From Yersinia bercovieri ATCC 43970 (GTDB lineage Bacteria; Pseudomonadota; Gammaproteobacteria; Enterobacterales; Enterobacteriaceae), in assembly GCF_013282745.1 (NCBI RefSeq), contig NZ_CP054044.1, forward strand, positions 1,426,001 to 1,490,000: a DNA stretch of 64,000 nucleotides, written 5' to 3'. Made by a program: the position numbers and the translations under genes. Within the stretch, counting starts at the first letter, position 1. Every line of letters begins with the position of its first letter. Below are positions 1 to 64,000 of the stretch, piece by piece. The notes beneath the pieces were generated by a model. That model had not been told where the DNA came from, ran no database searches, and saw only the letters and a program-made list of their open reading frames with translations.

Positions 1-1645
1 CCAGTGTGGATGGGTCACCCAACAGGTTTTTAGCCACCACCACACTCATCGCATTGCCAAGACCAATTTCAGCCAGCAAATCATCTAGCGTCGCCAGCTT
101 CATGCGCTCTAGTTCACGTTTGATATTTTCTTCAGAAATATCAGCCAGTTTACGGCCATTGCCTAATGCATGATTCAGTAATCGACGGCCAAGGCTCACC
201 GACTCATCACGCTTCAGGTTTTTCAGTAACTGACGAATTTTGGCGCGCGCTTTTGAACTGACAACAAAATTCAGCCAGGCGGCATTTGGCCGTGCGCCCG
301 GCGCGGTAATGATCTCAACCGTTTGACCACTGCTTAGGGGTTGAGAGAGCGGGTAGGGCTGGCGGTCAACACGGGCACCGACGCAGGCATGACCGATATC
401 GGTATGCACGGCATAGGCGAAGTCGACAGGTGTCGCACCGGCAGGCAGCTCAACAATGCGGCCTTCCGGGGTGAAAACATAAATCTCATCAGGGAAGAGA
501 TCAGACTTCACGCTTTCAATAAATTCAAATGAGCTACCCGCACTTTGCTGTAACTCCAGCAAGCTCTGCATCCAGCGCTGAGCGCGGATTTGTGCGGTAG
601 TACCGGATTCACCCTGCTCTTTATAAGCCCAGTGTGCAGCAACCCCCATTTCGGCCATCTGATCCATATCTTCAGTACGGATTTGCACCTCAACCGGCAC
701 TCCATGAGGGCCGATTAATGAGGTATGCAGTGATTGATAGCCGTTGGCTTTAGGGATGGCAATATAGTCTTTTACTCGACCAGGGCGCGGTTTGTACAGG
801 CTGTGGGCCTGACCCAGCACGCGGTAGCAAGTATCGACTTCTTTGACGATAACCCGGAACGCATAGATATCCATGATGGAGTGAAAGCGCTGCTCTTTCA
901 GGTTCATCTTGCAATAGATAGAATAGAGGTGCTTTTCACGACCACTGACCCGGCAAGGAATTCCCGCATCAGTCAGACGCCCTTCTATCTCCGCCAGGAT
1001 TTTCTGAATCATCTCTTTGCGGTTACCGCGCGCGGCTTTCACCACTTCTTTGATGACGCGATAGCGATTCGGGTAGAGCGCTTCAAAACCCAGCTCTTCC
1101 AGCTCGGTTTTTAAATGGTGAATACCCAGCCGATGGGCCAGTGGGCTGTATATTTCAAGGGTTTCGCGGGCAATACGGCGACGTTTATCTGGCCGTAATG
1201 AACCCAGCGTTCGCATGTTATGTGTGCGGTCAGCCAGTTTGATCAAAATGACGCGGATATCCTGCACCATCGCCATGATCATTTTGCGGAAGTTTTCCGC
1301 CTGGGCTTCTTTCTTATCACGAAAATTCAGTTTATCGAGTTTAGAAACACCCTCGACCAGCTCGGCTACGCTTTTCCCAAACAACTGCTCCATATCTTGA
1401 TATGTGGCAGGGGTGTCTTCAATGACGTCATGTAATAACGCCGCCATTAAGGTTTCGTAATCAAGCCGCATCTCCGCGAGAATACAGGCCACAGCAACCG
1501 GGTGAGTGATATAAGGCTCACCGCTGGAGCGTGTCTGACCCTCGTGAGCATCACGTGCAACAAGATATGCCTGTTTGAGGCGCTTAATCTGCTCCTCTGG
1601 CAGGTAACGTTGAATCAGCAGATTCAGGCTTTCAAACAGGTACAA
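1..1645 (-). CDS. spoT: SpoT, bifunctional (p)ppGpp synthetase/hydrolase (partial, C-terminus outside window)
   Basis: SpoT makes and, mainly, hydrolyses the alarmone (p)ppGpp in the cytoplasm. The reverse strand encodes about 548 of the roughly 700 residues; the C-terminal part (including ACT) lies beyond base 1. The N-terminus has the HD-type hydrolase region (LLHDVIEDT, DRTHNMRTL), then the synthetase-like domain and the start of TGS (VFTPEGRIVELPAGATPVDF). The start is taken as TTG at 1645, because the protein from there opens LYLFESLN exactly as E. coli SpoT does, and E. coli also uses TTG. It lies 18 bases after the rpoZ stop, so gmk, rpoZ and spoT probably form one operon. The assignment is secure; only the truncation limits it. 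Confidence 0.97.
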   Translation of the reverse strand, partial: MYLFESLNLLIQRYLPEEQIKRLKQAYLVARDAHEGQTRSSGEPYITHPVAVACILAEMRLDYETLMAALLHDVIEDTPATYQDMEQLFGKSVAELVEGVSKLDKLNFRDKKEAQAENFRKMIMAMVQDIRVILIKLADRTHNMRTLGSLRPDKRRRIARETLEIYSPLAHRLGIHHLKTELEELGFEALYPNRYRVIKEVVKAARGNRKEMIQKILAEIEGRLTDAGIPCRVSGREKHLYSIYCKMNLKEQRFHSIMDIYAFRVIVKEVDTCYRVLGQAHSLYKPRPGRVKDYIAIPKANGYQSLHTSLIGPHGVPVEVQIRTEDMDQMAEMGVAAHWAYKEQGESGTTAQIRAQRWMQSLLELQQSAGSSFEFIESVKSDLFPDEIYVFTPEGRIVELPAGATPVDFAYAVHTDIGHACVGARVDRQPYPLSQPLSSGQTVEIITAPGARPNAAWLNFVVSSKARAKIRQLLKNLKRDESVSLGRRLLNHALGNGRKLADISEENIKRELERMKLATLDDLLAEIGLGNAMSVVVAKNLLGDPSTL

Positions 1646-1663
1646 GGCAGACTCGCAGTCTAA

Positions 1664-1939
1664 TTAACGACGACCTTCAGCAATCGCGGTAACCGCTTGG
1701 ATCTCTGCGGCTTCCTGCTCTTGCTGCTCTTGGCGTTCACGAACATCAAGAATCTGATTAGTAATCAGACCTTCTTCGATTTCGCGCAGCGCAATCACAG
1801 TAACTTTATCGTTCTCTTCTGGAACCAGTGCGTCTTTGCCGCCGGACTGGATTTGACGTGCCCGACGAGCAGCGACCAACACCAGGTCAAAACGGTTACC
1901 AATTTTCTCTACAGCGTCTTGAACAGTTACGCGTGCCAT
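1664..1939 (-). CDS. rpoZ: RNA polymerase omega subunit
   Basis: Omega is the small chaperone-like subunit of RNA polymerase; it binds the beta-prime subunit and forms part of a ppGpp site. The product is 91 residues, the normal enterobacterial length, starting [20 protein letters not shown] and carrying the conserved stretch [20 protein letters not shown]. It stands between gmk (54 bases upstream) and spoT (18 bases downstream), the classic order that links omega to ppGpp metabolism. Its C-terminal tail is rich in Gln and Glu, as in relatives. Confidence 0.98.
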
Positions 1940-1993
1940 AATTCTGCTACTCCACAGGTGACGAAATGACTGGGCATGATACTGAAACTCTGT

Positions 1994-2626
<633 letters not shown>

Positions 2627-2857
2627 TCAGTTGATTAGGTTGATATATAGAAAGCAGAAGTGTGAATCTCCGCACAGTATACACGGCTGCTACGCGTCAT
2701 GCAGCGTTACAACGCATTTCACCCGAATGTTTTGTCTATAAACAGCCCGATTTTCTGATTTTGCGGGGAGGATAGCGTAATTTCGACTCGTTACAGTAAA
2801 TATAAAAGTATTGTTCGGCAGCCCGCGCATTTAACAATTTTGGCCTTCGACGGATAA

Positions 2858-4597
<1,740 letters not shown>

Positions 4598-4615
4598 AGC
4601 TTTTGCGGCACTGAC

Positions 4616-5233
4616 TTAGTGCTCTGAATGCTCATACTTGAAGACGGGCAGACCAAGGTGGAATCTTAATGCCAACAATCGGGCGCTTAGCCCAGTGATA
4701 AGGGTAATGATAATCACCCAGTTATGGGACAGCGGTGTGTATTGCAGGGCAATGTAGATCCAAGCAGCAGCAAAGGAGATACCGGCATAGATCTCTTTTT
4801 GAAACACCAATGGAATGCAGTTACAAAACATGTCGCGTAGGACACCGCCAAAGACACCGGTAATCACCGCAGCAATAGCTGCAATAATTGTGCTGTGGCC
4901 CATATCAAGGGCAATTTGTGCACCAATAATGGAAAAAACAATCAGCCCAATGGCATCAAGCACGAGAAATAAGTGGCGCAAGTGTTTCATTAAAGGCGCC
5001 ATCCAAGTTGTCACAATGGCAGCAACAGCGACAATCACAATGTACTCAGGGTGCTTAACCCAACCGAGTGGATAATGACCCAATAGCATATCTCTGACCG
5101 AACCACCGCCGATTGCCGTGGCAGAGGCAATGATAATGACGCCAAACATATCCATTTGACGGCGGCCAGCAGCCAGCGCCCCTGTCATGGCTTCGGCGGT
5201 AATACCAATAATATAAAGAACGCTAAGTAGCAT
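4616..5233 (-). CDS. yicG: YicG, TRIC/UPF0126-family inner-membrane protein
   Basis: This 205-residue integral membrane protein has about seven hydrophobic segments in two related halves, each with the family glycine motif ([16 protein letters not shown] near 37-52 and [15 protein letters not shown] in the second half). Bacterial members of the family relate to trimeric intracellular cation (TRIC) channels, so a cation channel role is likely, but the physiological role in enterobacteria is not settled. It lies next to ligB as in E. coli, where ligB and yicG are also neighbours. The ATG at 5233 fits the usual N-terminus. Confidence 0.92.
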
Positions 5234-5539
5234 AATGAGTCAAATTTCTTAAGGGCTGCAAAGGTTGCAGAGTAATCACACAGTTTGGTTGTTGCGACTG
5301 AGATTTTCTAAGTCATGCATTTATGATTATTTAATCTAATCGTTTTTTTAATTATCTACATAATAAATATAGATAAAATACTATGTATATAATTATTTAC
5401 CATGAATATTTCTATGGTAAACGATGGCGGTATGGATTCTGCGTGGGAGCTAGCGAGCCTATTTTATGATTACCAGGCCTGATTGCAGAGTTTCTTATCC
5501 GATGCTAGTTTTTATCTTTTATTTCAGTGAGATTTGTTC

Positions 5540-6004
5540 ATGGATAAGTGTATTAATCGGTTCCACTATCGGGCTGTATTGTTTACCGGCATGATTGCTG
5601 CCGGCATATTACTGAGTGGTTGTGTTGATCGCCCTGTCCACAGCGACACAGCAACAGCGAAAGTATCATCTCCGGCTTGTATTAAAGGTGAACCGATGGC
5701 ACAAACGACACTCTATTTCGGGTTAAATCGCCCTCATGGCCCCGCTATTTCTACAGCTGAATGGCACTCTTTTGTGGATAATGATGTGACTAGCCGCTTT
5801 AAAGAGGGCCTGACCATCATTGATGCCAAAGGGCAGTGGTTAGGAAATGATGGTCGTGTAGCCAAAGAGAGTAGCAAGGCGTTGGTGCTTATCCATAAAA
5901 ATGATAAAGATGCTGACATTGAAGCTCTGCGCTCCCGCTATAAACAGCAGTTTGCGCAAGAGTCTGTGATGCGTGTTGATACCAATGTGTGCGTCGATTT
6001 TTAG
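5540..6004 (+). CDS. DUF3574-type putative lipoprotein
   Basis: The product is 154 residues from ATG 5540, which has GTGAG eight bases upstream; an earlier TTG at 5534 would add two residues. The N-terminus is a lipoprotein signal peptide: charged residues, a hydrophobic core and lipobox LLSGC, so Cys28 should be lipidated and the protein exported. The mature part contains TTLYFGLNRPHGPAIS, typical of DUF3574 proteins as I recall them, and a predicted small alpha/beta fold. No function is known to me. It stands alone between the yicG promoter side and nupC, in an AT-rich surrounding. Confidence 0.8.
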   Translation: MDKCINRFHYRAVLFTGMIAAGILLSGCVDRPVHSDTATAKVSSPACIKGEPMAQTTLYFGLNRPHGPAISTAEWHSFVDNDVTSRFKEGLTIIDAKGQWLGNDGRVAKESSKALVLIHKNDKDADIEALRSRYKQQFAQESVMRVDTNVCVDF

Positions 6005-6054
6005 TGATAAATTTCTAACAGTGAAACTCGGGTAGTGAAGCTCTCGTGCGAATG

Positions 6055-6096
6055 CTTGGCCTTTTATCTCTAATTTATGGGAGGTAAAAGACCAAG
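6055..6096. terminator. Inverted repeat between the DUF3574 gene and nupC
   Basis: A 12-base arm (6055-6066, CTTGGCCTTTTA) pairs with 6085-6096 (TAAAAGACCAAG) with one mismatch. It lies between two convergent genes, so it could end transcription from either side. Neither strand has a clear T run directly after the stem, so strength is uncertain. Confidence 0.5.
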
Positions 6097-6117
6097 AGCA
6101 CCATTTATTATATCCGG

Positions 6118-7302
6118 CTACAGGATAAGCCCCACAACGGCAGCGGAAAGCAAGCTGACTAATGTTGAACCATATACCAGTTTTAACCCAAAGCGTGAAA
6201 CCACATTACCCTGTTTTTCATTAAGCCCCTTAATGGCACCTGCCACTATTCCAATAGAGGCAAAATTGGCAAAAGAGACCAAAAACACAGAAAGAATACC
6301 TAAGCCACGTGGAGACATTTCAGCTGCAACCTTTTTCAACTCAATCATGGCAACAAATTCATTAGCAACCAGTTTGGTCGCCATAATACTCCCAGCCTGC
6401 AAGGCATCTTGAGCAGGGATACCAATCAGAAACGCCAGTGGATAAAATAGATATCCCAGCACGCCTTGGAAGCTAATCTGGAATAAGCTACTAAATAAAG
6501 CATTAATAGCAGAAATGATGGCAATAAACCCGATTAACATTGCAGCTATAATCATCGCGATTTTAAATCCAGCCAGGATATATTCTCCCAACATTTCAAA
6601 AAAACTTTGGTCTTCATGAAGCTTGTTGAGCTTTAATTCGGGTTCTTCAATGGCTTGGTAAGGGTTAATAATAGAAAGAACAATAAATGTACTAAACATA
6701 TTCAATATTAGTGCCGTCACCACAAATTTCGGTTCGAGCATGGTCATATAAGCACTTACAATTGACATGGATACTGTCGACATCGCTGTCGCCGCCATGG
6801 TGTACATTCTGCGCGGCGATATATCAGCAATAATTCCTTTGTAGGCAATAAAATTCTCTGACTGCCCTAGAATCAATGTGCTCACGGCATTAAAAGATTC
6901 TAGTTTACCCATCCCATTAACTTTGGACAGCAATGTACCGACCACCCGAATGATGAGTGGTAATATGCGAAAATGCTGCAAAATTCCAATCAATGCGGAA
7001 ACGAAAATGATTGGGCAAAGAACATTCAAGAATATAAAGGCTAACCCTTGTTCATTCATGTTGCCAAAAACAAAGCTGGTGCCGACTGCGGCAAATTTCA
7101 TCAACACTTCGAATAATCCAGCAAAATACGTGATCGCGCCCAAGCCACTTTCTGAGTGTAAAAAGAAATAAGCGAGGGCGATCTCTATAATCAGTAATTG
7201 AAAAATATAACGCAGTCTAATGCTTTTCCGGTCACGGCTAGCCAGTAATGCCAGTATTGCAATAGTCATCAACGCCAGAAGAAAATGCAGAATTTGCAAC
7301 AT
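6118..7302 (-). CDS. nupC: NupC-type concentrative nucleoside:H+ symporter
   Basis: This 394-residue inner-membrane protein imports nucleosides with protons. It matches E. coli NupC (400 residues) almost end to end: [60 protein letters not shown] and a C-terminal [19 protein letters not shown]. The ATG at 7302 gives the usual N-terminus. There are many hydrophobic segments and no signal peptide, as expected for the CNT family. The gene is divergent from rpfF, and a perfect palindrome sits between them at 7502-7517. A second nupC-like gene could exist elsewhere in the genome, so the symbol marks the family as much as strict orthology. Confidence 0.9.
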
Positions 7303-7501
7303 AATAAGTCCGTTAGGGATAAAATTCAGCTAGCATTTTATCTGCAATAACAGATTTTTTTCATCTGAAATTCAACCCTCCTGAAAATATATATTCTACG
7401 CATCGCATAGCTGTATCCCAAAAATTTCGAGAGCTGAAAATTTTACTGCTTTTCCATCATTTATTCATTGAGTGGCTCACTATTTATCTGCCAGCTTAAA
7501 T

Positions 7502-7517
7502 TGTCGCGATTGCGACA
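7502..7517. promoter_or_regulatory. Palindrome in the nupC/rpfF divergent region, candidate operator
   Basis: TGTCGC and GCGACA are perfect 6-base arms around GATT. The site lies 79 bases before the probable rpfF start and about 200 before the nupC start. No known regulator was matched; calling it an operator is inference from symmetry and position. Confidence 0.4.
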
Positions 7518-7595
7518 TGTTTAGCGCTTCCTCAAGGAGGCTCAGGCTCAAAAGTACTCTTGGTGTTCAACTAACTCATTGGATGGAATATGAAT

Positions 7596-8455
7596 ATGAT
7601 TAATCTGCCTAGCTGCCGCCCTTTTAGCGAAGCCGGCCATTTATCTCAAATATCGGCCTATTATGAAGAGGAGCGCAATATCATGTGGATGTTGTTGCGT
7701 GCTCATCCGCGTCCCTGTTTTAACTTAGAGTTAATTGAAAATATTATGACGTTGGCACAGGCCGCTAAAGAGTCAAAATTACCTTTTGATTTTTGGGTGA
7801 CCGGCTCAGTTGTACCCAATATGTTTAATGTGGGAGGTGATTTAAGCTTTTTTGCACAAATGATTCGCAGTCGTAAACGTGAAGCATTAATGGCCTATGC
7901 GCGCGCTTGTGTAGATTGTGTTCATGGAGCTTCTCGCGGGTTTGATACTGGCGCAATATCTATTGCAATGATTGAAGGCAGTGCATTAGGGGGGGATTTG
8001 AAGCCGCACTGGCCCATCATTTTGTTCTAGCACAAACAACCGCCAGAATGGGTTTTCCGGAAATTGCTTTTAACCTATTCCCTGGCATGGGAGGTTATTC
8101 GCTTGTCGCGAGAAAAGCGGGAATGCGAGTGGCTGAACAGCTGATTTGGACCGGCGAACCCCATGCTGCTGAATGGTATGAGAGTCGTGGGTTAGTGGAT
8201 AAATTATTTCAACCGGGCGATGCGTATCTTGCGACTCGCACTTTTATAGATACGATAAGACCTAAGCTAAATGGTATAAGAGCCATGATTAGGGTCCGGC
8301 AGCGTGTTTTGCAATTAACACGTTCTGAACTAATGGATATTACTGAGGATTGGGTTGATTCTGCATTCTCTATTGAGCCAAAAGATATCGCCTATATTGA
8401 ACGTTTGGTTATGCTACAAGATCGCCATACTTCGACAATGCCAAAAGCAATATAG
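7596..8455 (+). pseudogene. rpfF: RpfF-like DSF synthase (crotonase family), one-base frame break in a G7 run
   Basis: RpfF enzymes make cis-2-unsaturated fatty-acid signals (DSF family) from acyl-ACP. Two frames together give a crotonase-fold protein of about 286 residues, the family length. Frame one runs from 7596 (or ATG 7590) to a TAG at 8028. The other frame continues from 7994 to 8455. The break lies in seven G at 7989-7995. One more G, or a -1 slip there, gives ALGGGFEAALAHH followed by ARMGFPE, which hold the two glutamates equivalent to Xanthomonas RpfF Glu141 and Glu161. Without a shift both are lost from the first fragment. ATG 7596 is preferred because GATGGA lies eight bases upstream. 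The intact gene rpfR follows tail to tail ten bases away. This could be true inactivation, a phase-variable tract, recoding or a sequence error. Confidence 0.8.
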
Positions 8456-8465
8456 TTTTTGGCAC

Positions 8466-10460
8466 CTAATCCAGTAAAAGGTGAGGGTGCTGTGTTACCA
8501 GCCAATGCTCCAGTTCATCTGCGGGCATTGGTTTAGCGTAAAGAAATCCCTGTTTTTCATCAATGCCAATAGAGTCCAAAAACTCCTCTTCTCCTGTCGT
8601 CTCTACCCCTTCGGCAATAACCCGCATTTTAAGGGCTTCGGCAACAACGATAATGGCCCGAACCAGAGATTGTGAAATAGGATTATTATCAATGCCGCGC
8701 ACAAAGCTTTGGTCCAGCTTAATGGCATCAATTGGGATACGTGCTAATTGAGAAAGGGAAGAGTAGCCTGTACCGAAATCATCCAAATGAACTTGAGCCC
8801 CTAAGTGGCGCAACTGCTTCATGATGTTAATAGCGGCATCTTCGTCATCTATTAAGCAACTTTCGGTGAGTTCCACATCAACTAAGCTAGACTCCAGATC
8901 GCTGGCTTCAAGAGATTCAATAAAACTGGTTACGATCGCCTCGTCAATTAATTGCCGGGCAGAGACATTTACTGCCACCCGCAGATTAATTCCTCGACTC
9001 TTCCAATCAACTGCTTGCTGCATTGACGTTTGCAGAACCCATTTACCTAGTGGCCCTATTAGTCCAGACTCTTCTGCATATGAGATAAACTCTAGAGGCG
9101 CGATTAAGCCGCGTTCAGGCGATAGCCATCGGACTAATGCTTCGACACTATGTACTTTACCGGTTTGCGTGGATATTTTTGGTTGGTAAAACACTTGCAG
9201 CTGATGCTGTTCTAAACCTTTGCGCAAATTAGTATCTAGCCAAACATATTCAGATACTTTTTTATTCATCTCTTGCGAAAAGATTGAATAGGTTCGTTTG
9301 CCATGTTCTTTCGCGGTATACATGGCCGTGTCCGCACTGCGGATAATATTTTCCAATGTATCGCCATGCTCAGGGCATAATGCAATGCCAATAGAGCAGC
9401 CGGTATATACCTCGATCAATCCCACTCTAAAAGGTAATTTCATGCGGTTGAGAATACGCTGTGTGGTTGCCTCCAGTTCATTCAGGCAGGAATTCTCGAC
9501 CAGCACAATAAACTCATCGCCGCCCAACCGGGCCAGCATTTCGTTTTCCTCTAAACAACTCAAAATAGCCAGCGAGACATCTTTGAGTAACCGGTCACCA
9601 AACATGTGCCCGTAATGGTCATTCACTTTTTTAAAGTTATCGAGATCGAGGTAAATAATACCCACCGAGGTATCACCGCGAGTTTGGATCGCGCTATTAA
9701 TCCGTTCATGAATCGCATGGCGATTAGGTAAGCCAGTAATCATGTCGGTATTAGCTAAAATCCTGAGGCGCTCTTGGGCACGCCGCTCTTTGGTAATATC
9801 AGTACCAGAGCAGATGAGATAACGTTCATTTTTTCCACTGCCGCTGTGAACAAATTTATTGCGGAATAAAAAGAGGCGTTTCCCTTTTACTGTATTAACC
9901 CAACGTTCAACTTCATAAGACGCGCCGCGTTGGAAGAAGCCTTCAATATTTTTCCGCGATGACGCCCCCTCTTTGGCTGTCATAAATAAGTCATAAACAT
10001 TTTTGCCAATAACATCTTGCTCTTTTTTGCCGGTATATTCTTCGCTGAGGTGATTAAAACGTTGGACGTAGCCATCTTTATCGAGAATAACGATAACTGA
10101 ATTCGCTTCGGAAACGACCTGCTCTGCAAAGGAGAGTCCCATGACTAAATCGCGAGCGACAGATTCAGTATCAGCATAGGCGGAGGCTGTTCCTCCCCAC
10201 TCTTTGCTATTAATTTTTCGGCCGACAAGGTGTAAATGGAGTGGATGACCATAAATCTCAATTTCTACATCTAAGCTGGCAGTAATTCCGGTTAAGCTGC
10301 GGATTTTCATTGTTTGAACTGAATTAAGGGGAATCGCAATATTGGTCGTCCCTTTAATCGCAGCTAACTCTAAAGCTTGGCTGTCAAAAGCAAGTCGCCA
10401 AAAAGGGCTATGAGTACCAAAATAGGTATTGAGGATCGATGTGTCTTGGTCTTCGAACAT
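8466..10460 (-). CDS. rpfR: RpfR/PdeR, DSF-responsive c-di-GMP protein (FI-PAS-GGDEF-EAL)
   Basis: RpfR binds BDSF through its PAS domain and adjusts c-di-GMP turnover; its N-terminal FI domain binds RpfF in Burkholderia and Cronobacter. The 664-residue product is close to E. coli PdeR (Gmr/YciR) along its whole length. Domains by residue: FI about 1-100, with HLVGRKINSKEWGG near 77-90; PAS about 110-230; GGDEF with intact GGDEF at 313-317; and EAL with EAL at 440-442 and DDFGTGYSSL. Both catalytic motifs look complete, so it may make and break c-di-GMP. No RxxD inhibition site stands before GGDEF. ATG at 10460 has GGGGGAT upstream. It is convergent with the broken rpfF gene. Confidence 0.93.
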   Translation of the reverse strand: MFEDQDTSILNTYFGTHSPFWRLAFDSQALELAAIKGTTNIAIPLNSVQTMKIRSLTGITASLDVEIEIYGHPLHLHLVGRKINSKEWGGTASAYADTESVARDLVMGLSFAEQVVSEANSVIVILDKDGYVQRFNHLSEEYTGKKEQDVIGKNVYDLFMTAKEGASSRKNIEGFFQRGASYEVERWVNTVKGKRLFLFRNKFVHSGSGKNERYLICSGTDITKERRAQERLRILANTDMITGLPNRHAIHERINSAIQTRGDTSVGIIYLDLDNFKKVNDHYGHMFGDRLLKDVSLAILSCLEENEMLARLGGDEFIVLVENSCLNELEATTQRILNRMKLPFRVGLIEVYTGCSIGIALCPEHGDTLENIIRSADTAMYTAKEHGKRTYSIFSQEMNKKVSEYVWLDTNLRKGLEQHQLQVFYQPKISTQTGKVHSVEALVRWLSPERGLIAPLEFISYAEESGLIGPLGKWVLQTSMQQAVDWKSRGINLRVAVNVSARQLIDEAIVTSFIESLEASDLESSLVDVELTESCLIDDEDAAINIMKQLRHLGAQVHLDDFGTGYSSLSQLARIPIDAIKLDQSFVRGIDNNPISQSLVRAIIVVAEALKMRVIAEGVETTGEEEFLDSIGIDEKQGFLYAKPMPADELEHWLVTQHPHLLLD

Positions 10461-12306
10461 GCGCGATCCCCCAATAAGTATCTATGTGTCTTTTAGTTAC
10501 CTTAGCCAGTGGTTAAAACAGTCCTATCCCTAGCTTGCTCTATCATTGTGGTTATCTTGACCTCTATAGCACGACGCTATCGTGACCATTCAACTGATAA
10601 AGTATATGTGTAATTTCTTCATAGCTGATATTAGATAGTAGCGATAATCATATTAAATTTTCTTTCTACTCTCAGATTTTGAGATAGAGCGAAAGTTAAG
10701 CATGAAAAAAATAAAAAAACACTATATTTTTTATGCTGTTATGCTCATTTAAGTTAATTCCTAAAATTAATAAAATATAGCAGGTGAAAGTTTGTTTAAG
10801 TGAGCATGTCGAGAGAAGTGACGTTTTAGTCGGTTAGTATCACTAAAGCATGAAAATGGGATGTAATCAGCATATTTCCTTTTAAAGGAAGTGGTAGCTC
10901 AGGGCAATCGCATTATCTTTACGTTGGTATTATTTTCGTCTATTACAGGCCAGATTGATTACTGGAGGGTAAATTATTGAAAAATATTAGCAACAGCCTC
11001 TATTTATTCAAAATACACTAACACGGAAAAACAGGCCATAGTAGTGCTGTTTATTCAGCCCCCCACCGCAGAATAGAAAAACTTAACGTGGACGCGACTC
11101 TAGGCAGCGCTACTGAAGGCTATGATGCTAAGATAATGACTTAGAACATAATTTAAGCTAATAAAAAGCGATGGTTTTTAAGTAGTACTGATAATAAAAC
11201 CATGTTCTTAAAAACAGTATTGACATCTCATCTAGAACAAGTACATTGGAATTCAACACCGGTGCAATTAGTAGTAAATTTTTTATTTAGCCGGTGTCCA
11301 TGTAGTAAAGTTTAAATAATGCGATAAAGGTCACGAAATATTTTTGTATGTGAGATTCACAATGGTTTTTTATAATTAATCGTTGTGATGAAGCTTTAAG
11401 GCTACGCAGTAGATCTTTACAATCGCATTTTGTGGACGATAACGCGATGAGTTAAGGCTTTGTTGTTAATAGTAATGTTCGCGATTTGTGTACACAAGTA
11501 TGAGATCGAGGATATCGCGACGAAAGTAAAGCCACGTAACAAAGAGTATATATCGCGAGGGGATGTACTAATTTAGCTTGTTTTATCATGAGCATAGCTA
11601 AAATGAATAAACGGGAATTGTTACCATTCAGTTAATATATTGGAGGGAAGTTAGTAATAAGCGAAAATATTCCTGTAGAAACATGTACATCGTTATAAAC
11701 AGTACGAAGATAAGTATCACGTTATTAAGTTGATTAATGTTTAATTTTAAATTTGTAGTACCTTAAAAGCCCTGACTAACACAGTTGGGGCTTTTATCAT
11801 TCTGGGAACGACTATTAGAGAAAACCTTTACCCATCTCCGCGTCCGACGACCCGCTTTAGGTGTATGGATATCTCCTGCCATCTATAGATCTATAAATGA
11901 TCCCTGCTCTATATGTACCCACCTTTATTTATTATTTTGGCATGATTTGTCGTGTTTATCGTTGATCGGATTTTTATCTCTGACTGATTTGCAAAAATAG
12001 ATCCATTTTTTGATTCCAAATGAGGAGTCAGATAATGGATCAAGTGATATCGGGCACTCAAATCAGCTGCGAGGTATCGCGCATATAGCGTGTTGTAATG
12101 TAAAATTTGTGTGAACTATATGTGACTCCGTGCGCAAAAATAGACCAATTTTATGCTGATTTTATAGAGAAAAACACGTCGAAAATTCTTTTACTCTACC
12201 TTGGTTCAGAATTGAGATGGCTGTAACTAATTAATTTTGAAGATTATTAACGTAATTATTTTTTGTGCCGCTGGCGGAATATTGCAGTTTTTCCTGAACT
12301 TGATTG
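10461..12306. other. Long AT-rich intergenic region without a convincing gene
   Basis: About 1.85 kb separates rpfR from the hut promoter. Both strands are broken by many stops, and no reading frame shows a family I recognise. It holds the rpfR promoter, a 16-codon frame at 10702-10752 opening MKKIKKHY, a strong GGAGGG at 10964-10969 before a 14-codon TTG frame (10977), a second GGAGGG at 11642-11647 with no proper start, inverted repeats at 11171-11203 (ATGGTTTT/AAAACCAT) and 11256-11297 (ACACCGG/CCGGTGT), and an intrinsic terminator at 11765-11795. The terminator suggests a transcript ends there, perhaps a small RNA or a decayed gene. Confidence 0.6.
11765..11795 (+). terminator. Intrinsic terminator without an assigned gene
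   Basis: AAAAGCCC at 11765-11772 pairs perfectly with GGGCTTTT at 11788-11795. The T run is in the 3' arm, giving a plausible plus-strand terminator, and the A run of the 5' arm makes it potentially bidirectional. No coding gene ends before it, so it may close a small RNA. Confidence 0.6.
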
Positions 12307-12324
12307 TACTTGTCTATACGAGTA
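12307..12324. promoter_or_regulatory. Candidate HutC operator overlapping the hutU promoter
   Basis: TACTTGTCTATACGAGTA is an imperfect palindrome (14 of 18 positions symmetric) ending 67 bases before the hutU start. It resembles the CTTGT-type palindromes bound by the GntR-family repressor HutC in other gamma-proteobacteria. It would overlap a possible promoter (TTGTAC at 12305, TTAATA at 12329). The HutC link is inference; no hutC gene lies in the window. Confidence 0.45.
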
Positions 12325-12391
12325 TATGTTAATAAATGCTCAATAGAAGTAATGTCGTTGATACCTGAAAAACTGGTTGAAGGAAATTGCC

Positions 12392-14083
12392 GTGACTGCC
12401 CAAAACAGATTCCGTGATAATGAGATTCGAGCCGCACGTGGTACAAAACTTACCGCCAAAAGTTGGCTGACCGAAGCCCCATTGCGTATGTTAATGAACA
12501 ACCTTGACCCTGAAGTAGCTGAGAATCCAAAAGAGTTAGTGGTTTACGGTGGTATTGGCCGCGCAGCTCGTAACTGGGAGTGCTACGACCAAATTGTAGC
12601 AAGCCTGACGCAGCTAAATGATGATGAGACCTTACTGATTCAGTCTGGTAAACCTGTCGGCGTCTTCAAAACTCACAGTAATGCACCTAGGGTATTGATT
12701 GCCAACTCAAATTTGGTTCCTCACTGGGCTAATTGGGAACATTTTAATGAACTGGACGCCAAAGGGTTGGCTATGTATGGCCAAATGACGGCGGGCAGTT
12801 GGATCTATATCGGTAGTCAAGGCATTGTACAGGGCACCTATGAAACCTTCGTCGAGGCGGGGCGGCAGCATTTTGGCGGTAGCTTGAAAGGGCGCTGGGT
12901 ATTAACCGCGGGGCTAGGTGGCATGGGCGGCGCACAACCGCTGGCGGCAACCTTAGCCGGTGCCTGCTCCCTGAATATTGAGTGTCAGCAGAGCCGTATC
13001 GATTTTCGTCTGAAAACCCGTTACGTGGATGAGCAAGCTACAGATCTGGATGATGCGTTAGCGCGAATCAAAAAATATACCGCTGCGGGTGAAGCGGTCT
13101 CTATCGCCTTGTGCGGTAATGCGGCTGAGATTTTACCTGAACTGGTACGCCGTGGTGTTCGCCCGGATATGGTAACCGATCAAACCAGTGCCCATGACCC
13201 GTTGAATGGTTATCTGCCGAGAGGCTGGAGCTGGGAAGAGTATCGTCAACGCGCCCAAAGTGAGCCAGTGCTGGTGGTTAATGCCGCTAAGGCTTCGATG
13301 GCTGAACATGTTGAAGCGATGCTGGCCTTCCACAATATGGGCATCCCAACATTTGATTACGGTAATAATATTCGCCAGATGGCGCAGGATATGGGTGTGA
13401 CTCACGCCTTTGATTTCCCTGGTTTTGTCCCCGCTTATATTCGGCCGTTATTCTGCCGTGGTATTGGTCCGTTCCGCTGGGTCGCGCTCTCTGGTAACGC
13501 CGACGATATTTATAAAACAGATGCGAAGGTTAAAGAACTCATCCCTGATGATGAACATTTGCATCATTGGTTGGATATGGCCCGCGAGCGTATCAGCTTC
13601 CAGGGGCTGCCGGCGCGTATTTGCTGGGTCGGCCTAGGCCAGCGCGCTAAATTAGGTTTAGCTTTTAACGAAATGGTACGCAGTGGTGAACTGTCGGCTC
13701 CGATTGTCATTGGTCGCGACCATCTCGACTCCGGATCGGTCTCCAGTCCTAATCGTGAAACCGAAGCTATGCAAGACGGTTCTGATGCGGTCTCTGACTG
13801 GCCGCTGCTCAATGCATTGCTGAATACTGCGAGTGGTGCCACTTGGGTGTCGCTGCATCATGGTGGTGGTGTGGGGATGGGCTTCTCCCAGCACTCTGGC
13901 ATGGTGGTGGTTTGTGATGGTAGCGACGAAGCCGCCGAACGTATCGCTAGGGTACTGCATAATGATCCTGCTACTGGTGTGATGCGTCATGCCGATGCGG
14001 GCTATGATATCGCCATTCAATGTGCACAAGAGCAGGGGTTGAATCTGCCAATGGTTGCCGCGACTCAGGGGAAACCTTCATGA
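12392..14083 (+). CDS. hutU: Urocanate hydratase
   Basis: HutU converts urocanate to imidazolonepropionate with bound NAD, the second step of histidine breakdown. From GTG 12392 (AAGGA seven bases upstream) the product is 563 residues, close to the usual 550-560. It contains the NAD-binding stretch [17 protein letters not shown] and the conserved [17 protein letters not shown] and [20 protein letters not shown] segments. Upstream in-frame TTG 12377 is possible but lacks a better ribosome site. Its stop overlaps the hutH start (ATGA), so the two are translationally coupled. Confidence 0.96.
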
Positions 14084-15636
14084 AAACAAATATTAAAGCA
14101 ACAATGGAAACAATGACCCTGCGCCCAGGGCAGATGACGTTGGCTGATTTGCGGTATATTTACCAGCATCCGGTACATATCATGCTGGATGATAGTGCTT
14201 ACGCACCCATTCAACAAAGTGTGGATTGTGTGCAAGCCATATTGGCAGAGAAGCGCACCGCTTATGGTATCAATACTGGATTCGGTCTATTGGCATCTAC
14301 TCGTATTGCCACGGAAGATCTGGAAAATCTACAGCGCTCGATTGTTCTTTCCCACGCTGCGGGTGTTGGCGAACCCAATGATGATGCTATTGTGCGCCTG
14401 ATTATGGTGTTGAAAATCAACAGCTTGGCTCGTGGTTTTTCGGGCATTCGACTGGAGATTATTCAGGCGCTGATAACGTTGGTTAATGCCGAAGTTTACC
14501 CTCATATTCCGCTAAAAGGCTCTGTAGGTGCTTCTGGCGATCTGGCGCCGTTGGCCCATATGAGCTTGCTGTTACTCGGTGAAGGTAAGGCTCGTTATCA
14601 AGGGGAGTGGCTGGATGCGCGTACCGCGCTGGTCAAAGCGGGTCTGCAGCCACTCACGCTAGCAGCAAAAGAGGGGCTGGCGCTGCTTAATGGTACTCAG
14701 GTTTCTACCGCTTATGCACTGCGCGGCCTATTTGAGGCGGAAGACCTCTATGCTGCGGCTTCTGTCTTCGGCAGCTTGACGGTTGAAGCAGCATTAGGCT
14801 CCCGAAACCCATTTGATGCCCGTATCCATGCGGCACGAGGCCAACGTGGGCAGATTGATGCTGCCAGTACTTACCGCCATCTGTTAGGTGACCGTAGCGA
14901 AGTATCAGAGTCCCACCGTAATTGTGACAAAGTACAAGATCCGTACTCTCTGCGTTGCCAGCCGCAGGTGATGGGGGCTTGTTTAACTCAAATGCGTCAG
15001 GCTGCTGAAGTGTTAGCTATTGAATCTAATGCGGTATCGGATAACCCACTGGTCTTTGCTGAGCAAGGCGATGTGTTATCTGGTGGTAACTTCCATGCTG
15101 AACCGGTGGCGATGGCGGCAGATAATTTGGCATTGGCACTGGCAGAAATGGGTTCATTATCAGAGCGCCGTATTTCGCTACTTATGGATAAACATATGTC
15201 GCAGTTACCGCCATTTTTGGTGGAGAACGGCGGCGTAAACTCTGGTTTTATGATTGCGCAGGTCACTGCTGCGGCTCTCACCAGTGAGAATAAAGGGCTG
15301 GCATTCCCTTCCAGCGTCGACAGTATTCCTACCTCGGCGAATCAGGAGGATCATGTTTCTATGGCTCCCCGCGCAGGTAAGCGTTTGTGGGAAATGGCCG
15401 AAAACGTACGCGGTATTTTGGCCGTGGAGTGGCTGGCCTCGTGTCAGGGACTGGATTTGCGTAAAGGCTTGAAAACGTCAGATGCGCTGGAGCCGGCACG
15501 TCAGCTATTGCGTCAGCATGTGGCCTACTACGAAAAAGATCGTTTCTTTGCCCCCGATATTGAAGCTGCCAGTCAGCTCATTGCACAGCGTCATATGAAC
15601 GAACTGATGCCACCGCATCTTCTACCCAGCCTCTAA
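14080..15636 (+). CDS. hutH: Histidine ammonia-lyase
   Basis: HutH deaminates L-histidine to trans-urocanate, the first step of the pathway. The 518-residue product carries [14 protein letters not shown], where Ala-Ser-Gly cyclises to the catalytic MIO group, and the family stretch [15 protein letters not shown] [15 protein letters not shown] near the N-terminus. ATG 14080 overlaps the hutU stop and has GGGGAA six bases upstream; later in-frame ATGs at 14104 and 14113 could also serve. hutI, hutG and hutC are not in this window, so the remaining steps must be encoded elsewhere. Confidence 0.96.
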
Positions 15637-15667
15637 TAAACAAAAAGCAGTCATCATTTTGCCTATA

Positions 15668-15692
15668 GGTGATCCCGGTTAACGGGATCACC
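15668..15692. promoter_or_regulatory. Perfect 10-bp hairpin between hutH and the permease gene
   Basis: GGTGATCCCG and CGGGATCACC form perfect arms around GTTAA. No T run follows, so it is not a standard terminator. It could stabilise or punctuate the hutUH-permease transcript, or be an operator. Its position, 48 bases before the permease ATG, is all that supports a role. Confidence 0.55.
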
Positions 15693-15740
15693 CTCTCTGA
15701 CCCCTTGCCTGAAAGGGCACAAATTTTGCGAGAATGTACC

Positions 15741-17138
15741 ATGAAGAATGATTCATCCACGCTGAAACGCGGTCTCAGTGCGCGACATATTCGGTTTATG
15801 GCGTTAGGTTCCGCCATTGGTACCGGCTTATTTTATGGTTCTGCCGAGGCAATTCGTCTGGCGGGGCCAGCCGTTTTACTCGCTTACCTGATTGGTGGTG
15901 CTGCCGTGTTTATGGTGATGCGCGCACTGGGTGAGATGGCGGTGCATGATCCTGTTGCCGGTTCATTTGGGCACTATGCCAGCCGTTATCTTGGGCCATT
16001 GGCGGGTTTTCTGACCGGTTGGACCTATACCTTTGAGATGATTATCGTAGCGCTGGCTGATGTCACCGCGTTCGGCATCTATATGGGGCTGTGGTTCCCT
16101 GATGCCCCGCAGTGGGTTTGGGTGCTAAGTATTATTTTCTTTATTGGTGCGCTAAATCTCTGTTCAGTCAAAGTCTTTGGTGAGATGGAGTTCTGGTTAT
16201 CTCTGCTAAAAGTGACGGCGATTATTGCCATGATTGCCGCAGGTTTGGGCATTATGATGTTTGGTTTTGGCGCGGGTCATGAGAGTACTGGCGTCAGTAA
16301 CTTATGGTCTCACCAAGGGTTTATGCCAAATGGTATCACGGGGGTGATTGCCTCATTTGCGGTAGTGATGTTTGCTTTTGGTGGTATTGAAATTATTGGG
16401 GTGACGGCCAGTGAGGCGAAGAACCCAGAAAAAGTATTACCCCGCGCCATTAATACCGTGCCAGTGCGTATTCTGCTGTTCTATGTTTTGACACTATTTG
16501 TCCTGATGGCGATCTATCCGTGGAATAGTATTGGGCAGAATGGCAGTCCATTTGTTGAGATTTTCAGCAGTTTAGGTATCAGTTCTGCCGCCAATATTCT
16601 CAATCTGGTGGTGATCACTGCCGCTATTTCGGCGATTAACAGTGATATTTACGGGGCTGGCCGCATGATGTATGGCATGGCACAAGAAGGGCTGGCACCT
16701 AAGTGCTTTAGCCGCCTGACACGAAATGGTGTGCCTTGGATGACTATTTTGGTGATGGCAATTGCGCTGTTATGTGGTGTGGTGCTGAACTATCTGATTC
16801 CGAAAAATGTGTTTTTGATTATCGCCTCGATCGCGACCTTCGCCACGGTTTGGGTGTGGTTGATGATTCTGATATCGCAAGTGGCGATGCGCCGTTCAAT
16901 GAGCAAAGAAAATGTCGCCAGGTTGGCCTTCCCTGTGCCGTTTTGGCCGTTAGCACCGATTCTGACCATTATCTTTATGGCATTTATTATTGCGGTTCTG
17001 GGGTATTTCCCTGATACCCGCATTGCCATGTATGTTGGTTTGGCGTGGATTATCTTGATGACCCTTGCATGGTGGATTTGGTTGCGTAAGTCTCCATCGC
17101 ATATCCTTCAGGCGCAGGTAGAAAGCCCCGAAGCATAA
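15741..17138 (+). CDS. APC-family amino-acid permease, probable histidine transporter (HutT/ProY-like)
   Basis: This 465-residue protein belongs to the amino acid-polyamine-organocation permeases with twelve expected membrane spans. It opens with [21 protein letters not shown], the hallmark of the AroP/ProY/LysP branch, and has [22 protein letters not shown] in the middle. ATG 15741 fits family N-termini; an upstream in-frame ATG at 15669 lies inside the hairpin and is less likely. Location just after hutUH in the same direction suggests import of histidine (hutT). By sequence alone a proline or other neutral amino acid cannot be excluded. Confidence 0.85.
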
Positions 17139-17155
17139 TGGAATTAGGATAATAA

Positions 17156-17185
17156 TTGGCCGCTGGTAGATAATCTAGCGGCCAA
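17156..17185 (+). terminator. Hairpin after the hut permease gene
   Basis: TTGGCCGCT (17156-17164) pairs perfectly with AGCGGCCAA (17177-17185) across a 12-base loop, 17 bases after the permease stop. The sequence after it is only moderately T-rich, so it may end or process the hut transcript. Confidence 0.6.
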
Positions 17186-17558
17186 ATTTAAGTTGTTAAG
17201 AGTGAACTGCTAACCTTGCACAAATTAACTCCCGCGCTGGGATTAATATCAAAAACGCTAATAGCATCCAGGTCATTACTTTATGTGGCAGCATGATTAG
17301 CTCGATACTGCACCGATGCAAGATTAAAACAGATATTTTTAATTCCGCGGGCATATTTAATGCCACCATGAGATATCAAGAGATATCGGATAATTAATCT
17401 ATTTGTTGAGATTCATTTGACAGCAATAATGGCATGCTGATTTATTTATATCGCACTCTATACCAAGAGAATATTTTGCGTTTAAAGTAGCGGCGTGGCC
17501 AGATGGTGATAAACTGACCTCAATTGTGAAAAATTATAGACCTACGGAGTAACGGCCC
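17186..17558. other. Intergenic region before the alpha/beta hydrolase gene
   Basis: About 370 bases with no gene. It must contain the promoter of the hydrolase gene. I see AT-rich stretches around 17330-17480 but no repeat, RNA gene or clear promoter pair. Confidence 0.5.
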
Positions 17559-19022
17559 ATGCTTGGCATAGCCATTAAGCGGTGGATTAAACGGATTATA
17601 CTTATCTTGGTGGTAATGTCCGTTACCATACTGGCAATACGTATTTACGATACACAACGTGGCCCAAAGCTCGAGCTTTGGCACACTTTCGTTCCCCATG
17701 AAATGCGCGCGGCTGAGATTGATAAAGCCAGTTGGGCGGATTACATAAAAACTGAAAATAACATTTTCGATGAAGTTCGGATAAACGTTACCGAAAAATT
17801 GGAACCAAGAACTCAGGTTCCACTAAACCGCTATTATTCTGGTAGTTCGATCTACCCGCCACATTTTAAAAACGACTGGAATCGTTCTTATATTCTGCAA
17901 CCTGATGGGCAGCCGAAAGGTGCTGTGGTATTGCTGCATGGGTTGACCGATACCCCTTACAGCTTGCGCCATATTGCTGAAAATTATCGTCAGCGTGGCT
18001 ATGTCGCCATTGGTATCCGTTTGCCAGCCCATGGATCTGTACCCGCAGCCCTGACCGATGTTGAATGGCAGGATTGGTTAGCCGCAACACGTCTGGCAGT
18101 CCGTGAGGCCAAAGCGCTTAGTGGGCCAGATTTACCCCTGCATGTCGTTGGCTTCTCCAATGGCGGTGCGCTGGCAATGAAGTACACACTGGACTCAATG
18201 GATGACCCCAAACTAGCGAAACCTGCGCGGGTGATATTGATCTCGCCAATGATTGGTGTGACTAGCTTTGCGCGTTTTGCCGGTGTTGCTGGTTGGCCGG
18301 CTATCTTCCCCGCCTTTGCTAAAGCGGCTTGGTTGGGGATAGTGCCTGAGTTTAATCCTTTCAAATACAACTCATTCCCGGTCAATGCCGCGCGTCAGTC
18401 CTATTTGCTCACTTCTGTCTTGCAGCAGCAAATTGCGCGTGATGCCAGAAACAATAAGATGGAAGAGTTGCCGCCAATTCTGACTTTCCAGTCATTAATG
18501 GACTCAACGGTTAGTACCCGAGCTGTTGTAACCGCACTCTACAATCACCTGCCGAAAAATGGCAGCGAAGTGGTGCTGTTTGATTTGAACCGCGCAGCCA
18601 GCTTCGGCCCGTTACTGAGAACATCTTCTTATACCGCGCTGGCTCGTTTATTGCCGCCGCCGCCACGTAATTACAGTGCAACCGTGATTACCAATGTTTC
18701 GCCACAAAGTAATGAGACATTGGCGATAACCACACTGGCAGGTGAAACCAACGAGACTTCAGTGCCAACTGGTTTGATCTATCCGCCGGATATCTTCTCG
18801 TTGTCTCACGTTGCATTACCATTCCCAATGAGTGATTCACTGTATGGTCGCTACCCTGATCCGCGTGACCAATACGGTATCAGTTTGGGGACCTTTGCCG
18901 CGCGGGGTGAGCGTGCGGTGCTGGTGGTCGGATTGGATTCATTGATGCGCATTTCGTCCAACCCGTTCTATCCGTATATGTTGCAGCGGATAGACGACAA
19001 GATAGAGACGCCCGCTCAGTAA
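17559..19022 (+). CDS. Membrane-anchored alpha/beta hydrolase (esterase/lipase-like)
   Basis: The 487-residue product starts with one transmembrane segment (residues about 8-27, RIILILVVMSVTILAI), so the enzyme domain is likely periplasmic. The hydrolase fold shows the oxyanion segment VVLLHGLTDTPYSLRH (about 125-140) and the nucleophile elbow GFSNGG with a serine, typical of the monoglyceride-lipase/carboxylesterase group. A charge-relay Asp and His are expected in the C-terminal half but I did not fix them with certainty. The substrate is unknown. It is a single-gene unit: a hairpin lies far upstream and a good terminator directly follows. Confidence 0.8.
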   Translation: MLGIAIKRWIKRIILILVVMSVTILAIRIYDTQRGPKLELWHTFVPHEMRAAEIDKASWADYIKTENNIFDEVRINVTEKLEPRTQVPLNRYYSGSSIYPPHFKNDWNRSYILQPDGQPKGAVVLLHGLTDTPYSLRHIAENYRQRGYVAIGIRLPAHGSVPAALTDVEWQDWLAATRLAVREAKALSGPDLPLHVVGFSNGGALAMKYTLDSMDDPKLAKPARVILISPMIGVTSFARFAGVAGWPAIFPAFAKAAWLGIVPEFNPFKYNSFPVNAARQSYLLTSVLQQQIARDARNNKMEELPPILTFQSLMDSTVSTRAVVTALYNHLPKNGSEVVLFDLNRAASFGPLLRTSSYTALARLLPPPPRNYSATVITNVSPQSNETLAITTLAGETNETSVPTGLIYPPDIFSLSHVALPFPMSDSLYGRYPDPRDQYGISLGTFAARGERAVLVVGLDSLMRISSNPFYPYMLQRIDDKIETPAQ

Positions 19023-19033
19023 GATCGCCTTTG

Positions 19034-19058
19034 AAGCCTCCAAAATTGGGGGCTTTTT
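19034..19058 (+). terminator. Intrinsic terminator of the hydrolase gene
   Basis: AAGCCTCC (19034-19041) pairs with GGGGGCTT (19048-19055; one G-U pair) around AAAATT and runs into five T. Confidence 0.85.
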
Positions 19059-19126
19059 CATAATGAGTGCCATACTTTCAAGTTGTACTTAGTCTTCATA
19101 TTTATTGACCCTGAAAGGAAAGCACT

Positions 19127-19552
19127 ATGTCTATCGAAAAAGTCGTGTACCGCGCTAAAGCTAAAGCCACCGGTGGTCGTGATGGCCGGGCAACATCCTC
19201 TGATGGCGTATTGGATGTGAAATTAGGTGTGCCTAAAGAGATGGGCGGCGCGGGTGGTGCGGTGACTAATCCAGAGCAACTGTTTGCTGCGGGTTACTCG
19301 GCCTGCTTCCTTGGCGCACTGAAATTCGTTGCATCAAAAGAGAAGGTCAAAATCCCTGACGATGCCAGCATTGAGGGTACTGTCGGTATTGGTGCCATTC
19401 CGACCGGCTTTGGCATTGAAGTTCAACTGGATATCAGCTTGCCGGGGATTGAGCGCACTGTTGCCGAAGATTTAGTGAAAAAGGCGCATGTTGTCTGCCC
19501 ATACTCCAATGCAACTCGTGGCAATATTGATGTCACGTTAAATATCAAATAA
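19127..19552 (+). CDS. ohr: Organic hydroperoxide resistance protein Ohr (OsmC family)
   Basis: Ohr is a thiol peroxidase that reduces organic hydroperoxides in the cytoplasm. The 141-residue product has both redox cysteines in family context: Cys60 in [10 protein letters not shown] and Cys124 in [13 protein letters not shown]. This pattern and the short length point to Ohr rather than OsmC. AAAGGAAAG precedes the ATG at 19127. It is transcribed alone here; no OhrR-type regulator is adjacent. Confidence 0.92.
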
Positions 19553-19825
19553 GCCCCCTTCAGAAGCCCATGGGAACTCTCTTGTGGGCTGTGTGTCGTT
19601 CTACTTTTCCCCTTAAGTCTCTTTTGTGCTGTTTTTGAGCACATCAGCCAATATGGTCTATATAGAGTTTGCGTTAGCTCGCGGACTGGTCCACTAATAG
19701 CCGCTAAGATAATTCTCACATTAAGATTCAATAGCCTGCTTATCGATATCATACTGAACCTGAAACGAGGTTCACTGTCTGATTGATTCAAGCCGCAAAT
19801 AGTATCTTTGGAGACCTGGCGTTTT

Positions 19826-21517
19826 ATGGACAGAGTGAAATCTTTATCGCAGCAAAGTATTTCTTTGTTGTTGGCTGTTTATATTGGAATTTTCCTGAAT
19901 ATCTCTGTCTTTTATCGTCGTTTTGACTCCTTTAGCCAAGGTATCCAAGGCATAAAAGTATTGACCGCTATTATCGAAGTGATGGCGATCATCCTCTTTA
20001 CCTTTTTTGTTATGCGGGTGATATCACTCGGTGGCCGATGGTTTTATCGTGTGGTCGCGAGCTTATTGGTGCTAATTTCTGTTGCTGCCAGCTACTACAT
20101 GACTTTTTTCAATGTGGTGATTGGCTATGGCATTGTGATTTCTGTATTAACCACGGATACCGACCTTTCGAAAGAGGTCATCGGGCTGCATTTTGTGGTC
20201 TGGATGGTACTGGTCAGTGCATTGCCGCTGCTACTTATCTGGAAAAACTCCCTACGACTCACCCTGCTTGAGCAATTTAAGACCCCCGGTCAGCGCATTA
20301 GGCCTGGTTTATTGATGATGGCTGCGGTGGCGTTGGTCTGGCTACCGCTTCGTTATCTGGATAATGTGCAGACGACCAATGAACAACTGAGAACGGTGGA
20401 TTTACCGAGCTATGGAGGGGTGGTTGCTCACTCCTATTTGCCCTCTAACTGGTTGGCTGCATTGGGTTTATATGCGTATACGCAATATAACGAAAAGTAT
20501 GATGCTGTTACGCTGTATAACCCGGCTGAGCATCATACTTATGTCGCACCCGCCGGTATTGATGAAACCTATGTCGTGTTTATCATTGGTGAGACGACCC
20601 GCTGGGATCATATGGGGCTGCTAGGTTATGCACGTGATACCACTCCTCGTTTAAGTAAAGAGAAGAATCTGGTCGCTTTCCGTGGCACATCCTGCGATAC
20701 CTCCACCAAACTCTCGCTGCGCTGTATGTTTGTGCGCGAAGGTGGCGCGGAAGATAATCCGCAGCGCACTCTGAAAGAGCAAAATGTGTTCGCCGTCATG
20801 AAATCATTGGGTTTCACTTCTGAGCTGTTCGCCATGCAGAGTGAGATGTGGTTCTACAATAATGCGAACACTGATAACTATTCGTTCCGAGAATTGATTG
20901 CCTCAGAGAAACGTAATGATGATAAGCCGGTAGATGACATGCTGCTGGTTGATGAGTTGAAAGAGTCACTTGGGCGCTATCCCGAAGGTAAGCATTTGGT
21001 GATTCTGCATACCAAAGGCTCACACTATCTTTACTCCCAACGATACCCTCGTAGCTATGCCCGCTATCAGCCAGAATGTATGGGCGTGGATGACTTTTGT
21101 AGCAAACAACAACTGATAAACGCCTTTGATAACAGTGTGTTGTACACCGATTCGTTTATCGCCAATGTGATTGACCAAATGCGCGATAAGAAAGCATTGG
21201 TGTTCTATGCCGCTGACCATGGTGAGTCCATTGACGATAACTCCCACTTCCACGGCACTCCACGAGAAATGGCCCCGCCGGAGCAATTCCGCGTGCCATT
21301 GATGGTTTGGGCTTCAGACAAATTTTTGTCACAACCTGAGCACCTTGCAGCTTTTGAGCAATTGCAAGCAGAGCAGCGGGTGGGCAAAACACACCGTCAT
21401 GTTGAACTGTTTGATTCTATTTTGGGCTGCTTAGGTTATACCTCCCCGGATGGTGGAATTAATGAGCAAAATAACTGGTGCCAGACTCCCGCCAGACATT
21501 CTCAGCCGATAATATAA
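19826..21517 (+). CDS. eptB: EptB, Kdo(2)-lipid A phosphoethanolamine transferase
   Basis: EptB adds phosphoethanolamine to the outer Kdo residue of LPS at the periplasmic face. From ATG 19826 the product is 563 residues, the same as E. coli EptB; a TTG at 19808 would add six. Five hydrophobic segments fill the first 190 residues. The catalytic domain follows with FIIGETTRWDHMGLLGY (metal and phosphate site), SCDTSTKLSLRCMFVR (catalytic Thr region and a disulfide), LVILHTKGSH and FYAADHGESI. A 270-base gap upstream contains its promoter; uhpA follows 111 bases later with its own context. In E. coli eptB is controlled by sigma-E and small RNAs; I could not see such sites here. Confidence 0.95.
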   Translation: MDRVKSLSQQSISLLLAVYIGIFLNISVFYRRFDSFSQGIQGIKVLTAIIEVMAIILFTFFVMRVISLGGRWFYRVVASLLVLISVAASYYMTFFNVVIGYGIVISVLTTDTDLSKEVIGLHFVVWMVLVSALPLLLIWKNSLRLTLLEQFKTPGQRIRPGLLMMAAVALVWLPLRYLDNVQTTNEQLRTVDLPSYGGVVAHSYLPSNWLAALGLYAYTQYNEKYDAVTLYNPAEHHTYVAPAGIDETYVVFIIGETTRWDHMGLLGYARDTTPRLSKEKNLVAFRGTSCDTSTKLSLRCMFVREGGAEDNPQRTLKEQNVFAVMKSLGFTSELFAMQSEMWFYNNANTDNYSFRELIASEKRNDDKPVDDMLLVDELKESLGRYPEGKHLVILHTKGSHYLYSQRYPRSYARYQPECMGVDDFCSKQQLINAFDNSVLYTDSFIANVIDQMRDKKALVFYAADHGESIDDNSHFHGTPREMAPPEQFRVPLMVWASDKFLSQPEHLAAFEQLQAEQRVGKTHRHVELFDSILGCLGYTSPDGGINEQNNWCQTPARHSQPII

Positions 21518-21628
21518 TCAATTAGCACGGTCATAATTGGTTCTGGCTCGATTTTTGACGCCAATCTCCCTTGACATAATAGGCTTGCGGTATACTACAG
21601 ACTCAAACCATCACCGGTGGAGTTCTTG

Positions 21629-22219
21629 ATGATTTACCGTGTTGTTTTTATTGATGATCATGACATTGTGCGCTCAGGGTTTGCTCAGCTACTCTCTCTG
21701 GAAGAGGATATTCAGGTGGTGGGGGAGTTCAACTCGGCAAAACAGGCTCGTGCTGGATTACCGAGTTTACAAGCCAATATCTGTATTTGTGATATCTCCA
21801 TGCCCGATGAGAGTGGTTTGGATTTATTGCAGGATCTTCCGTCAGGACTTGGGGTCATTATGCTGTCGATGCATGACAGCCCGGCGCTGGTCGAGATGGC
21901 GTTAGAGCGCGGCGCGCGCGGGTTCCTCTCCAAACGTTGTAAACCGGAAGATCTGGTTTCAGCCGTCCGAGCCGTGGGTAGCGGCGGTGTCTATTTGATG
22001 CCGGAAATTGCTCAACAACTGGCGCGCATTGCCGTCGATCCCTTGACCCGCCGTGAGCGTGAAGTGGCGGTGTTGCTGGCGCAGGGGATGGAAGTACGCG
22101 AAATTGCAGAGTCGCTCGGCCTATCACCTAAAACCGTCCATGTGCATCGCGCTAACCTATTTGCCAAGTTGGGTGTCAGCAATAATGTGGAGCTGGCGAA
22201 GCAGGTTCTAAACCTATGA
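21629..22219 (+). CDS. uhpA: UhpA, response regulator of hexose-phosphate uptake
   Basis: UhpA activates uhpT when phosphorylated by UhpB in answer to external glucose-6-phosphate. The 196-residue product has a receiver domain (FIDDHD at 8-13, phospho-acceptor Asp55 in [11 protein letters not shown] at about 106) and a LuxR-type helix-turn-helix ([35 protein letters not shown]). ATG 21629 with GGTGGAG upstream matches the E. coli start; a TTG-like longer start at 21617 is unlikely. Its stop overlaps the uhpB start (ATGATG), giving coupled translation. Confidence 0.96.
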
Positions 22220-23745
22220 TGCAGCGTTTGATCATGTCAGTCGCGCTGTTTTTTATCTATACCACGGCAACTTTCTGCTTATGGTCAATCGGGACTCAAC
22301 TGGTTGATCGGCCCTTACAGGCATTGCTGCTCTTCCCCTTTGGCCTGCGAATGGGCATTTTATTGCAAAGCCCACGTCAGTACTGGCCGGGTATTCTGCT
22401 GGGTGACGCACTACTGTGGTGGCTATTAACCGATCAGTTTGGTTATGTCTATCTATTGTGGTACGCGATCCCCTTCCTACTGGCGACCACCTTATTGGCC
22501 GTTTTTGCTTCCCCCTGGTTATTACGCCATCAGAAAAATAGCAGCGAATGGCAATGGCCTTTGATGCAAGGCGCGGTGATCCTGGCTGCCGCCTTGATAC
22601 AGGCATTGGGGTGGCAAATCGCGAGTCAACAGGGGGCAATGGCGCTATTGCTGGGGCTGGTTGGTGGCTTTACTATCGCGCCTACCTGCTTGTTATTGTG
22701 GCACTATTTTGCACGCCAGATCTGGTTACCCTTAGAGCCGGGGCTGATTCATAAACCGATTAATCTGCGTTTGCAGCATATCATGTGGTATCTGCTGCTA
22801 TTTGCGTTAAGTATCTGGTTGCAGTATCAAGTCACCGAAACGGATTTGCACCTGTTTGCGCCATTCTGCCTGGCGATCCCGATTGTCTTTATGTCTTACC
22901 GCTATGGCTGGCAAGGGGGCGCGGTGGCGACACTGCTAAATAGTGTTGTGCTATTGATCAACACGCCGGCGCAATTGGACTCCCATCGTGACCTGCTACT
23001 GTCACTGCTTGCGCAGAGTCTGATCGGCTTATTGTTGGGGGCGGGCATTCAGCGCCAGCGAGAATTGAATCAACAACTGCAGGTTCGCTTGAATGAAAAT
23101 CGTGAGTTAGCGAAAGCATTAGTGGTGGCGGAAGAGCACGCCCGCCGTGATGTAGCACGAGAGCTGCATGATGAAGTGGGGCAGACCGTGACTGTGATTC
23201 GTACTCAAGCCAGTATTATCAGGCGCTTGACCACGGAGCCGCCAGTGCTGACCAGCGCCGAGATGATAGAGACACTGGCACTGCGGGTCTATGATGGCGT
23301 CCATGATGTGTTAGCTAAATTATGGCCAGCGGCCTTGAATAACTTGCCGTTATCGGCGGCAGTTGCGGCATTGATGCGTGAACTGATCCCGCAAGACCAA
23401 TCCGTCGTGGGGGTATTGAATTGGCAGTTGGATGATCATCCGATAGACGAGACGCTGAAAATCACGCTATACCGCATCTGTCAGGAGGGGGTGACCAACG
23501 CCTATCGCCATGGAGCCGCCAGCCGGATTGAGATTAATGCACGGCAGGATAACCAGAAAATATATCTGACGATTCGTGATAATGGAAAAGGTATCGATTT
23601 GGCCACTTTAACGCCGGGGTATGGGCTACGTGGTATGCAATCACGAGTGAGTGCGCTGGGGGGCAGCTTTAGCCTGAGTGTCGATCAGGGCACCTGTTTA
23701 AATGTGATCCTTCCCACAGTTTCATCGCCAGCTAATGAAAACTAG
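22216..23745 (+). CDS. uhpB: UhpB, membrane sensor histidine kinase
   Basis: UhpB works with UhpC in the inner membrane and phosphorylates UhpA. The 509-residue product has a MASE1-like N-terminal half with about eight to ten membrane spans, then a HisKA_3 dimerisation helix with [17 protein letters not shown] (the His is the phosphorylation site) and a HATPase domain ([32 protein letters not shown]). This is full length compared with E. coli UhpB (500). It overlaps uhpA by four bases. A 95-base gap with an alternating CG tract separates it from uhpC, whereas E. coli has a tight junction. Confidence 0.95.
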
Positions 23746-23786
23746 GAAATATTCTCGGATGCGGCGGGAGTTTCTCTGATGGGGTT

Positions 23787-23799
23787 CGCGCGCGCGCGC
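23787..23799. repeat. Alternating CG dinucleotide tract between uhpB and uhpC
   Basis: The 95-base uhpB-uhpC gap contains an uninterrupted run of alternating C and G (about 13 bases) followed by two ATGATG-like units. Such tracts can change length and can adopt left-handed DNA; any effect here is inference. Confidence 0.6.
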
Positions 23800-23840
23800 A
23801 TCATGATGATGGCACTTGTAAAAATATCCTGAGGTTCAAC

Positions 23841-25172
23841 ATGTGGTCTTTCCTCAAAAGCCGCGATAACGTACCGCCAGTAACGAATCAAACACAAATT
23901 GATTCCTCTTATAAATATTGGCGCATTCAATTAATGTGGACGATGTATATCGGCTACGCTGCATTCTATTTTACCCGCAAAAGTTTCACCTTCATCATGC
24001 CCGCCATGCTTAGTGATCTGGGCCTCACGATGTCGGATGTTGGGATCTTAGGTACACTGTTTTATATCACCTATGGCTGCTCTAAATTTATCTCTGGCAT
24101 GATAAGTGACCGCTCAAACCCGCGCTACTTTATGGGCATTGGGCTGGTCATGACCGGGATTATCAATATCCTGTTTGGCATGAGTTCGTCACTCTTGGTA
24201 TTTGGTGCGCTGTGGATCCTTAATGCGTTCTTCCAGGGCTGGGGTTGGCCACCATGTTCCAAAATTTTAACCAGCTGGTATTCACGCTCAGAGCGCGGTG
24301 GTTGGTGGGCCGTCTGGAATACATCCCATAATTTTGGCGGGGCATTAATCCCACTGTTAGTCGGTTTTATCTCTCTGCATTTTAGCTGGCGCTACGGCAT
24401 GATTATTCCCGGTATTATCGGTGTAGTGATTGGTTTGCTGATGTGTTGGCGCTTGCGCGATAAGCCAAGCACCATGGGGTTGCCGAGTGTCGGTAAGTGG
24501 CGCAATGATGCTATGGAGCTGGTGCAGGAGTCAGAGGGCCAGGGGTTATCGAATAAAGAGATAGTGAAGCGCTATGTGTTAACCAATAAATATATCTGGT
24601 TGCTGGCGGTATCCTATGTGCTGGTTTATATCGTTCGTACTGCAATTAATGACTGGGGAAATCTCTATTTAACGCAAGAGAAAGGTTACTCATTGATGAC
24701 CGCCAACTCAGCAATTTCATTATTTGAAGTGGGCGGGTTTATTGGCTCGCTGGTGGCGGGCTGGGGATCTGATAAGTGGTTTCGCGGTAATCGTGGGCCA
24801 ATGAACCTGATTTTCGCCATTGGTATTTTCCTCTCTGTCGCGTCGTTGTGGATTATGCCGGGGGTCAGTTATGTTTTGCAGGCGGGCTGCTTCTTCGCCA
24901 TTGGCTTCTTTATTTTTGGCCCGCAGATGCTGATTGGCATGGCTGCCGCAGAATGCTCACATAAAGACGCAGCAGGTGCCGCCACCGGCTTTGTTGGCTT
25001 ATTTGCATACTTAGGTGCGGCTTTATCTGGCTACCCTATTGCCAGGGTAATGGAGATTTGGCACTGGAATGGTTTCTTTGTGGTGATTTCCGTTGCCGCC
25101 TGCTTATCTGCTTTCTTCTTGCTGCCATTCCTGCGGGCGCAGTCGCCGCAGCTAAAACCTGTGGAAGCTTGA
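23841..25172 (+). CDS. uhpC: UhpC, hexose-phosphate sensor (MFS family)
   Basis: UhpC is a transporter-like receptor that senses external glucose-6-phosphate and activates UhpB. The 443-residue MFS protein has twelve expected spans and closely follows E. coli UhpC: GYAAFYFTRKSF, NAFFQGWGWPPCSKILTSWY, YVLVYIVRTAINDWGNLY and GPQMLIGMAAAECSHKDAAG. These features, the uhpAB context and the length favour UhpC over the transporter UhpT. TGAGG precedes ATG 23841. No uhpT follows; the next gene is tRNA-Pro 118 bases away. Confidence 0.93.
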   Translation: MWSFLKSRDNVPPVTNQTQIDSSYKYWRIQLMWTMYIGYAAFYFTRKSFTFIMPAMLSDLGLTMSDVGILGTLFYITYGCSKFISGMISDRSNPRYFMGIGLVMTGIINILFGMSSSLLVFGALWILNAFFQGWGWPPCSKILTSWYSRSERGGWWAVWNTSHNFGGALIPLLVGFISLHFSWRYGMIIPGIIGVVIGLLMCWRLRDKPSTMGLPSVGKWRNDAMELVQESEGQGLSNKEIVKRYVLTNKYIWLLAVSYVLVYIVRTAINDWGNLYLTQEKGYSLMTANSAISLFEVGGFIGSLVAGWGSDKWFRGNRGPMNLIFAIGIFLSVASLWIMPGVSYVLQAGCFFAIGFFIFGPQMLIGMAAAECSHKDAAGAATGFVGLFAYLGAALSGYPIARVMEIWHWNGFFVVISVAACLSAFFLLPFLRAQSPQLKPVEA

Positions 25173-25249
25173 TTTAAGCTCGAAGTGATGCTGTTTTGAC
25201 CGCGAGTGATGATATAAGCAACAGTCGCCAGCGGGGTGTTAAAAAGTGA

Positions 25250-25278
25250 TTGACGCTCTAGGATCGTAGCAGTAAGAT
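25250..25278 (+). promoter_or_regulatory. Sigma-70 promoter of tRNA-Pro
   Basis: TTGACG (25250-25255) and TAAGAT (25273-25278) are 17 bases apart. A GC-rich discriminator (GCGCCCC) follows, typical of stringently controlled stable-RNA promoters. The start would be a few bases before the tRNA at 25290. Confidence 0.85.
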
Positions 25279-25289
25279 GCGCCCCAATT

Positions 25290-25366
25290 CGGCGAGTAGC
25301 GCAGCTTGGTAGCGCAACTGGTTTGGGACCAGTGGGTCGGAGGTTCGAATCCTCTCTCGCCGACCA
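25290..25366 (+). tRNA. proM: tRNA-Pro (anticodon UGG)
   Basis: The 77 bases fold as a full cloverleaf: acceptor CGGCGAG/CTCGCCG, anticodon arm ACTGG-TTTGGGA-CCAGT giving anticodon TGG, T arm with GGTTCGAATCC, and an encoded CCA end. As far as I recall it is the same sequence as E. coli proM. It has its own promoter and terminator. tRNA 3' ends often serve as integration sites, and an AT-rich secretion pair follows. Confidence 0.98.
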
Positions 25367-25374
25367 AATTTAAG

Positions 25375-25403
25375 AACCCTGACAGAAATGTCAGGGTTTT
25401 TTT
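25375..25403 (+). terminator. Intrinsic terminator of tRNA-Pro
   Basis: AACCCTGACA (25375-25384) pairs perfectly with TGTCAGGGTT (25389-25398) around GAAA and is followed by T residues. Confidence 0.93.
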
Positions 25404-25682
25404 GTTTTTATTGCCCGTTATTTTCAACCCGTTGCGGAATAAAAATTATAATATCGTCACCGCTTTATCACCTGCATAATAGCAACTTGTCGGCATGTGT
25501 CTTGGGAAGTGATAATTATTGGTTAGGATTAATCTCTCGAAAAATAATCTACTTGTGGCTTTTTAAAACGAATAGGATCACCAAAATGTCACTTAAATAA
25601 AATAATAACATAGCCTGGAATTCACTATTTAAGGCCCGTGTTGTTACAGGTCCTTATTCCTATAATAAAGGTTATTTCAATT

Positions 25683-27287
25683 ATGAATATAATAAAAAAT
25701 AATCGAGTAATGAGATGTGTAATATTCTATTTTGTACCGATAGTCGCGCTGGCTTTTTCAATTGAAATTAAGGCCAATTTAGTCAGGCAAGATCAGCCGG
25801 TAACAGATGTCCTATTTCCTATTGAGGAGGGGTGTTTTGCTATTAAATCTATTGAATTAACGGGGGTGAATGAATTTCCTAATGGGACGAAGCTAAAAAA
25901 AATAGCGCAGGATGCATATGGGCGCTGTTTAGGTGAGCAGGGTATTGGTATTTTAACCAACCAATTAATGAATCAGCTCATTGCTGATGGCTATCTCACC
26001 TCAACATTAGTCATACCGGAACCGCGCCTTGATAGCGGAACTTTATATATCACGCTGATACCGGGGCGGATTAATAATATTGTATATGAAGCAACCAATG
26101 ATAGTTATGCACAATTAAATACGATCTTTCCCAGTAAATCGGGGGATTTACTCAATTTACGTCATCTTGAACAGGGGCTGGATAATTTACAGCGTTTACC
26201 TACAGTAAGCGCTACTATGGATGTGGCGATAAATCGTGACGATTTAAGCAGTGATATTATTATTAAACGCCAGCAATCTCGTTTTTTTCGTGCGAATGCT
26301 TTTTTAGATGATGCAGGGAATGATATTTTTGGTCGTTATCGCATAGGCGGAACGCTATATCTTGATAACCCATTCTCATTAAGCGATATGGCTTATTTCT
26401 CTGCCAGTCGAGACTTTGATCATTACGATGATAAAGGTCATAATTACTTTTCTCTGCACTATTCTGTACCTTACGGTAATTGGTTGCTGAGTATGACTGG
26501 CAGTCGGGGGCGTCGCTATCAATCTTTGCTCTTTGCAGAGAGTGCTTTTAAATACCAAACACGGTGGCAGGCCCTGGATATGCAAATTCAACGATTAGTG
26601 ATGCGAGGCTATAATTATAAGACTGTAGCTAACACAGGAGTATTAATTCGTAATACTAATCGTTTTTTTGGTGATATTGAGCTGGGCGTTCAACGACTTA
26701 ATACCATAGACTGGCAGCTAGGATTACAATATTTATATTATGGTCATTGGGGAACGTTCAATGGAGGGGTGACCTATCAGCAAGGTACTAATTGGTTTAG
26801 TGCACGTCCAGCGCCAGGGCTTAATGGAGAGGCAACAGTCAGGTTGATTAATACTAATGCTTCACTGGATATTCCGTTTCAACTGGGTGAGCAACGTTTT
26901 CATTATCAACCAATTTTCAGTCAACAATACACCCGCTCAAATCTCACGATACAGGATAATTTTTTAATTGGTGGGCGAGGTTCAGTTCGTGGGTTTAATG
27001 AGGGGAGCGGACTGGCTGATTCTGGTGGTTGGTACTTAAGAAATGAAGTCGCCTGGTATAGTCCGGTGGCCAGTCTGCAACTGTATGCCGGTATTGATTA
27101 TGGTCAAGTCGTTGAAATAAATAAGCCGCTATTTTCTGGTCATTCTCTCGCAGGTGCTGCAAGTGGTTTACGTGGAAAATATCACCAGATTGGTTATGAT
27201 TTTTATTTTGCTATACCTTTAATTAAGCCTGCCAGTTTCTCCGCAGATTCTTTGGTATCTGGTTTCACTATTAGTTGGCAATATTAG
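25683..27287 (+). CDS. TpsB: two-partner secretion outer-membrane transporter (ShlB/FhaC/HecB family)
   Basis: TpsB proteins are 16-stranded Omp85-type barrels that export a partner TpsA protein. From ATG 25683 the product is 534 residues: signal peptide of about 31 residues ending IEIKA, a POTRA region starting near CFAIKSIELTGVNEF, a second POTRA part (LTSTLVIPEPRLDSGTLYITLIPG), then a barrel with the conserved loop motif GGRGSVRGFNEG and a C-terminal aromatic end (FTISWQY). In-frame codons upstream (from 25638) read as hydrophobic but lack a ribosome site. The gene is clearly more AT-rich than its neighbours, a sign of transfer. The tpsA gene follows after 91 bases. Confidence 0.92.
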   Translation: MNIIKNNRVMRCVIFYFVPIVALAFSIEIKANLVRQDQPVTDVLFPIEEGCFAIKSIELTGVNEFPNGTKLKKIAQDAYGRCLGEQGIGILTNQLMNQLIADGYLTSTLVIPEPRLDSGTLYITLIPGRINNIVYEATNDSYAQLNTIFPSKSGDLLNLRHLEQGLDNLQRLPTVSATMDVAINRDDLSSDIIIKRQQSRFFRANAFLDDAGNDIFGRYRIGGTLYLDNPFSLSDMAYFSASRDFDHYDDKGHNYFSLHYSVPYGNWLLSMTGSRGRRYQSLLFAESAFKYQTRWQALDMQIQRLVMRGYNYKTVANTGVLIRNTNRFFGDIELGVQRLNTIDWQLGLQYLYYGHWGTFNGGVTYQQGTNWFSARPAPGLNGEATVRLINTNASLDIPFQLGEQRFHYQPIFSQQYTRSNLTIQDNFLIGGRGSVRGFNEGSGLADSGGWYLRNEVAWYSPVASLQLYAGIDYGQVVEINKPLFSGHSLAGAASGLRGKYHQIGYDFYFAIPLIKPASFSADSLVSGFTISWQY

Positions 27288-27378
27288 CTTTTTATTTGTG
27301 GTCACTTAATTTTTAGCTTGAGATGTTATTTGTCTTGTCAGCTACTATTCTTATACATAAATTAAGTAAGGACTTTCA

Positions 27379-28764
27379 ATGAGAGAAGTAAGTGTGAATT
27401 TACATAAAATATACTATGGAGTTCTCCTTTTATTTTGCGCGCCGATCTTTTCATATGCTGAGATCATTGTTGATAAAAATGCGCCTAAAAATAACCAACC
27501 TGATTTGCTCTATCATATAGAAAAGAAGAAAATGTGTAAAATACAAAATGCATATTGCCAGGGCGGAAAGAAGACTATTATTAATATTCAAACGCCAGAT
27601 ATAGAAGGAGTATCACATAACAAGTATGTAAAGTTTAATGCAAATAGAGGTAATGGCTATGATAAAGTAATATTTAATAATATTTTACCATCAGAAGAGA
27701 ATGGAAATTCAAACTTAATCAACGGTGAGGCAGTGGTTATATTAAATGAAATAACTTCAATGAATAAAAGTCAGCTTGATACTCTTTTGGTCGTTGCCGG
27801 ACAGTCGGCTGATCTTGTTATTGCCAATCCTGCGGGAATAAGTTGTAACGGTTGTCGTTTCGTGAATACAGATTATGTTACGTTAACAACCGGGGTTCCT
27901 GCATTTAAAGGTGATAAGTTTGCTGGTTTCAATGTTCATCAAGGCGATATATATATTGGAGGAGAGGGTTTGCAACATAATGAGTCTGTGGATAATTATT
28001 TGGACTTGTTTTCTGACTCACTGAAAGTTGATGGTAAAATAGAGACGATCGATCTATTATCCATCATTGGAAAGAATGCGATAACTTTTAAGGGCGGTAA
28101 AAAATTATGGCTAATATCACTGGCGGGGTTATTCTATGATGCTGAAAATAAAATAGGTATGGACGTCGGTAAATTAGGTGGAATGTATGCCAATAAAATT
28201 CATATCATAGCGAAGAGAAGTGGCAGCAGTAATCAAGGAGAGATTATCGCTGATAAGGTGGTCAACATAGATTCTGACGCCTTTATTAGTAATGTCTCAG
28301 GGAAGATAGAAAGTCCTAAAATAAAGTTAAAAAGTACAGGGTTAATAGATAATAGTAAAGGTCGGATAAAAAGTGAAAGACAGGGAAGAGATTACGATCC
28401 CAAAGAAAAATTCGGTATAAGAATAAAAGGAGGGGCGATTAGGAATCATGAAGGCAGAATTTATGCCAATAGTGGCCATGTTTCTATGGAGGCAAGTAAC
28501 ATATTTTTTAATAACCATGGTGAAATTAGAACACTAAGCACCTCAGGCCCGGCAGATATTAAGATCAAAGCCAAGAATATAAATAACATTAATGGTGGTG
28601 TTATTAGCTCTGATAGTATCAAGATCAATACCAACGCTTTTAAAAATCATCATGGTAGAGTCGTCAGCGTATTTGATCAAATAGACCTATACTATAAAAC
28701 GCTAAATAGTGGTAAAGGGATTATCAATGGTGGCTTAGGGGTAAGTAAAGTAATTAAGCCTTAG
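27379..28764 (+). CDS. TpsA: short filamentous-haemagglutinin-like exoprotein
   Basis: This 461-residue protein has a signal peptide (cleavage probably after FSYA, residue 27) and a TPS secretion domain with VIANPAGISCNGC at 148-159, equivalent to the NPNG-SCxGC motif of FhaB/HpmA-type proteins; Cys53/Cys60 and Cys156/Cys159 may form disulfides. After about residue 260 come beta-helix-like repeats rich in N, G, I and K. TpsA partners are usually well over 1000 residues, so this one is very short and lacks any toxin or pretoxin domain. I saw no continuation of the frame after the stop. It is AT-rich like tpsB. Adhesin or cytolysin activity cannot be told from the sequence. Confidence 0.85.
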   Translation: MREVSVNLHKIYYGVLLLFCAPIFSYAEIIVDKNAPKNNQPDLLYHIEKKKMCKIQNAYCQGGKKTIINIQTPDIEGVSHNKYVKFNANRGNGYDKVIFNNILPSEENGNSNLINGEAVVILNEITSMNKSQLDTLLVVAGQSADLVIANPAGISCNGCRFVNTDYVTLTTGVPAFKGDKFAGFNVHQGDIYIGGEGLQHNESVDNYLDLFSDSLKVDGKIETIDLLSIIGKNAITFKGGKKLWLISLAGLFYDAENKIGMDVGKLGGMYANKIHIIAKRSGSSNQGEIIADKVVNIDSDAFISNVSGKIESPKIKLKSTGLIDNSKGRIKSERQGRDYDPKEKFGIRIKGGAIRNHEGRIYANSGHVSMEASNIFFNNHGEIRTLSTSGPADIKIKAKNINNINGGVISSDSIKINTNAFKNHHGRVVSVFDQIDLYYKTLNSGKGIINGGLGVSKVIKP

Positions 28765-28940
28765 TGGTGGATTTAGCGGCACTCCCAGATTATTTACCGG
28801 GCTATCGGCGGTGAACCGCGATTTTACTGGGCGGCTTAAATCATCTTTTTTGATGATTGGCAGGGGCGATCAGGAGTCTGGCACTGATTTGGGGCACTGT
28901 TGTAGTGCGCTTCTTGTCGAGCCAGTATTAATTGTTAACG

Positions 28941-28973
28941 GAGTCGCGCTACCGTGCGGGACGGCTCTTTTTT
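28941..28973 (+). terminator. Probable terminator of the tpsB-tpsA operon
   Basis: GAGTCG (28941-28946) pairs with CGGCTC (28962-28967; one G-U pair) with further inner CGC/GCG pairing, and six T follow. It lies 177 bases after the tpsA stop. Confidence 0.65.
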
Positions 28974-29471
28974 AACAGCACGCAAGATGTTTAAGATTAT
29001 GGCTGTATGTGACAAGATTCGCGTCACTTATCGGCTGCCATAGCAGCATTTCCTCCTGTTTTCTGTCGAAATTATAAAAAAATCTGAACGGATAAGCATC
29101 ATTTAGCAACAAAGTTTTTCGGTTTGTCTCTGGGTATTACCACTGCTTTATTTTAATTGCCCAGTTAATCCCGCTGGTAAAGTGCTGCTAGCATAAATTT
29201 TCATGCTGAGAATGTTAACGAGAAGTTTTTTTTATGTTTGCATGCTGTTTCGCATTGTCCTGATAAATCCTTTCAAACCGTATTGACGTTGCCACCAAGT
29301 GTTGCCAAATTGGTACCCTCAGGGGGAGTAATCGAGTGCAGTTTGGGTCATTCCACGCGTCCAAAATTGCTGTTGCGATGATATTTATCCAACATCTCAA
29401 TCCCGCATCCCTGCGGCTAATGGGCCAAAACGGTACAGACCACGGACGAAAAAATTATAGGGTCTGGCCGT

Positions 29472-29490
29472 ACACACAACACACATCACC
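29472..29490 (+). promoter_or_regulatory. CA-rich leader of dppA, candidate GcvB small-RNA target
   Basis: ACACACAACACACATCACC stands just before the dppA ribosome site (GGAG at 29496-29499). In E. coli and Salmonella the GcvB small RNA represses dppA and oppA by pairing with such C/A-rich stretches. gcvB itself is not in the window, so this is inference from the match in place and composition. Confidence 0.6.
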
Positions 29491-29507
29491 ATAATGGAGC
29501 ACAAGCG

Positions 29508-31115
29508 ATGACGATTTCCTTGGGAAAAACAGGGATACTGAAATTCGGTATTGGGCTGATTGCACTGACCGTGGCGGCCAGTGTACAAGCGAAAACATTA
29601 GTATATTGTTCTGAGGGTTCTCCGGAAGGTTTCAACCCGCAGCTATTTACTTCGGGCACGACGTATGACGCAAGTTCCGTTCCTATCTACAACCGTCTGG
29701 TTGAATTCAAACTCGGTACAACCGAAATTGAACCCGGTCTGGCTGAGAAGTGGGAAGTCAGTGAAGATGGTAAGAGCTACACCTTCCATCTGCGCAAAGG
29801 TGTGAAGTGGCAAGATAACAAGGAGTTTAAGCCGACTCGCGACTTCAACGCTGATGATGTGATCTACTCCTTCATGCGTCAGAAAGATGATAAACATCCG
29901 TACCATAAAGTCTCTGGCGGCAGCTATGAGTACTTCCAGGGCATGGGGATGGGTGATTTGATCACCAATATCGTTAAAGTTGATGACAACACTGTTCGCT
30001 TCGAACTGGCCCGTCCGGAATCACCATTCCTGGCTGACCTGGCGATGGACTTCGCGTCAATTCTGTCTGCTGAGTATGCGAACAACATGCTGAAAGCCGG
30101 CACACCGGAAAAAGTCGATTTGAACCCAATCGGCACTGGCCCGTTCCAGTTGCAGCAGTACCAAAAAGACTCCCGCATCCTGTACAAAGCCTTTGATGGC
30201 TACTGGGGCACCAAACCAAAAATTGATCGTCTGGTCTTCTCTATTACGCCAGATGCGTCAGTTCGCTACGCTAAATTGCAGAAAAATGAGTGTCAGGTTA
30301 TGCCGTACCCTAACCCGGCTGACATCGCTCGCATGAAAGAAGATAAAACTATCAACCTGATGGAGCAACCGGGCCTGAACGTCGGTTACCTCTCCTTCAA
30401 CGTTGAGAAAAAACCACTGGATAACGTTAAGGTTCGCCAGGCGTTGACCATGGCGGTTAACAAACAAGCCATTATCGATGCGGTTTATCAGGGTGCAGGC
30501 CAGGCGGCCAAGAACCTGATCCCACCCACTATGTGGGGCTACAACGATGAGGTGAAAGATTACGCTTACGATCCTGCTAAAGCGAAAGAGTTACTGAAAG
30601 AAGCCGGTCTGCCAGATGGTTTCGCCATTGACCTGTGGGCAATGCCAGTTCAACGTCCATACAACCCGAATGCGCGCCGTATGGCTGAAATGATCCAGTC
30701 TGACTGGGCGAAAGTGGGCGTGAAAGCCAAGATTGTGACCTACGAGTGGGGCGAATACCTCAAGCGTGCTAAAGATGGCGAGCATGAAACTGTGATGATG
30801 GGTTGGACCGGGGACAATGGGGACCCAGACAACTTCTTCGCCACCCTGTTCAGCTGTGATGCGGCAAAACAAGGTTCCAACTACTCCAAGTGGTGTTATA
30901 AGCCATTTGAAGAGGTGATCCAGCCAGCCCGTGCTGAGTCTGACCATGACAAACGTGTCGCGCTTTACAAACAAGCTCAGGTTGTGATGCATGATCAAGC
31001 GCCAGCGCTGATTGTTGCTCACTCAACCGTGTACGAGCCAGTGCGTAAAGAAGTGAAAGGTTATGTTGTCGATCCGTTGGGTAAACACCATTTCGAGAAC
31101 GTGTCCCTGGATTAA
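29508..31115 (+). CDS. dppA: DppA, periplasmic dipeptide-binding protein
   Basis: DppA binds dipeptides (and in E. coli haem and aminolevulinate) and delivers them to DppBCDF. The 535-residue product has a signal peptide of about 28 residues (SVQA before KTLVYCSEGSP) and the family-5 solute-binding fold (GSPEGFNPQLF, GLAEKWEVSEDGKSYTF, NPIGTGPFQL, MGWTGDNGDPDN). The size equals E. coli DppA. It leads dppABCDF; a hairpin and a palindromic repeat then separate it from dppB, which would allow DppA to be made in excess. Confidence 0.97.
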   Translation: MTISLGKTGILKFGIGLIALTVAASVQAKTLVYCSEGSPEGFNPQLFTSGTTYDASSVPIYNRLVEFKLGTTEIEPGLAEKWEVSEDGKSYTFHLRKGVKWQDNKEFKPTRDFNADDVIYSFMRQKDDKHPYHKVSGGSYEYFQGMGMGDLITNIVKVDDNTVRFELARPESPFLADLAMDFASILSAEYANNMLKAGTPEKVDLNPIGTGPFQLQQYQKDSRILYKAFDGYWGTKPKIDRLVFSITPDASVRYAKLQKNECQVMPYPNPADIARMKEDKTINLMEQPGLNVGYLSFNVEKKPLDNVKVRQALTMAVNKQAIIDAVYQGAGQAAKNLIPPTMWGYNDEVKDYAYDPAKAKELLKEAGLPDGFAIDLWAMPVQRPYNPNARRMAEMIQSDWAKVGVKAKIVTYEWGEYLKRAKDGEHETVMMGWTGDNGDPDNFFATLFSCDAAKQGSNYSKWCYKPFEEVIQPARAESDHDKRVALYKQAQVVMHDQAPALIVAHSTVYEPVRKEVKGYVVDPLGKHHFENVSLD

Positions 31116-31131
31116 TTTTAACCTTGCAGAT

Positions 31132-31161
31132 GACCGATGGGCGATCGCTCGTCGGTCTTTT
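31132..31161 (+). terminator. Hairpin after dppA, probable partial terminator
   Basis: GACCGATG and the 3' arm (ending GTCGGTC at 31157) enclose the palindrome GCGATCGC, and TTTT follows. It stands 16 bases after the dppA stop, the usual place for attenuation between the binding-protein gene and the transporter genes. Confidence 0.7.
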
Positions 31162-31196
31162 CATTTAGGTTAAGACAGATACAGATGTGAGCCATA

Positions 31197-31339
31197 TAAC
31201 CTTCCCCAATAAGTGTCATTGTCGCAGAAATTTTGAGCATGGACAGCGCGCAAGCACCGGAGCGTACACGCAGTACGTGACGGTGGTGAGCACTGCCCTA
31301 GGTCAAAATGGCAAGTAAATAGCTTATTGGGAAGGTTTA
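31197..31339. repeat. ERIC-like palindromic miniature repeat between dppA and dppB
   Basis: Outer ends TAACCTTCCCCAATAAG and CTTATTGGGAAGGTTTA are inverted repeats with TA at both flanks. The core has GTACGTGACGGTGGTGAGCA, which matches 17 of 22 positions of the ERIC2 consensus as I recall it, and GCAAGCACCGGAGCGTACAC resembles the ERIC1R side. About 143 bases long, slightly more than the 127 of a standard ERIC. Yersinia genomes are rich in ERIC and related miniature elements that can alter mRNA folding. Confidence 0.75.
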
Positions 31340-31392
31340 ATAAGCTGGGTTGCCCACGAGCAGCCTGGCATTCTACACAGAGAGTTCGGGAT

Positions 31393-32412
31393 ATGTTGCA
31401 GTTCATACTCCGACGTTTGGGGTTAGTTATCCCAACGTTTATCGGCATTACTTTGCTGACCTTTGCTTTTGTTCATATGATCCCGGGCGACCCGGTGACC
31501 ATCATGGCTGGGGAACGCGGTATCTCCGCCGAGCGTCATGCTCAAATCATGGCGGAAATGGGGCTGGATAAGCCTCTCTACCAACAATACTTCCATTATG
31601 TGAATGGCGTATTACATGGCGACCTCGGCATCTCGCTAAAAAGCCGTATTGCCGTCTGGGAAGAGTTTGTCCCACGCTTTAAAGCCACGCTGGAACTTGG
31701 GATCTGCGCGATGCTGTTTGCTATCGCGGTCGGGATACCGGTTGGGGTGCTGGCGGCAGTCAAACGCGGCTCAATATTCGATCATACTGCGGTTGGGATC
31801 TCCCTCACCGGTTACTCGATGCCTATCTTCTGGTGGGGCATCATGCTGATCATGCTGGTTTCGGTGCAATGGAACCTCACCCCGGTCTCCGGGCGCGTCA
31901 GCGATACGGTGTTCTTGGATGACACTCTGCCACTCACCGGTTTTATGCTGATTGACACCCTAATCTGGGGTGAGCCGGGTGATTTCAAAGATGCGGTGAT
32001 GCATATGATTTTACCGGCCATCGTCCTGGGCACTATCCCTCTGGCGGTTATCGTGCGCATGACCCGCTCCTCCATGCTGGAAGTGCTGGGTGAGGACTAT
32101 ATCCGCACTGCCCGGGCCAAGGGCCTGAGCCGGATGCGCGTAATTGTGGTTCATGCATTGCGCAATGCCTTGCTGCCGGTGGTGACGGTGATCGGCCTAC
32201 AGGTCGGCACCATGCTGGCTGGGGCGATTCTGACGGAAACCATCTTCTCCTGGCCGGGATTGGGCCGCTGGTTAATGGATGCACTGCAACGCCGCGACTA
32301 CCCGGTAGTACAGGGCGGGGTGTTGCTGGTCGCGATCATGATTATTTTAGTTAACTTGCTGGTAGATGTGCTCTATGGCGTAGTTAACCCGCGTATTCGT
32401 CACAAGAAATAA
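31393..32412 (+). CDS. dppB: DppB, dipeptide ABC transporter permease
   Basis: DppB is one of two inner-membrane channel subunits for dipeptide import. The 339-residue product opens MLQFILRRLGLVIPTF, as E. coli DppB does, has about six membrane spans and the EAA loop that contacts the ATPases (RTARAKGLSRMRVIVVHALRNA). The start at ATG 31393 is chosen by homology; the ribosome site before it (GAGTTCGGG) is weak. Codons upstream back to 31327 are in frame but derive from the palindromic repeat. Confidence 0.96.
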   Translation: MLQFILRRLGLVIPTFIGITLLTFAFVHMIPGDPVTIMAGERGISAERHAQIMAEMGLDKPLYQQYFHYVNGVLHGDLGISLKSRIAVWEEFVPRFKATLELGICAMLFAIAVGIPVGVLAAVKRGSIFDHTAVGISLTGYSMPIFWWGIMLIMLVSVQWNLTPVSGRVSDTVFLDDTLPLTGFMLIDTLIWGEPGDFKDAVMHMILPAIVLGTIPLAVIVRMTRSSMLEVLGEDYIRTARAKGLSRMRVIVVHALRNALLPVVTVIGLQVGTMLAGAILTETIFSWPGLGRWLMDALQRRDYPVVQGGVLLVAIMIILVNLLVDVLYGVVNPRIRHKK

Positions 32413-32422
32413 GGGGCGCAGA

Positions 32423-33325
32423 ATGTCTCAACTTACTGAGTCGACAGTAAAAAGTGCGCCGAAGCCAATGACTCCCTTGCAGGAGTTTTGGCACTATTTC
32501 AAGCGCAACAAAGGGGCCGTGATTGGCCTGTTTTATATCATTATTATGCTGGTGATTGCCGCGGGTGCCACCTGGCTTGCCCCACACGGGCCAGCAGAGC
32601 AGTTCCGTGACGCACTATTGAAACCGCCGGTTTGGGAAGAGGGCGGCAGCTGGAAATTCCTGCTGGGCACCGATGATGTGGGCCGCGATGTTTTGTCCCG
32701 CTTGATGTATGGCGCACGACTCTCGCTGTTAGTCGGTTGTCTGGTAGTGGTGCTGTCACTGGTGATGGGCGTCGTTTTCGGCTTACTGGCCGGTTACTTT
32801 GGCGGCATCGTTGATGCCATCATCATGCGTGTTGTCGATATCATGCTGGCCCTGCCAAGTTTGTTACTGGCGCTCGTTCTGGTAGCCGTGTTTGGGCCTT
32901 CGATTGTGAATGCTTCGTTAGCGCTCACCTTTGTCGCTCTACCGCATTATGTGCGCTTAACGCGCGCAGCGGTGCTGGTTGAGGTCAACCGCGACTACGT
33001 GACGGCCTCAAGAGTGGCCGGTGCGGGGGCTATGCGCCAAATGTTTATCAATATCTTGCCAAACTGCCTCGCGCCATTAATTGTGCAGGCCTCTCTCGGC
33101 TTCTCTAACGCCATTCTGGATATGGCGGCTCTCGGCTTCCTCGGCATGGGTGCGCAACCACCAACACCGGAATGGGGCACTATGCTCTCTGACGTGTTGC
33201 AGTTCGCCCAAAGCGCCTGGTGGGTCGTGACCTTCCCCGGTGTGGCGATCCTGCTAACGGTTCTGGCGTTTAACCTGATGGGGGACGGCCTGCGTGATGC
33301 TCTCGACCCCAAACTCAAGCAGTAA
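32423..33325 (+). CDS. dppC: DppC, dipeptide ABC transporter permease
   Basis: DppC is the second channel subunit. The 300-residue product has a soluble N-terminal stretch, about six spans and the EAA motif (YVTASRVAGAGAMRQMFINI). A conserved FLLGTDDVGRDVLSRLMYGAR segment places it firmly in the OppC/DppC group. It starts ten bases after the dppB stop, consistent with one transcript. Confidence 0.96.
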   Translation: MSQLTESTVKSAPKPMTPLQEFWHYFKRNKGAVIGLFYIIIMLVIAAGATWLAPHGPAEQFRDALLKPPVWEEGGSWKFLLGTDDVGRDVLSRLMYGARLSLLVGCLVVVLSLVMGVVFGLLAGYFGGIVDAIIMRVVDIMLALPSLLLALVLVAVFGPSIVNASLALTFVALPHYVRLTRAAVLVEVNRDYVTASRVAGAGAMRQMFINILPNCLAPLIVQASLGFSNAILDMAALGFLGMGAQPPTPEWGTMLSDVLQFAQSAWWVVTFPGVAILLTVLAFNLMGDGLRDALDPKLKQ

Positions 33326-33340
33326 CAGAGGTAGAGAGAG

Positions 33341-34321
33341 ATGGCACTTTTAAATGTAGATAAATTGTCGGTGCACTTCGGTGACGAAGGTGCGCCGTTC
33401 AAGGCCGTAGACCGTATCAGTTACAGCATTGAGCAAGGTCAGGTGGTTGGGATTGTTGGTGAATCTGGCTCCGGTAAATCAGTCAGCTCACTGGCTATCA
33501 TGGGGCTGATTGATTACCCCGGCAAAGTGATGGCCGATAAGCTGGAATTTAACGGCCGCGACCTGACCAAGATTTCTGAAAAAGAGCGGCGTCAGTTGGT
33601 GGGGTCGGAAGTTGCGATGATCTTCCAAGACCCGATGACCAGCCTTAACCCCTGCTACACCGTCGGTTTCCAGATTATGGAAGCGCTGAAGGTGCATCAG
33701 GGCGGCAACCGTAAAACCCGTTTTCAGCGGGCGGTGGATCTGCTCACACTGGTGGGCATTCCTGATCCCGCTTCGAGGTTAGATGTTTATCCGCATCAGC
33801 TCTCCGGTGGGATGAGCCAGCGGGTGATGATTGCCATGGCCATTGCCTGTCGGCCCAAGTTACTGATTGCCGATGAGCCGACAACCGCGCTGGACGTGAC
33901 CATTCAGGCGCAAATTATTGAGCTGCTGCTGGAGTTACAGCAGCGTGAAAATATGGCGCTGTTGCTGATTACCCATGATCTGGCACTGGTTGCCGAGGCG
34001 GCACACCACATTATTGTGATGTATGCCGGCCAGGTGGTGGAAACCGGTAAATCATCGGAAATCTTCCGCGCCCCGCGCCACCCATACACGCAGGCGTTGT
34101 TGCGCGCTTTACCGGAGTTTGCTCAGGATAAAGCGCGCTTGGCTTCCTTACCGGGTGTGGTGCCGGGTAAGTATGACCGCCCAGAGGGCTGCCTACTCAA
34201 CCCACGCTGCCCGTATGCCAATGATCGTTGCCGCCGTGAAGAGCCTGAATTGCTGGGGCCAGCGGGGCGTCAGGTTAAATGCCATACACCGCTCGATGAT
34301 GCGGGGAGGCCGACCCTATGA
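33341..34321 (+). CDS. dppD: DppD, dipeptide transporter ATP-binding subunit
   Basis: DppD hydrolyses ATP together with DppF. The 326-residue product has Walker [10 protein letters not shown]-loop [10 protein letters not shown], signature LSGGMSQRV, Walker [13 protein letters not shown] and the His switch ITHDL, plus the C-terminal oligopeptide-transporter domain with Cys-rich [15 protein letters not shown], which in this family may bind an iron-sulfur cluster. It starts 15 bases after dppC and overlaps dppF by four bases (ATGA). Confidence 0.97.
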
Positions 34322-35343
34322 GCCAGAATAAAACTGAAATGAAACCAGAATCCCAAGCTGGCAAGCCACTGTTGCAGGCCATTGATCTGAAGAAATACTA
34401 TCCGGTTAAAAAAGGTCTCTTTGCGCCGGAGCGCCTGGTTAAGGCACTTGATGGGGTGTCATTCACCTTAGAGCGTGGCAAAACCCTGGCGGTGGTCGGG
34501 GAGTCGGGCTGTGGTAAATCCACGTTGGGCCGCTTACTGACCATGATTGAGATCCCAACCGGTGGCGAGCTTTACTACCAAGGGCAGGATTTGCTTAAGC
34601 CGGATGAAAGTGCGGAAAAACTGCGCCGTCAGAAAATCCAGATTGTATTCCAGAACCCCTATGGTTCACTGAACCCACGCAAGAAAGTGGGGCAGATACT
34701 GGAAGAGCCGCTGCAAATCAATACCAAACTCAGCAGCAAAGAGCGCCGCGAGAAGACACTGGCGATGATGGCGAAGGTCGGCCTGAAAACCGAGCACTAT
34801 GATCGCTATCCCCACATGTTTTCCGGTGGTCAGCGCCAGCGCATCGCGATTGCACGCGGCTTGATGCTGAATCCAGATGTGGTGATTGCTGATGAACCTG
34901 TCTCGGCGCTGGATGTATCCGTGCGGGCGCAGGTATTGAACCTGATGATGGATTTACAGCAGGAGTTGGGGCTGTCTTACGTCTTTATCTCCCATGACCT
35001 CTCTGTGGTTGAGCATATCGCTGATGAAGTGATGGTGATGTATCTGGGGCGTTGTGTTGAGAAGGGTAGCAAAGAGGCCATTTTTAATAATCCACGCCAC
35101 CCCTATACGCAGGCATTGCTATCGGCAACACCGCGCCTGAATCCTGATATGCGCCGCGAGCGCATTAAGCTGACGGGCGAGTTACCTAGCCCGATGAACC
35201 CGCCACCGGGCTGTGCGTTCAATGCGCGCTGTCGTCGAGCTTTTGGTACTTGCACTCAGTTGCAGCCGCAACTAAAACAGTATGGTGACCAAATGGTGGC
35301 CTGTTTTGCAGTTGATCAGGATGAAGCTGAGCAAGCTAGCTAA
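34318..35343 (+). CDS. dppF: DppF, dipeptide transporter ATP-binding subunit
   Basis: DppF is the second ATPase of the transporter. The 341-residue product has Walker [23 protein letters not shown], signature [12 protein letters not shown], Walker [13 protein letters not shown], His switch ISHDL and the C-terminal [15 protein letters not shown]. Coupled to dppD by the ATGA overlap, it closes the dpp operon. Confidence 0.97.
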
Positions 35344-35373
35344 TCCGGCAACATCGCCATATTGATTTGCATG

Positions 35374-35414
35374 AAAAAACAACGTCAGAGTGAGAAATAG
35401 CACTCTGACGTTGT
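35374..35414 (-). terminator. Perfect 14-bp hairpin after dppF with its T tract on the minus strand
   Basis: ACAACGTCAGAGTG (35379-35392) and CACTCTGACGTTGT (35401-35414) are perfect arms around AGAAATAG. The plus strand has no T run after it, but six A precede it, so an intrinsic terminator is formed for transcripts reading leftward. Both neighbouring genes read rightward, so it may block antisense transcription into dppF or simply protect the dpp mRNA end. Confidence 0.75.
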
Positions 35415-35578
35415 GATCCTGATAGGAAAACACTGAAACCCACGGTATTCTTCCCCTCCGGTTTAGTATCACCAGATAAAATCTGAAAGCGATCGAGTAT
35501 ACTCAGACAGAATCGACGGGTAGCCCCATGATGTGGCAACCACTTTTTTTATTCAGTCGGCATTGGCGGAGAGCGAGT

Positions 35579-37582
35579 TTGCGGGTAAGGCGTTCATTAA
35601 CGATAAAACAGATGGCGGCAGTTGCGGTAGTTGCACTGGTGACTATCTGCATTTTTATCGTCCTTCAGTTATTCCACTTTGTGCAGCAGCGCAAGGATGA
35701 CTATGCCAGGCAGTTGGAGAGCATCGCTTATTCGGTTCGCCAACCCCTGTCCGAAGCAATATTAAGTGTTGATGTCCCGCAAGCCAAAAAAATCCTCAAT
35801 AGCCTGTTGCCGATTGGTATTCTCAGCCGTGCTGAAGTCATTTTGCCGAACCAAATTCAGGTGTTGCACGCCAATTTCCCCACGGAGCGGCCTGTTCCCC
35901 GCTGGGCTAAACGTATTTTTTCCCTGCCGGTAGAGATAACGCTACCGCTGTATGCGCTGGAGCGAGTCTCCGCTAATCCGCAACCACTGGCGCACTTAGT
36001 GTTGCAGGCTGACTCATATCGGATGTACCAGTTTATTCTCAGCGCGCTGTCAGCCATGCTCTCGACCTATCTGTTACTGGCATTAGTGCTTTCGGTCTCA
36101 ATCGCCTGGTGTATTAATCGACTGATTATTCACCCGCTACGGGCGATGGCTAAAGAGCTGGAGAAAATTGGTCAGCAAGGTGTACTGCATCACCAACTCA
36201 CCTTACCGGCCCACCATCAGGATGATGAGCTGGGGGTCTTGGTGCACAACTATAATCGTAACCAACAGTTATTGGCCGAAGCCTATTCGGATATGAGCCG
36301 TATCAGTACCCGCTTCCCGGTCACTGAACTGCCCAATCGTGTGCTGTTTAAGCAGTTGCTTGAACAGGAAATTAACGGCGGTATGCGGAGTGAAAAATTC
36401 CATCTGTTGGTGATTGGCATCGAAACCTTGCAAGAGGTTTCCGGCGTGATGAGTGAGGAACAACACCGCCAGCTGCTGCTGACGATGGCGCAGCGCCTTG
36501 AGCAATGTATCGATGAAAACAGCTTGTTGGCACAACTGAGTAAAACGGAATTTGCGGTACTGGCCCGAGGGATTAGTCGCCCCTTCCCTGCCATGCAACT
36601 GGCGCGACAAGTGATGCTGCAAATTACCCAGCCACTGCTTTTTGGCAATATCCAACTGCGGCCCAGTGCCAGTATTGGGATTGCCGAATACCAATCCCAA
36701 GATGAGACCGCCGAATCCCTGATGCGCAATGCCAGTACGGCGATGATGGCCGCTCACCATCAGGGGCGAAACCAGATTTTCGTGTTTGAACCGCATTTGA
36801 TTGAGAAAACACAAAAGCGGCTGACACACGAAAATGACATCTTACAGGCGATTGAAAACCGCGATTTCACCCTCTTCTTACAGCCGCAATGGAACATGCA
36901 AGATCAGCGGGTTATCGGCGCTGAAGCGCTGTTACGTTGGCGTCAACCGGACGGTAGCTATCGCTCCCCTTCCGAGTTTGTCCTCGGGGCGGAAGAGGGG
37001 GGCATGATGATGCCGCTGGGTAACTGGGTGTTGGAGGAGTCGTGCCGCATTCTGGCAGACTGGAAGGCCCAAGGGATTACTTTGTCACTGGCGGTGAACA
37101 TCTCCGGCTTGCAGGTACAAAGTGACCAATTTCTGCCGCATCTGCAAAACCTAATCAATCAGTATCAGATAGATCCGCGCCAGCTGTTGCTGGAAATAAC
37201 CGAGACCGCCCGCATTCAGGATCTTGATGAAGCACTGAGGTTACTGCGCGAATTGCAAGGGCTTGGTTTATCCATCGCCTTGGATGACTTTGGTATGGGG
37301 TATTCAAGCCTACAATATCTCAACCACCTGAAAGGCCTGCCGATCAACATGATTAAGCTGGATAAGAGCTTTGTGAAGCACTTGCCAGAAGATGATGCCA
37401 TGGCGCGTATTGTGAGTACCATCTCCGAGGTGCTGAAGCTGCGAGTGATGGCCGAAGGCGTCGAAACAGATGAGCAGCGCCAATGGTTGTTGAAGCACGG
37501 TATTCTGTGTGGGCAGGGTTTTTTATTTTCGCAGCCGTTACCACGTGAGGTGTTTGAGGCCCGCTATACCCTTCGTCCTTGA
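35579..37582 (+). CDS. hmsP: HmsP-type c-di-GMP phosphodiesterase (PdeK/YhjK homologue)
   Basis: HmsP lowers c-di-GMP and so limits Hms-dependent biofilm in Y. pestis. From TTG 35579 (GGAGAG just upstream) the product is 667 residues and opens LRVRRSLTIKQM, like HmsP and E. coli PdeK; ATG 35528 would add 17 residues with a poor ribosome site. Two membrane spans flank a periplasmic sensor region, a HAMP-like stretch follows, then a degenerate GGDEF (SKTEF in place of GGDEF, so no cyclase activity is expected) and an EAL domain with GAEALLRWRQPDG, LLEITET and LDDFGMGYSSLQYL. All EAL metal and substrate motifs I can see are present. It is a separate unit after dpp. Confidence 0.9.
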   Translation: MRVRRSLTIKQMAAVAVVALVTICIFIVLQLFHFVQQRKDDYARQLESIAYSVRQPLSEAILSVDVPQAKKILNSLLPIGILSRAEVILPNQIQVLHANFPTERPVPRWAKRIFSLPVEITLPLYALERVSANPQPLAHLVLQADSYRMYQFILSALSAMLSTYLLLALVLSVSIAWCINRLIIHPLRAMAKELEKIGQQGVLHHQLTLPAHHQDDELGVLVHNYNRNQQLLAEAYSDMSRISTRFPVTELPNRVLFKQLLEQEINGGMRSEKFHLLVIGIETLQEVSGVMSEEQHRQLLLTMAQRLEQCIDENSLLAQLSKTEFAVLARGISRPFPAMQLARQVMLQITQPLLFGNIQLRPSASIGIAEYQSQDETAESLMRNASTAMMAAHHQGRNQIFVFEPHLIEKTQKRLTHENDILQAIENRDFTLFLQPQWNMQDQRVIGAEALLRWRQPDGSYRSPSEFVLGAEEGGMMMPLGNWVLEESCRILADWKAQGITLSLAVNISGLQVQSDQFLPHLQNLINQYQIDPRQLLLEITETARIQDLDEALRLLRELQGLGLSIALDDFGMGYSSLQYLNHLKGLPINMIKLDKSFVKHLPEDDAMARIVSTISEVLKLRVMAEGVETDEQRQWLLKHGILCGQGFLFSQPLPREVFEARYTLRP

Positions 37583-37731
37583 CGCGGCAGCGTTGTTAGC
37601 TGCATTCGCGCGCCCGAATCACTGACTTGAGTCAGCTCATCGGGACTTACTCATTTGCTGCCTAGCTGTCACGCCAATGACTTTGGGTATCCACTTTCGC
37701 CTTGACGCAGCAGCGTTGTTAGCTGCATTCG
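37578..37731. repeat. Yersinia-type direct repeat after hmsP
   Basis: A 31-base sequence (37578-37608, starting CTTGACGCGGCAGCGTTG) recurs at 37701-37731 with one mismatch, 123 bases later. The first copy overlaps the hmsP stop codon. The spacer has a palindrome CTGACTTGAGTCAG at 37622-37635. This looks like one and a quarter copies of a dispersed intergenic repeat that I recall from Yersinia genomes. Confidence 0.8.
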
Positions 37732-38316
37732 TGGCGGGTCTATCCCTATTGCGGTTAACTACTCAGTATTAATCGCTGGAATATGTAAAAATATCAGTCT
37801 TTTCGTCTAACAGATAAATGTCAAAATATTATCCTTTCCTATATTAAATAATATTTATATTTAAGTGAGAATACCTGCTGTCACGGGGAGTGACACATAT
37901 TTTGACTGAGCCATTTCCTACAGAAACAAAGAGAATAATAGCGATTATATAAAAGTACTTAAAACTGATAATAATACCGATAAGAAAATATTGGACTAGA
38001 ATCTATTTCCCTAATTTCAAGAGGGCTACAATATTATTACCTGCCGCGTCAAGGATATTTACCTCTAAAATAATCCCATCAAAAATAGCGTCAATCCCTT
38101 GCTACATCTGCGATATAACAGAAAATCACAGTGATAAAACATTGACTAAAACTATTTACTTTGAACCTTGTCACATAAATTGATATTGAGTTGACTAATT
38201 TCAGACTATTAGCTATTGATCTCGGAACTTTATATCAAAATAAATAGAATGCTGTTCCATAACTGATTTTTGTATTTTTTAGATGGATGTGTTTTTATTA
38301 AAATAAGGTGACTGTA
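37732..38316. other. AT-rich regulatory region before kdgM
   Basis: About 585 bases without a gene. It contains a palindrome TGTCAC-GGGGA-GTGACA at 37879-37895, long AT-rich stretches and a KdgR-like box close to kdgM. A large upstream region fits the multi-regulator promoters known for kdgM in pectinolytic bacteria. Confidence 0.5.
38243..38261. promoter_or_regulatory. Candidate KdgR operator upstream of kdgM
   Basis: AATAGAATGCTGTTCCATA matches 12 of 18 informative positions of the KdgR consensus (AATGAAACANTGTTTCATT) as I recall it and keeps its symmetry (GAA/TTC). It ends 55 bases before the kdgM start. KdgR is the pectin-catabolism repressor; binding here is inference. Confidence 0.5.
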
Positions 38317-39021
38317 ATGAATATTAAATTATTATCTCTGGCAGTAGCATCACTTATCAGCACTAGTGCAATCGCCGTGACTATTGACTATCGCCATGAA
38401 ATGCAAGACCAAAGTGGCAACAGCCATAAAGACCGTTTATTAATGTCTCACCGCTTCGCTAATGGCTTTGGATTATCGCTAGAGGGCAAGTGGAAAGGCG
38501 CTCAAGATAAAGATAAAGCATTTAACGAAACAGTCAGTAATGGGACTGAAGTCGTCGCCAGCTATGTCTATAAAATTGATAAGACATTCTCTATTGAACC
38601 CGGATTCTCATTAGATTCAAGTTCTACAGCTAACAGCTATCGCCCTTACCTGCGCGGCAAGGCGAATATCATTGACGATCTCTCTGTTTCATTACGTTAT
38701 CGTCCTTATTACAAACGCACCAGTGCCAATATTAATACAAAAAAAGACACGTCTGAAAATGGTTATAATTTGACGAGTGTTATCAGCTATAAACTCGCCA
38801 AAGATTATCAATTAGATTATGAAATTGACTATAAAAAAGCCAATAAAGCCGGTGTCATATTAGCGAATAAAGAGAGCTATGACTGGACTCACGACTTAAA
38901 ATTAACTTACAAGTGGGATAAGAGTTGGTCCCCTTATATGGCGGTCGGTAATGTCTCTGGCAGTAAAGATACCAGCGAACGCCAGACTCGTTATCGCGTA
39001 GGGATAAAATACAGCTTCTGA
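38317..39021 (+). CDS. kdgM: KdgM-family oligogalacturonate porin
   Basis: KdgM porins let oligogalacturonates from pectin cross the outer membrane. The 234-residue product has a signal peptide of about 20 residues (STSAIA before VTIDYRHEM) and a small barrel with alternating aromatic strands (YRPYLRGKANI, SVSLRYRPYYKR) ending in Phe. Length and N-terminus VTIDYRHE fit the family. AAGGTG lies before ATG 38317. The pectate lyase gene follows 76 bases later, so the pair imports and then cuts pectic oligomers. Confidence 0.92.
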   Translation: MNIKLLSLAVASLISTSAIAVTIDYRHEMQDQSGNSHKDRLLMSHRFANGFGLSLEGKWKGAQDKDKAFNETVSNGTEVVASYVYKIDKTFSIEPGFSLDSSSTANSYRPYLRGKANIIDDLSVSLRYRPYYKRTSANINTKKDTSENGYNLTSVISYKLAKDYQLDYEIDYKKANKAGVILANKESYDWTHDLKLTYKWDKSWSPYMAVGNVSGSKDTSERQTRYRVGIKYSF

Positions 39022-39097
39022 TTTATCACTGAAATCATCAGATTCTGATCTCTGGGGTCACACCTCACCATAACGATTTTTGACAGGTAAAAAAGTA

Positions 39098-40816
39098 ATG
39101 AAAAAAAGAGCATTATTTTTGAGTATGGCTGCGCTGGCGACGTTATATATACCCGCCGGGCAAGCAGCGGATGCTGATCGCCTGACGGTGGTAAAGCAGT
39201 ATGTCGATAATGTGTTGAGCAAAGCGTCGGATACTTATCACGGTGATAAGCCCAGCCCGTTACTGGCAGATGGTGTTGACCCCCGTACCGGACAGCAGTT
39301 GGAATGGATTTTCCCCGATGGCCGTCGGGCCGTGTTATCAAACTTCTCCGCGCAACAAAACCTGATGCGAGTCATGAGTGGTCTGAGCCAGTTGAGTGGC
39401 GATAATCGCTATCAACAGCGTGCTGAAGATATCGTCCGCTACCACTTCCAGAATTATCAAGACCCAAGTGGCTTACTCTACTGGGGCGGTCACCGTTTTG
39501 TTGATCTGAAAACACTGCAACCCGAAGGGCCGAGTGAAAAAGAGATGGTGCATGAGCTGAAAAATGCCTATCCCTACTATGACCTAATGTTCAGCGTCGA
39601 CCGCGATGCCACCGCCCGCTTTATTCGTGGCTTCTGGAACGCCCATGTCTATGACTGGCGCATTCTTGAAACCAGCCGCCACGGTGAATATGGCAAGAAG
39701 ATGGGGGAGTTGTGGGAGAGTAAATTCGAGCAACAGCCGCCTTTCTTTGCCACCAAAGGGCTGAGTTTCCTCAATGCGGGTAATGACCTAATCTATTCAG
39801 CTTCACTGCTCTACAAACATCAGCAGGATCAAGGGGCATTGGTGTGGGCTAAGCGTCTGGCAGACCAATATGTGTTGCCCCGTGATGCTAAAACGGGTCT
39901 GGGGGTCTATCAGTTTACCCAAGCTCTGAAACGCGAAGAGCCAACGGATGATGCTGATACGCACTCCAAGTTTGGTGACCGCGCACAACGCCAGTTCGGG
40001 CCTGAGTTTGGCCCCAGCGCGCTGGAGGGCAATATGATGCTCAAAGGGCGTACCAGCACGCTTTACTCTGAAAATGCGCTGATGCAGTTGCAACTGGGTA
40101 AGGATTTGGGTGCTCAAGGGCAGGATTTACAGCAATGGACGGTAGATGGCCTAAAAGCGTTCGCCAAATATGCTTATAACGATCAGGACAATACTTTCCG
40201 TCCGATGATTGCCAATGGACAGGACTTATCAAATTACACGCTGCCACGTGATGGATATTACGGCAAAAAAGGCACGGTGATTAAGCCGTACAAAGCAGGT
40301 AACGAATTCCTGATCTCGTATGCTCGTGCCTACGCCATTGATAACGATCCGTTATTGTGGAAAGTGGCACGCGGTATTGCCAGTGATCAGGGGCTAGGTG
40401 ATATTGGCACCGCTCCAGGTAAGGCGATGAAAATTAAGCTGGATACCACCAACAGTGATCCCTATGCCCTGTTTGCGTTGCTGGACCTCTACAATGCCAG
40501 TCAGGTTGCTGACTACCGGTTATTGGCAGAGAAAATCGGCGATAACATTATTAAAACCCGCTACATCAACGGCTTCTTTATGGCCTCTCCGGATCGTCAA
40601 TATGCCGATGTCGATGCTATCGAGCCTTACGCTTTACTGGCGCTGGAAGCTTCACTGCGCAATAAGCCACAAGCCGTTGCCCCTTTCCTGAATGGTGCTG
40701 GCTTTACTGAGGGAGCTTACCGAATGGATGATGGTTCAGCGCGGATTTCAACCCGCGATAATGAGCTGTTCTTGCTCAATGTAGGTGAAAAGCTGCAACC
40801 GAACGGTCGTAAATAG
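39098..40816 (+). CDS. pelW: Periplasmic pectate disaccharide-lyase, polysaccharide lyase family 2
   Basis: Family-2 lyases cleave polygalacturonate and its oligomers by beta-elimination, releasing unsaturated digalacturonate. The 572-residue product has a 23-residue signal peptide (IPAGQA before ADADRLT), so it acts in the periplasm. The ligands known from the Y. enterocolitica PL2A structure appear as His132, Glu153 and His195, and the Brønsted-base arginine as Arg194; all four sit exactly 23 residues above the mature numbering I recall. The fold is an (alpha/alpha)7 barrel. ATG 39098 is chosen; a TTG/other start at 39080 is less likely. It follows the kdgM porin. The symbol is by family; cytoplasmic PelW of Dickeya is a relative. 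Confidence 0.9.
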   Translation: MKKRALFLSMAALATLYIPAGQAADADRLTVVKQYVDNVLSKASDTYHGDKPSPLLADGVDPRTGQQLEWIFPDGRRAVLSNFSAQQNLMRVMSGLSQLSGDNRYQQRAEDIVRYHFQNYQDPSGLLYWGGHRFVDLKTLQPEGPSEKEMVHELKNAYPYYDLMFSVDRDATARFIRGFWNAHVYDWRILETSRHGEYGKKMGELWESKFEQQPPFFATKGLSFLNAGNDLIYSASLLYKHQQDQGALVWAKRLADQYVLPRDAKTGLGVYQFTQALKREEPTDDADTHSKFGDRAQRQFGPEFGPSALEGNMMLKGRTSTLYSENALMQLQLGKDLGAQGQDLQQWTVDGLKAFAKYAYNDQDNTFRPMIANGQDLSNYTLPRDGYYGKKGTVIKPYKAGNEFLISYARAYAIDNDPLLWKVARGIASDQGLGDIGTAPGKAMKIKLDTTNSDPYALFALLDLYNASQVADYRLLAEKIGDNIIKTRYINGFFMASPDRQYADVDAIEPYALLALEASLRNKPQAVAPFLNGAGFTEGAYRMDDGSARISTRDNELFLLNVGEKLQPNGRK

Positions 40817-40850
40817 TCCCAATGACGGCCCGTGCTGGGGTCGTTGTTGG

Positions 40851-40900
40851 GAAAAGTGCCGAGCAATGGCTTCCCAGGGTCTATCTGCTCGGCGCTTTTC
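40851..40900. terminator. Bidirectional terminator between pectate lyase and slmA
   Basis: GAAAAGTGCCGAGCA (40851-40865) pairs with TGCTCGGCGCTTTTC (40886-40900) with one G-U pair. Each arm ends in a T or A run, so both convergent transcripts can end here. Confidence 0.8.
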
Positions 40901-40965
40901 CTCACGGGGCCAGTCATGGCCCCATCTTGAACAATCTCTAGCGCAACAAAGTGACTGCAACCGAG

Positions 40966-41562
40966 CTACTGCAACTGAGCGACAATCAGCGGCCAGCGGG
41001 CATCAAACTCTTGTGTTGGCCGATAGCGGAATTCAGAACGAACAAAGCGCGACAGCATCCCTTCACAAAAGGCTAGCAACTGTGTTGCCAGCAGAGCCTC
41101 ATCATGGATAAAACCTTGCCCATCGCGCAGCTTTTTCTCGCGCAGAACCTGACGCAGTTGGACTTCAATACGCTCAAACAGCTGGTTAATCCGGCCTTGC
41201 AGGCGATCTTGTTCAAACATCAGTGCATGTCCAGTCATAATTCGGGTTAGCCCTGGGTTACGCTCCGCGAACCCTAATACCAGTAACAGGATCAAGCGGA
41301 GGCGATTGAACGTCTCTTTCTCATCTTGCAGAATCAAATTTATGCGGGACATCAAACTATCTTCAATAAACTCGATCAGGCTATCAAACATCCTCGTTTT
41401 ACTGGGGAAATGCCGATAAAGCGCGGCTTCAGACACCCCCACATTGGCGGCGAGTTTGGCGGTAGTTATGCGTTGGCTACCATCGCTAGATTCCAGCATC
41501 TGCGCTAAAGCCTGCAAAATTTCCTCGCGCCTATTCCTTTTGGTATTTTCTTTTTCTGCCAT
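40966..41562 (-). CDS. slmA: SlmA, nucleoid occlusion factor
   Basis: SlmA binds specific chromosomal sites and blocks FtsZ assembly over the nucleoid. The 198-residue TetR-family protein starts [17 protein letters not shown] at ATG 41562, as in E. coli; more upstream codons are in frame but have no family match. The helix-turn-helix is [17 protein letters not shown]. It is last in the coaBC-dut-slmA cluster, 121 bases after dut, with a strong hairpin between. Confidence 0.97.
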
Positions 41563-41602
41563 GTCCGAGTAGACCCTTGCTAAAAATGACTTAATAACAA
41601 AA

Positions 41603-41673
41603 ACCCCAATACCGGCCGCACTGGGTACCAAGCCCCGGCGGCTTATGTGATAGCTTTTTTACGGTATTGAGGT
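41603..41673 (-). terminator. Large hairpin between dut and slmA with minus-strand T tract
   Basis: Read on the minus strand, ACCTCAATACCG (41673-41662) pairs with CGGTATTGGGGT (41614-41603) with one mismatch, around an inner GCCGC/GCGGC stem, and TTTTTGTTATT follows. This looks like a terminator or attenuator that would reduce read-through from coaBC-dut into slmA. Confidence 0.7.
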
Positions 41674-41683
41674 CTAGGGTAGG

Positions 41684-42142
41684 TTATTGGCGCCCAGAAT
41701 GACCAAAACCACCAGTACCACGTTCACTCAGGTCAAAATCTTCAACCAGATTGAATTCTGCTTGTACAACAGGAACAAACACCATCTGGGCGATACGCTC
41801 ACCGGGTTCGATAGTGAAAGGCTGCTGGCCACGGTTCCAGACTGACACCATCAACTGCCCCTGATAGTCGGAATCAATCAACCCAACCAGATTACCTAAT
41901 ACTACGCCGTGTTTATGTCCTAACCCAGAGCGAGGCAGAATCACTGCCGCCAGTGCGTTATCGGCGATATGTATTGCTAAACCTGTCGGTAATAATGTGG
42001 TTTGACCCGGCAGTAAATTCACTGATTCATCCAGACAGGCACGTAAATCTAGCCCAGCAGAACCTTCGGTTGCATAGGTTGGTAGCGGAAATTCATTGCC
42101 AACACGTGGGTCCAGAATTTTAATGTCGATTTTTTTCATCAT
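41684..42142 (-). CDS. dut: dUTP diphosphatase
   Basis: Dut splits dUTP to dUMP and pyrophosphate, keeping uracil out of DNA. The 152-residue trimeric-type enzyme has the five conserved motifs, among them [29 protein letters not shown] and the C-terminal GGFGHSG. The start is [15 protein letters not shown] at 42142 (or the next Met). It overlaps the end of coaBC by about 20 bases, as in other enterobacteria. Confidence 0.98.
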
Positions 42143-43334
42143 AACGGCTGACAATCTCGTCTATTAAACGCTGACTGAGGAGGTGCTTATCGCTGAGCGG
42201 TAAACGTTTCTCTCCAGCCGGCCAAAAAAGGTGCAAGGCATTGGTATCACTGTTAAAACCATGCTCTGCGAGCGATACATCATTAGCGCAAATAAGATCC
42301 AGACTCTTTCGCGCTAGTTTTTGTCGCGCGTATTCTTCCACATTCTGGGTTTCGGCAGCAAATCCAACCACAAATGGACGATTTTTAGCCATTGAGGCTA
42401 CCCCAGCCACAATGTCTGGGTTTTTCACTAACTTAAGGGTAATTTCATCGCCCTGCTTTTTTATTTTCTCGTCAGAAATTTGCTCAGCGCGGTAATCTGC
42501 TACCGCAGCACAAGAAATAAAAATATTCTGCTGGGCGGCTAAATTCTGAACGGCTTGCTGCATTTCAAGCGCACTGACAACATCAATACGGTCAACCCCT
42601 GCGGGCGTTGGGAGATTTACCGGCCCCGCAACTAACGTCACCTTCGCCCCTCTTGCGGCGGCTGCCTGCGCAATGGCGAATCCCATCTTGCCGGAACTTT
42701 GGTTGCTGATAAAGCGAACTGGATCAAGTGCTTCACGTGTTGGTCCTGCGGTAATCATGACACTCAAATGTTGCAGGTCTTGTTTTGCAGAAAAATGATC
42801 ATGTGCCAGAGCGACGATTTCCAGCGGGTCTAACATTCTACCTGGCCCGATATCACCGCAAGCCTGACTGCCACTGTCTGGCCCCCACAATAGCACTCCA
42901 CGATTAGCGAGGGTCTGTAAGTTCGCTTGAGTTGCGGTGGCACGGTACATCTGTTGATTCATGGCGGGTACTGCCGCGACAGGTGCCGAAGTTGCCAGGC
43001 AAACCGTGGTCAGCAGGTCATTTGCCATGCCCGCAGCGACTCTGGCCAGCAAATCGGCAGTAGCGGGAGCCATAATCACTAAATCAGCCCATTTACCCAG
43101 CTCAATATGGCCCATAGCAGCTTCTGCCGCAGGATCGAGTAAATCATCAGAGACGGGATAACCCGAGACTGCCTGCAGTGTGAGTGGCGTAATAAACGCT
43201 TTGGCGGCAGCGGTCATCACCACCCGCACATCCGCGCCTCTATCACGTAAGCGGCGTACCAGCTCAGGTGATTTGTAGGCGGCGATACCGCCACTAATCC
43301 CGAGCACAATATGTTTGCCGGAGAGTCCCGTCAT
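42120..43334 (-). CDS. coaBC: CoaBC, phosphopantothenoylcysteine synthetase/decarboxylase
   Basis: This fused enzyme makes 4'-phosphopantetheine precursors of coenzyme A. From ATG 43334 it has 404 residues. The N-terminal CoaC flavoprotein part shows [20 protein letters not shown], the active-site His in [18 protein letters not shown] and [13 protein letters not shown] (substrate-clamp Cys); the C-terminal CoaB part shows [24 protein letters not shown] and KKQGDE with KNPDIV. Thirty in-frame codons upstream lack homology. It overlaps dut and is divergent from radC. Confidence 0.97.
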
Positions 43335-43530
43335 CATGATTGTCCGAATGAAAGCTGTAAGAGACGATATTTTAGCATAACAGCTGCGCAGATTAGCTAT
43401 CAGGGCATCTCCTGATGCCATCAATCATCAAATTTGCGAGACGTTACGCATGCTGTTAATCATGGCGTCGCAGAGCATAAAACCTTCTGTCATGCTGTCC
43501 GCGCTGTTTGGGGATTACAGGAGCCAGGGG

Positions 43531-44199
43531 ATGGATGAGTGGTATGGGCAGAGCGCCCCAAGAGAAAAATTACTAAAATATGGTGCCTCTGTGCTATCAG
43601 ATGCCGAATTGCTCGCTCTTTTTCTGCGCACCGGTATTCCGGGGATGCATGTCATGAAGATGGCGGAATATTTGATTGAAACCTTCGGCTCGCTGCATGG
43701 GCTGATGTCTGCGGATTATCAGACGTTATGCGCCCAAAAGGGGATTGGTGCATCAAAATACAGTCAGATTCAGGCGATTGCGGAGCTGGCCAATCGCTGT
43801 TTTTCATCGCATTTGATGCAAGAAAGTGTCCTGCTTAATCCCGAGGTCACACAGCATTTTCTGCAAAATATTCTCTCTCACCGTGAGCGTGAGATTTTTT
43901 TAGTCATGTTTTTGGATAATCAGCATCGTGTTATTCGCCATGAAGAGATGTTTACTGGTACCATCAGCAGCGTTGAGGTCCATCCGAGAGAAATTGTGCG
44001 TGAAGCGCTGAAGGCGAATGCCGCCGCGCTGATTCTGGCGCATAATCACCCTTCGGGGCGAGCTGAACCGAGTCAAGCCGACCGTTTGATGACGCAGCAG
44101 GTGATAAAAGCCTGTTCATTATTAGATATTCGGGTACTCGATCATTTGGTAGTCGGTCGGGGTGAATGTGTCTCATTTGCTGAACGCGGATGGCTTTAG
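43531..44199 (+). CDS. radC: RadC family protein (JAMM metalloprotein)
   Basis: RadC was long linked to DNA repair; its exact activity is not established. The 222-residue product starts [18 protein letters not shown] with CAGGAG seven bases before ATG 43531. It has a helix-hairpin-helix part ([19 protein letters not shown]) and the JAMM metal motif [14 protein letters not shown] with [16 protein letters not shown] at the end. Upstream in-frame ATGs (43450 on) have no family support. It reads toward rpmB as in E. coli. Confidence 0.95.
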
Positions 44200-44243
44200 T
44201 GAAATAATAATTGATCCTTTTAGGATCTTTAGCTGTTCGGGAC

Positions 44244-44272
44244 TTGAGCACTTACGCTTCAGAGCGTATACT
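44244..44272 (+). promoter_or_regulatory. Sigma-70 promoter of rpmB-rpmG
   Basis: TTGAGC (44244-44249) and TATACT (44267-44272) stand 17 bases apart, followed by a plausible start near 44279. A leader of about 184 bases then precedes rpmB. Confidence 0.8.
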
Positions 44273-44305
44273 ACGCCACCTTTGAGAATCTTGGGTTTGG
44301 CGTGA

Positions 44306-44397
44306 AGAGCCTATCTCAGCAGGTTTATAACCTGGTGACAGGGGTTTCTGACCTGATGACAGTGAGTCTTCTCAGTGAATTTGCTGAGATGGGCTCT
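44306..44397 (+). promoter_or_regulatory. Long hairpin in the rpmB leader
   Basis: AGAGCCTATCTCAGCA (44306-44321) pairs with TGCTGAGATGGGCTCT (44382-44397) with one non-Watson-Crick position. The 60-base loop has an inner AGGT/ACCT stem and two near-copies of CCTGGTGACAG. It lies wholly in the transcribed leader, so it may control the ribosomal-protein operon. Calling it an autoregulatory leader is inference. Confidence 0.6.
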
Positions 44398-44441
44398 AAA
44401 GCCTGACGAGGCGGCCAAATCCTATACGAAGCTCGAGCTGA

Positions 44442-44699
<258 letters not shown>

Positions 44700-44707
44700 G
44701 GAACTGA

Positions 44708-44878
<171 letters not shown>

Positions 44879-44893
44879 TTTTAGTGGATTAAG

Positions 44894-44919
44894 AAAACCC
44901 GGCCTCGGCCGGGTTTTTT
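44894..44919 (+). terminator. Intrinsic terminator of rpmB-rpmG
   Basis: AAAACCCGGCC pairs perfectly with GGCCGGGTTTT around TC, and the T run continues. Confidence 0.95.
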
Positions 44920-44959
44920 ATTATATAAAGTACAGTGAGATACCACGAAGGGAGGATTG

Positions 44960-45769
44960 ATGCCTGAATTACCAGAAGTTGAAACCAGCCGACGCGGGAT
45001 CGAACCCTATCTTGTCGGCCAGACGATTTTATATGCGGTGGTCAGAAATGCCCGCTTGCGCTGGCCGGTATCCGATGAAATTTTGGCGCTTAGCGACCAG
45101 CCGGTACTGAGTGTTCGGCGTCGGGCTAAGTATTTACTGCTAGAACTCCCCACCGGCTGGATTATTGTGCATTTGGGGATGTCGGGCAGCTTACGCGTTT
45201 TGCCTGAAGAGACCGCAGCGGGAAAACATGATCATGTCGATTTGGTGATCAGCAATGGCAAAATATTGCGTTATACCGACCCACGCCGCTTTGGGGCCTG
45301 GTTATGGGCGACAGACCTTGAAACCAGTAACGTACTGGCACATTTAGGCCCAGAGCCGCTGAACGACGAATTTAACCCTCAATACTTGTTTGATAAATCA
45401 CGTAATAAACGCACATTGGTTAAGCCGTGGTTGATGGATAACAAAGTGGTCGTTGGGGTTGGCAATATCTACGCCAGTGAATCTCTGTTTGCTGCCGGTA
45501 TTTTGCCTGATCGTGCCGCTGGCTCCTTGACGCAAGCTGAGATTTCGCTACTGGTTGCAACGATAAAAGCGGTGTTATTGCACTCCATCGAGCAGGGTGG
45601 AACCACACTACGCGACTTTTTGCAGTCAGACGGTAAACCGGGTTACTTTGCGCAAGAGTTGCAGGTATATGGACGGGCGGGAGAGCCATGCCGCCGCTGT
45701 GGGCAACTGATTGAAATCGCGAAACATGGGCAGCGTAGCACCTTTTTTTGCCGCCACTGCCAAAATTAA
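44960..45769 (+). CDS. mutM: Formamidopyrimidine-DNA glycosylase MutM (Fpg)
   Basis: MutM removes 8-oxoguanine and formamidopyrimidines and nicks the DNA. The 269-residue enzyme starts MPELPEVET, where Pro2 is the catalytic amine and Glu3 is required, and ends with the zinc finger [28 protein letters not shown] pattern (four Cys near 245-265). GGAGG precedes ATG 44960. It follows rpmBG and is convergent with coaD (21 bases), a conserved arrangement. Confidence 0.97.
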
Positions 45770-45790
45770 TTGCTTTGAATGAGCCGATGG

Positions 45791-47048
<1,258 letters not shown>

Positions 47049-47049
<1 letters not shown>

Positions 47050-48326
47050 TAGTGGCTCCGTTGCGGTAGATAAGGCTCCAGCAAGTGTAATAGCCGTTGT
47101 AGTGCGCCCTGATTTTCATGCAGCACGTCAACCGCGTGGCGGCCATAATAGAGGCGGCAATCTTCATCAGTTAGCAGCATGGTTACCTCTTTCACCAGCG
47201 ATAAGGTATCGGTGACGGTGATCAGCCCCTCAGCCTGTTCCAGCTTGGCACAGATATCTTTAAAGTTAAATGTATGTGGCCCCATCAGCACCGGTATTGC
47301 ATGGGCCGCTGCCTCCAGCGGATTATGGCCACCACGTTCAACCAGACTACCGCCCACAAAGGCCAGATCGGCAATGCCGTACAACAGCATCAACTCACCC
47401 ATGGTATCGCCAATCACGACCTGCGTACTGGTTGAGGGGATTTCGCCTTTGCTGCGTAATGTGTAACTCAGCCCTGCTTTCTGTGTCAGCTCGACCGCTT
47501 TCGGGAAGCGTTCAGGGTGCCGTGGCACCAAAATCAGCAGCAATGTTGGGAAGTGTTGCAATAATTGGCGGTGAGCTTCCAGCAAAATGGCTTCTTCGCC
47601 ATCATGGGTACTGGTGGCAATCCATACCGGGCGATGCGCTGCCCATTGGCGGCGTAATGTCACCGCTCTGGCGGCTAATTCAGGGGTGACAGAAATATCA
47701 AATTTCAGGCTACCGGTTACTGTCAGTTGTGAGCGTCTGAGGCCCAGCTCGATGAAACGATCACCATCTTCTTGATTTTGTGCGGCGATTAGCGTGATGC
47801 GTTGCAGCATATTACGGATAAAACTGCCGATTTTTTTGTAGCCAGCGGCAGAGCGAGCAGATAGACGTGCATTGGCAATCACCAGCGGTATTTTACGGCG
47901 ATGCAGTGCATTGATCAGGTTTGGCCACAGCTCTGTTTCCATAATAATGACCAGCTTAGGATTGACCTGATCTAAGAAGCGGTTCACCGAACCGGGAAGA
48001 TCATAAGGCAGATAGACGTGGTGAACGTCTTTACCAAAAGCAGACTGGACCCGTTCGGAGCCAGTGGGGGTCATGGTGGTCACGGTAATGGGTAATGATG
48101 GATAGCGATGACGTAATGCCCTGACTAACGGAATCGCGGCCAGTGTCTCACCGACTGAAACTGAATGCAGCATGATGCCGCCAGCGACAACTTTACCGGC
48201 ACAAAAACCATAACGTTCTCCCCAGCGCTTGCGATAAGCGGGGGCTTTACGGCTACGTAACAGCAACCGTAGCCAAATCAAAGGTTGAATAAGGTAGAGC
48301 AGTACCTGATATAAACGCAGCAACAT
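47049..48326 (-). CDS. waaA: WaaA (KdtA), Kdo transferase
   Basis: WaaA transfers Kdo to lipid IVA at the inner membrane. From ATG 48326 it has 425 residues, the E. coli length, with an N-terminal anchor ([19 protein letters not shown]), [17 protein letters not shown] with the catalytic Glu, [10 protein letters not shown] and the nucleotide-binding [16 protein letters not shown]. In-frame codons further upstream (to 48431) are not conserved. It leads the waaA-waaE-coaD operon. Confidence 0.97.
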
Positions 48327-48881
48327 TCTATCAATTTCATTTATATGGATTACTAATAATAATACCATATTTGTGCAAGAAAGGCTCTTTTCGGCTGGGC
48401 CAGGCTGATAGCCAGAATAGGGCCATGCCATTCATAAAAAGAATATAGAATTTTAACAATTTCAGTAAGTGAATGGACAAAAGTTGATTTAATAGATTTA
48501 GTAATGAGAATGGTTTTCATTAATGCCTGTGGGCGGTTAAAAATTTGGTGATAGGTGCTGTCAGTTCATTTTAGTGGCAGTTTTTTTACCTGACATTAGG
48601 CGTTAACTCAGTGAGTTGCTGTGGATTAATGAAATTTAAGTGTTATTGGGATTGTATTTCGTTCTTCATGCGTGAGCAGAGAAATTTAGATGGGATTATT
48701 CGTAATATGTGAGTGATTCTATTTTCTCAATGAGTTAAATAACCAATTAGCCATGTTTAACAATCATAAAGCTGATAACAATCGGCTCTGATAATTACCA
48801 GAGCCGATTGTTATTACAGAATAAATAGTGACTGGTGAAATTTTAAGCGTGTTTACGTGATGGGAAATAAGTAATTATTAC
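48327..48881. other. Intergenic region between waaA and waaC
   Basis: About 555 bases without a gene. It carries the waaA promoter, a Fur-box-like imperfect palindrome TAATGAGAATGGTTTTCATTA at 48502-48522 (weak match) and the waaC terminator at 48779-48810. I see no repeat element or RNA gene. Confidence 0.5.
48779..48810 (-). terminator. Terminator of the hldD-waaF-waaC operon
   Basis: CAATCGGCTCTG (48779-48790) and CAGAGCCGATTG (48799-48810) are perfect 12-base arms around ATAATTAC. Short T-rich sequence follows on both strands. It lies 72 bases after the waaC stop. Confidence 0.8.
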
Positions 48882-49847
48882 TTATGAAATCAATGTTTCT
48901 AATCGCGTCATAATGGTTTCAGCAGTAATAGTATCCATACTTTTTTGCTCAGAAATAACGGCAATTTGATTTTCGCCATAGCCACCAATTAAGCCAGGGT
49001 CGGTCGGGCCGTACAGCGTAATATTGGGGCGACTGAGTGCGGCGGTTAGATGGCTAAGGCCAGTGTCAACGGACACCACTGCTTTTGCGCCCGCCAGCAC
49101 TTCAGCCACCTGTTGGAGGCTGAGTTTAGGCAATACCTCAACATGAGGAGAGTGCTCCGCTAGCCGCAAAGCGCGCTGATACTCATGCTCTGCGCCCCAA
49201 GGTAATTTGATTTTTAGCCCCGTGGGGGCAATCAGATCAATGAGTTGCCGCCAGTGACTTTCGGGCCAGTGCTTACTGTCGCGAGTGGTTGCATGCAGGA
49301 AAACCAGATACTGACCGGCATCAGCGGGTAACTGGCTTAAAAATCGGGGCGCGATGGCGTAATCGCCATAACTTTCTGGCAGGTCATAACCCAGACTTTT
49401 GGCAAATAACTGGCGTGTGCGCTCCACCGCATGTTGCTTGGGGTCAATCTCATGGCGGCAGTTATAGAACCAACTGGCAAATGGCTCGCGAGCGCTTTTG
49501 CAATCCGGGCCATGCTTGACGCCCTTGGCGATGCGGGTAATTAGCGCAGCACTTTTAATCAGCCCCTGCGCATCGATCACCAAATCATAACTGCGCTGCT
49601 GCACAACACGTTTAAAATCACAGCGCTCCTGCCGAGTGTCAGTACCAAACCAGTTTTTGCGCCAACGGCGAATCGCCACTGGGATCACATTATCCACCGC
49701 CGGGTGCCAGGCGGGGATCTGGCTGAAACCCTCTTCGACCACCCAATCAAAGCGAATACCCGCAATGGCCTGCATGGCGTCTGTCAGCGCAGGTAATGCA
49801 TGTAAAACGTCGCCCATTGAAGAGGTTTTAACGATCAATACGTGCAT
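48882..49847 (-). CDS. waaC: WaaC (RfaC), LPS heptosyltransferase I
   Basis: WaaC adds the first L-glycero-D-manno-heptose to Kdo. The 321-residue GT9 protein opens MHVLIVKTSSMGDVLHALPA with the catalytic Asp in this loop, and has VSVDTGLSHLTAAL and YGPTDPG for ADP-heptose binding. Its ATG overlaps the waaF stop by one base. No waaL ligase follows, unlike E. coli. Confidence 0.97.
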   Translation of the reverse strand: MHVLIVKTSSMGDVLHALPALTDAMQAIAGIRFDWVVEEGFSQIPAWHPAVDNVIPVAIRRWRKNWFGTDTRQERCDFKRVVQQRSYDLVIDAQGLIKSAALITRIAKGVKHGPDCKSAREPFASWFYNCRHEIDPKQHAVERTRQLFAKSLGYDLPESYGDYAIAPRFLSQLPADAGQYLVFLHATTRDSKHWPESHWRQLIDLIAPTGLKIKLPWGAEHEYQRALRLAEHSPHVEVLPKLSLQQVAEVLAGAKAVVSVDTGLSHLTAALSRPNITLYGPTDPGLIGGYGENQIAVISEQKSMDTITAETIMTRLETLIS

Positions 49848-50911
49848 TAATCACCCTCTTTGGTGGAACATTTTTGCGCGGCGAGCTGCTTCTCAAGCGC
49901 ATCCATCACTTGCTCTGGCTGGATATCAATCAAACTTTGATGATAGCCCTGTGCACTATCGCCTTTGCGCACTTTTTGATAGCCGGTAATCAGGCGAATG
50001 ATGGTGGCTTTATCAGACAGTGGTGGGGTGAAATCTGGGCTGCTTGGGCCATATAAGGCGACCAATGGCTTATTTAATGCGGCGGCGACATGCATTAAAC
50101 CGGAGTCATTGCTAACCACTGCGCTACAGGCTGCAATCAGCACGACGGCTTGTTCCAGCGATGTCTGGCCCGCCAGATTGAGGCAATATTCGCGCGAATC
50201 GTCGCCCAGAGAGTGGCGGATCTCCTCGCCAGCTTCGTTGTCTTTCGCTGAACCCAATAAGACGACTTGATAGCCCGCATCAATTAGTTTCTGCGCCAGC
50301 GCGGCGTAGTGATAGTGTGGCCAGCGTTTTGCTGGGCCAAACTCAGCACCGGGGCAGAACCCAATAATGGGTCGGTTATCGGTTAGATTAAATGACGCCG
50401 TGATTTCAGCGATCTCTTGGTCGCGAACCTGTAATTGCGGCCAGAGCAAAGGTTGCGGCAAATCAGCAGCCGACTGGACGCGTTCTTTATCATAGGCCAG
50501 CGCAACATAGCGCTGGACCATCATGGGGAAGGCCTCTTTATCCAGAATACGCATATCATTGAGCAAGAAATAGCGCATCTCGCCACGCCAGCCAATACGT
50601 TGCTTAATTCCTGAAAAGTAAGGTATTAGGGCAGATTTGAACGAATTTGGTAGAACATAGGCGCGATCATAGCCTGTTTCACGTAAAGCCAGCCCCAAGC
50701 GGCGGCGCTCCTCAAAAGCAAAAGCGCCATGCCCTAATGGCATTGGGATGGCGTGACGTACTTCCGGCATTCTGGCCAAAAGCGGACGGCACCACGCGGG
50801 GGCCATCACATCAATATCTGCTGCCGGATATTCGGCCTTCAGGGTGCGGTAAAGACTTTGCGACATCATCATATCGCCAACCCAAGAAGGGCCGATGACC
50901 AGTATTTTCAT
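49847..50911 (-). CDS. waaF: WaaF (RfaF), LPS heptosyltransferase II
   Basis: WaaF adds the second heptose. From ATG 50911 it has 354 residues, opening MKILVIGPSWVGDMMMSQ, with FCPGAEFGPAKRWP and VVSNDSGLMHVAAALNKP, typical of GT9. Four more upstream codons are in frame but the common start fits better. It follows hldD by 30 bases and is coupled to waaC. Confidence 0.97.
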   Translation of the reverse strand: MKILVIGPSWVGDMMMSQSLYRTLKAEYPAADIDVMAPAWCRPLLARMPEVRHAIPMPLGHGAFAFEERRRLGLALRETGYDRAYVLPNSFKSALIPYFSGIKQRIGWRGEMRYFLLNDMRILDKEAFPMMVQRYVALAYDKERVQSAADLPQPLLWPQLQVRDQEIAEITASFNLTDNRPIIGFCPGAEFGPAKRWPHYHYAALAQKLIDAGYQVVLLGSAKDNEAGEEIRHSLGDDSREYCLNLAGQTSLEQAVVLIAACSAVVSNDSGLMHVAAALNKPLVALYGPSSPDFTPPLSDKATIIRLITGYQKVRKGDSAQGYHQSLIDIQPEQVMDALEKQLAAQKCSTKEGD

Positions 50912-50941
50912 ACCGTTTATCAATTCCTTGCAGCAAGTAAT

Positions 50942-51874
50942 TTAGATCGGGCGATTGAGCCACGCCAGATATTCTTTGACGCCTTCAGCGACGGTTTTGA
51001 ACGGCTTGTCATAACCGGCGGCACGCAAATGAGTGAGATCAGCTTGCGTGTATGCCTGATAGCGGCCTTTCAGTTTTTCTGGGAATTCAATGTACTCCAC
51101 AGGCCCGCTTTGATGGAAATCCACCACCGCATCGGCGACAGCCTGGAAAGATTCAGCACGACCAGTACCGCAGTTGAAAATACCGGATACACCGTTTTGC
51201 CAGAACCACAGATTCACGTCAGCCACATCACCCACATAGATGAAATCGCGTTTGAAATTTTCACTGCCGGAGAACAACTTAGGATTTTCCCCTGCATTAA
51301 TTTGGTTATTCAGGTGGAAAGCAACGCTGGCCATGCTGCCTTTATGGCTTTCACGTGGGCCATAAACGTTAAAATAACGGAAGCCACAAATCTGCGAATC
51401 AGCTTGCGGCAAGATCTCACGCACATACTGGTCGAATAAGAATTTGGAGTAACCATAAACATTAAGTGGTTTTTCATACTGACGATCTTCGATGAAGTTA
51501 TCAGTGCGCCCGCCGTAAGTAGCCGCAGAAGAGGCGTATAAGAATGGAATGCCGCGATCCAGGCAGAAGTGCAAGATATCTTTTGAATACTGATAGTTGT
51601 TATCCATCATATACTTGCCATCCCACTCGGTGGTGGAAGAGCAGGCACCTTCGTGGAAAATCGCGTCAATGTCACCCATATCGTCACCGGCAACAATACT
51701 GGCAACAAAATCTTCTTTATCCATGTAATCCGCGATATCCAGATCAACCAGATTGACGAATTTAGTGCCGTCTTTCAGGTTATCTACGACCAGAATATCT
51801 TTATAACCAATATTATTCAGTGCCTTAACAATATTGCTGCCAATGAAGCCGGCACCACCAGTGACGATAATCAT
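50942..51874 (-). CDS. hldD: HldD (RfaD), ADP-glyceromanno-heptose 6-epimerase
   Basis: HldD converts ADP-D-glycero- to ADP-L-glycero-D-manno-heptose, the donor for WaaC and WaaF. The 310-residue SDR enzyme starts [16 protein letters not shown] at 51874 and carries the YxxxK catalytic pair (YGYSK), the [16 protein letters not shown] segment and NYQYSK. AAGGGTGAACC precedes the start. It leads the hldD-waaF-waaC operon and is divergent from kbl; its leader has a small GTCGGG/CCCGAC hairpin at 51901-51919. Confidence 0.98.
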
Positions 51875-52118
51875 CAGGTTCACCCTTGTTAATTTGCCTG
51901 GTCGGGCACAATACCCGACACGCTAGTTGGCGTTATCATAACATTTCATCGGATAGCGCACAGCCGGAAGGGGGTTAATCTCTCGTTTTCTATGCTGCTT
52001 TAGGATTGTTCACCGTGATATGTGCTGCATTTTTTGCAATATAAGACAAGGTTACTCGTCAGTTCACTCGTCAGGCAGTAAAATGTCAGGCGAAACTGCC
52101 CATTCTGGAGATAACCCA

Positions 52119-53330
52119 ATGTCCCTGCCTCGTGAGAGAAACCCGTTTTATCAGCAACTAGAACAACAACTCAAAACTACCCGTGCTGAAGGGTTGTATA
52201 AAAATGAACGGATCATCACTTCTGCCCAGCAAGCCGATATTTCTGTCGCTGATGGGAATCGCGTAATTAATTTCTGCGCCAATAACTATTTGGGCTTGGC
52301 AAACCACCCGCGACTGATTGCGGCGGCTAAAAAAGGCATGGATACTCATGGCTTTGGCATGGCCTCAGTGCGCTTTATCTGCGGCACTCAAGACACACAC
52401 AAACAGCTTGAACAGAAGCTCGCCAGTTTCCTCGGCATGGAAGATGCCATTCTCTACTCCTCTTGCTTTGATGCCAATGGTGGCTTGTTCGAAACCTTAC
52501 TGGGGCCAGAAGATGCCATTATTTCTGATGCGCTGAATCATGCTTCCATCATTGATGGAGTGCGGTTATGTAAAGCCAAGCGTTACCGCTATGCCAACAA
52601 TGACATGAGCGAGCTGGAAGCACAGCTAAAACAAGCCAAAGCGGAGGGCGCGCGCCATATTATGATCGCCACTGACGGCGTGTTCTCCATGGACGGGGTG
52701 ATCGCCAATCTGAAAGGCGTCTGTGATTTGGCAGATGAATATCAGGCATTGGTGATGGTCGATGACTCCCATGCGGTGGGCTTTGTCGGTGCTAATGGTC
52801 GTGGTACGCATGAATACTGCGAAGTGATGGGCCGCGTTGATATTATCACTGGTACTTTGGGTAAGGCGCTGGGCGGAGCATCAGGTGGTTACACCGCTGG
52901 TCGTAAAGAGGTGGTTGAGTGGTTGCGCCAGCGTTCGCGGCCCTATCTGTTCTCAAACTCATTAGCGCCAGCAATTGTTGCAGCTTCAATTGAAGTGTTA
53001 TCGCTATTGGAGGATGGTGCTGAACTGCGCGATCGTCTATGGGCGAATGCCCGCTTATTCCGCGAGAAAATGAGTGCCGCCGGTTTCACCTTGGCCGGTG
53101 CTGACCACGCTATTATCCCAGTGATGCTGGGTGACGCGACATTGGCGCAAGAGTTTGCCAACGCGCTGCTGAAAGAGGGTATTTACGTCACCGGTTTCTT
53201 CTATCCGGTGGTGCCAAAAGGTCAGGCTCGCATCCGCACCCAGATGTCGGCAGACCACACGACAGAGCAGGTCGAGCGGGCTATCGAAGCCTTTGTGCGT
53301 ATTGGTAAGCAACTTAACGTTATTGCGTAA
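52119..53330 (+). CDS. kbl: 2-amino-3-ketobutyrate CoA ligase (glycine C-acetyltransferase)
   Basis: Kbl splits 2-amino-3-ketobutyrate with CoA to glycine and acetyl-CoA. From ATG 52119 (TGGAG eight bases upstream) it has 403 residues; a longer start at 52083 is possible but not supported. This PLP enzyme of the alpha-oxoamine synthase group has [10 protein letters not shown] and the PLP lysine in [13 protein letters not shown]. tdh follows after eight bases, and both act in threonine breakdown. Confidence 0.97.
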
Positions 53331-53338
53331 GGAATGTC

Positions 53339-54364
53339 ATGAAAGCACTGTCCAAGCTAAAAGCAGAAGAGGGTATTTGGATGACCGATGTGCCGCAGCC
53401 AGAGCTGGGCCACAACGACATCATGATCAAAATTCGCAAAACCGCTATCTGTGGCACTGATGTGCATATCTATAACTGGGATGAATGGTCGCAAAAAACC
53501 ATCCCGGTGCCTATGGTGGTCGGCCATGAGTATGTGGGTGAAGTGGTCGCCATTGGTCAGGAAGTGAAAGGCTTTAATATTGGTGACCGGGTGTCTGGCG
53601 AAGGCCATATCACCTGCGGACATTGCCGTAACTGTCGTGGCGGTCGTACCCATTTGTGCCGCAATACAGTGGGTGTGGGCGTGAATCGCCCCGGCTCTTT
53701 TGCTGAGTTCCTGGTTATCCCGGCCTTTAATGCGTTCAAGATCCCAGACAATATTTCCGATGAGTTAGCCGCCATTTTTGACCCCTTCGGCAATGCCGTG
53801 CATACCGCCTTATCCTTTGATTTAGTGGGCGAAGATGTATTGGTTTCTGGCGCAGGCCCTATTGGTATCATGGCTGCTGCTGTCTGTAAGCATGTGGGCG
53901 CTCGCCATGTCGTTATCACTGACGTGAATGAGTACCGCTTGGATTTGGCGCGCAAAATGGGGGTAACGCGCGCGGTTAACGTCAGCAAAGAGAACCTGAA
54001 TGATGTGATGGCAGAGCTGGGCATGACAGAAGGTTTTGATGTGGGCCTGGAGATGTCAGGTGCGCCGCCTGCATTCCGTTCATTACTTAACTCAATGAAT
54101 CACGGTGGGCGTATTGCAATGCTGGGAATACCGCCTTCTGATATGTCGATCGACTGGAATCAGGTGATATTCAAGGGGCTGTTTATCAAAGGAATTTATG
54201 GCCGCGAGATGTTTGAAACCTGGTACAAAATGGCGGCATTGATTCAATCCGGCCTGGATTTAACTCCGATCATCACTCACCGTTTCTCCATTGATGAGTT
54301 CCAGGAGGGCTTTGATGCCATGCGTTCAGGTAAGTCGGGCAAGGTAGTATTAAGCTGGGACTAA
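53339..54364 (+). CDS. tdh: L-threonine 3-dehydrogenase
   Basis: Tdh oxidises L-threonine to 2-amino-3-ketobutyrate with NAD. The 341-residue zinc enzyme has the catalytic-zinc Cys in [23 protein letters not shown], four structural-zinc cysteines in [18 protein letters not shown] and the Rossmann [10 protein letters not shown]. It forms the kbl-tdh operon and has a strong terminator behind it. Confidence 0.98.
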
Positions 54365-54398
54365 AATAGCCTTCGGCCTTGCAGCCGCAGAGTTAAGA

Positions 54399-54433
54399 AC
54401 GGGGCTGTCAGATAATGACAGCTCCGTTTTTTA
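54399..54433 (+). terminator. Intrinsic terminator of kbl-tdh
   Basis: Twelve paired bases (ACGGGGCTGTCA with TGACAGCTCCGT, one G-U) enclose GATAA and run into six T. It is convergent with yibQ, which ends nine bases later. Confidence 0.93.
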
Positions 54434-54441
54434 TTATCCAA

Positions 54442-55470
54442 TTACGGATTATCCGTTTTTGGCTTCTCCACTTTTGGAATATCTATTTTTGGTGCATCTA
54501 CTTTTGGTTCATCAACCGGCGCGATGGGTGCTGACGAGGTAAAATAGCGCTGAATAAAGCTTACAGCCGGACTTTGCATCAAGCTCTCGCCAATGACGCT
54601 AAACATCCTGCCGGCGTAGATTTTCTCAGGCACATAGCTGGCTTTCGCACTGCACTGCTTGATGGCTTTCAGGCGATCATTTTTCGCCGGTTCGCGCGGT
54701 TTTGACTTGCCCGGTGAGACCGTGCTACTGCCACTATTATTGTTTACCGGTTCATTCAGCAGTGCGCTAGGTTTGACCAATACAATGTCAGACGGCAACT
54801 GAGGCAACATCTGTTGCAGCACTTTAATGGTAGCGGGATGGGGATGCCCGATAGCAATGGCGGAGCCATTTCGGCGCGCCAGTTCTACTGCGCGGTTAAA
54901 CTGCTGGCGGATCGCGGCTTCATTTTGTGAGTCATCCAGAAAGACTTTGCGCTTAATCACTTTGACGCCAGTGCCTTCGGCGGCTCTGCTGGCTTGACTA
55001 TTGCCGATGGTCACACTGTCGAGGAAATAGAGCTGATAGTGTTCCAGCGCCTGCATCACTCTCTGCATACCCGGCAAACTGGAGGTCATCGCGCTGCCCA
55101 TATGGTTATTCATCCCCTTCGCATAAGGGACATTATTCACCGCCTGGCGGATGATGCGCTGGATCTCTTCGCTACTCATTGATGGCTGCAATGTATCGCG
55201 CTCCAATGGCTGCTTGCTCAGGGGGGCCATGGGCAGGTGAATCAGAATTTCACGCCCTTGATTATGGGCTTTGACAGCCATCTCTCGGGCGTAGGGGGCA
55301 TTAGGCAGGATAGCGACTGAAATAGGCAGCGGCATCTGCAACACCTTGTTTTCATTCTGGGGGCGATAACCAAAGTCATCAATCACGATTGAAAGTTTGC
55401 CCGCCTGTGCGGCGTTGGCGATCACGAGGGTGCTGACGATGATAAATAGGCGTGCGTTGAAATAGCGCAA
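54442..55470 (-). CDS. yibQ: YibQ, divergent polysaccharide deacetylase family protein
   Basis: The product belongs to the divergent polysaccharide deacetylases (NodB-like fold); the enzyme's substrate is unknown. The start is taken as TTG 55470, which follows AGGGAG by nine bases and gives a clean signal peptide (LFIIVSTLVIANAAQA before GKLSIVIDDFGYRP); length is then 342 residues. Another TTG at 55512 would overlap envC by 16 bases. Conserved parts are VIDDFGYR, HLPMAPLSKQPLE, MNNHMGS, FLDS and IGHPHPAT. The C-terminal tail is a run of K/P/D repeats (VDEPKVDAPKIDIPKVEKP), not typical of E. coli YibQ. It follows envC and probably shares its transcript. Confidence 0.88.
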   Translation of the reverse strand: MRYFNARLFIIVSTLVIANAAQAGKLSIVIDDFGYRPQNENKVLQMPLPISVAILPNAPYAREMAVKAHNQGREILIHLPMAPLSKQPLERDTLQPSMSSEEIQRIIRQAVNNVPYAKGMNNHMGSAMTSSLPGMQRVMQALEHYQLYFLDSVTIGNSQASRAAEGTGVKVIKRKVFLDDSQNEAAIRQQFNRAVELARRNGSAIAIGHPHPATIKVLQQMLPQLPSDIVLVKPSALLNEPVNNNSGSSTVSPGKSKPREPAKNDRLKAIKQCSAKASYVPEKIYAGRMFSVIGESLMQSPAVSFIQRYFTSSAPIAPVDEPKVDAPKIDIPKVEKPKTDNP

Positions 55471-55496
55471 TAGGTGGTGCTCCCTAACGTTGTTCT

Positions 55497-56867
55497 CTAT
55501 CTTCCTAACCAAGGTTGTGGGTTAACAGCTTGCCCCTGACGGCGAATTTCGAAATAGAGTGATGGCTCACCCTGACCGCCGCTGGTGCCAACAAGTGCTA
55601 TCGGCTGACCGGCTTTCACTTGAGCACCGACATTGACCAGCGCACTCTGGTTGTAGCCGTATAGACTCATATCCCCTTTGCCGTGCTCGACCACCACGAC
55701 CAGCCCATAGCCTTGTAGCCAGTCTGCCAGCAGCACTCGTCCATCTGCTATCGCTTTGACTTCGCTGCCCTCTGGCGCGGAGATAACCATACCTTTCCAG
55801 CGAAGTTCCCCTTGCAAGGATTCACCGAAGCGATGGGTCACGTTACCTCGTACCGGCCAGACAGCTTGACCACCTGGGCGACCGAGGCCACCGGTTCGTG
55901 CCATTAATGAGCGCTCACTTTCACTCGGCTTATAGCTCGAGCCAGTTTTCTTGGCTTGTTGCTCTTTGGCTTTCACCTGTTCACGCACGCGGGCGGCTTC
56001 TTTCGCTTCCCGCTCAGCACGGGCTTTGGCTTCCCGCTCTGCTTTAGCTATCTGATCGCGCAAACGTGATTCGTTCAGTTTTAACTCCGCCAGACCCTGC
56101 TGATCTTTTTCCAGCGAAGCTTCCAGTGAGGTTAGGGTTTTTTTGCGTGCAGTGCGCGCCTGCTCCAGCTTCTGTTGCTGGTTTTTTTGTTCATCTAGCA
56201 GTGATTTTTGCTGATTTTGCTTCTGTTCTAGCGTCTTTTTCTCAGCCGAGAGATCCGCGCGGGTCTGTTGCAACTCCTCAATGGATTTTTGTCGGGCTTC
56301 ATTGAGATAACTGAAATAGGCCAAAATACGCTCACTACGCTGACTCTCTTCACCACTTAAAATAAGCTGTAAACCACTGTGCTGGCCTTGCTTAAAGGCG
56401 GCATCAAGTTGTTTAGACAGTATATTTTGTTGCTGAGATTGTTGGCTTTGCAATTTGGCAATTGAAGCGGTGAGACTGGCGATCTCTTTGTCTAGTGTGG
56501 TCAGAGTACCTTGGGTGTCACGCAGGCTACGACTGGCCTGGGCAATGGTATTCTCCTGCTGTTTCAGCTGATCCAGCAATGAACTGCGTTGCTGTTTTTG
56601 TTGCTGAACACTTTTTTCTTTCTCGGCGATATCCTGCTGCAGTGTTTTCAGCTGGTTTTTGTTCTCTGCTGTTTTCGCGGTCGCAGGGGCATCGGCAGCA
56701 CTGACGGATAATGGCAATAGCAATACGCCAGCGCAAAAAACGCTGGCGTACAGTGCTGACCACGGACGACGGACAAACTTATTTGGCAACAGAGAAATTG
56801 ACTCTTTGCTGCCAGTAATAACGTCGGCCGGGGCCATTGGTATCGTGAATGTCGCTTTTTCCTTCAT
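55497..56867 (-). CDS. envC: EnvC, murein hydrolase activator
   Basis: EnvC is recruited by FtsEX and activates the amidases AmiA and AmiB at the septum. The 456-residue product has a signal sequence (about 40-58, after a longer N-terminal extension), a long coiled coil (about 65-300, rich in Q, K, E) and a LytM domain (GNVTHRFGESLQGELRWKG, HGKGDMSLYGYNQSALVN). The LytM domain lacks the metal-binding HxH, as in E. coli EnvC, so it activates rather than cuts. It stands between gpmI (nine bases upstream) and yibQ, the usual order. The N-terminal extension is slightly longer than in E. coli (419 residues). Confidence 0.95.
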   Translation of the reverse strand: MKEKATFTIPMAPADVITGSKESISLLPNKFVRRPWSALYASVFCAGVLLLPLSVSAADAPATAKTAENKNQLKTLQQDIAEKEKSVQQQKQQRSSLLDQLKQQENTIAQASRSLRDTQGTLTTLDKEIASLTASIAKLQSQQSQQQNILSKQLDAAFKQGQHSGLQLILSGEESQRSERILAYFSYLNEARQKSIEELQQTRADLSAEKKTLEQKQNQQKSLLDEQKNQQQKLEQARTARKKTLTSLEASLEKDQQGLAELKLNESRLRDQIAKAEREAKARAEREAKEAARVREQVKAKEQQAKKTGSSYKPSESERSLMARTGGLGRPGGQAVWPVRGNVTHRFGESLQGELRWKGMVISAPEGSEVKAIADGRVLLADWLQGYGLVVVVEHGKGDMSLYGYNQSALVNVGAQVKAGQPIALVGTSGGQGEPSLYFEIRRQGQAVNPQPWLGR

Positions 56868-56876
56868 AACGAAGGA

Positions 56877-58424
56877 TTATTCCACGATGAACAGCGGCTT
56901 ACCAGTCATCTCTTGCGGGATTTCCATTTCCATCAGTGACAGCATGGTTGGCGCGATATCAGAGAGTTTGCCGCCTTCAACCGCTTTAACCCCTTTATTG
57001 CCGACATAAATTAGTGGCACCGGCAGGCTGGTATGGGCAGTGTGCGCCTGGCCGGTTGCCGGGTCGCGCATCTGCTCAGCATTGCCGTGGTCAGCGGTGA
57101 TCAGCAATTGACCGTCAGCGGCTTTTACCGCAGCAACCACTTGCTCAATGCAATTATCCAGTGTTTCTACTGCTTTCACCGCAGCATCATAATCGCCGGT
57201 ATGGCCGACCATATCGCCATTTGGATAGTTACAAATGATCACATCATATTTGCCGCTGCCGATAGCCGCGACCAGTTTTTCAGTCAGTTCTGCTGAACTC
57301 ATTTCAGGTTGCAGGTCATAAGTCGCCACTTTCGGCGAGTTAATCAAAATGCGGTCTTCACCTTTAAACGGCTCTTCAACGCCGCCGTTATAGAAGAAAG
57401 TCACGTGAGCATATTTCTCAGTTTCAGAAATGCGCAACTGAGTTTTGTCATGCTTCATCAACCACTCACCGAAGGTATTCTCCAGTGATGCTGGTGGGTA
57501 AGCGCAGGCGACTTTGATGTCCGCAGCATACTCTGTCAACATGACGAAATCGCCGAAGTTAACCACTTTATCGCGTTTGAAGCCGTCGAAATCGGCATTA
57601 ACAAAGGCGCGGGTAATTTGACGGGCGCGGTCAGCACGGAAGTTCATGAAGATTAATGCATCGCCATCATTTATGGTGGCATCAGCTTCACCTGCCGCTT
57701 GAATCACGGTCGGCTTAACAAATTCATCATTTTCATTGCGGGCGTAGGCGGCTTGCAGGCCAGCGACGGCGTTATCTGCGATGAATTCGCCTTTTGCTTG
57801 CGTCATCAAATCGTAGGCCAGCTGCACACGATCCCAGCGGTTATCACGGTCCATGGCGTAGTAACGACCAATAATCGACGCGATGCGGCCTTTACCCAAT
57901 GCTGCAAACTGCTCAGTGAATCGTTTCAGCGACGGCTCAGCACTACGCGGCGGGGTGTCACGGCCATCGAGGAAAGCATGTAGGTAGATGGCGGTCGCGC
58001 CGCGTTTGGCGGCTAACTCAACCATGGCACGAATGTGCTCTTCGTGGCTATGAACGCCGCCAGCAGAGAGCAGACCCATGATATGAACCGCTTTACCGGC
58101 TTTAACCGCTTTATCAATGGCGGCGGTCAGGGTCTGGTTGGTGAAAAAGTCACCCTCTTTGATCTCTTTGTCGAGGCGGGTCAAGTCCTGATAGACAATA
58201 CGGCCAGCGCCCAGATTGACGTGACCCACTTCAGAGTTACCCATTTGACCATCGGGCAGGCCGACATCCAGACCTGAGGCGGCGATCAATGTGTGAGGTT
58301 GTTGCTGCCATAAACGGTCCATAACCGGCGTTTTGGCATTCAGAATGGCATTATCCTGCTGTTCTTCGCGGTGACCGTAGCCATCCAGAATAGTCAGAAC
58401 CAGTGGTTTTTTAGTGCTCGACAT
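56877..58424 (-). CDS. gpmI: Cofactor-independent phosphoglycerate mutase
   Basis: GpmI interconverts 3- and 2-phosphoglycerate in glycolysis with two metal ions. The 515-residue product belongs to the alkaline-phosphatase superfamily: [11 protein letters not shown], catalytic Ser in [39 protein letters not shown] and DHGNAEQM. Length is normal. It is divergent from yibN with a 277-base gap and leads gpmI-envC-yibQ. Confidence 0.97.
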
Positions 58425-58701
58425 TGCATAACCTCTTTCTTGTTCTATTGGGTATATATGTAGCTATTGGGGATATATGTTGAAAGGCGGTAATTTACTA
58501 TAAAACCGGTTAAAAATAGCCCAAAGAGATCAACATTGGTGCGGGGTTTTGCGTAAAAAACACTATTTAGGCGACAAAACTTCCCGAGACTGCTCGCAGT
58601 TTCTGCAATAGCGCTTGCATATTGGCTGTATTTGCCGCATCGCGCAGGTATACTCTGTGGCCTTGAATATTATCCCCTAACTAACGGGAGTTTTTACCCC
58701 C

Positions 58702-59136
58702 ATGTTGCAAGAGATTATGCAATTCATTAGCCAGCATCCAGTTTTGAGTCTGGCCTGGGTGGCGTTACTTGTCGCCGTAATTTTCACCACCTTCAAAAGT
58801 TCTCTCTCCAAAGTGAAAGAGATAACCCGTGGTGAAGCGACGCGTCTGATTAACAAAGAAGATGCGGTTGTGGTTGATGTCCGCACACGTGATGACTATC
58901 GCAAAGGTCATATTGCCAGTTCCCTTAATTTGCTTCCGAGCGACATTAAAAACGGTAACCTGGCTGAGTTGGAAAAGCACAAAGCACAGCCTATTATTGT
59001 AGTTTGTGCCACAGGAACCACCTCCCGCGCTTCTGCTGAGTTGCTGAATAAAGCCGGTTTTGAACGAGTCTATACCTTGAAAGAGGGTATCTCCGGCTGG
59101 AGTGGCGAGAATCTGCCACTGGCGCGCGGCAAGTAA
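58702..59136 (+). CDS. yibN: YibN, membrane-linked rhodanese-domain protein
   Basis: The 144-residue product has one N-terminal membrane segment ([17 protein letters not shown]) and a rhodanese domain with the active-site loop [12 protein letters not shown] containing the catalytic cysteine. Rhodanese domains move sulfur; the partner is not known from the sequence. It is the first gene of yibN-grxC-secB-gpsA-cysE, a conserved enterobacterial order. Confidence 0.94.
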
Positions 59137-59191
59137 TTACGATACAAATTTTGCTATATCAATAAATTGTAAAATTAACTGAGGTGTATCC

Positions 59192-59440
59192 ATGGCGAAG
59201 ATTGAGATTTATACCAAAGCAACCTGCCCGTTCTGTCACCGTGCCAAGGCACTGCTGAACAGTAAAGGTGCCGCTTTCCATGAAATCGCAATTGATAATG
59301 AGCCGGCCAAACGTGAAGAGATGATTGCTCGTAGCGGGCGGACGACGGTGCCTCAGATATTTATTGATGGGCAGCATATCGGTGGCTGTGATGATTTACA
59401 CGCCCTGGATGCGCGCGGTGGGCTAGACCCGCTGCTTTAA
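59192..59440 (+). CDS. grxC: Glutaredoxin 3
   Basis: GrxC reduces disulfides and mixed disulfides with glutathione. The 82-residue product opens AKIEIYTKATCPFCHRAKALL; the active site is CPFC, where E. coli has CPYC. The cis-proline TVPQIFI and GGCDDLHALDARGGLDPLL end complete the family. GAGGTG stands before ATG 59192. Confidence 0.97.
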   Translation: MAKIEIYTKATCPFCHRAKALLNSKGAAFHEIAIDNEPAKREEMIARSGRTTVPQIFIDGQHIGGCDDLHALDARGGLDPLL

Positions 59441-59529
59441 CTCGTCAGTGGGCCACAGTCATTAATTGAAAGAGCCCACGGCGGCAGTGCTGTTTAATAA
59501 GGACGTCTAACTTTAGGGTATCTATACAC

Positions 59530-60000
59530 ATGTCAGAGCAAAACAACACCGAAATGGCTTTTCAGATCCAACGTATCTACACCAAGGATATCTCCTTCGA
59601 GGCACCTAATGCTCCGCAGGTTTTCCAGCAGGATTGGCAGCCAGAAGTTAAACTTGATCTTGATACTGCTTCCAGTCAGCTGGCTGAAGATGTGTATGAA
59701 GTGGTACTGCGTGTTACGGTAACTGCCTCTTTAGGCGAAGAAACTGCATTCCTGTGTGAAGTTCAGCAAGGCGGTATCTTCTCCATCGCAGGTATCGACG
59801 GCACCCAACTGGCCCATTGCTTAGGTGCATACTGCCCGAACATTCTGTTCCCGTATGCTCGCGAATGCATCACCAGCCTGGTTTCTCGCGGTACTTTCCC
59901 ACAGCTGAATCTGGCACCGGTTAACTTTGATGCCCTGTTCATGAACTATCTGCAACAGCAGGCTGAAGGCGAAGGTGCAGAACAACGTCAGGATGCCTGA
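59530..60000 (+). CDS. secB: SecB, protein-export chaperone
   Basis: SecB holds secretory precursors unfolded and hands them to SecA. The 156-residue product matches the family: [45 protein letters not shown] and [13 protein letters not shown]. It is acidic, as expected of the tetramer. The stop overlaps the gpsA ATG (TGATG). Confidence 0.98.
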
Positions 60001-61019
60001 TGAACACCACCCATGCTTCAATGACTGTCATCGGTGCCGGATCTTACGGCACCGCATTAGCCATTACGCTAGCGCGTAATGGCCATCAAGTTGTGTTATG
60101 GGGTCATGACCCTAAGCACATTCAGCTGCTGCAACACGACCGCTGTAACCAGGCTTTCCTGCCCGATGTCCCTTTCCCTGATACTTTGCTGCTGGAGACG
60201 GATCTGGCACGTGCGCTGGCAGCCAGCCGTGATGTGTTGGTCGTTGTGCCGAGCCATGTTTTTGGGGCGGTGTTGCACCAGTTGAAACCGCATTTACGCA
60301 AAGATGCACGCATTGTCTGGGCCACCAAAGGGCTTGAGGCCGAAACCGGGCGCTTGCTACAAGATGTCGCGCGGGAAGTGTTGGGTGAGAGCATCCCGCT
60401 AGCTGTTGTCTCCGGCCCCACCTTTGCCAAAGAGCTAGCCGCCGGCTTACCGACCGCGATCGCATTGGCCTCAACCGATGCGAGGTTCAGCGAAGATTTG
60501 CAACAGCTGTTGCACTGTGGCAAAAGTTTCCGGGTGTACAGCAATCCTGATTTTATCGGGGTGCAGCTGGGGGGCGCGGTTAAAAACGTGATTGCGATTG
60601 GTGCGGGGATGTCCGATGGCATTGGCTTTGGCGCGAATGCCCGTACTGCGCTGATCACCCGTGGCTTGGCTGAAATGACCCGTCTGGGTTCTGCATTGGG
60701 CGCGGATCCCTCCACCTTTATGGGCATGGCAGGATTAGGTGATTTGGTGCTAACCTGCACTGATAACCAATCCCGTAACCGCCGATTTGGCATCATGCTG
60801 GGTCAGGGATTAGGGGTACAAGAAGCACAGGACAGCATTGGTCAAGTGGTTGAAGGTTACCGCAACACCAAGGAAGTTCTGGCATTGGCACAGCGTCATG
60901 GTGTAGAGATGCCAATAACCGAACAGATTTATCAGGTGTTGTATTGCCACAAAAATGCCCGTGAAGCGGCATTGACTCTGTTGGGGCGGACCAAAAAAGA
61001 TGAAAAAAGCGGCATTTAG
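60000..61019 (+). CDS. gpsA: Glycerol-3-phosphate dehydrogenase (NAD(P)+)
   Basis: GpsA reduces dihydroxyacetone phosphate to sn-glycerol-3-phosphate for phospholipids. The 339-residue product has the Rossmann motif [27 protein letters not shown], catalytic-Lys region [17 protein letters not shown] and [10 protein letters not shown]. Coupled to secB by the overlap; cysE follows 151 bases later. Confidence 0.98.
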
Positions 61020-61170
61020 CCAATGAGGTTATTTGCCTGCAATAAGTTCTGGGCTGAAATAAAATAATAACGATATATCCAACGTCACTGGGGTTGTGGC
61101 CTCAGGGAGTTAGGGTATCAGTTGCTTCGGCCGTTCCCCGAAGTGACCTGTTTATGGGCAGGAGTATGCA

Positions 61171-61992
61171 ATGTCGTCAGAAGAGTTAGAGCTGGTCTGG
61201 AGTAGCATTAAATCAGAAGCCAGAGCGCTGGCTGAGTGTGAACCAATGCTGGCAAGTTTTTTTCACGCGACATTATTGAAGCATGAAAATTTAGGCAGTG
61301 CGCTGAGCTATATTCTGGCAAATAAACTGGCTAATCCAATCATGCCTGCGATTGCCATTCGTGAGGTGGTAGAGGATGCCTATCGCGCGGATGAACAGAT
61401 GATTGTCTCCGCTGCTCGCGATATTTTGGCTGTACGCTTGCGTGACCCCGCTGTTGATAAATACTCCACGCCGCTGCTGTATCTTAAAGGCTTCCACGCG
61501 TTACAGGCATACCGTATCGGGCATTGGCTGTGGGCGAAAGATCGTAAAGCGCTGGCAATTTATCTACAAAATCAAGTGTCTGTCGCTTTTGGTGTGGATA
61601 TCCACCCTGCGGCGACCATTGGTTGTGGCATTATGTTAGACCACGCCACCGGTATTGTCATTGGTGAAACCGCCGTCGTTGAGAATGATGTCTCCATCCT
61701 GCAATCCGTTACCCTCGGCGGTACCGGCAAAACCAGTGGTGACCGCCATCCAAAGATCCGCGAAGGTGTGATGATTGGTGCTGGCGCGAAAATTCTGGGG
61801 AATATTGAAGTCGGGCGTGGTGCCAAAATTGGCGCTGGGTCAGTGGTGTTACAATCCGTCCCCGCACATACCACCGCCGCTGGCGTGCCTGCGCGTATCG
61901 TGGGTAAACCAGAGAGCGATAAACCTTCGTTGGATATGGATCAGCATTTCAATGGGGCTGGGCATGGTTTTGAGTACGGCGACGGTATCTGA
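61171..61992 (+). CDS. cysE: Serine acetyltransferase
   Basis: CysE acetylates L-serine, the committed step of cysteine synthesis, and is inhibited by cysteine. The 273-residue product has the helical N-terminal domain and left-handed beta-helix hexapeptide repeats (DIHPAATIGCGIMLDHATGI, IGETAVVENDVSI, VTLGGTGKTSGDRHPKI). The C-terminus ends GDGI, the Ile being the residue that docks in CysK in E. coli. Length is the same as in E. coli. Confidence 0.98.
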   Translation: MSSEELELVWSSIKSEARALAECEPMLASFFHATLLKHENLGSALSYILANKLANPIMPAIAIREVVEDAYRADEQMIVSAARDILAVRLRDPAVDKYSTPLLYLKGFHALQAYRIGHWLWAKDRKALAIYLQNQVSVAFGVDIHPAATIGCGIMLDHATGIVIGETAVVENDVSILQSVTLGGTGKTSGDRHPKIREGVMIGAGAKILGNIEVGRGAKIGAGSVVLQSVPAHTTAAGVPARIVGKPESDKPSLDMDQHFNGAGHGFEYGDGI

Positions 61993-62133
61993 CTATCAGA
62001 AACGGTGAGGACAGACGGAAGAGTAAAGCGTCCGCGCCATGGACGGCGCGGCTCGAGCTATCAGGGGTGATTTTACGGCGTCTTTACGATCCGCCTGTTC
62101 TCTCCGCTGCTGGCACTTTGTCAATAATCCCAA

Positions 62134-62637
62134 CTACTCTTTCAGTAACGCACCCGGATAACCCAACTGCCGCCAGGCCTCATACACCACCACTGACACG
62201 GCATTTGACAGATTCATGCTGCGGCTATCGGCTTGCATCGGAATTCTGATTTTCTGCTGAGCGGGCAACACATCCAGAACCCTAGCGGGTAAACCTCGGG
62301 TTTCAGGGCCAAACAGCAGGTAATCATTAGCCTGATAGCTGACGGCGCTGTGGGCGGGTGTCCCTTTGGTGGTCAAGGCAAATAAGCGGGCGGGTGTTGC
62401 CCCGGCAGATTGTGCGCCATCAAGTTTTTCACTATCCAAAAATGCTTGGTAATCATGGTGATGCTTGATACTGGCAAACTCATGATAATCAAGACCCGCA
62501 CGGCGTAAGCGTTTGTCATCCCAGGTGAAACCCAAAGGTTTAATCAGATGAAGTTGGCAGCCGGTATTCGCACATAACCGGATGATATTACCGGTATTGG
62601 GCGGGATTTCGGGTTCAAATAAAACGATATTAAGCAT
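62134..62637 (-). CDS. trmL: TrmL, tRNA (cytidine/uridine-2'-O-)-methyltransferase
   Basis: TrmL methylates the 2'-O of base 34 in tRNA-Leu isoacceptors. The 167-residue SPOUT protein opens [20 protein letters not shown] and has [11 protein letters not shown] and [28 protein letters not shown], forming the trefoil-knot SAM site. Convergent with cysE; it lies on the opposite strand as in other enterobacteria. Confidence 0.96.
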
Positions 62638-62804
62638 ATGTCCCCCAATAATGAGGGGCGCAGGATATCAGAATCCCCCTCTCAGTGCAGCGGTTGCCAA
62701 TGCCGGTGTCGTAAAACAAAAATTTAATAGCAAGGAGCGGAGAGTGCCGATAGCGGTTATTTTATATGCTGGCCGCCACAGTCAGTACTCATGGGGGATG
62801 TATC

Positions 62805-63902
62805 ATGACATCAGCTAAAGGATCGATCGGCAGTGCGCAGGACCCACGCTGGGCCGCCATTGTGACTCGCGATAAAGCCGCCGATGGGCAGTTCATTTAT
62901 GCGGTGAAAACCACCGGTATCTATTGTCGCCCCTCTTGCCCATCTCGTCAGGCTAAAGCCGAACACATTGAATTCTTTGCTGATAATCACGCCGCCGAGC
63001 TTGCGGGCTATCGGCCTTGTAAACGTTGTCAGCCGACTCAGTTACCGCTGGCGTTGCAGCATGCAGAGAAAATCAGTCAGGCGTGCCGCTTAATTGAGCA
63101 AGCGGAAGTGCCGCTGAAGCTGGCTGAACTGGCCGCTGAACTAAATCTCAGCGCTTTTCATTTTCATCGGCTGTTTAAGGCCATAACCGGACTGACCCCC
63201 AAGGGGTATGCCAATGCGACGCGAAGTGCCCGTGTCCGCACTCAATTGGCCGGGGGAGGCTCAGTGACCGATGCTATTTTTGATGCTGGTTATAACGCTA
63301 ATGGTCGATTTTATGCGCAGTCAAATCAGCTATTGGGGATGACGCCGACCCGTTATCGTCAGGGGGGACGTGATGTTACGTTGCGCTTTGCCGTTGGTGA
63401 AAGCTCCCTTGGCGCGATTTTGATGGCGAAAAGTGAGCTGGGTATCTGCGCGATTTTATTAGGTGACTCACCCGCACCATTGGTGCAGCAGTTGCAGGAT
63501 AAATTTCCGCAGGCGGAGTTAATTGGTGGTGATGCCGAGTTTGAGCAGTGGTTCGCACAGGTGGTGGGGTTGGTTGAGGCGCCCAGGTTCGGCCTTGATC
63601 TGCCGCTGGATATTCAGGGTACCGCTTTTCAGCAGCGGGTTTGGCAGGCGCTGCGAGAGATTCCGGTCGGTGAAACCGCCAGTTATGCCGATATTGCCGC
63701 TAAGATTGGTTCACCCAAAGCCATGCGTGCCGTTGCGGGTGCTTGCGCGGCCAATATGTTGGCCGTCGCTATTCCTTGTCACCGAGTCATTCGCCAGGAT
63801 GGTGCATTATCAGGTTATCGTTGGGGTGTTGAACGTAAGAAACAGTTACTGGCAAAAGAGGGCGCGGTGGTGATAGCCAGTGATCTGCCCGATCTAAAAT
63901 GA
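62805..63902 (+). CDS. ada: Ada, bifunctional methylated-DNA repair protein and regulator
   Basis: Ada takes methyl groups from phosphotriesters onto an N-terminal cysteine, which turns it into an activator, and from O6-methylguanine onto a C-terminal cysteine. From ATG 62805 it has 365 residues. The N-terminal domain shows TTGIYCRPSCPSR and CKRCQP, the four zinc cysteines (the acceptor is the first). An AraC-type domain follows (SAFHFHRLFKAITGLTPKGYA), then the methyltransferase with AIPCHRVIRQDG and SGYRWG. Both acceptor sites look intact. No alkB follows within the 98 bases left. An earlier in-frame ATG at 62766 is less likely. Confidence 0.96.
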   Translation: MTSAKGSIGSAQDPRWAAIVTRDKAADGQFIYAVKTTGIYCRPSCPSRQAKAEHIEFFADNHAAELAGYRPCKRCQPTQLPLALQHAEKISQACRLIEQAEVPLKLAELAAELNLSAFHFHRLFKAITGLTPKGYANATRSARVRTQLAGGGSVTDAIFDAGYNANGRFYAQSNQLLGMTPTRYRQGGRDVTLRFAVGESSLGAILMAKSELGICAILLGDSPAPLVQQLQDKFPQAELIGGDAEFEQWFAQVVGLVEAPRFGLDLPLDIQGTAFQQRVWQALREIPVGETASYADIAAKIGSPKAMRAVAGACAANMLAVAIPCHRVIRQDGALSGYRWGVERKKQLLAKEGAVVIASDLPDLK

Positions 63903-64000
63903 TCGGGCAGCAAGGTTTATGCTCAAGCCATTGGCGTGGCAGCTCACAGCGTTGCCACTTCAAATGTGAAGGGCAGTTAAGCTTTCAGAGGATGCAGCGG
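63903..64000. other. Right end of window
   Basis: The last 98 bases after ada contain a GATCGGGC repeat near the stop codon but no gene, repeat element or RNA that I can support. Confidence 0.4.

What the first reader, a model, noticed from the sequence alone, without database searches (positions are those of the whole stretch)
7989..7995. G7 run splits a DSF-synthase gene; a -1 slip rebuilds the catalytic motif exactly
The two reading frames of the RpfF-like gene meet at seven G. Reading with one more G, or slipping back one base on the run, gives ALGGGFE and then GFPE, the two catalytic glutamate motifs of DSF synthases. Outside this point the gene looks undamaged, unlike an old pseudogene. 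Four explanations fit: sequence error, recent inactivation, phase variation of the tract, or recoding (ribosomal -1 slip, or transcriptional slippage adding one G). Phase-variable or recoded control of a quorum signal would be new for this group as far as I know.
Basis: partly seen in the sequence, partly recalled or inferred. Interest (0 to 1): 0.78.

Follow-up and report, generated by a model that had tools for sequence, protein, structure and literature searches.

The report
Likely miscounted G run in rpfF
A quorum-signal gene in this Yersinia genome looks cut in two at a run of seven Gs, but the same assembly also cuts an indispensable gene at another such run, so the break is most likely a sequencing error and not a new genetic switch.

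Summary
An rpfF-type gene at 7590-8455 changes frame at G7 (7989-7995), and both sides are otherwise undamaged. The genome is a Yersinia near Y. aleksiciae. 23 of 25 genus genomes hold the gene: the own copy is split, the 22 others are open through. The run is not conserved (longest G run 2 to 8 in those 22).

The deciding evidence lies elsewhere in the assembly. Of 89 sampled G/C runs of seven or more, six sit at a confirmed frame break: rpfF, alaS, glycerate 2-kinase, lysophospholipase L2, a TonB-dependent siderophore receptor and a translocon protein. The same scan of Y. aleksiciae flagged 0 of 87. All six shift in one sense. alaS has no second copy here and is one open frame in the 24 other genomes. 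It is listed as core essential in Enterobacteriaceae (PMC11481867, passage), so its assembled sequence can hardly be literal. mutS and mutL are open.

Miscounted G runs are therefore the best explanation. True recent inactivation of rpfF stays possible. Nothing found favours phase variation or recoding. Raw reads would settle it.

The parts
7590..7988 (+). Upstream piece of rpfF (133 codons before the run)
   Evidence: NF006452 profile 4-136; 22 of 22 other genus genomes with the gene are open through
7989..7995 (+). G7 run where the frame changes
   Evidence: Sequence; the only G/C run of seven or more in the window
7997..8455 (+). Downstream piece of rpfF in the neighbouring frame, with GFE and GFPE
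   Evidence: NF006452 profile 140-288 and PF00378; tblastn with the intact relative
8466..10460 (-). Convergent rpfR/pdeR-type gene, PAS-GGDEF-EAL, 664 aa, open
   Evidence: NF007474, 1172 bits against cut-off 782; PAS, GGDEF and EAL in Pfam; 98% to Y. aleksiciae
6118..7302 (-). Neighbouring NupC-type nucleoside transporter
   Evidence: PF07662, PF01773, PF07670; TIGR00804 at 408.3 bits, under its cut-off of 442

Best explanation
The gene is an ordinary Yersinia rpfF (BDSF-type synthase) beside its receptor gene rpfR, and the frame break at G7 is most likely an assembly error: the length of the G run was miscounted. Shown: this assembly has several frame breaks at G runs, all of one sense; one falls in alaS, of which there is no second copy and which the cell needs whole; a near relative scanned in the same way shows none. 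Inferred: that the rpfF break is of the same class. If so, the strain makes a normal RpfF, expected from the family to release a cis-2-unsaturated fatty acid that RpfR senses to lower c-di-GMP.
For: Of 89 sampled G/C runs of seven or more in the own genome, six lie at confirmed frame breaks (rpfF; siderophore receptor; alaS, glycerate 2-kinase, lysophospholipase L2 and translocon protein), against 0 of 87 flagged in Y. aleksiciae. envZ breaks at a run of six. These seven all shift in the same sense. alaS is two pieces in the own genome and one open frame of 880-881 aa in 24 of 24 others; it is listed as core essential (PMC11481867, passage). rpfF is open in 22 of 22 other genus genomes that hold it and shows no relaxed selection. 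mutS and mutL are open. Homopolymer miscounts that break reading frames are well described for long-read assemblies (PMC8011154, PMC12007338, passages).
Against: Most sampled runs of seven or more inside genes are intact in this assembly (37 or 38), so a run of seven is not always miscounted. Apart from alaS, the other broken genes could be truly broken, and so could rpfF. One break, in an aspartate racemase, is not at a G run, so real pseudogenes or other errors exist too. A protein-database sequence from another Yersinia-like source, P0188, also changes frame at the same glycine codons, which may mean a real hot spot as well as a common error. The sequencing method is unknown to me and no reads were seen.
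Confidence: 0.85

Rival explanations
1. Recent true inactivation: a replication slip at the G run silenced rpfF in this strain, perhaps in culture, leaving rpfR without its own signal.
For: G runs are prone to slips; the flanks are intact, as in a recent event. The locus can be lost: 2 of 25 genus genomes give no match to rpfF and no full-length match to rpfR. Truncated Yersinia RpfF pieces with other ends are in the protein database.
Against: The same kind of break occurs in alaS in this assembly, and all confirmed breaks at G runs share one sense. mutS and mutL are open.
Confidence: 0.1
2. Phase variation: the run length differs between cells and switches signal synthesis on and off.
For: Three of 22 relatives carry a run of eight G in the same codons with an open frame, so long runs do arise here; P0188 shows a frame change at the same codons.
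Against: The run is not conserved: the longest G run is 2 or 3 in 11 of 22 relatives. Runs this long are common in the genome (256 overlapping matches to seven G). No second allele of the own species was available to compare.
Confidence: 0.03
3. Recoding: ribosomes or RNA polymerase slip on the run and make the full-length enzyme from the assembled sequence.
For: The two open frames overlap at the run. If the assembled alaS were literal, some such process would have to act there too.
Against: The site is not conserved in 22 relatives. The RNA after it folds no better than shuffles (z-score 0.09) and has no Rfam match up to E 0.1. By my inspection it is no tandem slippery heptamer (pattern recalled).
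Confidence: 0.02

Closest known systems
RpfF of Burkholderia cenocepacia (PDB 5fus, 6dgn) with receptor RpfR
   Same: The intact Yersinia relative matches 6dgn over residues 4-284 (E 3e-134). rpfF and rpfR are convergent, as drawn in PMC6361424 (passage).
   Different: The window copy is split in the assembly. No enzyme activity was tested.
Homopolymer miscount in a genome assembly (systematic indel errors of long-read assemblies, PMC8011154 and PMC12007338)
   Same: Frame breaks at homopolymers, of one sense, in otherwise conserved genes, an essential one included.
   Different: The sequencing method of this genome is unknown to me, and no reads could be inspected.
Phase-variable poly-G genes (known from other bacteria; recalled)
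   Same: A G run inside a coding frame, with a change of frame.
   Different: No evidence of two run lengths in one species; the run is not conserved among relatives.

Membership tests
BDSF-type synthase RpfF (Burkholderia/Cronobacter kind) | Family match over the whole length, as two pieces | tested here: met
   NF006452 at profile 4-136 (159.6 bits, under the cut-off of 177) and 140-288 (221.6 bits, over it), pieces apart; the intact relative scores 411.5
BDSF-type synthase RpfF (Burkholderia/Cronobacter kind) | rpfR-type PAS-GGDEF-EAL gene beside it | tested here: met
   8466-10460, convergent
BDSF-type synthase RpfF (Burkholderia/Cronobacter kind) | One uninterrupted reading frame | tested here: not met
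   Split in this assembly; open in 22 of 22 other genus genomes with the gene
BDSF-type synthase RpfF (Burkholderia/Cronobacter kind) | Makes a DSF-type signal | not testable with these tools
   Needs culture chemistry
RpfF equivalog model NF053515 (diffusible signal factor synthase RpfF) | Score over the curated cut-off of 550 bits | tested here: not met
   Pieces 64.2 and 97.9 bits; the intact relative 189.9
Assembly homopolymer error | Further frame breaks at homopolymers in the same assembly, more than in a near relative | tested here: met
   6 of 89 confirmed against 0 of 87 flagged
Assembly homopolymer error | A break in a gene that the cell cannot lose | tested here: met
   alaS split in the own genome only, 1 of 25; core essential in Enterobacteriaceae (PMC11481867, passage; Yersinia belongs to a sister family, recalled)
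Assembly homopolymer error | Reads disagree with the assembled run length | not testable with these tools
   No reads are held
Phase-variable tract | Different run lengths within one strain or species | not testable with these tools
   One genome per species is held and no reads
Phase-variable tract | Run kept in relatives | tested here: not met
   Longest G run 2 to 8 in 22 relatives; none has seven, three have eight
Programmed frameshift | Stimulating structure after the site | tested here: not met
   z-score 0.09 for 90 bases after the run; pseudoknots not modelled; no Rfam match
Programmed frameshift | Conserved site in relatives | tested here: not met
   The frame is open without any shift in 22 of 22 relatives

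The most novel reading that the evidence does not exclude
The assembly is literally right at every G run. This Yersinia then carries real frame breaks at G runs in rpfF, alaS and several other genes, and its RNA polymerase or ribosome slips at such runs often enough to make the full-length proteins, the alanyl-tRNA synthetase it cannot live without among them.
Probability: 0.02. Interest if true: 0.85.

Novelty: not a real feature. Interest (0 to 1): 0.08.

Why it matters
A real break would mean a switchable or recoded quorum signal. As it stands, the value is a caution and a simple test: a gene split at a homopolymer should first be compared with how the same assembly treats other such runs, above all in genes the cell must keep. 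Here that test turns an attractive story into a probable sequencing error and marks this reference assembly as unsafe for pseudogene claims at G/C runs.

Tried and rejected
Old pseudogene: rejected. Both pieces are under strong purifying selection; dN/dS is at most 0.061 against the 19 relatives measured. Three of the 22 relatives (L015, L018, L020) were not picked up by the script's start-motif filter and dropped from that count.

Recoding signal: the 90 bases after the run fold no better than shuffles, and 7300-8700 has no Rfam match up to E 0.1.

Mutator strain as the cause of many real slips: mutS and mutL each give one open match over the cut-off. Other repair genes were not checked.

The same broken allele in other sequences: the 146-aa upstream ORF gave 77 proteins and the 135-aa downstream ORF 115. 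No row is more than 98% identical to either query, so the window's own broken products were not seen in another source. The database is clustered at 90%, however, and lists only proteins of similar length. Other truncated Yersinia-like pieces are there (P0144, P0147, P0188, P0198, P0205).

The frame scan is imperfect. The stricter form flagged five of 89 runs and the looser six. In both, one flag (L158) is the normal boundary of cysN and cysC. The stricter form missed the lysophospholipase, and both missed rpfF; these two are confirmed by family hits. Runs called non-coding were not checked one by one, so breaks may be missed in either genome. The Fisher test (6 against 39, and 0 against 46; p 0.012) used 39 intact runs where the scans give 37 or 38, and it includes rpfF, the run that prompted it. 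It is a guide only. Long A/T runs were no help: 24 of 24 in the own sample were non-coding.

The species of the window was named by no call; the genus and the nearest relative are supported. That G002 is Y. aleksiciae follows from equal contig length and coordinates. My notebook entry calls the L106 gene an adhesin; one search shows a TonB-dependent siderophore receptor. No structure was predicted, since a fold of the whole protein would have needed a mend.

Full report
WHAT IS THERE. The window lies in a two-contig genome of 4.40 Mb of the genus Yersinia. The nearest named relative is Y. aleksiciae, 98% identical over the first 133 residues. At 7590-8455 there is a crotonase-family gene of the RpfF kind. 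Its frame changes at seven G, 7989-7995. The two sides, searched apart, match NF006452 at consecutive positions, 4-136 and 140-288. Convergent to it lies an open PAS-GGDEF-EAL gene of the RpfR/PdeR kind, 8466-10460, the arrangement described for rpfF and rpfR in PMC6361424 (passage). That Yersinia holds the pair is already in print (PMC4698668, passage). By NCBIfam the protein is of the broader family NF006452; neither the pieces nor the intact relative reach the cut-off of the narrower RpfF model NF053515.

THE GENE IN THE GENUS. Of 25 genomes searched, 23 hold the gene: the own copy with an open frame of 151 aa, the 22 others with 289-363 aa and no stop inside. The two that lack it give no full-length match to rpfR, and their best match to the neighbouring transporter is the 73-74% kind that the own genome carries elsewhere. 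The G run has no conserved length: the longest run in these codons is 2 in eight relatives, 3 in three, 5 in six, 6 in two and 8 in three. Against the nearest relative dN/dS is 0.026 upstream and 0.017 downstream, and it is at most 0.061 against the 19 relatives measured of 22. Intact copies are the rule, and the window's copy shows no decay besides this one break.

IS THE RUN LENGTH TO BE TRUSTED? I aligned the window and nine 20-kb stretches of the own genome with matching stretches of Y. aleksiciae: 203,951 aligned bases, 168,000 of them in reference ORFs, keeping only matches of at least 500 bases and 80% identity. Ten reference ORFs were followed up with tblastn. Candidates whose shifts cancel within a gene were left, and one 50-base difference in L102 was not followed. 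Frame changes inside a gene: rpfF; a 758-aa TonB-dependent siderophore receptor, again at a G7 run; an aspartate/glutamate racemase, not at a G run; and a 114-aa ORF. The first 22 residues of a 497-aa protein also lie in another frame, which I set aside as a difference of start. The other five read in one frame, one of them with a stop inside.

I then took 60 stretches around listed G-run places of the own genome (one search counts 256 overlapping matches to seven G and lists 100) and 60 from Y. aleksiciae, and scanned them with the stretches already held. The own sample has 89 runs of seven or more G or C, the relative's 87. The stricter scan gave 37 intact, 5 broken and 47 non-coding or gene ends in the own genome, against 46, 0 and 41 in the relative. 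The looser scan gave 38, 6 and 45, against 49, 0 and 38. Family searches with pieces apart confirm breaks at the run in alaS (TIGR00344), glycerate 2-kinase (NF007668), lysophospholipase L2 (NF008019) and a type III translocon protein (NF011889); one flagged run, L158, is the ordinary boundary of cysN and cysC. Adding the siderophore receptor, which both scans flagged, and rpfF, which both scored too weakly to flag, gives 6 of 89 confirmed in the own genome against 0 of 87 flagged in the relative. Leaving out rpfF, which prompted the test, it is 5 of 88. One more break, in envZ, lies at a run of six (1 of 93 such runs flagged, against 0 of 75 in the relative). The seven breaks, rpfF and envZ included, shift in the same sense.

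THE DECISIVE GENE. alaS encodes alanyl-tRNA synthetase and is listed among core essential genes of Enterobacteriaceae (PMC11481867, passage). In 24 of 25 genus genomes it is one open frame of 880-881 aa. In the own genome alone it is two pieces, profile 1-171 and 172-847, in different frames that meet at a G7 run, with no other match. Read literally, such a cell should not live. Either the assembly miscounts some G runs, or the cell corrects them in expression. The first is simpler and well documented for long-read assemblies (PMC8011154, PMC12007338, passages), though how this genome was sequenced is unknown to me. A mutator is not indicated, since mutS and mutL are open.

AGAINST THIS READING. 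Most sampled coding runs are intact (37 or 38). Only alaS is a gene whose break is hard to accept as real. One break is not at a G run. A database protein of another Yersinia-like source (P0188) changes frame at the same glycine codons; its origin is unknown, and it could mark a real hot spot or the same kind of error.

CONCLUSION. I take the rpfF break to be an assembly error (0.85). Shown: frame breaks at G runs are frequent in this assembly, at six of about 44 sampled coding runs of seven or more, and one of them cannot well be real. Inferred: that rpfF belongs with them. Rivals: recent true inactivation 0.10, phase variation 0.03, recoding 0.02. As to print: searches for rpfF with phase variation (3 papers; one opened, passages; two seen as listing) and for rpfF, RpfR and frameshift (1 paper, listing only) showed me no report of a frame-broken or variable rpfF; the papers were not read whole, and the library holds open-licence papers only.

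Noticed in passing
L159:1421-4044 (own genome, run at G000:C1:2368173-2368179): alaS, otherwise one open frame in 24 of 24 other genus genomes, is split at a G7 run in the own assembly.
   Followed up: yes
L146:1512-2656, L144:1576-2609, L145:1081-2543, L106:12901-15191: Glycerate 2-kinase, lysophospholipase L2, a type III translocon protein and a TonB-dependent siderophore receptor each change frame at a G run of seven or nine in the own assembly.
   Followed up: yes
L136:2330-3672 (minus strand): envZ changes frame at a run of six.
   Followed up: partly
L108:8989-9677: An aspartate/glutamate racemase changes frame at a place that is not a G run; a real pseudogene or another kind of error.
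   Followed up: partly
L102 near 4100-4118: A 114-aa ORF of the relative lies in two frames in the own genome.
   Followed up: no
genomes G006 and G022: Both lack rpfF, a full-length rpfR match and the close copy of the neighbouring transporter, as if the whole locus were gone.
   Followed up: partly
proteins P0144, P0147, P0188, P0198, P0205: Truncated Yersinia-like RpfF pieces from other sources; P0188 changes frame at the same glycine codons as the window, and the longest contig listed for it has the same length as that for the downstream piece P0205.
   Followed up: partly
G000 contig C2: The second contig of the assembly is 73,927 bases, possibly a plasmid.
   Followed up: no
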